Part shown: positions 1-37,845 of the stretch, piece after piece | Position numbering within the stretch: position 1 is the stretch's first letter | Layout of the letters: every line of letters starts with the position of its first letter | Notes under the pieces: model-generated | Told to the model about the DNA's origin: nothing | Seen by the model: only the letters and a program-made list of their open reading frames with translations | The model's database searches: none | Assembly: GCA_002839285.1 (NCBI GenBank) | Contig: PGXT01000055.1 | Coordinates: 1 to 37,845 of the forward strand | Origin: Spirochaetae bacterium HGW-Spirochaetae-5 | GTDB taxonomy: Bacteria > Spirochaetota > UBA4802 > UBA5550 | DNA length: 37,845 nt | Direction of reading: 5' to 3' | Program-made: the position numbers and the translations under genes

Positions 1-1
1 A

Positions 2-1183
2 ATGACATCACTGCCTGATACAAAAGGATACTTCGGGAAATATGGCGGACGATTTGTCCCCGAGACTCTCATAAAAACACTAAAAGAGATTGAAGATGGC
101 TATGCGTCATTCGCAGCAGATGAAGCCGAACAAAAAAAGCTGAAAAAAATGCTTTCAACATACGCAGGACGGCCGACTCCGGTTTACCACGCTGAAAGAT
201 TATCAGAACGGCACGGTGTAAATATATACTTTAAACGTGAGGATCTTGTACATACGGGCTCGCACAAGCTTAACAATGCCCTTGGACAGGCACTGCTTGC
301 AAAGTATATGGGTAAGACACGGATCATTGCCGAAACCGGCGCAGGACAGCATGGAGTGGCTACGGCAACCTGTGCTGCTCTTCTGGGGCTTGAGTGCGAA
401 GTTTTCATGGGGAGCGTTGATGTAGCGCGCCAGTCTCCTAATGTAAAGCGGATGAAACTTCTTGGTACAAAGGTAACTCCCGTGGAATCAGGGAGTAAAA
501 CATTAAAGGATGCCATAAATGCCGCCATGAAAGACTGGGTCAGGACCGTTCAGAACACTTACTATCTTTTGGGCTCAGTTGTGGGACCGCACCCTTTCCC
601 GGTAATGGTTCGAAATTTCCAGTCTGTAATAAGTGAAGAAGCTATTCCGCAGTTCCGTGACGTAGCCGGATGCGATCCCGATTTTGTAATTGCCTGTGTG
701 GGGGGAGGGAGCAACGCAGCAGGAATCTTTGCTCACTACAAAAACATCCCCGGTGTAAAACTTATAGGAATCGAAGCGGGTGGCCGTTCATCAAAAGATG
801 GAGATCACAGCGCAAAGCTTAACTATGGAAGGCCGGGGATAATGCACGGAAACCATACTTATGTTCTGCAGACAAAAGAGGGGAATGTAATGCCGGTACA
901 TTCTATTTCAGCGGGACTCGATTATCCATCAGTCGGAGCTGAACACAGTCATTTTCATGATTCAGGTATTGCCGCTTACCATACATGCAGCGACACAGAG
1001 GCTCTAAGCGCATTCAAAGAGCTTAGTCTATGTGAAGGGATAATCCCGGCGCTTGAGAGCAGTCACGCACTGGGGTATCTCCTGACCAACAGCGAAAAAT
1101 ATAAAGGTAAAAATGTTCTAATCAACCTCTCCGGCAGAGGGGACAAGGATATGCCGATCATCGAGGAGGAACTCGGGCTATGA
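2..1183 (+). CDS. trpB: Tryptophan synthase beta chain
   Basis: This enzyme joins indole from TrpA with serine to make tryptophan, using PLP, in the cytoplasmic alpha2-beta2 complex. The PLP lysine is K89 in HTGSHKLNN, followed by the catalytic Glu (E111) in AETGAGQHG. The phosphate-binding loop GGGSNA is at 234-239 and GRGDKD is near residue 378. At 393 aa it is normal length for the family, so the ATG at base 2 is probably the true start, although any ribosome binding site lies outside the window. Its last four bases overlap trpA (ATGA), which implies translational coupling. It is clearly the TrpB1 type. The rest of the trp operon should lie upstream of the window. Confidence 0.97.
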
Positions 1184-1908
1184 AAAAATATAACGGATTC
1201 TATTTAATGGGAAACTACCCCGACAAAGACACATTCATAAAAACAGCAGTTAAGGGACTTGAGCATTTCGACTTTCTGGAAGTTGGAATCCCATTCAGTG
1301 ACCCTAACGCCGATGGAGACGTAATCTCCGATGCAGCGCAGACTCTGCTCGACAGGAACTGCACATTCAGTGACATATCTGAAAGTATTAAAACTATAAG
1401 AAAAAGTATCCCCGTTGAAAAGGATATCTACATAATGACATATGCAAATATTATATACAATATGGAAATACCTGCTTTCAACACATTCTGTAAAGAGAAC
1501 GGTGTGAAGGGACTAATTCTCCCGGACGTGCCCTTCTGTGAAAAAGAATTCTTTGCGCCACTTGGACTGGACCCGCAGATAAAACTTATAAACTTCATGA
1601 CACCGGAGAGCACAACTGAGTCGATCGACGTGGCTGCAGAAGCATCTGAAAATTTCATCTACTTCGTATCGATGAGAGGAATAACCGGAACAGACTTTAA
1701 CCTGGACAAAGAGACAATGGAAAAAATCGATTACGCGAAGAGCAGATCAAAAGTTCCAGTTGTAACCGGGTTTGGAATTAAGAGTAAAGACTCAGCTGCA
1801 AAGGCAATGGAACATAGTGACGGGTTTATTATAGGTACCGCGCTTATAGAGGCCTTGAATACCGGCGGATATGAAAAGTACGCGGAGTTTGTGGATGGGT
1901 TGTTTTAA
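1180..1908 (+). CDS. trpA: Tryptophan synthase alpha chain
   Basis: This subunit cleaves indole-3-glycerol phosphate and passes indole through the tunnel to TrpB. The core motif [14 protein letters not shown] (34-47) carries the expected catalytic Glu (E34, equivalent to Salmonella Glu49) and Asp (D45, equivalent to Asp60). The barrel ends [13 protein letters not shown] and [11 protein letters not shown] match the phosphate-binding end of the family. At 242 aa it is shorter than the usual roughly 265 aa. The shortening is mostly at the N-terminus: only 33 residues precede the catalytic Glu instead of about 48. The start overlaps trpB by 4 bp, so it cannot lie much further upstream without a longer overlap. 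It is the last gene of the operon and faces flaB. Confidence 0.95.
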
Positions 1909-1938
1909 GAACGATCAAGACTACAACATCACCGATCA

Positions 1939-2026
1939 GCCCCCGCACCCCCGGAGGGGGCAAAGCAGAAAATTTATACAATATTATTTTTAAATTAATC
2001 CTTGCCCCCTCCGGGGGTGCGGGGGC
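1939..2026. repeat. 25-bp perfect inverted repeat, G/C-rich
   Basis: The arms 1939-1963 and 2002-2026 are exact reverse complements, separated by a 38-bp AT-rich spacer. Each arm also contains its own small palindrome (CCCCCGGAGGGGG). It lies just after trpA. It could act as a transcription barrier, but there is no T-run beside it, so it is better read as a dispersed palindromic repeat. Confidence 0.75.
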
Positions 2027-2087
2027 CGGAAAAGTATTATTGCATATCCGGTGTTGAAATAAAGATAATAACTGTTATTCATTAATT

Positions 2088-2118
2088 AAAAAACGCCGGA
2101 TGGGAGAGTCCGGCGTTT
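2088..2118 (-). terminator. Intrinsic terminator of flaB
   Basis: On the minus strand a 10-bp perfect stem (AAACGCCGGA / TCCGGCGTTT) with an 8-nt loop is followed by a run of T's and AT-rich sequence. It starts about 30 bp after the flaB stop codon, the expected place for a rho-independent terminator. It may also stop trpA read-through from the other side, though less well. Confidence 0.85.
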
Positions 2119-2148
2119 CGAATGGTATTGCGATGTTGGCTCAGAATT

Positions 2149-2997
2149 TTATTGAAGAAGCTGAAGTACAGTCTGTGACTTCGAATTCGCCTGGGCTAGC
2201 ATTGAAGTCGCTGCCTGTGTCAGAATCTGATATCTTGTGAATGAAGACATCTGCTCTGCCATATCTGTATCTCTAATACGGCTCTCAGAAGCCTGCACGT
2301 TTTCATAAGCGTTCATTAAACCTTTAGCTGAATGCTCAAGTCTGTTATAGTATGCACCAAGGTCTGCTCTCTGTTTTGAAATGATTCTAAGAGCTTCGTC
2401 AGCAAGTCCGATTACAGAGTTTGCTTTACCGGGAGTTGACAGAGATATAAATGTAAGTACTGTCGGGTTCCTCAGACCAAGCGCAGCTGTAGTCATAGTT
2501 TCAATGAAAACTCTCTCTCTCTGATGCATGTTAGGTCCCATATGAAACCACATAGACGCAGTAGGATGCAGTCTTGCAAAAGATCCGGTAAGGAGCTTCA
2601 TCTTGTTAAATTCAGCCTGAGACGCGATTCTATCGATTTCATCTACAAGTTCTGAAACCTCGATCTGTATCAGCTGTCTGTCTTCATCTGTATAAGTACC
2701 GTTTGCAGATTGTACAGCAAGAACTCTGATTCTCTGAAGTATTTCGTGAGTTTCGTTAAGATAACCCTCAGCTGTCTGAATTAGAGACATACCGTCTTCA
2801 GTGTTTCTTTCCGCCTGTCTTAAACCCTGTATCTGTGATCTCATCTTTTCAGAAACAGCAAGTCCGGAAGCATCATCACCGGCTTTGTTAATACGCATAC
2901 CTGATGAGAGTTTTTCCACATCTTTAGTTAAGCTCCAGTCATGGAATTTTAGAGTTCTGTGAGAGAAAATCGCAGCGATGTTGTGGTTTATTATCAT
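2149..2997 (-). CDS. flaB: Flagellar filament core protein FlaB (flagellin)
   Basis: This is the core subunit of the periplasmic flagella used by spirochaetes for motility. The N-terminal D0/D1 region (1-140) has [22 protein letters not shown] and the [20 protein letters not shown] segment. The C-terminal D1/D0 region (about 200-282) has [35 protein letters not shown] and a final SVLQLLQ-like end. The short middle ([10 protein letters not shown]) is typical of spirochaetal FlaB and lacks the variable outer domains of exported flagellins. At 282 aa it has normal length. The ATG has a strong AAGGAGG site about 7 nt upstream. It is a single gene with its own terminator and a leader of at least 100 nt. 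No other flagellar genes are in the window. Confidence 0.97.
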
Positions 2998-3005
2998 TAT
3001 ATTCC

Positions 3006-3033
3006 TCCTTGAATTTAAACGTCGTCATCCTTG
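3006..3033 (-). promoter_or_regulatory. Paired CAAGGA motifs in flaB leader (possible CsrA sites)
   Basis: Two CAAGGA motifs lie in the flaB leader on the minus strand. One at 3006-3011 forms the Shine-Dalgarno sequence and one at 3028-3033 (CAAGGATG) is 16 nt further upstream. CsrA recognises GGA within ACARGGAUG-like sequence, often at two sites with one covering the ribosome binding site, as described for Borrelia flaB. Assignment here is inferred from sequence only. Confidence 0.45.
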
Positions 3034-3109
3034 ACAACATTAAAAATTTTCCTTTTACATAAACAAAGTCGTCAGTTCAAAAAATTTACAGGACAGCAAT
3101 AGCAGGCAA

Positions 3110-3132
3110 TTATTGGCATTTAAAGCCATTTA
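3110..3132 (-). promoter_or_regulatory. Weak sigma-28-like promoter candidate for flaB
   Basis: On the minus strand GCCAATAA (3110-3117) matches the flagellar -10 consensus GCCGATAA at 7 of 8 positions, about 115 bp before the flaB start. A TAAA lies upstream at 3129-3132, but the 11-nt spacing is shorter than the usual 15, so this is only a candidate. Confidence 0.25.
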
Positions 3133-3241
3133 TACTAAAATATATAAGAATATTAACCAGATATTATCCAATATCTATTTTTTTCATTTTTTTAAAAAAA
3201 ATATTTGTACTGGCAGAGAATCAATTTAACATCAACACTCA

Positions 3242-3317
3242 GGGTGGTTCCCGGAACTCCGTTTCCGGAACCGCAGTATTCCAGAGTGGATTATAAAGGG
3301 CTACAACCCTTAAATCC
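3242..3317 (+). repeat. Family C palindromic repeat, copy 1
   Basis: The element contains GGTTCC...GGAACC pairing around CTCCGTTT, then a second imperfect hairpin, then AAAGGGCTACAACCCTT. The same layout recurs at 12335-12412 with compensating base changes. It lies in the 373-bp gap between flaB and the PBP gene. The rest of that gap holds the flaB leader and AT-rich sequence with nothing else recognised. Confidence 0.65.
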
Positions 3318-3370
3318 TGCAAATATCGAGTTTCAGGACTATTCTTTATTAAATTTTAGGATCAGTAAAA

Positions 3371-5956
3371 ATGGCTAAATACAATGGAAAGACTTTCGGA
3401 GGGGGAAATGGCGGAAAAAAATCCCCGTTTTCTTCCGGTTCAAATAAATTCAATATTAAAAAAAATATAAATACTGAAAAAGTTGATAATATTATTAACG
3501 CAATAATTATCATTGTAAAAAGTATTTTAGTAAATCTCCCCGGTTTCGCAAGAAATTATAAAACCACATTAATAGGCCTTGGAACGGGATTTGTCATAGC
3601 CTTCGGAGTAATTCTTGTGCTCGATTTCAATAAAGTGCAGAACCTGGCCACTTATCAGCCCGATATCACAACTAGAATCTATGACAAAAACGGAATAATT
3701 ATTTCAGAACTTTTTACTGAAAAAAGAGAAATTGTACCATATGAAAAAATTCCGAAGAATCTGATAAACGCTTTTATTGCCATCGAAGATAACGAATTCT
3801 ATGACCACTGGGGAATTAATCCCAAAGGTATTGTGCGTGCTTTTTTTGTAAATATTTTCGCAGGGGGAGTAAAACAGGGGGGGAGTACAATAACTCAGCA
3901 GCTTGCCAAAATTCTCCTTACATCGCGGGAGCGAAGTCTTTACAGAAAAGTTAAAGAAGCATTTATAGCCCTGATGATTGAGGCAAAATACTCCAAGGAT
4001 GAAATTCTAAATCTTTATCTTAATCAGATATTTCTCGGCCATGGTTCGTATGGAGTAGAATCTGCCTCAAAAATATATTTCCAGAAACATGTCTGGGAGC
4101 TCAATCTTGCAGAGAGTGCCCTGCTTGCGACTCTCCCTTCAGCTCCCAATCTTCTTTCTCCCATAAGGCACCCGAAAACATCTATTTACAGACACAAAAT
4201 AATTCTCGGTAAAATGGTTGAAATGGGTTATATAACTGTTGATGAAGCCGAAAAAGCCTTCCTCGGATTCTGGCCGGACTATCTTGCTTTCATTGGGGAT
4301 CTCTCTCCATCTCTTACTACATGGAGTACAAGAATCGACAAAGCTCCATGGTTCACTGAATATATCCGGCGGGACCTGGTCAAAAGATATGGAGAGGAGA
4401 TGGTTTTCTCCGGAGGGCTCTCTGTTTACACAACACTGGACGTAAACAAGCAGATGGCCGGCCAGAGAATACTGAAAGAAGCTCTGGACAGACAGAGCGC
4501 AGTTTCAGGGGGGCTTTCATTCAACAATGAGGAATATATAACCGGCAACTTCTCAGATGAAATTGCTCTTGCTTCACTTATCCTTAACATAAACTCATTC
4601 AACAAAAAAGGTTCAGCCGAAAATAATAAACTGAATAATCATTTAAGAAGCCAGGTCGTTGAAGAGCTTGAAGGTTTAAATTACCTTGCGGGACTTACCA
4701 CTATAGGAGATTTTCTGGATAAATACAAATCTACCTATACCGATGACCGTGAACTACAGAGAGTTGAGGGCTGCATTATATCTATAAATCACCGCAACGG
4801 TTATATTGAAGCCATGATCGGAGGGAGCGAGTTTTCCAGTATAAACCAGCTGAACAGGACCATGCAGTCTAAACGTCAGCCCGGCTCATCCATCAAACCT
4901 CTCCTTTACACCGCAGCAATAGAATCGGGAAAGTTCACCGCATCGACAAGTGTACTCGATTCTCCGATGGTCTATCTGGACACCGAAGGGGGTGACTGGC
5001 TGCCGGAAAATTACGAAGGCGAATACAACGGTTTTATGAGACTCCGCAAAGCTCTTGAAAAATCTATCAACGTTGTTTCTATAAGAATAGCAGATACAAT
5101 TGGAATAGATATGGTAATGAACTTTTATGCGAAACTTCTCAAAATGAATGATGCCGAGAAAAAAGAAAGAATTCCGCGCAATCTTTCAATTGCACTCGGC
5201 TCTCTTGAAGTCAGTCCATTTGAAATAACACGGGCTTACGCAATTATTGCAAATGGCGGCAAAGATGTAATCCCTTTCTCAATAAGATACATCAAAGACC
5301 GCAACGGCGAGATAATAGAAAACAGAGAAAAAGAGATAAACGATACAATCGCCGAGAAAACTAAAAACGGAACAATACAGGTTATACGTCCGGCAACCGC
5401 TCAGGTTATGATCAGCCTTTTAAAAAGCGTAATTACCTCAGGAACATCAAAAAGAGCTTACCCGGGAAGACCATCCGGTGGTAAAACCGGAACAACCAAC
5501 AACTGGAAAGACGCATGGTTTCTTGGTTTCACACCAGAGTTAACAACAGGATTATGGATGGGCTATGACAAACTCGGTCTCTCCCTTGGTATTGGTCAGG
5601 CAGCAGGGGGAATCGCGGCGCCCATATGGGGAAACTATATGAGTCAGGCACTTAAAAATGATCCCGTATCAGACTTCCCGACATACGCTTCTCTTGTACA
5701 GATGACAGTCTGTGCCAATTCAGGGCTTCTCCCTGGCCCGGGATGTAAAGGTACAATCTCTGAAGTATTTATCCCTGAATTTCTGCCCGATAAAGTATGC
5801 GATATATGCTCAGGACAAAATTCAAATTTCAACATGTCAAACAAAGCACCTGATGAAAATATAATGCAGGGTCAGAAACAGAAGATACTTAACAACATAC
5901 GTGAAAATAAAAAAGATTCAATAATTAACAATATAGGGAATGAACTCCTTCAGTAA
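3371..5956 (+). CDS. mrcA: Class A penicillin-binding protein (PBP1A type)
   Basis: This is a bifunctional peptidoglycan synthase, polymerising lipid II and cross-linking the strands in the periplasm. A basic Gly/Ser/Asn-rich cytoplasmic tail is followed by one membrane segment (about 63-86). The GT51 domain has the catalytic Glu139 in EDNEFYDHWG and then KQGGSTITQQLAK (168-180). The transpeptidase domain has the active Ser506 in PGSSIKP, SIN at 565-567 and KTG at 705-707. At 861 aa the length is normal for PBP1A. The C-terminus has a four-cysteine patch (CANSG, GPGC, CDIC), seen in some PBP1A proteins outside the Gammaproteobacteria. Its likely activator, an LpoB-like lipoprotein, is 6 kb away. 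It starts 13 bp before the following hydrolase gene. Confidence 0.95.
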   Translation: MAKYNGKTFGGGNGGKKSPFSSGSNKFNIKKNINTEKVDNIINAIIIIVKSILVNLPGFARNYKTTLIGLGTGFVIAFGVILVLDFNKVQNLATYQPDITTRIYDKNGIIISELFTEKREIVPYEKIPKNLINAFIAIEDNEFYDHWGINPKGIVRAFFVNIFAGGVKQGGSTITQQLAKILLTSRERSLYRKVKEAFIALMIEAKYSKDEILNLYLNQIFLGHGSYGVESASKIYFQKHVWELNLAESALLATLPSAPNLLSPIRHPKTSIYRHKIILGKMVEMGYITVDEAEKAFLGFWPDYLAFIGDLSPSLTTWSTRIDKAPWFTEYIRRDLVKRYGEEMVFSGGLSVYTTLDVNKQMAGQRILKEALDRQSAVSGGLSFNNEEYITGNFSDEIALASLILNINSFNKKGSAENNKLNNHLRSQVVEELEGLNYLAGLTTIGDFLDKYKSTYTDDRELQRVEGCIISINHRNGYIEAMIGGSEFSSINQLNRTMQSKRQPGSSIKPLLYTAAIESGKFTASTSVLDSPMVYLDTEGGDWLPENYEGEYNGFMRLRKALEKSINVVSIRIADTIGIDMVMNFYAKLLKMNDAEKKERIPRNLSIALGSLEVSPFEITRAYAIIANGGKDVIPFSIRYIKDRNGEIIENREKEINDTIAEKTKNGTIQVIRPATAQVMISLLKSVITSGTSKRAYPGRPSGGKTGTTNNWKDAWFLGFTPELTTGLWMGYDKLGLSLGIGQAAGGIAAPIWGNYMSQALKNDPVSDFPTYASLVQMTVCANSGLLPGPGCKGTISEVFIPEFLPDKVCDICSGQNSNFNMSNKAPDENIMQGQKQKILNNIRENKKDSIINNIGNELLQ

Positions 5957-5969
5957 GAGGTAAATAATA

Positions 5970-6527
5970 ATGAGAGATTTTACAATAAACTGCAGTAACT
6001 CACTTGTTCTGATGATAGATATTCAGGATAAATTATTTCAGGCCATGAGTCAGGATTCGCAGGCTATGCTTAAAAAAAACTCTGCCATTCTTATAAACAC
6101 CGCAGCTGAATTTTCCATTCCCCTTATAATTACAGAACAGTATAGAAAAGGGCTTGGAGAGACCATTGCAGAACTGAGAGATCCGGCTGGAAAATCTCTG
6201 AATCTCGAAAAAATTCACTTTGACTGTATGAAAAATGAAGAGATAAAACAGGCCATTCTGAATACAGATAAAAAAACTGTTATTATTACAGGGATAGAAT
6301 TACATATATGCGTCTTCCAGACAGCTTTAAGTCTTCTTGCTTCAGGATTCAAAGTCGTAATTGCATCCGATGCCGTTGCCTCCAGAAGAAAGCATGACTA
6401 TAAAACAGCATTAAAAGTTTTATCTGAAGCGGGGGCCTTAATCTACCCTACGGAGACTATAGCATTCATGCTTCTTGAAAAAGCCGGAACACCCGAATTT
6501 AAAAAATTATCCCCATTATTCAAATAG
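5970..6527 (+). CDS. Isochorismatase-family cysteine hydrolase
   Basis: This is a cytosolic hydrolase of the isochorismatase-like superfamily. The nucleophile-assisting Asp17 is in LVLMIDIQDKLF, the catalytic-triad lysine is probably K81 in LEKIHFDC, and the nucleophile is Cys114 in GIELHICVFQTA. The GxExHxCVxxTA pattern places it with the ISOC1/YcaC-like group rather than with nicotinamidases, which have metal-binding His residues. The substrate cannot be told. It lies 13 bp after the PBP gene with AGAGG upstream of its ATG, so it is probably co-transcribed, though a functional link to cell-wall synthesis is not evident. Confidence 0.88.
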   Translation: MRDFTINCSNSLVLMIDIQDKLFQAMSQDSQAMLKKNSAILINTAAEFSIPLIITEQYRKGLGETIAELRDPAGKSLNLEKIHFDCMKNEEIKQAILNTDKKTVIITGIELHICVFQTALSLLASGFKVVIASDAVASRRKHDYKTALKVLSEAGALIYPTETIAFMLLEKAGTPEFKKLSPLFK

Positions 6528-6581
6528 CACTAAATTAAAAATTCCGCCTGACTATAGCGGTTAACGATTGAATTAAACCTG

Positions 6582-6686
6582 GTCATTGCGAACAATGTGA
6601 AGCAATCTGTTTTGATAACATTATTTTTAAAATAAAACAGTTATTTTGAGAAACAGACTGCGAGGCATTTAATGCCTCGCAGTGAC
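6582..6686. repeat. GTCATTGCGA-type inverted repeat
   Basis: The left arm contains GTCATTGCGA and GAAGCAATCTGTTTT. The right arm contains AAACAGACTGCGAGG and CGCAGTGAC. The arms pair imperfectly, and the right arm has its own hairpin GCGAGGCATTTAATGCCTCGC. This resembles the GTCATTGCGAGG...GAAGCAATCT repeats scattered in many unrelated bacterial genomes. It occupies the gap between two convergent genes. Confidence 0.7.
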
Positions 6687-6722
6687 AGTACGTACTATTT
6701 CTATCGTTAAATGCTATTAGAT

Positions 6723-7298
6723 TCAGAAAAGATTTATAACTTTCACTTTTTTATATTCAGCACCTTCAGGCCTGAGAATAGATTCGAACAGAACAAGCTC
6801 ACTAAAAACTGATGATGAAAACAGAGTATGCCTCTCAACGGATATAAGATTTTTAATATCAACATGAACGGCTCTACCATTCTTTACTCTGGCAAGGGTA
6901 AGATGTGGCATGAATCCCCTTTTTTCCGGAACAAACCCGAATGATGATGCAAAATTTTCAACAGATTTGATGATTTCAGACCACGGCTGCTTATCGCACT
7001 CAATTCCTGCCCATATAACGGAGGGCTCTCCGTGTACCGGGAAAAATCCGAGCCCTTTAATTCTGTATTCAATTCTTTTTAACTGAACCTGAAATTCAAA
7101 TGCATTAATTATTAATTCATAGATTTCCGGCTCCAGAGAACCGAAAAATTTAAGTGTTAAATGATAGTTGTCAGAGTGTACAGTTTTAAGAGAAGAACCG
7201 TGAGTGTTAAGAAGACCGGTTATTCCGGCTAAAGAATCAATAACAATTTTGTCATCGACCGGGAGTGCGATAAAAAACCTGCGGGATTGCTTTTCCAT
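6723..7298 (-). CDS. thpR: RNA 2',3'-cyclic phosphodiesterase (LigT/ThpR family)
   Basis: This is a 2H phosphoesterase that opens 2',3'-cyclic phosphates on RNA. Both catalytic HxTL motifs are present, NYHLTLKFFG and MPHLTLARV, about 86 residues apart as expected. The protein is about 191 aa, normal for the family. I chose the ATG at 7298, which begins just after the gatC stop. A TTG at 7307 is in frame and would add three residues and overlap gatC. It is the last gene of the lipoprotein-gatC-thpR operon. Confidence 0.92.
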   Translation of the reverse strand: MEKQSRRFFIALPVDDKIVIDSLAGITGLLNTHGSSLKTVHSDNYHLTLKFFGSLEPEIYELIINAFEFQVQLKRIEYRIKGLGFFPVHGEPSVIWAGIECDKQPWSEIIKSVENFASSFGFVPEKRGFMPHLTLARVKNGRAVHVDIKNLISVERHTLFSSSVFSELVLFESILRPEGAEYKKVKVINLF

Positions 7299-7299
7299 T

Positions 7300-7587
7300 T
7301 TACTCAATAATTTTAGGCACCACTATATAACCATCGGCAAAATCTGGAGCAATTTTTTTCAGCTCATCACGATCGATCGATTTCTCTACAATATCTTTTC
7401 TTACAACATTGTTCAGTTCAACTATATGATCAGCTGCTTCAACAGATGAAGTATCAAGCTCGTTAATTTTTTCAACATATTCTATTATGCCGCTCAGCTG
7501 CCGCGAAAATTCATCCTTCTCATCCGGAGTAAGGTCCAGCCTGGCAAGTTTAGCAACTTTTATTATATCATTCTCATCGATTTTCAT
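7300..7587 (-). CDS. gatC: Asp-tRNA(Asn)/Glu-tRNA(Gln) amidotransferase subunit C
   Basis: GatC is the small subunit that stabilises the GatA-GatB contact in the GatCAB complex, which makes Gln-tRNA or Asn-tRNA from misacylated precursors. At 95 aa it is normal length. The N-terminus (ENDIIKVAKLARLDLTPDE) and the middle (FSRQLSGIIEYVEKINELDT) are family hallmarks, as is the DKDIVEKSIDRDE-like stretch before the C-terminal VVPKIIE. gatA and gatB are not beside it, which is common. It starts 5 bp after the preceding lipoprotein gene and ends next to thpR. Confidence 0.95.
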   Translation of the reverse strand: MKIDENDIIKVAKLARLDLTPDEKDEFSRQLSGIIEYVEKINELDTSSVEAADHIVELNNVVRKDIVEKSIDRDELKKIAPDFADGYIVVPKIIE

Positions 7588-7592
7588 TAATA

Positions 7593-8279
7593 TTAAAACC
7601 CCGTCTGATGCTGAATATTTTCTATATCTTTATAATCAAAACGGCCCATATCAAAATCAATTACTTTTTTCAAGTCATGATATTTTATTGTAACTCTGAT
7701 TTTCGTTGACCTCCCCGCCGGAATCTTCGGGAAAAAACTGAACAGCGAAATCCGGTCACCCGGAGCAATAAAACCCAATCTGTACTCAACAGAATCATTC
7801 TCAAAATCGATATCCTTTAAAACATCTCTCTCAATAAGAAGCCTTCTTTTCTTCATGAGTGAAGAAATGCTCACAGAATAGCGATTATCCTTATATTTCT
7901 CATCTTTGATAAAATTATAATCTTCAGTTCTGATCAATTCATCTCCGTGGAAAGCCTCAATCTTATCTATTTCGAATGGTTTATTCCATGTATTAACAAT
8001 TATAAAATGAAAACATGGATCAACCGGAATTCCCGTTCCTGCACCTTTGAAAATACTGTTCCCCTTAATAATACCCCAGTTTTCACTGTCGACATATTCC
8101 AGATAGAGATCGCAATAAAGTGTTCTAATAAGTCCGGCACGCCCCTGAACAATTTCAACATCTGCTCTCTCTACCGCCCGGTAAAGCATAGCTTCATTCG
8201 AACCTGTACAGCTCAAAAACTGAACCGGTAAAAACACCATTATCATAAAAAGATTTTTTCTTATTTTCATATCATTCAT
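7593..8279 (-). CDS. Putative lipoprotein of unknown function
   Basis: This is a 228-aa protein that I do not recognise. It has a basic start, a hydrophobic stretch and a lipobox-like LSC with Cys24, so it is probably lipid-anchored in the envelope. The mature part looks beta-rich and soluble, with no membrane segment and no obvious catalytic motif. It has two in-frame ATGs (codons 1 and 4) and no clear ribosome binding site before either. It is the first gene of the operon with gatC and thpR, 5 bp from gatC. A family A repeat lies directly upstream. Confidence 0.75.
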   Translation of the reverse strand: MNDMKIRKNLFMIMVFLPVQFLSCTGSNEAMLYRAVERADVEIVQGRAGLIRTLYCDLYLEYVDSENWGIIKGNSIFKGAGTGIPVDPCFHFIIVNTWNKPFEIDKIEAFHGDELIRTEDYNFIKDEKYKDNRYSVSISSLMKKRRLLIERDVLKDIDFENDSVEYRLGFIAPGDRISLFSFFPKIPAGRSTKIRVTIKYHDLKKVIDFDMGRFDYKDIENIQHQTGF

Positions 8280-8302
8280 TCAAAAAAAAAGCATTTACCT
8301 GT

Positions 8303-8417
8303 ATAAATCTTCGGGGGCACATCGCTGTGTGCTGCGCCTGAAATGGTTACGGGGGCGTAGCCCCCGTAACCATTTCAGCGTTTGCCAAGCATACGCACCA
8401 CCGGAAATAATTTGCCG
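8303..8417 (+). repeat. Family A cloverleaf repeat, copy 1
   Basis: Its ends are CTTCGGGGGCAC and a CCGGAAATAATTTGCC-type terminus. The central arm is a perfect 16-bp stem (8341-8356 with 8360-8375, loop GTA). It is flanked by a weaker hairpin near CACATCGCTGTGTG and one near GCGTTTGCCAAGCATACGC. It fills the gap between the lipoprotein operon and the receiver protein gene. Other copies are at 14465, 29876 and 36943. Confidence 0.8.
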
Positions 8418-8433
8418 GCTTAACTATAATCAT

Positions 8434-8451
8434 TAACCGCTATGGCGGTTA
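8434..8451 (-). terminator. Hairpin at the stop codon of the PAS/receiver gene
   Basis: A 7-bp perfect stem (TAACCGC / GCGGTTA, loop of 4) has the TAA stop codon of the upstream gene inside its first arm on the minus strand. No T-run follows, so it may protect the mRNA 3' end rather than terminate by itself. Confidence 0.45.
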
Positions 8452-10305
8452 TACTTTTACCAGGTTAACATTTGAAATACCTTTGATCAGATCCTCGATG
8501 TTGAATGGTTTTGCCATAAACAGATCTATAAAACCGGTATACCCTTTCAGATCAAGCGTCCACCCGGAAAGAAGAATAGTAAGAGTACCCTCACTTATCT
8601 CTTTTACTCTGGCGGAGAGTTCAATCCCTGTAAAACCTGAAACATCATAATCGGTAATTACAATATCATAATTTTTACGTTTAAATTCCTCAAAAGCATC
8701 GCTGCCGTTATCGGTAATAAAAACACGGTTACCCATCCTTTCAAATAAGTTACCCAGAATCATCTGAAGAGCCTTCTCATCTTCAACAATCATAATATCT
8801 TTATCTTCAATAATATACTCAGGCTCGCCATTAAGCCCCTTGACGTTTTCAACAATCAGTCTCTGGGGAAAAATTATTTTAATAGAATACTGCTCAACAG
8901 ATTCCTCTTCAAGTATTTTCAGATTAAGTTTTTCAGCGGCATTTCTTATTTCAGACGGGGAGAGCCCATCAAGAGTAAATGGAACGATATTATCTTTATC
9001 GAGCCCATTCTGTTTATTTACTGAAACTGTAAAATGAATAAAAGAGGATTTCTTTAATTCAACTTCAATCTGCCCCTTTTTGCCGGCATAAGCCGATACT
9101 TTTAAAATTGCCCATATGAGAAGTTCCCGTAGAAATCCCGTATCTGTCTTCACTATCATTTCAAATCCGGGAATTTTCTCAATAGTGATTGTTCTTCTCT
9201 TCTTCCCCTCTTCTACTTTAAAATGAATTTTTGCAAACTCTATTGCATCATTCAGAATATTTTCAAAAGGCTCTTCTCTCTCTTCAAATATATCATTTTT
9301 TTCATTAATAAATCCGAGGATTCTTCTAAGCTGATCAACAACCTCATGAACGTATTTCTCAATCTGTTTTAAACCATCATAAACAGAATCCTTCTCGGTC
9401 ATAATCTGCAGCAGCTGAGTCTGATTCAATATTACATTAACAGTATTATTAATTGAATGTATAAATCCTTTTCCAATATCACTTACAAGATTCAGTCTTT
9501 TTGCAGAACTCAACCGCTCCTTCAATTCTCTGACTCTGGTAATATCCTCCATAATAAGATCTATAGCAACAATTTCATTCTCTCTTAATACAGGATAGAT
9601 AATTACATTAACAATTTTTTCATCACCCTCTCTGCTTCTTACTTTGATTTCACCGATTCGTTTAAATGGAATATTCCCTTTCAGTATCTCTACAATATGA
9701 TTCTTAATCCTTTCCGAGTCATATTTAAAAAGAGTACTTATCCCTGCTGTGTCTTTCGACAGCTCATCCATATTGTAGCCAAGCGTGCCCTCAAAGGATC
9801 TGCTGCACCTCAGTATTTGAAGTTCTCTGCTGAATCTCATAAGCGGAAGGGGGGAGAATTCATAATGACTTGAGTTTGAAAATTCATCGTGTCTGCCGGC
9901 GGAGGGTCTGTTCACCATTCTTGCTTCATCAAGAACCTTGATCTGTATCAATACCTGCTGAATAATACCATTATCAGAGACAGGCTGCATAAAAATTTCA
10001 ACCGGAATAGCTTCATTTTCAGGGGTTTTAACCTCAACCTCGCAGCTGGAAAAAGCTCCGTTGAAGGCTTTGACGAAGGTCTGAGCTACCCACTTTTTGT
10101 GTTCACTGTTAAAAACATTGGGCCAGTCAAATTTCCGTTCACCTGAGTCGATACCGAAGAACTGCATGAAGGAGTTATTGGCGTATTCCAGAATACTTTT
10201 AGAAGTAATGATACACGCCGGATATAAAAGATGATTGAGGATGTCATTATTATAAAAAACGGGAGATTTTTTATCTCCCGTCTCTATTTTATGATTTTGA
10301 ATCAT
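8449..10305 (-). CDS. PAS-PAS sensor protein with degenerate kinase core and receiver domain
   Basis: This is a soluble hybrid signalling protein. Residue numbers here count from a TTG at 10314. PAS domains are at about 28-125 and 150-265. A HisKA-like helix has H286 in GFIHSINNTVNVI. A C-terminal receiver domain (about 505-615) has acidic E511/D512, the phospho-acceptor D555 in ITDYD, Ser583 in LLSGW and K602 in AKPF. The region where HATPase_c should be (350-485) lacks a recognisable N box and the DNGxG and GxGLGL boxes, so autokinase activity is doubtful. I prefer the ATG at 10305, which has AGG 9 nt upstream. It follows the COG3014-type gene closely and has no membrane segment. Confidence 0.85.
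   Translation of the reverse strand: MIQNHKIETGDKKSPVFYNNDILNHLLYPACIITSKSILEYANNSFMQFFGIDSGERKFDWPNVFNSEHKKWVAQTFVKAFNGAFSSCEVEVKTPENEAIPVEIFMQPVSDNGIIQQVLIQIKVLDEARMVNRPSAGRHDEFSNSSHYEFSPLPLMRFSRELQILRCSRSFEGTLGYNMDELSKDTAGISTLFKYDSERIKNHIVEILKGNIPFKRIGEIKVRSREGDEKIVNVIIYPVLRENEIVAIDLIMEDITRVRELKERLSSAKRLNLVSDIGKGFIHSINNTVNVILNQTQLLQIMTEKDSVYDGLKQIEKYVHEVVDQLRRILGFINEKNDIFEEREEPFENILNDAIEFAKIHFKVEEGKKRRTITIEKIPGFEMIVKTDTGFLRELLIWAILKVSAYAGKKGQIEVELKKSSFIHFTVSVNKQNGLDKDNIVPFTLDGLSPSEIRNAAEKLNLKILEEESVEQYSIKIIFPQRLIVENVKGLNGEPEYIIEDKDIMIVEDEKALQMILGNLFERMGNRVFITDNGSDAFEEFKRKNYDIVITDYDVSGFTGIELSARVKEISEGTLTILLSGWTLDLKGYTGFIDLFMAKPFNIEDLIKGISNVNLVKV
10254..10281 (-). terminator. Terminator-like hairpin inside the 5' end of the PAS/receiver gene
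   Basis: On the minus strand a perfect 9-bp stem ACGGGAGAT / ATCTCCCGT with an AAAAA loop is followed immediately by six T's (one within the stem). It covers about codons 12-20 of the downstream gene. It has the form of an intrinsic terminator or attenuator for the lpoB/COG3014 transcript. Confidence 0.65.
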
Positions 10306-10392
10306 TATTTTCAACCTGTACCCTAATAAAGCGTTCTCAGGTTTACCACTGTCTTTTCTCCCTTTTTTATTTCAACTTCTTTTTCCTGACGA

Positions 10393-11679
10393 TCAACCCG
10401 GTTTGAGATCCATCCGTCCCAGCTGGAAATTTGCAGGTAGAGTATGCCAGCATCTTAAATCCGGTTTCATCGACGAAAACATAACCGTTCCGGCTCCTGC
10501 ACCTACTGCAGTTCCGATAAGACCCGCCAGACCTTTAGTCTGCTTAAACTGCTCGGCAACTTTCTTTGCCGCAATTCCCGCAGCCAGTGTGGCAATAGTC
10601 TTGGTTGCTATTGAAGCGGCCACTTTAGCATAAAGTCTGCCATAATCATCTTCAAGATTTTTAACGGCAGTAGTTTCAACATCTTCAAGCATAGTAGTGG
10701 TTAAATTCCTTCCGCCTGCTTCAACTCTGATTCTATCTACTTTATTAGATCTTTTTACAAATTTGGCAATGGGATTTTCCGCATTATTAAGAGTAACAAG
10801 TATCGCTGCAGCTGTGAGTCCCGCCGTAAGATTGCTTGTATTTATAGTCAGCCTGATTACAGGCCCCATATCGGGATCTTTTAGAAGCGGCCCTCTGGAT
10901 TTTTTGATAGCGCTTCTTCCAGCCTGAAATATGGTAACAAGCTCTCCGGAATCCGCATCAGCGCTATAACTCTTCTTAAACTTACTCTTCCATTCCTGAT
11001 AATCATCGTCATAACCAAGACGGCTTGAAACCCGAAGAAGATCATCCTTAACCATGGCAAGATTCGGATCCAGATTATAAACCTGCTTATACTCGATATA
11101 CGCAAATTCGATATCTCTTGTATCGTTATCTCTCTCACCTACAATCTCAAATGCGATTGCAGTAAGATATTTAGCCATTAAATTCTGCTTATATCTGGCT
11201 TCACCGTTTTCACTTTTGATCTTTGATAGTTCATTATTTACCGCCATGAACTCCACCCTGGCCGAATCATACTCACCAAGCATCAGAAAATTAATGCCAA
11301 GATAAACATGAATAAGAACCTTCTCGAAATCCTCTCCACGATAGTTTGAATTTGTATCGTTAGAAAGCAGAGAAGCCGCCTGCTGTGTAATGCTGATAGG
11401 CATGAGCTGTGCAAGCTTTCCTGCCCTGAGAAGAACCTTGTTGCTTGTTTGATAATCCTCTCCGGTATGGAGCATAAGACCCGTTTCCATCATAAAAAGA
11501 AGTTCATCTTTTCCTGCTTTGTTTATATTAGGAAGAAGTAGCCTGGCAGCCTCCAGATATTTACCTTTATAAAATGTCTCTTCGGAAATTTTCATCTCCT
11601 CATTATAATTCCTGGAAGAACATGATACAAAAGCAAATATTACCAGAATAGCTGATATTATCCGCGCTGTTTTTTTCAT
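10393..11679 (-). CDS. COG3014-type lipoprotein, 3' end frameshifted
   Basis: This is an envelope lipoprotein (lipobox FVSC, Cys20) with TPR-like helical repeats in the N-terminal half and a Gly/Ala-rich hydrophobic helix near 380-400. The ending RCWHTLPANFQLGRMDLKPG matches how COG3014 proteins approach their C-terminus. The family is often next to the PBP activator LpoB, as here. The reading frame closes at 10393. A +1 shift in the GGG at 10397-10399 opens about 23 more codons (VDRQEKEVEIKKGEKTVVNL...) to a TAG at 10323, right before the next gene. The gene is therefore probably longer in reality or recently damaged. A GGGAG site precedes the ATG. Confidence 0.85.
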   Translation of the reverse strand: MKKTARIISAILVIFAFVSCSSRNYNEEMKISEETFYKGKYLEAARLLLPNINKAGKDELLFMMETGLMLHTGEDYQTSNKVLLRAGKLAQLMPISITQQAASLLSNDTNSNYRGEDFEKVLIHVYLGINFLMLGEYDSARVEFMAVNNELSKIKSENGEARYKQNLMAKYLTAIAFEIVGERDNDTRDIEFAYIEYKQVYNLDPNLAMVKDDLLRVSSRLGYDDDYQEWKSKFKKSYSADADSGELVTIFQAGRSAIKKSRGPLLKDPDMGPVIRLTINTSNLTAGLTAAAILVTLNNAENPIAKFVKRSNKVDRIRVEAGGRNLTTTMLEDVETTAVKNLEDDYGRLYAKVAASIATKTIATLAAGIAAKKVAEQFKQTKGLAGLIGTAVGAGAGTVMFSSMKPDLRCWHTLPANFQLGRMDLKPG

Positions 11680-11696
11680 AATTATCTCCCGGCAGA

Positions 11697-12263
11697 TCAG
11701 AAACTGATCTTGTCAGATTTCGAAGATTTCAGAAATTCCTGCTGATCCTGCCATTCAACAATGTTAGTTCTAAGATTTATTAACTTAAGAGTTACATTCA
11801 GATACTGAACGGTTTTGCCATTAACATATCTGACATTTTCTCTGATGTCGCCTGTGAGGTACATATTTGGTGATTTAAGCTCTCCGGCAGGTATTGCACT
11901 GTCGGGATCAACCATACCGGTCATACCTTTTTCTATCTCTTTTATAGTTTCCGCTTCAAGAGAATCATCAATAAACTTAATACGTTTCTGAATGAGTCTA
12001 TTCTGAAGTTCATTTACAATCAATCCGGTATCTATATGCTCAGATGTTCTGTTCTGAAACTTTTTTACCTGTATAAAAGCCGGTTTTTTATATTCGTCTT
12101 TTAAAAATACATAAAGAGAACTTACCATTTTATTAACTGTAAGCTTAATCTCTTTAGGACCCCACTCTCTTGACCCTTCATCTTTGCTGGCGTCCTTATA
12201 CTGAGTCCCTCCGCCACATCCGATTAAAAACATAAAAAGCACTGCTGCAGCAATTTTTTTCAT
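11697..12263 (-). CDS. lpoB: Penicillin-binding protein activator LpoB-like lipoprotein
   Basis: This is an outer-membrane lipoprotein of the LpoB (COG3417) type. In Gammaproteobacteria LpoB reaches through the periplasm and activates PBP1B, but in this lineage the partner is inferred. The lipobox is LIGC with Cys16, followed by a short linker. The conserved fold segments are visible: PAFIQVKKFQNRTSEHIDT, then VNELQNRLIQKRIKFIDD, then SPNMYLTGDIRENV and YLNVTLKLINLRTNIVEWQDQQEF. At 188 aa the size is normal. The ATG has a strong AGGGGG site. It is first in an operon with the COG3014-type gene (17 bp) and the PAS/receiver gene. A class A PBP at 3371-5956 is a plausible partner. Confidence 0.88.
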   Translation of the reverse strand: MKKIAAAVLFMFLIGCGGGTQYKDASKDEGSREWGPKEIKLTVNKMVSSLYVFLKDEYKKPAFIQVKKFQNRTSEHIDTGLIVNELQNRLIQKRIKFIDDSLEAETIKEIEKGMTGMVDPDSAIPAGELKSPNMYLTGDIRENVRYVNGKTVQYLNVTLKLINLRTNIVEWQDQQEFLKSSKSDKISF

Positions 12264-12315
12264 ATAGCCCCCTGAATTTTTTTCATGTAAATTTATTACT
12301 TTTAATCTTCAGTAT

Positions 12316-12507
12316 TTATTCCTTAACTTTTATAGGGCGGTCCCAAAAACTCCGTTTCCGGGACCGCAGGAAGCCCTGCGGGGCTTATAAAGGGGCTGTG
12401 CCCCTTTACCCCTATAAAGAAAAAAAGCTCTATTATCCCGGCCGCCGAAGGCGGCGGGGATATATAATTCTTCATTTTACACTAAAAATTATATTTAAGA
12501 ATAATTA
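12316..12507 (+). repeat. Family B repeat, copy 1 (carrying a nested family C element)
   Basis: The ends are TTATTCCTTAA (12316-12326) and TTAAGAATAATTA (12495-12507), which form a terminal inverted repeat. Inside is a G/C hairpin GCCGCC-GAA-GGCGGC flanked by TATC/GATA. Without the nested element it is about 110 bp. It is the main content of the 401-bp gap between lpoB and mnmH. The remainder is AT-rich with no gene seen. Confidence 0.8.
12335..12412 (+). repeat. Family C repeat, copy 2, flanked by TATA duplication
   Basis: This 78-bp element starts GGGCGGTCCC and ends TTTACCCC. It holds three hairpins: GGTCCC with GGGACC, AAGCCC with GGGCTT, and AAAGGGGC with GCCCCTTT. TATA stands on both sides (12331-12334 and 12413-12416), where the other family B copies have it once or a variant of it, so it looks inserted with a target duplication. 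Confidence 0.75.
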
Positions 12508-12664
12508 ATGAATAATCTTTAAATTTTTATTGGTTAAAATAGAGAACTGATAAAACATCCGCAATCTGTCTTCCTGTACATCGGGTAGATTGGGAAGATA
12601 TTTTCATTAAAACATGTTATAAGCTGGCATTTAAATCAAATTATAAAAAAACATCCTCACACTA

Positions 12665-13675
12665 CTAAATCAGAGTTTTTTTTATAACTTCAATCACCTG
12701 CCGTGACGTTTCAGCAGTATCGTTGTTTTCTATCCTGGCAAGATATTCAAATTTGTCCAGAGTATGCCTGTATAGAGTATCATAATAATCGAGCAGCAGT
12801 ATTTTTATAAATTCATCCAGATTCCCCTGATTATAAAATCCAATCAGGGCATCCGTTTTTGCCGCGCCGAGTTTACTTCTCAAGGTATTAACAATCTTTA
12901 GAATTCTTTCATCCTCATTAAATCCGGTATACTCTTTCCTGATAATCTCCACACGTCTTTCGATGGGTGTCTCTATATATATAGCCGGTGCTTTTCTCAT
13001 TTGACGGAATATATTTTCAGGAATATGTGAATTACCTACTTTTTTAGATTCCCCTTCAAATAAAACATACTCCTCGCCATCCAGCTCTTCAAGTCTCTGC
13101 CATAAAAGAGTTTCAAAACGTTTCTGACTGTTCTGCTTTAAACCGATCCCGCCGAAGATTGAACTCCTGTGCCCTGCCATATCTTCAAGATCGACTGCGT
13201 TCCCTGTAATTTTAAGAATCTCAGTCTTCCCCGCTCCGGTAAGTCCCTGAAGTACAAATACCTGCGGCTTTATCTCTATTGAAGCCAGGCGGTCCATAAC
13301 CATTTTACGGAAAGATCTGTAACCATCAATTATTCTATAAGTCTTTATTCCGAGAGAGCTGATCAGGGATGCAACCGCGCCCGATCTCATACCCCCTCTA
13401 GCGCAGTATATGACAATCTCCCTGTCCTTAATTTCAGCAAGAGAATTAATAATATCAGCTATTCTTCTCCCTCCGATTTCGGTCCCTCTTTTTACGGCAT
13501 CTACTCTGCCGACCATTTTGTACATGGTACCGATCTCTTTTCTCTCTTCGTCATTAAAAATGGGGAGATTTACCGCGCCGGGGATATGGTCTTCGTTAAA
13601 TTCAACCGGTGCCCGGACATCAACATAAAGAGGGTGAGCTAATTTCTGTGATTCTTCAAAGGTTATATCTTCCAT
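12665..13675 (-). CDS. mnmH: tRNA 2-selenouridine/geranyl-2-thiouridine synthase MnmH
   Basis: MnmH replaces sulfur by selenium at the wobble uridine of some tRNAs, through a geranylated intermediate. The N-terminal rhodanese domain (about 1-125) has the DVRAPVEFNEDHIPGAVNLP start and the catalytic Cys91 in YCARGGMRS. The C-terminal P-loop domain has the Walker A LQGLTGAGKTE (142-152). At 336 aa it is slightly shorter than E. coli SelU. Selenophosphate synthetase (selD) is not in the window but would be expected in this genome. It sits 22 bp after the NUDIX gene, so the two are probably co-transcribed. Confidence 0.94.
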   Translation of the reverse strand: MEDITFEESQKLAHPLYVDVRAPVEFNEDHIPGAVNLPIFNDEERKEIGTMYKMVGRVDAVKRGTEIGGRRIADIINSLAEIKDREIVIYCARGGMRSGAVASLISSLGIKTYRIIDGYRSFRKMVMDRLASIEIKPQVFVLQGLTGAGKTEILKITGNAVDLEDMAGHRSSIFGGIGLKQNSQKRFETLLWQRLEELDGEEYVLFEGESKKVGNSHIPENIFRQMRKAPAIYIETPIERRVEIIRKEYTGFNEDERILKIVNTLRSKLGAAKTDALIGFYNQGNLDEFIKILLLDYYDTLYRHTLDKFEYLARIENNDTAETSRQVIEVIKKTLI

Positions 13676-13697
13676 TTTTTTCCAGTGACCGGTTTAT

Positions 13698-14384
13698 TTA
13701 TAGTTGCGGCATTAACAGGTTTATCTTCCCGGTCAAAACCAGTTCACGGACACCCTGTATTACAATAGTCATATAAAGCTTCATCCTCTCATCAAAAATC
13801 ATGGGGTGAAAGTCTTTACGTGTGAGATTTTTGCGGATGATCTTTATACCGTCAAATCCCTCCACAGAGAGAGAACTGTCAACTGACATCAATGACTCGA
13901 GAAAACGGGAGGGAACAGCATAAAGTCCTATAACCTCTCCATCATTAAATTTATAGCTGTCAAGGGGCCTCTGATCTGCGAGAAGATAAACATGCTGAAA
14001 CTCCCTGTGATGATAAAAATCGGTTCTCTCTTCGAACCGGCTGTATCCGATATCAACAAGAGACAATTCGTCTATATCAAGCCCAATCTCCTCCATAGCC
14101 TCTTTACGGATCTTACCCTTACCGGCATCGTCCTGACCATAGGTAACATGTCCCCCTACGGTAATGTCAAGACAATCGGGATATAGAGCTTTATTTTTCG
14201 CACGGTGCTGAAACAGAAGTTCAACATCATCTGCTGATTTTCTTGCTATCCAGAGATGTACCCCCTCATGGGGGGTTCCGGTTCTATAGGACTCGCCTCT
14301 TGTTATACTGACACCAGTAGGCTTGCCGCTCTCCCAGTCCCATGCCTCAAGAAGCTCTTTATTGTTTAAAATTTTATCTTTCAT
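13698..14384 (-). CDS. NUDIX family hydrolase
   Basis: This is a cytosolic hydrolase of nucleoside-diphosphate-linked or isoprenoid diphosphate compounds. The NUDIX box lies at 77-101 (GGHVTYGQ...KEAMEEIGL). It deviates from the consensus: the first Glu is Gln84, two residues are inserted and the Arg-Glu pair is Lys-Glu. The key metal-binding EAMEEIG part is intact. The N-terminal region with GVHLWIARKS resembles YfcD/IPP-isomerase-like NUDIX proteins, so the substrate is open. It is first in the pair with mnmH. A family A repeat lies upstream. Confidence 0.87.
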   Translation of the reverse strand: MKDKILNNKELLEAWDWESGKPTGVSITRGESYRTGTPHEGVHLWIARKSADDVELLFQHRAKNKALYPDCLDITVGGHVTYGQDDAGKGKIRKEAMEEIGLDIDELSLVDIGYSRFEERTDFYHHREFQHVYLLADQRPLDSYKFNDGEVIGLYAVPSRFLESLMSVDSSLSVEGFDGIKIIRKNLTRKDFHPMIFDERMKLYMTIVIQGVRELVLTGKINLLMPQL

Positions 14385-14464
14385 AATTGTAAAACATCCA
14401 ATAATATAGACCTTTTTTTATCAACCGAAAATAGAATATAACCGATAATATAGAATAAGCGCCG

Positions 14465-14577
14465 ATTTATTTTCAGGGATGCGCATGCTTTGCATACGCC
14501 GGAGATGGGGGACTACGGGGGTGTAGACCACGTAATCCCCCATCTCAAGCACTGCGCCAGGCGCTGTGATATTTATG
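14465..14577 (-). repeat. Family A cloverleaf repeat, copy 2 (reverse orientation)
   Basis: On the minus strand it reads CACAGCGCCTGGCGCAGTG, then a central 16-bp arm with one mismatch (14502-14517 with 14531-14546), then GCGTATGCAAAGCATGCGC and CCTGAAAATAAAT. It is the same layout as the copies at 8303, 29876 and 36943 but flipped. It lies in the divergent gap between the NUDIX gene and the sensor gene. Confidence 0.8.
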
Positions 14578-14600
14578 TATAACTATTTCAGGAAAAAGTA

Positions 14601-15800
14601 ATGACAGAACACGAAAAAGTAAAAATAAAAAGAGTAATATTCCCCGTGGGGGTATTTCTGCTGATGTTTACAGCGCAGTCAATTCTTGGAACAGCAGGGG
14701 TTATCTCGTATTTCTATTATTCCGGTAAAAAGAATATCTCTGAAATTGAAAACTATACAACAAACTACTCTAAAACCATGGCAGAGGCCTTTGCGAGAGT
14801 TGCCGAATTCAGCTATACAACAAAAAAATACACATCGCTGAAAACCCTCTTCCATGAAAAGATTGAAGAGAATACAATTGATGAAGCTTTTTTCGTTCTG
14901 AATGACGGCAAATTAATTGTCCATTCCAGCACAACTGCTGAGAAAGAACTGATGTGGAATATCGCCAATGATGAAATGGCCTACAATATAGATATGATAC
15001 TGCTGCCGGTTCAGACAAAAAACAGTGATCTTATAGTAAATAATTATAATATAGTAAACAAAACCGTTCCATTCAGCAGACGGGATCGGGAACTTCTGAA
15101 AAAATACGTTTACAAAAACCTCACGAGTACCGGATGGATTTTCACCAAAGGTATTTTCCCTGGAGGTAAACCTGCAGGTACGGTAAATTTTATAATCAGT
15201 AAAGACCGAATTTATGGTTCAATTCAAAGTACTATCGATCAGGCAAAACACTATACTTTTCTTGTAATAACTGTTTCAGTTTTTTTATCTTTCTTTGTTT
15301 CACTATTTGTACTTTTCAGATACCGTTCCATACAGAAGAATGCCCTTAATTCAGCTGAATACGGATATGCGCCATCAGCGCCCGGAACGGCTGCATTATC
15401 TGTAAAAACAGCGGATAAAACTGACGATGACGATGAAGTAATGTTCTTCCCCCCTGACAGTAATTTCATAGAGCCGACTATGGATTTCATTATAGATGAT
15501 GATTTTGATGAAAATATAGTGGAAGAGGATGGAACAATTGTTTCCGCGGAGAGTTTTAGAAATGCACGTAACACAGACAAAGTAACTCCGCTCAGAAAAC
15601 ATGATATAGAGAGCGAAGAGGACGAATATATAACCGTAGAACTTCTCGGAGAAATTGAATCTGAACCGGAGGATGAACTGCCGGAAATTCTGCCCGAAAC
15701 AGTAAAAGAGTATATTGCTCCAGTAATAAACCTGAAAGATTATAAAAAATCGATTAATAAAGAAATAAGGGACGCGATCCCTATCCGGAAAAAGAGGTAG
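14601..15800 (+). CDS. Two-TM membrane sensor-like protein with acidic cytoplasmic tail
   Basis: I do not recognise a named family. Membrane segments lie at about 13-40 and 213-240, with roughly 170 residues between them that should face the periplasm. Their pattern of helices and strands resembles a Cache-type sensor domain. The cytoplasmic tail (240-399) has no kinase, HAMP, GGDEF or methyl-accepting domain. It is instead very acidic (DDDDE, IDDDFDE) and looks disordered. The stop is 2 bp before the STAS gene, so the two are probably one signalling unit. CAGGA lies upstream of the ATG. Confidence 0.75.
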   Translation: MTEHEKVKIKRVIFPVGVFLLMFTAQSILGTAGVISYFYYSGKKNISEIENYTTNYSKTMAEAFARVAEFSYTTKKYTSLKTLFHEKIEENTIDEAFFVLNDGKLIVHSSTTAEKELMWNIANDEMAYNIDMILLPVQTKNSDLIVNNYNIVNKTVPFSRRDRELLKKYVYKNLTSTGWIFTKGIFPGGKPAGTVNFIISKDRIYGSIQSTIDQAKHYTFLVITVSVFLSFFVSLFVLFRYRSIQKNALNSAEYGYAPSAPGTAALSVKTADKTDDDDEVMFFPPDSNFIEPTMDFIIDDDFDENIVEEDGTIVSAESFRNARNTDKVTPLRKHDIESEEDEYITVELLGEIESEPEDELPEILPETVKEYIAPVINLKDYKKSINKEIRDAIPIRKKR

Positions 15801-15802
15801 AG

Positions 15803-16492
15803 ATGTTTTTTATAAACCATACAGATATCGGTGAAGGTTCCGCCGCAATTATTGAAATAGAAGGTCCTCTTAATAGTGATTCCGCACCCGATTTTGATGA
15901 TTATGTAAGCAAACTTGCGGACAATAATGTTATCCACCTCCTTCTAGACATGAAGAATCTCGATTTCATAAGCAGCGAGGGGATTGGAGCGGCTCTTATG
16001 CTTCAGAAAAGCATTAACAGCAGGAATGGAGCAGCTGTTTTCTTCAATCTGAATTATGAAATTACCTCTCTTTTCAAGCTCCTGGGATTTGACAGATTAT
16101 TTACTATAGCTTCCGACCGGGCCGATGCACTTCAGATCCTTGACAGACATATGGAGCTGTTTCAGAAAGATAAAACAGATCAGAATTCCGGAACAGCAGG
16201 CGGAAATACCTTTACCGCATTCGATGATGAATACTCTCTGCCTGACAGCGGATTTTCTGAATCAGATTCAGAGTCATTTACCGTAATTGAAGATATAACA
16301 GATGATACTACAGAGGATGATGATATTCTAACCGTTGATGAAAAAGACGAAACCTTTATTATCGAGTGTGTTAAATGCAGATCACTGATAAGAATTAAAG
16401 AATCGGGTGACCAGCTCTGTCCACACTGCAGTGCTGAATTTACTGTTACAGATGATAAACAGGCAGTTTTCAGAATAAAAGAGATTCACTAA
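15803..16492 (+). CDS. STAS domain protein with C-terminal zinc ribbon
   Basis: Residues 1-118 form a STAS domain like anti-sigma-factor antagonists. LLLDMKNLDFISSEGIGAAL holds Ser57/Ser58 at the usual phospho-acceptor position. An acidic low-complexity linker (120-185) follows, then a zinc ribbon with Cys189, Cys192, Cys206 and Cys209 (two CxxC pairs). No RsbW-type kinase or PP2C phosphatase is beside it. The ATG is preceded by GAGGTAGAG overlapping the end of the upstream gene. The role is inferred to be a partner-switching regulator linked to the two-TM protein. The zinc ribbon suggests contact with nucleic acid or another protein. Confidence 0.86.
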   Translation: MFFINHTDIGEGSAAIIEIEGPLNSDSAPDFDDYVSKLADNNVIHLLLDMKNLDFISSEGIGAALMLQKSINSRNGAAVFFNLNYEITSLFKLLGFDRLFTIASDRADALQILDRHMELFQKDKTDQNSGTAGGNTFTAFDDEYSLPDSGFSESDSESFTVIEDITDDTTEDDDILTVDEKDETFIIECVKCRSLIRIKESGDQLCPHCSAEFTVTDDKQAVFRIKEIH

Positions 16493-16536
16493 TAACATCT
16501 GATTTCTGACATTTACTTTTCCCATCCCCTTTTTTC

Positions 16537-16566
16537 TTGACTTAAAGTGTACCCGATTACTATATT
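16537..16566 (+). promoter_or_regulatory. Sigma-70-type promoter upstream of queF
   Basis: TTGACT (16537-16542), an 18-bp spacer and TATATT (16561-16566) form a good housekeeping promoter. Transcription should begin near 16573, just before the family B repeat, giving queF a leader of about 150 nt that contains the repeat. Confidence 0.6.
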
Positions 16567-16576
16567 AATATATTAT

Positions 16577-16687
16577 TTATTCCTTAACTGTTCTAAAGTA
16601 AAAAAGGCTCTATTATACTCGCGGCCTTCGCCTGCGGGTATATATAATTTAAGTTTTTACACTGCAGAATCTGTTCGGGAATAATTA
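16577..16687 (+). repeat. Family B repeat, copy 2
   Basis: It runs from TTATTCCTTAA (16577-16587) to TTCGGGAATAATTA (16674-16687). The central hairpin differs from copy 1 (TATACTCGCGGC-CTTC-GCCTGCGGGTATA) but stays paired. It lies in the predicted queF leader. Confidence 0.8.
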
Positions 16688-16724
16688 CTGATATTAATAC
16701 AATAATCACTAGAGGAGAATTATC

Positions 16725-17132
16725 ATGCCATCAGCAGAAGGGAAAACTTTTACCTTTGATGACCAGAGTCATATAGATCCTGAACTTCTTGAAAGTATCG
16801 AATACACCGGGAATCCCCAGAGAATCAAATACGAAACAGGTGAATTCAGCGCTGTATGCCCTTTTTCCGGACTTCCCGACATTGCAGTAGTCGAAATCGA
16901 GTACATCCCCGCGGGGAAAATTATAGAGCTTAAATCTCTTAAATACTATTTTACATCGTACAGAAACGTAGGGATCTATCAGGAGGCTGCCACTGATAAA
17001 ATCTATAAAGATATATGGAAGTGCATAGAGCCTTCCTTTCTTTCAATAAAAACCGTTTACAATGTCAGAGGGGGAATCCTTGCAACATGCATAATGGATT
17101 CTGATATAATAAAAAAAAATGAGAGTAAATAA
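16725..17132 (+). CDS. queF: NADPH-dependent 7-cyano-7-deazaguanine reductase QueF
   Basis: QueF reduces the nitrile of preQ0 to the amine preQ1 in queuosine synthesis. At 135 aa it is the short, unimodular (type I) form. The catalytic Cys45 and Asp52 are in AVCPFSGLPD, and the NADPH/substrate motif ELKSLKYY is at 68-75. The YNVRGGILATC ending is family-like. The ATG has AGAGGAG upstream. The other queuosine genes (queC, queD, queE, tgt) are not present. Its stop codon abuts the next gene's ATG. Confidence 0.95.
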   Translation: MPSAEGKTFTFDDQSHIDPELLESIEYTGNPQRIKYETGEFSAVCPFSGLPDIAVVEIEYIPAGKIIELKSLKYYFTSYRNVGIYQEAATDKIYKDIWKCIEPSFLSIKTVYNVRGGILATCIMDSDIIKKNESK

Positions 17133-17663
17133 ATGATACTGCGGATTTTAAAACCGATATCTGAATTTTTTGAATCAGTTCTGGACAGAATTATATCAGC
17201 TGCCGGAGCTCTTATCTTTATGCAGATCCCGGCATTTCTGGTACAGTACAAACAGCGGCTGGGCGGGCACGTCGATGAACTTGCGAATCTGATTAAAAGA
17301 TATAAAGCAGCAGCTGCAGACAACAGCCGCACAATAGATGAATATATAGGTCTTCACCTTCAGTCCGATGTAAAAGAATTTGTATCGACCGGTAAAATCA
17401 TGTCAGAGAATCTGGAGAGATTTACCGATCTTTCAGCAGCTCTTAAAAGTCTTACCGAGTCGAAGGGTATTGTTAAATTTTTTGCATTCTTAAAAGATAT
17501 TGAACCGGATATTTTTAAAGCAGCTCTGAAAAACTTTGTTCCGGGAATCTCATTCAATTTTGAAACTTTTTTTTACGCGGCGGCGGGAATTATTTTTTTT
17601 ATGTCTGTTTACTTCCTTATAAAAAAATCTTTACAATTTATAATACATAGAGTAAAAAAATAG
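17133..17663 (+). CDS. DUF2937-like membrane protein
   Basis: This is a small membrane protein of unknown function. A first membrane segment (about 20-36) is followed by FLVQYKQRLGGHVDEL, which resembles the DUF2937 signature (Gln-Tyr-x-Gln-Arg-Leu-x-Gly-His-x-Asp-Glu). A second membrane segment lies at about 145-165. The helical region between them is probably periplasmic. It begins immediately after queF and is likely translated from the same mRNA. The family assignment is from memory of that signature. Confidence 0.75.
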   Translation: MILRILKPISEFFESVLDRIISAAGALIFMQIPAFLVQYKQRLGGHVDELANLIKRYKAAAADNSRTIDEYIGLHLQSDVKEFVSTGKIMSENLERFTDLSAALKSLTESKGIVKFFAFLKDIEPDIFKAALKNFVPGISFNFETFFYAAAGIIFFMSVYFLIKKSLQFIIHRVKK

Positions 17664-17802
17664 TTCTGTAATCAATACCAGAACAGGAAACGCGGTACAA
17701 GTAAAAGAACGTATTCAACGCAGGGGAGATTTTTTAATATCGTACACCCTGCATTAAATTGAAAACACTTACCTTTGATCTACTTTTATACGGCAGGATG
17801 AA

Positions 17803-18405
17803 ATGAACAGGTTTTTGTATTTTATACTTTTACTGATAATAACATTTAACGGATGTTCCTCTGATAAAAATATCAGAAAGGATATGATGGACATAATTGA
17901 TGTTTCAATTGAGCAGGGCGGAAATATAATAAATATTATTGACGATACTGCAGAGATAAGAAGAACAGGTTTTTCTCTTAAATTCAGATTCACTCAACAG
18001 GACAGTATACTTATAAATGCATCTTTTCAGGCCGAGACTTTCAACAATGCAAAAGAGGGATTACCGCTTCAGGATCTTGCCGGCTTCAGAAGTACAGGAA
18101 TAGCTGAAGAGCTTTTCAATAAAGATTCAGTAATATACGTTTCAAATGATTCCCCTAATTTCTGGTATTACACCGATGACTCGGATAACAGATTCAATAA
18201 TGTTTTGAAAAATGAGAACGGATATCTCTGCACCCGTGAAATCAATGGAGTTATAGACCTGGACGGTTCTGCAGAAAAAGTTGACCTTATAAAAATCAAG
18301 CAAAAAGAAATTTTTCTCGTAATAATAAAAAGCGAGTGGAATGAAGATTACACAAAAATGATTGAGAAGAACCGTAAAATTATTAAACTGAAATTTATTT
18401 TATAA
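17803..18405 (+). CDS. Putative lipoprotein of unknown function
   Basis: This 200-aa protein has a hydrophobic signal ending in a FNGC lipobox (Cys18), so it is probably lipid-anchored. The mature part shows no motif I recognise. It has a GGCAGGATGAA ribosome binding region before the ATG. It lies 140 bp after the DUF2937-like gene. The gap contains an imperfect GCAGGG...CCCTGC pairing but no gene. It is followed 28 bp later by the decayed AAA+ gene. Confidence 0.75.
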   Translation: MNRFLYFILLLIITFNGCSSDKNIRKDMMDIIDVSIEQGGNIINIIDDTAEIRRTGFSLKFRFTQQDSILINASFQAETFNNAKEGLPLQDLAGFRSTGIAEELFNKDSVIYVSNDSPNFWYYTDDSDNRFNNVLKNENGYLCTREINGVIDLDGSAEKVDLIKIKQKEIFLVIIKSEWNEDYTKMIEKNRKIIKLKFIL

Positions 18406-18433
18406 AATTTATCTATAGAGGCCATTCATAATA

Positions 18434-19568
18434 ATGAATCTACATGACAGCCTGATCCCCTTTGATCAGATGAAAAATCAGATTGAATCCGCTTTAGTCC
18501 GTTTATCCGAAAGTGCAGAAGGGGCCGTCCCGCTTACTATAGAATTCCAGAAAGGGATCTCACGGATCAAAGCGGGGATTCCGCCGCTCACAGACATTAT
18601 ACTTTTTGACTCGCTTGAAATTATAAAAAAACATATTGAGAATATAAGAATACTCTCCTTCGAGAAAGGCCATTACAGCTTTCAGTCTCTTAACAGCAAT
18701 GTGTTTAACACGGAAAATATTACAGACAACCTGAAGATTGACTTCTTCAGCATTGTAAATTCATTTATTGAAGTAACAAAAAAAGGGAACCTCTCCCAGG
18801 AGGAGATCAATTCAGTAATTGAGATAATCCGAAATGTAAACTCAGGCCAGCTGTTCAACCCTGCCGACAGACTTAAAGAACTCGGCGCGACAATAATGAG
18901 CGGTGAAAACACTCCCGACTGGGATTAATCAAAGAATCGATAATACTCCCAGTTCAGAATCCCGATGTCTATGATTCAATTGCCGGAATGACAAGAAAAA
19001 GTTTTGAAACTAACAGGCCGAAGGCGATACTATTCGAAGGCCCGCCGGGGGTTGGTAAAACTACCGCAGCAAGAATCATCGCAGGAGAGAGCAGTCTCCC
19101 CCTTGTCTATGTACCGGTGGAATCAATTATGTCCAAATGGTACGGCCAGTCTTCAAAAAATCTGGCCGAAATTTTTGACATGTGTGACCTCATGGGTGGC
19201 GCAGTTATTTTTCTTGATGAAATTGATTCACTGGCAGGATCAAGGGATCAGAACATGTTTGAAGCAACGAGAAGAATACTCTCAGTACTTTTGAGAAAAC
19301 TAGATGGCATTGATTCAGCAGAAAAGACTCTGACCATCGGAGCAACAAACCGGATGAACGATCTCGACAGCGCCCTCCTTAGCAGATTTGACCAGATAAT
19401 AAAATTCCCATACCCGAACATTGAAGAGCGTGCTGCAATTTTCAGTAACTACAGCTGGCGGAGAGAAGATGGGCAAGAAGACTTATTATTCAAAAAGCGG
19501 AAATTGTTCCGCCCCCTTTCGACTACTACAAACAGTCCATTCAATTATGGAAAAATTCCATAATCTGA
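18434..19568 (+). pseudogene. AAA+ ATPase, broken by two internal deletions
   Basis: Three consecutive pieces make one AAA+ protein. The N-terminal helical domain (18434-18928) ends at PDWD, exactly where such ATPases continue with a D-I-x-G-L-x-x-V-K segment. That segment is missing. The AAA core then resumes in another frame from about 18929 (LIKESIILPVQNPDVYDS). It has Walker A EGPPGVGKTT, pore-loop-like SKWYGQSS, Walker B AVIFLDEID and the sensor GATNR. After RAAIFSNYS the helical lid is missing and a third frame supplies AERRWARRLIIQKAEIVPPP... to a TGA at 19566-19568, a typical C-terminus for this type. In the current reading the core would stop at 19563 with an unrelated tail. A 36-codon reading from an ATG at 19469 also exists but is probably chance. 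Confidence 0.8.
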
Positions 19569-19575
19569 TTATACA

Positions 19576-19707
19576 TTAAAGTCTTTTTAAAAGGAACTCT
19601 ATCTCCTCGTTATTATCGTCCATATTTTTTTTAACGAGAGATTCCCTTATCCTTTCCATGTATTTTTTATTTTTATTTGCATCATTTATATTAGAAGCTT
19701 CACGCAT
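19576..19707 (-). CDS. Small 43-aa protein of unknown function
   Basis: A 43-codon reading frame starts at an ATG with AAGGGA 7 nt upstream and ends in TAA at 19576. The protein is charged and helical (MREASNINDANKN...EEIEFLLKRL), with no membrane segment. It lies alone on the minus strand between the AAA+ remnant and glgP. The good ribosome site and charged composition make it plausible, but it could be a gene remnant. Confidence 0.4.
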   Translation of the reverse strand: MREASNINDANKNKKYMERIRESLVKKNMDDNNEEIEFLLKRL

Positions 19708-19810
19708 ATAAATCCCTTAACAGATATTAGAATTTGCATCTGACATACATTTTATCATCACATATTAAAGTTAAAATAACGAAATAATTTACAACTAACT
19801 AAGACGAAGA

Positions 19811-19831
19811 AACGGCAGTGATTCTGCCGTT
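19811..19831 (-). terminator. Hairpin downstream of glgP
   Basis: An 8-bp perfect stem AACGGCAG / CTGCCGTT with a 5-nt loop is followed on the minus strand by T-rich sequence (TTCTTCGTCTT). It is a possible terminator but lies about 220 bp beyond glgP. Confidence 0.4.
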
Positions 19832-19922
19832 ACTGCTGGTGTGTTACTATTCAATATTAAAATTTATATTAAATAAGTCAAACAGATAAATTAAATAATT
19901 TTAAAATTTTTGTGAGGTTAGC

Positions 19923-19972
19923 CTCTAACTCGAGGGGACTTCGAATTCCCGCAAGTTAGAGATTATTTTTTT
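19923..19972 (+). terminator. Plus-strand terminator-like hairpin with T7
   Basis: CTCTAACT (19923-19930) pairs with AGTTAGAG (19954-19961), with further GGGGA/TTCCC pairing around a TTCG core. ATTATTTTTTT follows. It would stop plus-strand transcription entering glgP from the AAA+ side. Confidence 0.6.
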
Positions 19973-19998
19973 AACTACCTGTTAAGTAGTTAAAAAAA
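19966..19998. repeat. 13-bp perfect palindrome sharing the terminator T-run
   Basis: The arms 19966-19978 and 19986-19998 (T7-AACTAC and GTAGTT-A7) are exact complements with a 7-nt loop. The T7 of the preceding terminator is its left arm, so the two RNA structures compete. Confidence 0.6.
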
Positions 19999-20049
19999 TT
20001 ATAAAATTCAAAAGCACATACAAGCTTTTTATCTCATGGATTAGAATTC

Positions 20050-22608
20050 TCAAGCCCAGGTGAATGGGAGTTCAGGATCGAACTTACGCGACATATTCCT
20101 GTTAAACGGAACTATTCTAACACTGTATCCGAACCGTCCGGACTGGAGACATAACATCTGACCGGTGTAGGAATATATACCTGCACCATCCTCCGGACCC
20201 CGCTCCATCGGTGCCGCAACACCATCACTGATGTCACCAAACTGATCTACTGTACCGAAATACAACTCCACAATTACATCCGATGGAGAAATCTGACCAA
20301 GATTAACTTTTGCGCTTACACGGAGAGTTGACCCCACTGTTACGTTTGAATCATCATCAACATGCATCTCCAGAACATGTGCGTCGGACCAGACTTTTTT
20401 TATATTCTCTTTCCACGCAGACAGCTCCTTTGAAATCTTCAGAGTATTTTCAAGATATCCTGTATAATTTGCATGAGCCAGATGATAATACTTCTCGGTA
20501 TAATCCTTCACCATTCTGTTGGTATTGAATTCCGGTATTATACTTTTCATCGACTCTTTAATTTTGGCAAGCCACGCTTCTGGAAGCCCGTCTTCTGCTC
20601 TTGTGTAGAAGAGCGGAATAATTTCTTCTTCAAGAAGATTGTAGAGCGAAAGGCTCTCAACTTCATCCTGATAATTCTGGTCATCATATATTTCACCGCT
20701 GCCGATAGCCCAGCCGTTGTTCGAATTGTAACCCTCATCCCACCAACCGTCGAGTATGCTTACATTAATACCGCCGTTTGCTACAACCTTCATTCCGCTA
20801 GTACCCGATGCCTCTTTCGGCCTGATGGGATTATTAAGCCAGATATCAACACCCTGGACTATATACCTTGCAACATTAATATCGTAATCTTCAAGAAAGA
20901 CAATTTTTTTCCGGAGTTTTTCATCACGGGAAGTATGAATTATCTCCTTTATAAATTCTTTACCGAGGGCATCCTTAGGATGGGCCTTACCGGAGAATAC
21001 AATCTGCACCGGTCTTTTCTGCGAGGATAAAATATTAAAAAGTCTGTCCATATCACGGAACAGCAGAGTTGCACGTTTGTAAGTGGCAAATCTCCGGGCA
21101 AAACCGATAGTCAGCGCCTCTGAATCCAGCACAGAACTTGCAACGACCGCCTGCTTCTTCGGTACCCCTCTTGCAAGAAGCTGATTATGAAGACGCTTTC
21201 TGGAGAAACCTACAAGCCTCTCCCTAAGCCTCTCTCTGCATCTCCACAACTCGGAGTCGGGAATATTATCAATCCCCTTCCATATTTCTTTTGATGCAGG
21301 ATTATCGATCCAGTCCGGACCGAGGTATCTGTTGAAAAGACGCATCATCTCGTCCGAAGTCCAGGATAGAGTCTGTATCCCGTTTGTTACATGCCCTATT
21401 GGAACTTCATGAGAAGGGAGCTGCGGCCATATCCTGTTCCACATTTTTCTTGATACTTCGCCATGAAGTTTCGAAACACCATTACATCCGAAGGCGGATT
21501 TAATAGCCAGAACGGTCATGCAGAACTCCTCTTTTTTATCAAAGGGATTCTCCCTTCCAAGACCCATAAAAGTATCGGAACTTATTCCCAGTTCATTATA
21601 TATATCTGTAAAATAACGGTCTATCATCTCCGGCAGAAAACGGTCATTACCCGCTGGTACCGGGGTATGAGTTGTAAAAAGATTACTTGCTGTAACATAT
21701 GAGAGAGCTTCACTGAATGTCATTCCATGCTCCTTCATCTCCAGTCTTATTCTTTCAATGGCAAGAAACGCAGCATGACCCTCATTCATATGATAAACAG
21801 TTACATTTATCCCCATGGCCCTGAATGCTCTGACACCGCCGATACCTAACATTATCTCCTGCTTGATTCTCATTTCAGTATCACCGCCGTAAAGCTGATC
21901 AGTAATAGTTCTGTCTTCTATACTGTTCACTTCCATATTGGTATCAAGAAGAAACAGTTTAATTTTACCTATTAACACTTCCCATACCCGGGCGTAAATC
22001 ATTCTGCCTGGATACTCCACACCGATGGTGAGATGCGTGCCGGATTTATCAAGCACAGGACTGATTGGAATATTATAAAAATCTGTCTCAGGGTACCTCT
22101 CCTGCTGCCAGCCGTCAAGATTTAGATACTGACGGAAATATCCGAGACGATATAGAAGTCCCATTCCGTAAAGCGGTAAACCAAGCTCACTTGCCGATTT
22201 AAGATGATCCCCTGCAAGCACACCAAGCCCGCCGGAATAAACCGGAAGGCATTCATGAATACCGAACTCCGCGGAATAATAGGCAATCACCTGATTTTCC
22301 ATATTCTTGCTATTCTGATCGTACCATGAAATTCTGGTCATGTGACGTTCAAGTTCACTTTCAACTCTATGCATATGTGCAACAAAACTTTCCGACTCGG
22401 CAGCTCTATCCAGAGCCTTTTGTGAAAGGGCTCCAAGGAAATTAATCGGATTGTGACCCACTTCACGCCAGAGATCCACATCAATTCTTCTGAACAGATC
22501 TATCGCTTCAAAATTCCATACCCACCAGAGATTATTTGCAATTTTCATAAGGGGCTTAAGTCTTTCCGGAAGATAAGGAACAACTTTGAATTCTCTGATT
22601 TTTTTCAT
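20050..22608 (-). CDS. glgP: Alpha-glucan (glycogen) phosphorylase
   Basis: This enzyme releases glucose-1-phosphate from glycogen or maltodextrin with PLP. The N-terminal DUF3417-type region (WWVWNFEAIDLFRRID) places it in the alpha-glucan phosphorylase group common outside the classical GlgP/MalP type. The core has YYSAEFGIHECLPVYSGGLGVLAGDHLKSASELG, the HMNEGHAAF substrate region and FSGKAHPKDALGK. The PLP-binding K607 is in GTSGMKVVANGGINVS. The C-terminal 150 residues form a beta-rich extension. At 852 aa the length is normal. ATGGAGATTC lies before the ATG. It stands alone: no other glycogen genes are next to it. Confidence 0.96.
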   Translation of the reverse strand: MKKIREFKVVPYLPERLKPLMKIANNLWWVWNFEAIDLFRRIDVDLWREVGHNPINFLGALSQKALDRAAESESFVAHMHRVESELERHMTRISWYDQNSKNMENQVIAYYSAEFGIHECLPVYSGGLGVLAGDHLKSASELGLPLYGMGLLYRLGYFRQYLNLDGWQQERYPETDFYNIPISPVLDKSGTHLTIGVEYPGRMIYARVWEVLIGKIKLFLLDTNMEVNSIEDRTITDQLYGGDTEMRIKQEIMLGIGGVRAFRAMGINVTVYHMNEGHAAFLAIERIRLEMKEHGMTFSEALSYVTASNLFTTHTPVPAGNDRFLPEMIDRYFTDIYNELGISSDTFMGLGRENPFDKKEEFCMTVLAIKSAFGCNGVSKLHGEVSRKMWNRIWPQLPSHEVPIGHVTNGIQTLSWTSDEMMRLFNRYLGPDWIDNPASKEIWKGIDNIPDSELWRCRERLRERLVGFSRKRLHNQLLARGVPKKQAVVASSVLDSEALTIGFARRFATYKRATLLFRDMDRLFNILSSQKRPVQIVFSGKAHPKDALGKEFIKEIIHTSRDEKLRKKIVFLEDYDINVARYIVQGVDIWLNNPIRPKEASGTSGMKVVANGGINVSILDGWWDEGYNSNNGWAIGSGEIYDDQNYQDEVESLSLYNLLEEEIIPLFYTRAEDGLPEAWLAKIKESMKSIIPEFNTNRMVKDYTEKYYHLAHANYTGYLENTLKISKELSAWKENIKKVWSDAHVLEMHVDDDSNVTVGSTLRVSAKVNLGQISPSDVIVELYFGTVDQFGDISDGVAAPMERGPEDGAGIYSYTGQMLCLQSGRFGYSVRIVPFNRNMSRKFDPELPFTWA

Positions 22609-22742
22609 ATATGAATCTCCGTAAAATAATTTTTATTTTGTATAAAACATCAGCCCGCAGGATTAAGAGATCGGGATAATAGTACTTTAACGACTTTTAA
22701 TTAAGTATAGCATTTTACGATTGAAATAGTACTGATTTCAGG

Positions 22743-22794
22743 CTTCGACTCCGCTCAGCCAGAATTAAATTACGATCCCTGAGCGGAGTCGAAG
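22743..22794. repeat. CTTCGACTCCGCTCAG inverted repeat
   Basis: A 16-bp arm (22743-22758) and its exact reverse complement (22779-22794) are separated by 20 bp, with TCAG/CTGA just outside also able to pair. This sequence type is scattered in many unrelated bacterial genomes. The rest of the 393-bp gap between glgP and the kinase gene is AT-rich and shows no gene. Confidence 0.75.
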
Positions 22795-22993
22795 GGCTGA
22801 TGGTACTAATTCATTCCTTAACCGCTATAAGCAGTAAATACTGAATATATTTATAACAATCAAAGAAACAAACGATTAATCGGTGAAACAATAATAATTC
22901 AATTATTATTAAGTAACAACTGACGAGGGGATTTTCAACATTATTTATTTAAAAAAAATCAATTGTAAACCTGCTGATACTTTTCAACTCCAA

Positions 22994-23016
22994 ATACCGC
23001 TCTAAAAAAGCGGTAT
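22994..23016 (-). terminator. Hairpin enclosing the kinase stop codon
   Basis: An 8-bp perfect stem ATACCGCT / AGCGGTAT encloses a 7-nt loop TTTTTAG that contains the TAG stop of the histidine kinase. There is no T-run after it. The receiver protein gene ends in a similar hairpin at 8434. Confidence 0.45.
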
Positions 23017-24381
23017 ATAAATCTTAAATTCAGCACCGCCGTTATCAGATGTCTCAGCAGAAATAAACCCTCTGTGCCGTTTAAGAATAGTATAAGTAAG
23101 CGCAAGCCCCAATCCCTCTCTGCCGGGTTTGGTAGTTATATAAGGATCAAAAATTTCACTTACCGAATGCTGATCAAGACCGGGACCATTATCGCGCACT
23201 GAAATTTCTATATACCGTCCTGGAACAAGAGAGGTCTCCCGGAAAACGGATTCCCTGCTGATTTCAGCTTCAGCCGCTTTGATCATCACTTCACCGGTAG
23301 TCTGATCTGCGGCATCAAGGGCATTTTCAAATACATGCCGGATCGCTTCAACAATAAGTTCGGAATCTATTTCCGGTTGAGTCATATTGTTCTGAATATC
23401 AGCATTACACCGTACCTGAAAGCCGGCAAATACTTCTGATATTAAATTTTCAATCAATACCTTAATATCGGTTTTGGCTTTTAGCGGCTTCATACCCCTG
23501 GAGAACATCCCAAGTCTCTCCGTAAGAATTTTTATCTTTAATCCGGCACTCTCTGCATCCTTAAGAAGCTCCTCAAGTTCGCTGTCTTTTTCTGCATCCA
23601 TTTTTGCAAGAGATATATTTCCCAGAACTGCAGTCAGGGCATTATTATAATCATGAGCGATTCCGCCGGCAAAATTCGCCACGGCACTCATCCGCCTTAT
23701 AGTACGATCCATCTGTTTACATTTTTTCTGAAAAGATGAATCGAGAAGATGAACAAAAACACCTGCAAAGCCGGTTTCAAAATCATTTACCGGATAAACT
23801 TCCAGATCAAATACCCGATTTACATTATTAAAGGAAAGGTGTATATCATCGATCTTAATACAATCAAGAACATTTTTTCTGCAGAGTTCAACAGCAGAAG
23901 ATATCTTTATCAGACTCTCCTTCCCGGCAAAAGTGGAGATACCGGAACCATAAACATCCCCCTTCCCGGACTTTATAATTTTAAAAAATGATTCCGATGC
24001 GAGAACTATGTCAAGAGCATCATCCAGTTCAAGAAATAACGAAGAGGATGCTTTTATAAAATCAAAAAACGGTTCGAACGCTGTATCTGCAGGTGAAAAC
24101 CTTACAATAACAGATTCATTTTTATCATTAATAATAAAGTCAATAAGTTTTAATCCATTCTTTTTAAAGAAGAAAATTCCGGGATCAGCCGGATTATAGG
24201 CTAAACCTCCGTCAGAATCTGAAAATTCAGAAATATTCAAATTTTCAAGAGTATCGAATGAATCCCCTTTTCTATTACCGCAGAGAAGAGTGAAGGCCTT
24301 TTTATTATATCCGGTAATAATTCCGGTTTTGTCTAATTCAACAGCGCTGTATCTTCCATTAAGAAAAAACTTGTCATCCAC
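23002..24381 (-). CDS. PAS-domain histidine kinase (soluble)
   Basis: This is a sensor kinase without membrane segments. Residue numbers count from the GTG I chose at 24381, which has GAGGAGGGGG 5-8 nt upstream. PAS-like regions cover about 10-100 and 110-220. The HisKA motif has His243 in GGIAHDYNN, with the Asn-rich signature of the NtrB-like group. The HATPase domain is complete: N box HVFENALDA, G1 VRDNGPGL and G2 GREGLGLALTY. An upstream TTG at 24429 is in frame but lies within a family B repeat, so I rejected it. No response regulator gene is adjacent. It may be the distal gene of the lolA run or have its own promoter in the repeat region. Confidence 0.9.
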   Translation of the reverse strand: MDDKFFLNGRYSAVELDKTGIITGYNKKAFTLLCGNRKGDSFDTLENLNISEFSDSDGGLAYNPADPGIFFFKKNGLKLIDFIINDKNESVIVRFSPADTAFEPFFDFIKASSSLFLELDDALDIVLASESFFKIIKSGKGDVYGSGISTFAGKESLIKISSAVELCRKNVLDCIKIDDIHLSFNNVNRVFDLEVYPVNDFETGFAGVFVHLLDSSFQKKCKQMDRTIRRMSAVANFAGGIAHDYNNALTAVLGNISLAKMDAEKDSELEELLKDAESAGLKIKILTERLGMFSRGMKPLKAKTDIKVLIENLISEVFAGFQVRCNADIQNNMTQPEIDSELIVEAIRHVFENALDAADQTTGEVMIKAAEAEISRESVFRETSLVPGRYIEISVRDNGPGLDQHSVSEIFDPYITTKPGREGLGLALTYTILKRHRGFISAETSDNGGAEFKIYIPLF

Positions 24382-24418
24382 CGGAACCCCCTCCTCTCGG
24401 ATTAAATATTGCCAATAC

Positions 24419-24501
24419 TTATTCCTCAACTTTTCTAAAGTAAAAAAACTCTATTATCTCCGCCGCCGAAGACGGCGTGGATTTATATTTAAGAATAATT
24501 A
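24419..24501 (+). repeat. Family B repeat, copy 3
   Basis: It runs from TTATTCCTCAA (24419-24429) to TTAAGAATAATTA (24489-24501). The hairpin is CCGCCGCC-GAA-GACGGCGTGG. Its right end provides the stop codon of the HIT gene on the minus strand, and its left end lies before the kinase start. Confidence 0.8.
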
Positions 24502-24990
24502 CTGATTATTGCTGAACCTCAGCCTCAATTTTTCCATAACATCAACAGGATCACTGACAATGACACGTGTCCCGGAAAGAACATCAAGAAAGCCGACTTC
24601 ATTTGTATACCTGGGAACTATATGCTGATGAAGGTGCTGTATGCTTGCACCGCTCCCCTCTCCAAGATTATATCCTATGTTGTATCCCGAGGGATTGAAC
24701 TCCTCGTCAAGATATTTTAAAGTTGTAACAAGAAGTGAGTGCATCTCTGCCGCTTCAGAACCGGTCATTTCGCTTATATGGCTGATGTGCCGTTTGGGGA
24801 ATATCATAACATGCCCCGGATTAAAAGGGAATAAGTTTACGGCAATTATAAAATTTTCAGTTGTATGGACATTGAGGTTTTGAACTAGAGGATTATTTTC
24901 TCTAATAGCACAGAGAATACATCCCACAGACGGCTTGTCACCTTTTACATATTTTATCTTTTCAGTATTGAACAGATAACTTCTTTCCAA
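24499..24990 (-). CDS. HIT family hydrolase (Ap4A phosphorylase-like)
   Basis: This is a histidine-triad protein acting on dinucleoside polyphosphates or AMP-conjugates. The triad H119-x-H121-x-H123 is in QHLHQHIVPR. The N-terminal CILC (Cys24/Cys27) and H71 could bind zinc as in the longer HIT group. PFNPGHVMIFPKRHI is the usual second motif. Length (163 aa) and layout resemble the Rv2613c-type Ap4A phosphorylases. The start is TTG, with AAGGAG upstream inside the previous gene's end, and no nearer ATG is in frame. The last codons and stop fall in a family B repeat. Confidence 0.9.
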   Translation of the reverse strand: MERSYLFNTEKIKYVKGDKPSVGCILCAIRENNPLVQNLNVHTTENFIIAVNLFPFNPGHVMIFPKRHISHISEMTGSEAAEMHSLLVTTLKYLDEEFNPSGYNIGYNLGEGSGASIQHLHQHIVPRYTNEVGFLDVLSGTRVIVSDPVDVMEKLRLRFSNNQ

Positions 24991-24995
24991 TCAGC

Positions 24996-25421
24996 TTACT
25001 TTCTCCTTGAATACATATAAATTGAATATCCGGACATAACAAGAATAATGACAGTTCCAAACCCAACCATTAGAATATATATAAGATCCATCCTTTTGGC
25101 AAGTGCGACTCTCTCTAAAGATTTTTCTTCAAGAATTGAAAGCTTGTGCGATAAAAATCTTATGGTCATGTCATAATCTTTCAGTTCAGAAGCGTACTTT
25201 ACCTCCCGGAAAAGACTTTCAGACTCTGTATACAATGTTATGATATCATTACTGTCTACATTTTCCGTTTTCAGATAATTCATAGATTCATCAACAGCTT
25301 TAAATCTCTTCTCAAAAGCAGAAATATCATCGGCATTTTTTACCGGATCATTTTGAGCATAAAGATAATTACCGGTAAATAAAATAAACAATAATCCTGA
25401 AATCATAAATTTTCTTATCAT
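24996..25421 (-). CDS. Small secreted/membrane protein with C-terminal anchor
   Basis: This 141-aa protein has no recognised family. A signal peptide (about 1-22, ending LYAQ) is followed by a charged helical, probably coiled-coil region (30-105), a single membrane segment (112-135) and a short basic tail (YSRRK). It would sit in the inner membrane with its helical domain in the periplasm. AGGAG lies 7 nt before the ATG. It stands between pgpA and the HIT gene in the same run. Confidence 0.75.
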   Translation of the reverse strand: MIRKFMISGLLFILFTGNYLYAQNDPVKNADDISAFEKRFKAVDESMNYLKTENVDSNDIITLYTESESLFREVKYASELKDYDMTIRFLSHKLSILEEKSLERVALAKRMDLIYILMVGFGTVIILVMSGYSIYMYSRRK

Positions 25422-25455
25422 CGGCAGGCTCCTGAGAATAATTTTTACATCCGGA

Positions 25456-25947
25456 TCAAGGGAGTATTATATTATAATAATTAAACAGATGAACAGCTGT
25501 ATGCATACAAGCGAGAGTATAAAGACCTGCAATAATATCATCAATCATTATGCCCAGTCCGCCCCCGAGTGACTCAAGCGAATTCGCCGGGAAAGGTTTT
25601 ATAATATCAAATACTCTGAACAGAATAAATGCCAGAACTGCAAAGGTAAAGCTGAACGGTATAAAAAGAACCGCAATCCAGTAACCCAGAACTTCGTCAA
25701 GAACTACCTGCTGCGGATCCTTAGATTTATAAAACTTTTCCGCCGCATCACCAAGTTTAATCGAAGGGTATATAATAAGAATAACAAAAATAAGATTAAA
25801 CATATGAAGAGATGACTGATCTATATCTGAAAATAAAAGATTTTCAAGTATATATAAAGCCATGGCAACCAGAGTCCCCGCTGTACCCGGGGCTACAGGC
25901 GAATAGCCTGAATAAAACGCCGTGAAAAAAAATTCTTTAATTTTCAT
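25456..25947 (-). CDS. pgpA: Phosphatidylglycerophosphatase A
   Basis: PgpA removes the terminal phosphate from phosphatidylglycerol phosphate to give phosphatidylglycerol in the inner membrane. YSGYSPVAPGTAGTL near the N-terminus, VVLDEVLGYWIA in the middle, and FRVFDIIKPFPA and MIDDIIAG near the C-terminus are the family motifs. At 163 aa with several membrane segments the size is normal. Its ATG overlaps the end of pgsA by 11 bp, and the two enzymes perform consecutive steps. Confidence 0.94.
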   Translation of the reverse strand: MKIKEFFFTAFYSGYSPVAPGTAGTLVAMALYILENLLFSDIDQSSLHMFNLIFVILIIYPSIKLGDAAEKFYKSKDPQQVVLDEVLGYWIAVLFIPFSFTFAVLAFILFRVFDIIKPFPANSLESLGGGLGIMIDDIIAGLYTLACMHTAVHLFNYYNIILP

Positions 25948-26557
25948 TTGACTTCGAATCCTCTTTCACTTTTTTTTCCGGGAAGAAGAGCTGCCAGTTT
26001 GTAAAAAGATATCTTAGACCGGACCAGGCTGTCATCAATGTTACAATCAGCATTATATAATAAGGAACAGCCTCATGCGTTTCGAAGAAACCGCTTCTTT
26101 TAGACATATATATCATTATAATCAGAACAATAGAAAGCATCTGAAAAGCTGTTTTAAACTTACCGAATCTGCTTGTACGGAGCGGTCTACCTTTTTTAAT
26201 AGCGAACCATCTCATAACAGTTATAAGAATATCCCGCCCGACGATTATAACAATCATCCATAGATCAAGGACTTCAAAAGTCGGATCTATAACAATAATT
26301 GCAATAAGAGCCGATATTACAAGAAACTTGTCCGCAATAGGATCTATAAATTTTCCGAATTCCGACTCCTGCTTAAGCTTCCGGGCAAGCCAGCCGTCAA
26401 TAAAATCAGTAAATGAGGCAAAGCCGAAAAGAAGGAGAGCATAAAACAGATATTCAACCGTTCTTATTGACAAAAAATAGATTATGAAAGGAATAAGAAT
26501 AATTCTTAAATATGAAAAAATATTAGGTAAGCTGAGTTTATCCCCTGTCAGTTTCAA
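25937..26557 (-). CDS. pgsA: CDP-diacylglycerol-glycerol-3-phosphate 3-phosphatidyltransferase
   Basis: PgsA makes phosphatidylglycerol phosphate from CDP-diacylglycerol. The CDP-alcohol phosphotransferase motif is complete: D51, D54-G55, A58-R59, G68, D72 and D76. Several membrane segments follow, as expected for the family. At 206 aa it is normal. The start is TTG, overlapping the rimO stop by 4 bp, and the protein begins close to the family's usual LPNIFSYLRI. Together with pgpA it makes anionic phospholipid. Confidence 0.95.
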   Translation of the reverse strand: MKLTGDKLSLPNIFSYLRIILIPFIIYFLSIRTVEYLFYALLLFGFASFTDFIDGWLARKLKQESEFGKFIDPIADKFLVISALIAIIVIDPTFEVLDLWMIVIIVGRDILITVMRWFAIKKGRPLRTSRFGKFKTAFQMLSIVLIIMIYMSKRSGFFETHEAVPYYIMLIVTLMTAWSGLRYLFTNWQLFFPEKKVKEDSKSNEN

Positions 26558-27894
26558 ATCAATACCCCTATAAGATCATGTTCAAAAGAATCTGTGACCC
26601 TGACCCTTACTATATTATTAACCCTGTTTTCATCAGCGGTCAAGTAAAAAACTCCATCAACTTCAGGCGCATCAGATTCGGTCCGCCCTATATATGTTTT
26701 ATCATCAAGTTTCTCTTCAACGAGCACATCAAGCTCTAAGCCTATCTTTTCATTGAGCTTTTCTCTTGAAATTTCAGCCTGAACAGTCATAAGCTCATCA
26801 AGTCTTCTGCTCTTCTCCTCCGGGGAAATGGTATCGGGGAGATTTGAAGCGTCAGTACCCTCTTCAGGTGAATAAGTAAAACATCCCACTTTATCGAGTC
26901 TTGCCGTTTTAATAAATGACATAAGCTCCTGAAACTCCTTCTCACCTGCACCGGGGTAACCGATCATAAATGTGGAGCGTATGGTAATTCCCGGTACTCT
27001 CTTCCTGAGTTTAGCAATCAGTTCAAGATAGTTTTCAGAATCCCCTTCCCGTCCCATGGACTTTAGAATAGATCTGCTTACATGCTGAAAGGGTATATCA
27101 ATGTAAGGAACGACCTTTTCATTCTCTGCAATGAGGTCTATTATTTCATCTGTTATATGATCGGGGTGACAGTATAGAAGCCGTATCCATCTCAGTTTTT
27201 CAATCTTTGAAATTTCATTAACAAGCGCAGGGAGATTCACTTCTCCCCATTGATATACCGCAATATCCTGAGCAATAATATTCAACTCGAGCGCACCCGC
27301 CGCGACTTCCGCTTCGGCATCTTTTATAATCTTTTCAGCCGGAAAGGCCACATGGGGTCCTCTTATTAAAGGGATCGCGCAGTAGCTGCAGTTATTTGAG
27401 CAGCCGTCAGAAATTTTAATATATGAGTAGGGGTATGTATTATAAAGCTTTTTCCGCATCGCCGAGATTCTTCCGGTCTCGATTCCAAATTCCGCGCACA
27501 TCTCTGAAACGAATTTTTCATCGGGAATTCCATAGAGAAAATCTATTTCAGGGATATCTTTCTTTATGTCGTCATAATATCTTTTTGTTAAACATCCCGT
27601 CACCGTAACCTTTCTGTCAAAAGGTGCTTTAGTCTCACCATGACTGAAAAATCCCGATCCGGAGGTAACGCTATCCTTAATAGAAATCGCATCGAGTATT
27701 ACCTCGATCGATTCCTCTTTGGCATCCTGAATAAAACCGCAGGTATTTATTATAATAATATCTGAATTTTCTGATGATTCTGCCGGAGTAAAACCTGCGC
27801 TTAACATCTCCCCGTTGATTCTCTCGGAATCAACAAGGTTTTTTGAACATCCTAAAGAAATAAGATAAAACGAAAGGTCTGATGATTTATGCAC
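26554..27894 (-). CDS. rimO: Ribosomal protein S12 methylthiotransferase RimO
   Basis: RimO is a radical-SAM enzyme that methylthiolates Asp on ribosomal protein S12. The N-terminal cluster cysteines are Cys15 (SLGCSKNLVDSE), Cys52 (NTCGF) and Cys101 (TGCLTKRY). The radical-SAM CxxxCxxC motif is Cys165, Cys169 and Cys172. The C-terminal TRAM domain covers about 385-446. The SLGCSKN start and the YCAIPLIRGPH segment favour RimO over MiaB. The start is GTG just after the rodZ stop. At 446 aa it is normal length. The position downstream of lolA-rodZ and upstream of pgsA suggests simple co-transcription. Confidence 0.95.
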   Translation of the reverse strand: MHKSSDLSFYLISLGCSKNLVDSERINGEMLSAGFTPAESSENSDIIIINTCGFIQDAKEESIEVILDAISIKDSVTSGSGFFSHGETKAPFDRKVTVTGCLTKRYYDDIKKDIPEIDFLYGIPDEKFVSEMCAEFGIETGRISAMRKKLYNTYPYSYIKISDGCSNNCSYCAIPLIRGPHVAFPAEKIIKDAEAEVAAGALELNIIAQDIAVYQWGEVNLPALVNEISKIEKLRWIRLLYCHPDHITDEIIDLIAENEKVVPYIDIPFQHVSRSILKSMGREGDSENYLELIAKLRKRVPGITIRSTFMIGYPGAGEKEFQELMSFIKTARLDKVGCFTYSPEEGTDASNLPDTISPEEKSRRLDELMTVQAEISREKLNEKIGLELDVLVEEKLDDKTYIGRTESDAPEVDGVFYLTADENRVNNIVRVRVTDSFEHDLIGVLI

Positions 27895-27897
27895 ACA

Positions 27898-29043
27898 TCA
27901 CCAGTCCTTTACATCAATATGATAAAGGTTAGGATTAGTTACATCTTTCTTCCATGTTATTATTTTATTAGCAACCTGTCCCGGTTTTCCGAATGTAAAC
28001 TCTTTTCCATTGATTGTGGATTTAATACCGCCGGCATTTCCGATTTTCATCTGAATGTATTCCGATGCTTCCCAGCGTTCAACGCTTCCGGCAGGCATAA
28101 AGCCTCTCTGCTTTCTATTGCCGTCAAGATATATCTCAATAAAAGATTTCTGAATAAATTTGACTTCAAAAACAATCTTAAGACTTTTATTATTCTGGGC
28201 AATGACCCTGGTGTTGTCTCCCTCTGTTACAGGTTTAACATCACTATTTTGAGATAGAGCAGCTGCTGCGTTCAATTCAGCTTTAAGATCGCGGCCGAGT
28301 TCTATCATAACTTTAGCTCTGCTCTCGGTAAGTCCTTTCAAAGTAAGAAGAACTTCCCTGGGACATTCCACAAGGGTTACCGGGACCTGTTTATCCATTT
28401 CAATAACTATATCTTTATCATCATTCAGAAAATTTACTGTTACTTTATTATCACCGATCTCTTTAAGTAAAAAGACAACCTCTTTGTTCTCAACAAGGAA
28501 CTGCACAGCCTCACCCTTATAGACCAGGGTAAAACCTTTATCATTTGATAGCTGCAGGCTCTTAATATTCTTTATACTGGAGTTCTGGCTCTCTTCATAA
28601 CTCTTCTTTATCTGCGATACCGAATCTGAACCATCAATGCTCACATCGGATCTATTCATTGCCCATACGCCCCAGATTACAAGAACCGAAACAAGAGCAA
28701 CTCCTGCGAAGAATATCAGATTCCGGTATCTGTCATACAGAGCCAGGATATTGGTAATGGCCTGAGGCCTGGTAGGCCTGGTAAGCTCCTCCAGAGGAGT
28801 TGCCGATTCCCCTATTTTGTACCCCTTGTAAAGCATTACCATTTCATCCGGGTCAAGCTTAAGGTATTCTGAATAAGTCTTTAGAAAACCGATTATATAT
28901 GTTTCACCGGGAAATTTATCAAAATCTTCATCTTCAAGTGCTTCGATATAAGTCGGAGCCATATTTGTATCAATGGCCACATTTTTAACTGTTAGCTTTT
29001 TTGCTTCACGCGCCTGTCTGAGTCTATCTCCAATGCTCTCCAC
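27898..29043 (-). CDS. rodZ: RodZ-like cytoskeletal membrane protein
   Basis: RodZ links MreB to the cell-wall elongation machinery. Residues 1-90 form the HTH_25 domain ([21 protein letters not shown], then [19 protein letters not shown]). One membrane segment lies at about 108-128. A periplasmic linker leads to a C-terminal DUF4115 domain (about 290-375, with [14 protein letters not shown] and the [15 protein letters not shown] end). At 381 aa it is normal. The start is GTG with GAGGAG overlapping the end of lolA. An envelope growth role fits the neighbouring lolA and pgsA genes. Confidence 0.92.
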
Positions 29044-29046
29044 GAC

Positions 29047-29742
29047 CTACTCCTCTGATATCATAGGATTTTTTATAACCCTTGCCGTAGCAGGAATATC
29101 AAACTTGAATATTCCGTTAGGCAGATCAACATTTGTCTTTATATCTGACAGGGTAATTTCCACCTTCTTTCCTGAAGAAGTATAACCCTCAGCTTTCTGA
29201 ATAAAAAAGTTTTCCGAAATCCAGAGATTAATTGTTTTATAACCACCCCGGCTCTCTTTCTGTTTAAGAACCAATGTGTACATTTTACTTCCGTCTTTCA
29301 TTGTTTCAGGTTCTTCTTTGGATGCAAATCTGTAATGGTATTTGGAGAAAAGCCTGTTAAGTCCCGCCTCTGATCCGGCTGTAAAAAGTCCGGAATCTGA
29401 AAGGAGATCCTGCTCGGCAACGACATTCAGTGAAGGTATATATACCCACATCATCTTTCCGTCAGAGACGATTTTCTGTCTTGAAGGCTGATTAAAATCC
29501 ATAAGAAGTTTATCCGAGGCTTTAAACCGTAGAATACCCGACTGGATAATTTTCTTACCGCCTTTATCGGATATTATTGAAAAATTTGCCTGATAGGAAT
29601 TAAGCTGACTGTAGTTTTTCTTTGTATTATTTACAATATCACTTACAGTAACAAAATCAAATTTATAGGCAAAGGCATTTACGGCAAAAAAAGTAAAAAT
29701 CAATATAAGAGTTGCCATGGAGTATTTTTTAATTTTAAACAT
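29047..29742 (-). CDS. lolA: Outer-membrane lipoprotein carrier LolA
   Basis: LolA shuttles lipoproteins across the periplasm. It has a signal peptide (cut after FAVNAFA near residue 25) and the family body: QANFSIISDKGGKKIIQSGILRFK, LLMDFNQPSRQKIVSDGKMMWVYIP and VEITLSDIKTNVDLPNGIFKFDIP. At 231 aa it is normal. It is the first gene of a run with rodZ (3-bp gap), rimO, pgsA and pgpA. A promoter with a palindrome near the start of transcription lies upstream. Confidence 0.94.
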   Translation of the reverse strand: MFKIKKYSMATLILIFTFFAVNAFAYKFDFVTVSDIVNNTKKNYSQLNSYQANFSIISDKGGKKIIQSGILRFKASDKLLMDFNQPSRQKIVSDGKMMWVYIPSLNVVAEQDLLSDSGLFTAGSEAGLNRLFSKYHYRFASKEEPETMKDGSKMYTLVLKQKESRGGYKTINLWISENFFIQKAEGYTSSGKKVEITLSDIKTNVDLPNGIFKFDIPATARVIKNPMISEE

Positions 29743-29791
29743 AATATCTATTCTTTTTAATAATAAATTTTTTATATCAAAGCAGTAATAC

Positions 29792-29839
29792 TGACCGGAT
29801 CGGTCACTGCAATTACAATAAACACAGGAAAAAAGTCAA
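29792..29839 (-). promoter_or_regulatory. lolA operon promoter with downstream palindrome
   Basis: On the minus strand TTGACT (29834-29839), a 16-bp spacer and TGTAAT (29812-29817) form a promoter. TGACCG-GAT-CGGTCA (29792-29806) is a perfect 6-bp-arm palindrome placed across the expected start of transcription. It could be a repressor site or a 5' hairpin. Confidence 0.55.
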
Positions 29840-29875
29840 TACTAATACAGACTTAATAAAATGATTTTCAGGACT

Positions 29876-30000
29876 GCAATTTATTTTTGGGGGCACAGCG
29901 CTTAGCGCGGCGCCTGAAATGGCGGAATACGGGGCAGCGCTAAGCGTTTTCCACCGCTCCTGGCGTATACGGAGCATAAGCACCCCCGGAAATAATTTGC
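29876..30000 (+). repeat. Family A cloverleaf repeat, copy 3
   Basis: The terminal inverted repeats (GCAATTTATTTTTGGGGG and CCCCCGGAAATAATTTGC) are the best preserved of the four copies. Inside are CACAGCGCTTAGCGC, a central arm with mismatches, and GTATACGGAGCATA. It fills much of the 352-bp gap between lolA and the 62-aa gene. The rest is the lolA promoter and AT-rich sequence. Confidence 0.82.
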
Positions 30001-30094
30001 TGGCTTTTCGGGGGTGTAATTTATTTTTTTAAAATACTGGACAAATATTAAATTAGATATAGACCGGAGTTAAATTATACTATCAGGAATAATA

Positions 30095-30283
30095 ATGAAA
30101 GCCATATATATAGGGAATAAAAAACTCCGCGAGATAGATCTCCTCGATCCAAGACTTGACGAGGATCTTTTTGTAATTATGAATGAATATTCTCTAATGG
30201 AATCTCATATCATCTATTTTTCCGCGGGTGAATCAAAGATCAAAGAAATTCTTATAAAAAAGGATCCTACTTATTCTGTATAA
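30095..30283 (+). CDS. Small 62-aa protein of unknown function
   Basis: This short frame has CAGGAA 7 nt before its ATG and ends 8 bp before the convergent HD-GYP gene. The protein is soluble, mixed acidic and basic (MKAIYIGNKKLREIDLLDP...), and no motif is recognised. The ribosome site and lack of any better reading frame support a real gene, but there is no homology evidence. Confidence 0.5.
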   Translation: MKAIYIGNKKLREIDLLDPRLDEDLFVIMNEYSLMESHIIYFSAGESKIKEILIKKDPTYSV

Positions 30284-30291
30284 AGCTCCTT

Positions 30292-32202
30292 TTACTCTTT
30301 TTCGTTTTCTATTATTTCTATCATCAGATCTACAATAGCCGGATCGAGCTTTCTCCCTTTTTCAGAGACCATAATAGCCAGGGCTTTATCGAGTTCCATG
30401 CCGTTTCTGTAAGGTCTGTCCGAAATAAGTGAATCATAAACATCCGCTACGGCAATCAGTCTCCCCATGAGAGGAATCCCCCTCCCCTCAAGACCGTAAG
30501 GGTAACCGCTGCCGTCCCAGGCCTCATGATGAAAGAGTATCCCATTAATAAATTTTTCATGGCCGGGAATATCTTCAACTATCAGAACTCCCGCCTGGGG
30601 ATGTCTCTTGATTACATCATACTCTTCACCGCTAAGCAGAGCAGGCTTATCCAGTATTGCCTCGGGCACTCCGATTTTGCCGATATCATGAAGACTGGCG
30701 GATATTCGAAGATCATTTATAAATGACTCCCCCATACCCATTTTTACAGCGAGCTTTCCGGCATACGAAGCAACTCTCTCGCTATGGCCCGAGGTCCACC
30801 TGGACTTGGTGTCTATTGTTTTTGAGAGAGCTAAAAGTACTCCAAGAAAGAGGTTCTCCTTCTCTTCAAAAAATTTAACGCTCTTCATGGCAACACCGGT
30901 CTGGTCGGCCAGTGCTTTCAAGGTTTCAATTTCAAAATCTGTAAAGGCCTCATTTATATCTTTCCCCACAATAAGGGACCCGATATATACTTCATCAAGA
31001 TATATCGGAAGATTCATCAGGTGCAGAAAATCCTCTCCAATATATGAATCGAGAAAATGAAGATAATCCGCGTCTATGTTTTTATTAATTATAAAAAAAC
31101 TTTTATGTTTTTCAATATTGCCTTTCCCGAGTTTATTAAACGGCAGAGAAACCCCTTTCCCCTTGTCGCCCTTTACCCCTTTAATATAATGGGAAAGAAT
31201 GATATAACTCTCTTTATCCATTTCTGCCATGGCCAATGCGACCATGCAGTCTTTAAAAAGATCCGAGACGATAAATGTTACCCTATCGATAAGATCATGA
31301 CGGGAGATCGAAGAGAGGACGGCCTTATCAATTCTGTTCATAACCGATATCGCCTCCATCCTTTCATTCATACTTTCAAGATTGCTTTTTATACTGTCAG
31401 CCATTCTGTTTATCGATACAGATAAATCACCGATCTCGTCTTTTGACACAATTTCAGTTCTGATATCAAGATTACCCGATGCCAGCCCGGCAGCCTGGGA
31501 ACTTAATCTTGAAATAGGTGTGGATATGTGACGGGCTATGCCTTTAGAGAGAAAAAGAGAAACCAGAAAAAGCGCCAGACCGTAAAGAAGAATAACCTCA
31601 CCTCCTCCGATGAACTTCATTGCACCTTTGCGGCTTGAGATAATTCTTCCGATATAGATATTTTTATCCTGAGGCCTTGTGAGATTTATCCAGAAATTTA
31701 TATTATCACTTTTACCGTAAAAGACAGAATCAGAATATGACACACGCCCTTTACCGATTGCTGAAATTACAGCGGCCTCTTCTTCATGGGGGATTTCCTT
31801 CTTTCCGATCAGCCCCGAATCGTCTCTGAATAATTTAAACCAGCGGGATGAAGAATTTGAATAATAATAAATCAGTATTTTCTTATCTTCATTTTCATTC
31901 TTATCTTCCGGGATCTGATTTTTAAGAATTGATATAAAGGGGAATACTATATTCAGTTTTTCATCAAACTCTTTTCCCACTGAACGCTCAATGATATCAG
32001 GGGGGAGACTATTGTTTTCAAGCCAGTCATCTGCAACGTGAGATACAACTTTTTTCAGATGATTTGTCGCAGCGGTTGTATAAAATATAAAAGAGAGGTG
32101 ACCGACAAGAAGTCCAAAGAGGGTAAAATAAATCGTGAGTTTATATTTAAATTTAAGTCTGCTGAATATCAGCCGGAGTTTATTTATTAATTTACGAATC
32201 AT
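30292..32202 (-). CDS. Membrane HD-GYP phosphodiesterase with HAMP and GAF domains
   Basis: This protein probably degrades cyclic di-GMP. Positions count from a TTG at 32220, six codons before the ATG I chose. It has one membrane segment at about 27-50, a periplasmic domain (50-204), a second membrane segment (205-226), HAMP (to about 280) and a GAF domain (300-450). The HD-GYP domain (455-640) has metal-binding HD at 511-512 (SLHDIGKIGVPE), HH at 564-565 (FHHEAWDGSGYP) and GYP at 572-574. Neither start has a clear ribosome site. Downstream partners are not obvious. Confidence 0.92.
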   Translation of the reverse strand: MIRKLINKLRLIFSRLKFKYKLTIYFTLFGLLVGHLSFIFYTTAATNHLKKVVSHVADDWLENNSLPPDIIERSVGKEFDEKLNIVFPFISILKNQIPEDKNENEDKKILIYYYSNSSSRWFKLFRDDSGLIGKKEIPHEEEAAVISAIGKGRVSYSDSVFYGKSDNINFWINLTRPQDKNIYIGRIISSRKGAMKFIGGGEVILLYGLALFLVSLFLSKGIARHISTPISRLSSQAAGLASGNLDIRTEIVSKDEIGDLSVSINRMADSIKSNLESMNERMEAISVMNRIDKAVLSSISRHDLIDRVTFIVSDLFKDCMVALAMAEMDKESYIILSHYIKGVKGDKGKGVSLPFNKLGKGNIEKHKSFFIINKNIDADYLHFLDSYIGEDFLHLMNLPIYLDEVYIGSLIVGKDINEAFTDFEIETLKALADQTGVAMKSVKFFEEKENLFLGVLLALSKTIDTKSRWTSGHSERVASYAGKLAVKMGMGESFINDLRISASLHDIGKIGVPEAILDKPALLSGEEYDVIKRHPQAGVLIVEDIPGHEKFINGILFHHEAWDGSGYPYGLEGRGIPLMGRLIAVADVYDSLISDRPYRNGMELDKALAIMVSEKGRKLDPAIVDLMIEIIENEKE

Positions 32203-32274
32203 TTTTTCTGAACCATTCAAGTTTATATTTATATCACCGGATAATTAGAGAATATACAGAGTCAATGTTTATTC

Positions 32275-33240
32275 CTATTCCAGATTATTATTTTTCAGAA
32301 ACAGGTCCATATCCGCGGGAATGCCTGCAATTATTTTTATTTTACGTTTTTCGAAAGGATCAAAAAAACTGAATGAATGAGAATGAAGAGCACATCTGGT
32401 AAATCCGGCTCTTTGTGCAAGCTCATCACTATCTCCCGATTTAATATAATCGAGGTAAATTGTTTCATCATCACCGTAGATCTTGTCTCCGATTATGGGA
32501 TATCCGGCATACTTGAGATGTACACGTATCTGATGCATTCTCCCGGTGACAGGTGAAGCTTTTACAAGAGAGTATAAGTCTGTTGAGGAGATACGTTCAA
32601 ATTCGGTAATCGCCGATTCACTGCCATTTTCATATGCCTCCCTCTTTTTATTTATGAGAGAGTCTCTTGCGGGACCGATGGGCGTATCAACTGTAAACTT
32701 CCCCTCTTTCAGATTTCCCCGCACAATTGTCAGATACTCTTTCCCCACCTTGCCGAAATTTTTCTGAACTTCCGACGCCGCGGCAGAATTTTTCCCCAGA
32801 AGAAGCGCCCCGGAAGTCTCCCTGTCAAGACGGTGTACCGGGTAGTATTTTTCGCCGCGCTGATCTTCAAGGAGCATTACAAGTGTATTGCGGAAAAAAA
32901 TTCCCGAAGGATGTACCGGCAGGTTGCCGGTTTTATTTACAGCAAGATAGTTCTCATTTTCAAATATTACGGTAAAGTCACTATCCACTTCAGGTTCAAT
33001 TATTTCACCGGCTATGTACTCAATCATATCACCGGAGCATACATGTTTTTTAACATTCAGAATTACAGATCCGTTAAGGATAAGCTTACCTGCCGTTATC
33101 TCTTTCTGCCAGGAGGTTCTGCTCATATAACTGAATCTTCTGGAGAGATAAATATCAAGGCGCAGTCCGTGATAATTCTCACCGACAAGAGACTCCATTA
33201 TCCTGTCTTTAGATTTCTCATTCCGAGTAAAATTATTCAT
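32275..33240 (-). CDS. RluA family pseudouridine synthase
   Basis: This enzyme isomerises uridine to pseudouridine in rRNA or tRNA. An N-terminal S4 RNA-binding domain (about 27-75) precedes the catalytic domain with Asp139 in HRLDRETSGALLL. TGRMHQIRVHLKYAGYPIIGDKIYG is the second family motif. At 321 aa with an S4 domain it is RluC/RluD-like, but the exact target base cannot be told. The ATG at 33240 is followed by an in-frame ATG at 33198 (MESLVGENYHG) that may be the real start, as the family usually begins there. Confidence 0.92.
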   Translation of the reverse strand: MNNFTRNEKSKDRIMESLVGENYHGLRLDIYLSRRFSYMSRTSWQKEITAGKLILNGSVILNVKKHVCSGDMIEYIAGEIIEPEVDSDFTVIFENENYLAVNKTGNLPVHPSGIFFRNTLVMLLEDQRGEKYYPVHRLDRETSGALLLGKNSAAASEVQKNFGKVGKEYLTIVRGNLKEGKFTVDTPIGPARDSLINKKREAYENGSESAITEFERISSTDLYSLVKASPVTGRMHQIRVHLKYAGYPIIGDKIYGDDETIYLDYIKSGDSDELAQRAGFTRCALHSHSFSFFDPFEKRKIKIIAGIPADMDLFLKNNNLE

Positions 33241-33409
33241 AAAAAATCAGCTCAGCACTGAGAGCAGCTCTTCTCTCAATCTCCCTCTTCTGTCAAAATC
33301 CTTATCACTCACTATAAGATCGGAATTTCTCATGAAGCCCACATGCCCGGACCTGCCGTCAGAGGCGTGAAACATTATACTTCTTGCAATCTCAATATTC
33401 TTTAGAGCA

Positions 33410-33997
33410 TTAGTCCCTTTCTTTTCCCAGTGAAAACTCTTTGATTAAATTAAGCATTTTAAAAAGAAGATCCACTGCCTCGGTAGCGGTTACATCATTA
33501 ACATAACCGATTATCAGCCCCCCCTTACTCCGCATTGCAATATTATCTGCCCCGGCGGAAACTAGTGTCTCCTTAATAATTTCACTGAATCTTTTATAAA
33601 CGATGTCACCGGAATTATTCCCGCAGATCCGGTTTACATCAACAAGATTCGAAAGCTCTGCACAAAAAACATGGCGGGATCTGTTTTCTGAATAGTTCCC
33701 GTTTTCATCATACACTTCATGAAGAATGAAATCCTCAAAATACTCCCATTTTTTAAAACCGGTCAGAGTGTCGATATAAATTTTTTCAGCGTCAGAGTTC
33801 AAGCCCTCCTCTCCGCAGCTGTTTTCGGAATCATCACTCATTCCGTCCCTGCCGGTGTTCTGAATATTATATGACTCAAGTTCCCCCTGCAGTTTAAGCA
33901 CTTCATCATTTATAGCTTTTATTCCATTATGCTTTAAAGTCTCGGCAAAATATTCAGCTATAGAGCATCCGGACTTTGGGATGGATAATTTTAGCAT
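33410..33997 (-). CDS. Degenerate GGDEF-like protein, frame-broken at the 3' end
   Basis: A helical start (1-60) precedes a region that follows the GGDEF fold: DTLTGFKKWEYFEDF, then HVFCAELSNLVDVNRICGNNSGD and then RSKGGLIIGYV in place of the GG[DE]EF active loop. It is therefore unlikely to make cyclic di-GMP. The frame stops at 33410. A +1 shift in the AAAA run at 33422-33425 opens about 57 codons (KGTNALKNIEIARSIMFH...) ending at 33247, six bases before the pseudouridine synthase. The start overlaps the previous gene by 44 bp without a ribosome site, so it may be the C-terminal part of that protein. Confidence 0.65.
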   Translation of the reverse strand: MLKLSIPKSGCSIAEYFAETLKHNGIKAINDEVLKLQGELESYNIQNTGRDGMSDDSENSCGEEGLNSDAEKIYIDTLTGFKKWEYFEDFILHEVYDENGNYSENRSRHVFCAELSNLVDVNRICGNNSGDIVYKRFSEIIKETLVSAGADNIAMRSKGGLIIGYVNDVTATEAVDLLFKMLNLIKEFSLGKERD

Positions 33998-35624
33998 TTA
34001 AAAGAAAATTATAATTCTCAGAAACATCACGCGACTCATATTTACCCGCCTGATAAAACTTATTAATCAGATCATTAAATCTCATGCAGATATTGTAACA
34101 CTTTGCGGAAATTTCACTCAGTGACTCCCGCAGCTGTTTTGTTTCACCGGGAAGAGTTGCCGGATTTTCATGCTCCATAAGTTTTTTTATAAACTCATCT
34201 TTATCGATTTCCTGTGAATGTTTAAAATTCAGGAGGTCTTTCCCTCTTTTACCCTGAAGCTCAAGGGAGAGAGAACGGTAATCATCAACGGCTCTTGATA
34301 ATTCCGGGAAATTATCGAAATATCCCTTTATGATATTATTGTCATATTCCAGTTCAAAATTATCGCGGGTAATAACCAGTTCAAGAATATATTTCAAGTA
34401 AGCATCAAAAACTTTCATAAGCATAAAAAACGGCTTGATATGAGAATCTTTATTCCATGCCGAAAGAGCCCCGCGTGCTTCAATTTCAAATAATCTTTTA
34501 GCCAGATTTTTACCCTGTATACTATACTTTGTTGTTACATTGGAAAGCTCGGATAGTCTGGATTGAATTTTTGAGCCCTCGGTAGCCTGCTGGTGGCTTT
34601 CACTTTCAATGGCTTTAGCCGCCTCTGGAGTATACTCTTTCTCTAAACTGTTCAGCATACCATCTTCGCTTACAATATACATAAGCTGATTAAATGTTTT
34701 TACCTGTACCCCGATATATGCCGTATAATATGAGTATAAGGACCCGGATATAGTTTTTGTTATAACTTCTCTTTCGCTGTGTTTTACAGTTCTGCTGTTA
34801 TGAACCTGTCTGTCGGTTAGAAACCCCACATACCCCATAAATCCATGCCCCGGAGGATTGTCTTTAAAGACTTTTTTCAGTCCGTTATCAATATATTTCA
34901 GATTACGCATGACTGAAATATAAGCAGATGAAAAATCATTCATCTGTTCAAAAATCTCCATGGGATGGTAGGAGAGATTTCTTTTTACTGCTGCAAGCTT
35001 ATCAAAAGATTTCCGCATTTCATACAGCTTAACAATGGAGTTGTATTCAAGAACAGTAAGATAATAATAGTATCCATCGAGTATTTTTTTAAGATCGCCC
35101 GTAATCTCTTTGTGAGCCGATGACGCTCTCAGGCGGATAATGTCAAATGATTCACTTCTATAGCGGTGTGATAAAAGAGTGATTGTTCCGAATTCAAGTG
35201 CAAATTTTGTAAGACGGTACCAGTCGGTAAACCAGAATCCGGTTTTTTTAAGACGGGCAATATCCTCCTGCTTTTTACCGGATTCTGCTTTAAATTCAAG
35301 TTCACCGGCTACGCGGTCTTTAACCTGATGTATCAGATCTTCGGCCATACGTTTTTTCGCAAGATTATTAAGCCCGGAACCTGCTATTACCGCAAAACGA
35401 TCCTTCTCATGCGGTGTCAGTTTTATTTTTTTTTCTGAAAGATAGTGGTCAAAAGCATCAACTGTTTCTTTAAATGAGAAATAATTTTTTCTTTCCGCAC
35501 TATTAGAAGAGCCTTTCATCTCTTCAAGTACCCTGTTCAGCTTCTCAAGATATTTTTTATGTTCTTCTGAATCTCTTCCTACCTCTTCCAGATAGCTGTT
35601 TACATTTTTTTCGATGCCGCCCAA
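33954..35624 (-). CDS. Large helical protein of unknown function
   Basis: This 556-aa protein has no recognised family. It is charged, strongly alpha-helical and has no signal peptide or membrane segment, so it should be cytoplasmic. The TTG start has GAGGT 7 nt upstream. The frame ends at 33954 inside the GGDEF-like gene. A one-base shift in the CCC at 33978-33980 would join the two into a single protein of roughly 780 residues with a degenerate GGDEF C-terminus. Whether it is one gene or two is unresolved. Confidence 0.7.
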   Translation of the reverse strand: MGGIEKNVNSYLEEVGRDSEEHKKYLEKLNRVLEEMKGSSNSAERKNYFSFKETVDAFDHYLSEKKIKLTPHEKDRFAVIAGSGLNNLAKKRMAEDLIHQVKDRVAGELEFKAESGKKQEDIARLKKTGFWFTDWYRLTKFALEFGTITLLSHRYRSESFDIIRLRASSAHKEITGDLKKILDGYYYYLTVLEYNSIVKLYEMRKSFDKLAAVKRNLSYHPMEIFEQMNDFSSAYISVMRNLKYIDNGLKKVFKDNPPGHGFMGYVGFLTDRQVHNSRTVKHSEREVITKTISGSLYSYYTAYIGVQVKTFNQLMYIVSEDGMLNSLEKEYTPEAAKAIESESHQQATEGSKIQSRLSELSNVTTKYSIQGKNLAKRLFEIEARGALSAWNKDSHIKPFFMLMKVFDAYLKYILELVITRDNFELEYDNNIIKGYFDNFPELSRAVDDYRSLSLELQGKRGKDLLNFKHSQEIDKDEFIKKLMEHENPATLPGETKQLRESLSEISAKCYNICMRFNDLINKFYQAGKYESRDVSENYNFLLNAKIIHPKVRMLYS

Positions 35625-35705
35625 AGAAATTACCTCGTATAAATTATATTAATTTCCGCAGGAGAAAATTTCAATCATATAAACCGGTTTTTAAAAAAAT
35701 ATAAC

Positions 35706-36833
35706 TTATGCATCTTTAAATAACACTGCAGCTTTTATACCGCCATTCATAAAAGGAATCTTCCTGTCATACTTAAGTCCAAGGACATTCTCTTTCTCAT
35801 ACCCTGGAACAATAATCGCGTAACCGCAGGTGCTGAAATCAGTACGGATCTTAACTCCGATTTCACGATATATCGATTCTTCCGAACCATCTTCAAGTCT
35901 TTTGCCATATGGAGGATTAAGAACGATAAGTGTTCTTTTATCTTTTGTAATATCTCCGGACAGAGAGAAAAAATCTGCAGCTTCAGGTCTTACCATACTG
36001 CTGAATTGTTCCGGGATATTCGATTTTGCAATATTAATAGATTCAGAATCTATGTCTGATGTTATAATTATCTGTTTCACTTCTTCTGCAGAAATAATCT
36101 CTTTTGCTAGAGAATTTTTTAAAAATCTGAATGCACTCTCTTTAAAACAGGGCCAGTGCATAAAAGGAAATTCACGTTCGAATGCCGGAGGAGTTTTTGT
36201 CAGAATAGATGCTGCTTCAAGACTGAAAGTTCCGGAACCGCACATGGGGTCGACTATCTGATCATAACCGTTTATACCGGCTTCGAGAAGAATAAGCGCG
36301 GCGCTGGTCTCCCGGAGCGGGGCTCTGTTTATCTTTTTCCCGGCACCTCGTTTATAGAGAAACTCACCAGATGCATCAAGGCTGACCGTGCAGAGATCAT
36401 GGCTGTTTCGTATTAAAATTGTCTGTGTATATACGGCATCATCATCGAGAATAGTATGATATATCATAGATTTTTCTGCGCTTATTCTGTAAACAATCCG
36501 GGTCGATGAGGAGATATAAAGTTCCCATGGAAAAGACCTGATAAGTCTTTCCAGTTCAAAATAGTTAACAGACCTGAAGGATGCAATCCGCATCATTATT
36601 CGCCCCGCTGTGCGGGACATGAGAGAAGCCATATAACACGAATCGAGTTTACCGGTAAATTCCACACCCCCTTCGATGAATTCATTCTTCACTGATAAAT
36701 TCAGCCCGGAGAGTTCCCATGCTGTTCTTTTCTCAAATCCGGGCTGGACCACTGCAAAAAAATCATGCTCCCGTCCAATGACATGATTTTTCACTCTCCG
36801 CTTAAGAGCACTGTTTTCTATTTTATCAAACAT
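35706..36833 (-). CDS. THUMP-domain RNA methyltransferase (RlmL N-terminal type)
   Basis: This SAM-dependent enzyme probably methylates guanosine N2 in 23S rRNA or another RNA. Numbering is from the ATG at 36833, chosen because AGGGA stands 7 nt before it. An upstream ATG at 36878 abuts a family B repeat and was rejected. The N-terminal THUMP-like region covers about 25-150. The methyltransferase domain has DPMCGSGTFSLEAA (195-208) and the catalytic NPPYG (306-310). It lacks the RlmK-like second half seen in E. coli RlmL, so it is like the shorter YpsC/Trm14 group. Confidence 0.9.
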   Translation of the reverse strand: MFDKIENSALKRRVKNHVIGREHDFFAVVQPGFEKRTAWELSGLNLSVKNEFIEGGVEFTGKLDSCYMASLMSRTAGRIMMRIASFRSVNYFELERLIRSFPWELYISSSTRIVYRISAEKSMIYHTILDDDAVYTQTILIRNSHDLCTVSLDASGEFLYKRGAGKKINRAPLRETSAALILLEAGINGYDQIVDPMCGSGTFSLEAASILTKTPPAFEREFPFMHWPCFKESAFRFLKNSLAKEIISAEEVKQIIITSDIDSESINIAKSNIPEQFSSMVRPEAADFFSLSGDITKDKRTLIVLNPPYGKRLEDGSEESIYREIGVKIRTDFSTCGYAIIVPGYEKENVLGLKYDRKIPFMNGGIKAAVLFKDA

Positions 36834-36878
36834 TTTTATTCCCTGCAATTTTAAATTATTATAATTACCATACAGCAT

Positions 36879-36942
36879 TTATCCCCTGACTTTTATAAAG
36901 AAAAAAAAACTCTATATATCCCCGCCGCCAGTGTGGTAGAGG
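36879..36942 (+). repeat. Family B repeat, copy 4, right half missing
   Basis: It starts TTATCCCCTGACTTTTATAAAG and has ACTCTATATATCCCCGCCGCC, then passes directly into a family A element. The TTAAGAATAATTA end is absent. It may be truncated by that element. Confidence 0.65.
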
Positions 36943-37048
36943 TTTATTTTCGGGGCACAGCGCTTCGCGCTGCGCCTGTAACCGGGGGCTTACAGGGGCA
37001 GCTCCCCCGTAAGCCCCCGGTTACAGCGTATGCGGAGCATAGGCCCCA
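36943..37048 (+). repeat. Family A cloverleaf repeat, copy 4
   Basis: The left hairpin is CAGCGC-TTC-GCGCTG (36958-36972). The central arm is a perfect 16-bp stem (36978-36993 with 37009-37024) with AGGGG/CCCC inside. The right hairpin is TATGC-GGA-GCATA (37029-37041). The outer GGGGC and GCCCC close the structure. It lies between two methyltransferase genes. Confidence 0.85.
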
Positions 37049-37089
37049 GAACCATGCTAAAATCAAGTTACTGAACTACAAGATGAAAA

Positions 37090-37845
37090 TTATTTTTTTG
37101 TAAGAAGAGTAAGAGTCTCAACGTGCGGAGTCTGAGGAAACATATCATATGCTTCAAGAAAATCGATGTTATACCCTTCGAGGAGTTTTAAATCATCCCG
37201 GCATGTTACAGGATTACATGACATATAGATTATACGCTCAGGAGCCATTTCATTTATATATTTCAGCATTTTCTGTTCCATCCCGCCCCTGGGAGGATCG
37301 AGTATAAGTGTGTCGAATTTACCGGTATTCTCTTTTACATATGCAGCAGCATCGGCACAGATAAAATTAACATTCTCTATTTCATTGTTCTCTCTGTTTC
37401 TTTCCGCCACATCCACAGCCTCCTGAACAACCTCAACTCCCGTAACACTATCTGCTGCTGACGCGGCGAAGAGTGAAATACTCCCCACTCCGGAATAGAG
37501 ATCAAGAGTGCGGCCGCGCGTTAGTGACAGGATCTTTCTGTACATCTGAAGCGCCATTTCCGAGTTCGACTGGAAAAATGAATTCGGAGTTATCATGTAG
37601 TCTATCCCGTCGAAGGTTTCTGTTATAAAACCTTTCTTCAGAGTCTGAAAAATATCGCCATAATTAAGATCCGCTACTCCGTCACTGAGTAAAAGCGATG
37701 ATGAATCTACCTCCTCGAGAAAATCGTAAAGAGCAAATCCGAATCTGTTCTCCGGTTTCGAAACTACAAAGTTTACCATCAACTCTCCGGTAAACCGTGC
37801 CTGGCGGAGTACAATATATCTTAAATATCCCTCATGCTTCAGGTA
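37090..37845 (-). CDS. rlmD: 23S rRNA (uracil-5-)-methyltransferase, TrmA/RlmD family (5' end outside window)
   Basis: The frame is open to the edge of the window, so about 251 residues of the C-terminal part are present. It carries the SAM site LDLYSGVGSISLF, a DPPRGGMEQKML motif and the catalytic cysteine in YMSCNPVTCRDDL. HVETLTLLTKK is the typical family end. The segment just before the internal methionine (GELMVNFVV) matches the family middle domain. RlmD, RlmCD and TrmA are alike here, so the exact uridine target is uncertain and the symbol is tentative. A family A repeat lies downstream. Confidence 0.88.
   Translation of the reverse strand, partial: YLKHEGYLRYIVLRQARFTGELMVNFVVSKPENRFGFALYDFLEEVDSSSLLLSDGVADLNYGDIFQTLKKGFITETFDGIDYMITPNSFFQSNSEMALQMYRKILSLTRGRTLDLYSGVGSISLFAASAADSVTGVEVVQEAVDVAERNRENNEIENVNFICADAAAYVKENTGKFDTLILDPPRGGMEQKMLKYINEMAPERIIYMSCNPVTCRDDLKLLEGYNIDFLEAYDMFPQTPHVETLTLLTKK

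Follow-up and report, generated by a model that had tools for sequence, protein, structure and literature searches.

A partner switch is usually defined by its kinase and its phosphatase. How would a switch protein be governed in an operon that encodes neither? This question is raised by two genes of Spirochaetae bacterium HGW-Spirochaetae-5, located in a 37,845-nucleotide stretch of contig PGXT01000055.1, which as a whole is termed the window below. A gene for a membrane sensor is followed on the same strand, after a gap of 2 bp according to the ORF calls of the window, by a gene for a protein made of a STAS domain, a linker and a zinc ribbon. A first-pass annotation, made from the DNA letters alone, had singled them out as a module devoid of kinase and phosphatase. 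The module is real. Both ORFs were confirmed, and no kinase or phosphatase gene was found among the neighbours adjoining the pair. The features that matter for the argument are as follows.

14601..15800, + strand: ORF of the membrane sensor, 399 aa
14634..14690, + strand: first transmembrane helix (TM1), about residues 12-30 of the sensor, within predicted helix 16-74 (hydropathy and model)
14823..15203, + strand: periplasmic Cache-like domain, residues about 75-201 (AlphaFold model, Foldseek, alignment)
15249..15323, + strand: second transmembrane helix (TM2), about residues 217-241 (hydropathy and model)
15363..15764, + strand: acidic cytoplasmic tail, probably disordered, residues about 255-388 (pLDDT mostly <65)
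15765..15785, + strand: conserved C-terminal motif IRDAIPI, general form hydrophobic-x-[DEN]-A-[IVLY]-x-hydrophobic
15803..16492, + strand: ORF of the STAS-linker-zinc-ribbon protein, 229 aa (ORF and Pfam STAS)
15839..16129, + strand: STAS domain, SpoIIAA/RsbV-like, residues 13-109
15974-15976, + strand: Ser58, aligned with the phosphorylated serine
16130..16366, + strand: acidic linker from STAS domain to ribbon, residues about 110-188
16367..16471, + strand: C-terminal zinc ribbon, Cys189/192/206/209 (TIGR02098 above cut-off; alignments)

The sensor begins with a short cytoplasmic N-terminus, crosses the membrane through TM1, displays a periplasmic Cache domain, and returns through TM2 to end in a long, low-complexity tail. 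In the AlphaFold model two long helices, with an alpha/beta domain between them, make up the core (pLDDT >95), after which comes the low-confidence tail; a Cache/PDC fold is thus predicted between two transmembrane helices. The best structural matches are the extracellular Cache (PDC) domains of WalK/YycG (Foldseek hit 4ywz, TM-score 0.75 by target), which have the same fold as the periplasmic domain. Unlike WalK/YycG, however, the sensor of the window has no kinase or other output domain after its Cache domain. A Pfam search assigned it no domain at all, Cache models included, and a sequence search for relatives of solved structure returned only weak chemoreceptor matches and chance ones. His108 is invariant in an alignment of 53 sequences from several families of the phylum.

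The STAS domain of the second protein, judged by its sequence, belongs with those of SpoIIAA and RsbV: it matches PF01740 at 2.8e-13 and, among PDB profiles, SpoIIAA at 4.5e-19, far better than it matches MlaB, while TIGR00377 gives 53.2 bits, slightly below its cut-off of 53.45. As had been claimed from the letters alone, the protein does end in a four-cysteine ribbon (C189-C192-C206-C209, with the CxxC...CxxC spacing), which scores 24.2 bits against TIGR02098 for a cut-off of 20.9 and is predicted to bind zinc; the four cysteines are invariant in two alignments, one of 41 STAS-ribbon proteins from the order of the window, the other of 31. The ribbon shares this four-cysteine pattern with the MJ0042-type zinc finger that TIGR02098 describes, but here it is fused to a STAS domain through a variable linker. 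In five loci of the family of the window (L071, L072, L079, L082 and L083), the STAS protein carries two zinc ribbons in tandem.

Adjacency of the two genes across spirochaetes, which the first-pass annotation had named as a point to check, proved to be widely kept. The sensor was searched for in 59 related genomes, 46 from the order of the window and 13 from other orders. It is present in 44 of the 46, always in single copy (the two genomes lacking it are incomplete assemblies, at 72% and 66%), and a single-sequence search found it in none of the 13. The STAS gene lies beside it in 44 of 44 cases; being adjacent in every sensor-bearing genome of the order, the pair cannot be put down to chance. 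At the 41 loci inspected in detail, spacing goes from a slight overlap to a gap of 11 nt. A survey of the phylum, in which a profile of the sensor was run over 393 spirochaete genomes and the loci were then read, gave 36 further loci with the pair in six other spirochaete families (f11, f22, f34, f38, f41 and f46). A scan of contigs with the single protein as query found no loci, and the same scan with nine close relatives as queries found 23, of which 22 are titled spirochaete and one 'uncultured bacterium'. The genes downstream of the pair change from family to family (queF in some, for example, or a gene for a coiled-coil protein), and only the pair itself is constant; gene neighbours were therefore rejected as a clue to function.

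What is kept, then, in the tail of the sensor? It had been remarked that this tail and the linker of the STAS protein are similar in composition. In the window both are indeed acidic, with 27% of D+E in the tail and 32% in the linker, but this acidity is not conserved in the relatives and was discarded as a functional link. In some sensors TM2 and the motif are as little as 12 residues apart and in others as much as 147, and acidic residues make up anything from 0 to 33% of what lies between, so that acidic character is not what selection keeps. The conserved element of the tail, as alignments have it, is rather the C-terminal motif, which the first-pass annotation had missed. It is present in all 41 of the 41 sensors of the order, and nearly all distant sensors have it in forms such as ILDAILVE, VVDAIYLD or NIIDALPLD. 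A regular expression written for it matches within the final 30 residues in 77 of 79 sensors, but in no more than 6 of the 1,063 other ORFs at these loci. In a strict form, searched as DNA, the motif has a single occurrence in the genome, which is in this very sensor gene; a loose DNA pattern, applied across the order, remained at chance level when compared with reversed controls and is uninformative.

The most instructive comparison comes from cousins of the pair. The idea that the STAS protein goes without an RsbW-type kinase of its own does not hold throughout the phylum, as in three families (f10, f28 and f18) such a kinase and a Cache-HAMP-SpoIIE protein flank the STAS-ribbon protein. In f18 (genome G056, locus L148), a relative of the sensor has HAMP and SpoIIE domains (PF07228, 7.8e-41); the STAS-ribbon gene follows, and the gene of an RsbW-type kinase comes next with a 4-nt overlap (PF13581, 1.2e-25). 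The same order of genes is found in f10 (G060 and G106; L220 and L222) and in f28 (G071 and G088; L218 and L219). Since an RsbW-type kinase stands beside it in three families, the STAS-ribbon protein belongs to partner switching. In f9 the STAS-ribbon gene is accompanied by a phosphatase only; in f8, f16, f21, f24, f25, f33 and f40 neither a sensor nor a kinase was seen to be encoded next to it, and in two of these families, f16 and f25, the gene that comes after it encodes another STAS protein, without a ribbon. By contrast with these cousins, sensors of the type found in the window have neither HAMP nor SpoIIE, their operon lacks a kinase gene, and they end in a variable, flexible tail with a conserved end motif. 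SpoIIE/PP2C is absent from the sensor of the window, and only in other families is SpoIIE fused to related sensors.

The profile of the sensor reaches the Cache regions of the SpoIIE proteins, and those additional matches away from the pair that were checked with Pfam were Cache-HAMP-SpoIIE proteins. A common origin of motif sensors and SpoIIE sensors would fit this result, although the Cache domain is generic and the similarity modest. In a tree of 96 STAS-ribbon proteins, a single branch (SH-aLRT 99) separates 78 that are paired with a motif sensor from 18 that are associated with SpoIIE/RsbW or solo. One change of arrangement suffices on this tree, against 16.8 in shuffles, although the tree contains near-copies and proteins of shared ancestry, so that clustering is expected. 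The tree is unrooted, and loss of the phosphatase in one lineage and its gain in the other would both fit; the motif-sensor arrangement and its SpoIIE/RsbW or solo counterpart are, at least, both old and stable. As a separate observation, the RsbW-type proteins of L218, L219, L220 and L222 have E-W-S-A-N in their N-box, are missing the DxG customary in the ATP-binding box after it, and have a G1 region that looks non-canonical by eye; they may be weak or inactive kinases.

That the two genes form a rewired version of a partner switch seems to us somewhat probable: the Cache sensor would hold or release the STAS-ribbon protein via the motif of its tail and not act by dephosphorylation. A periplasmic signal would alter the Cache sensor, which, through its motif, would capture or free the STAS-ribbon protein at the membrane. 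Capture would set the amount of free STAS-ribbon protein able to bind a cytoplasmic target; this may be an anti-sigma factor of the RsbW type or some other effector, after the fashion of the partner switches that control diguanylate cyclases. The zinc ribbon, carried on its own flexible linker, would be the likeliest module on which either the motif or the target docks. A kinase whose gene lies elsewhere may phosphorylate Ser58, a step that would not be required in every lineage. Three points of this reading are inferred: that the motif binds, that the ribbon holds zinc, and what the STAS-ribbon protein acts on downstream. A hint comes from a fusion model of locus L104, where the two genes are in frame and 9 nt apart, built by reading through the stop codon of the sensor (40 aligned rows). 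Here the motif forms two short strand segments (pLDDT about 66 for the block, <50 for its flanks), in contrast to the coil modelled for it when the sensor is taken alone; the matches of the STAS part are SpoIIAA and RsbV, and confidence in the ribbon is about 91. Contact between motif and STAS-ribbon protein is no more than suggested here, as the fusion tethers both artificially and confidence in the motif is moderate. A bolder version of this reading, which we put forward only tentatively, sees a partner switch independent of kinase and phosphatase altogether: the sensor would have as its sole output a flexibly tethered docking peptide at its C-terminus, which would capture or release the STAS-ribbon protein and would replace SpoIIE/RsbW control in several spirochaete families, relatives of Leptospira included.

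It may be, instead, that ordinary partner switching takes place in trans, with an RsbW-type kinase of the genome phosphorylating Ser58, a SpoIIE phosphatase reversing the reaction, and the sensor merely helping, for example by recruitment to the membrane. The serine, predicted to be phosphorylatable, is kept throughout the order (41 of 41 STAS-ribbon proteins) and in 90 of 96 overall, which favours a phospho-switch. Enzymes are plentiful too. The first-pass annotation was right that the RsbW-type kinase is missing from the operon, but incomplete as regards the genome, which has 33 matches above cut-off to SpoIIE phosphatases and 28 to RsbW-type ATPase domains (PF13581). Many of the latter are part of longer proteins, histidine kinases for instance, but among them are also small stand-alone RsbW-like proteins encoded on C271, C131 and C99. 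Against this explanation, kinase and phosphatase never adjoin a pair of the kind found in the window, a cognate RsbW-type kinase being found neither beside that pair nor beside any other of its kind that was examined. Furthermore, the serine is replaced by Gly or Asn in 6 of 13 proteins of f34, and five of these six adjoin sensors that keep the motif or something close to it: with the phospho-serine lost in 6 of 96 proteins, phosphorylation is not needed in every lineage. A cognate kinase encoded in trans was also sought with a profile of the f10/f28/f18 kinases and this candidate was rejected, as the order has no consistent orthologue; matches of any kind were seen in 33 of 46 genomes, and several of the best adjoin a different, ribbonless STAS gene. 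This lack of a steady kinase partner counts against the rewired switch as well. In the genome itself, the closest relative of the cousins' kinase is that of C271 (G000, L001), which already has its own STAS partner, in a separate operon of STAS (118 aa) and RsbW (139 aa) genes followed by that of a large membrane protein. On balance, we regard switching in trans as unlikely.

Considerably less credible is the view that the motif is a signal for degradation or localisation of the sensor, unrelated to a STAS-ribbon protein that would be merely co-transcribed. To be sure, the motif lies near the C-terminus, usually with 1-5 residues after it, and conservation by itself names no partner. Yet the STAS gene accompanies the motif-tailed sensor in every genome examined that has such a sensor, as many as 19 residues can separate the motif from the C-terminus, unlike what a free-end degron would show, and in its strict form the motif is unique to the sensor gene in the genome. 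Finally, we hold it to be highly improbable that the STAS-ribbon protein is an adaptor of an envelope machine (MurJ or peptidoglycan synthesis), comparable to MlaB, and not a regulator of transcription or of a second messenger, for although a murJ-like gene comes after the pair in f34 and in one f11 genome (L202, L209, L211-L214 and L234), often with a 4-nt overlap (a possible envelope link in these lineages), and an LpoB-like gene is near the pair in the window and in many relatives, the MurJ link is missing elsewhere, where queF or the coiled-coil gene takes its place downstream, and the STAS domain is much closer to SpoIIAA than to MlaB.

How does the rewired switch that we favour compare with known systems? 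Its components are of known kinds: Cache sensor, STAS antagonist and MJ0042-type ribbon. With SpoIIAA/SpoIIAB/SpoIIE and with RsbV/RsbW/RsbU-RsbP, the STAS protein of the window has in common the phospho-serine motif and the structural match to SpoIIAA/RsbV, and the STAS-ribbon protein of f10, f28 and f18 likewise has a SpoIIE phosphatase and a kinase of the RsbW type as neighbours. The operon of the window differs from these systems in lacking both enzymes, in its non-catalytic sensor, and in the linker and zinc ribbon placed after the STAS domain. In proteobacteria, SiaABCD and HsbA/BgrV demonstrate that a STAS-type switch can control a target other than a sigma factor, a diguanylate cyclase for example (PMC8457831). 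In contrast with the present pair, those systems use a phosphatase (SiaA) and a kinase (SiaB). We know of no zinc ribbon or motif-tailed sensor in either of them. Within open-licence papers, no description was found of a STAS-zinc-ribbon protein, whether in connection with partner switching or with spirochaetes, nor of the motif, nor of a phylum-wide alternation between a phosphatase-sensor with its kinase and an enzyme-free motif sensor.

Across the phylum the switch protein persists while kinase and phosphatase come and go, and a short motif in the tail occupies the place of the phosphatase domain of the cousins. Should the STAS-ribbon protein prove to be what the motif binds, this would be a compact case of a signalling output shifting between catalysis and docking, and a testable function could be given to an unnamed conserved pair, including the LIC_12071 family of Leptospira. 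This family (NF047550, 'LIC_12071 family protein') is uncharacterised, with no function or partner described. The sensors of f11 resemble its members, scoring 252-304 bits (303.9 at best) without reaching the cut-off of 350; the sensor of the window, at 15.6 bits (E 0.0075), is well below that cut-off and aligns weakly, if collinearly. LIC12071 itself figures in one study as a hypothetical protein that is raised 2.1-fold when L. interrogans is host-adapted (PMC3953431).

The surroundings of the pair deserve a few remarks in their own right. Between a NUDIX gene and the sensor gene lies an imperfect inverted repeat (14502-14546, with 19-nt arms and a 7-nt loop). Further upstream, at 8449-10314 on the - strand, the window encodes a protein with two PAS domains, an unassigned region and a receiver domain; relatives of this PAS-PAS-receiver protein are found upstream of the pair at about two dozen loci, with the gene of an LpoB-like lipoprotein in between. 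Downstream, at 18434-19563 on the + strand, an AAA-ATPase gene is broken up into ORFs of 164 and 191 aa that do not share a frame, and it ends early, while in relatives it is one ORF of about 414-426 aa; frameshifts or assembly errors would account for the split. In families other than f1 (L084 and L090-L107), a conserved coiled protein of about 190 aa is encoded some 30-160 bp downstream of the pair. It ends in FF(R/K)DNFPGGEY and has no Pfam match, and after it, on the opposite strand, comes the gene of a protein of about 910 aa that resembles class I adenylate cyclase.
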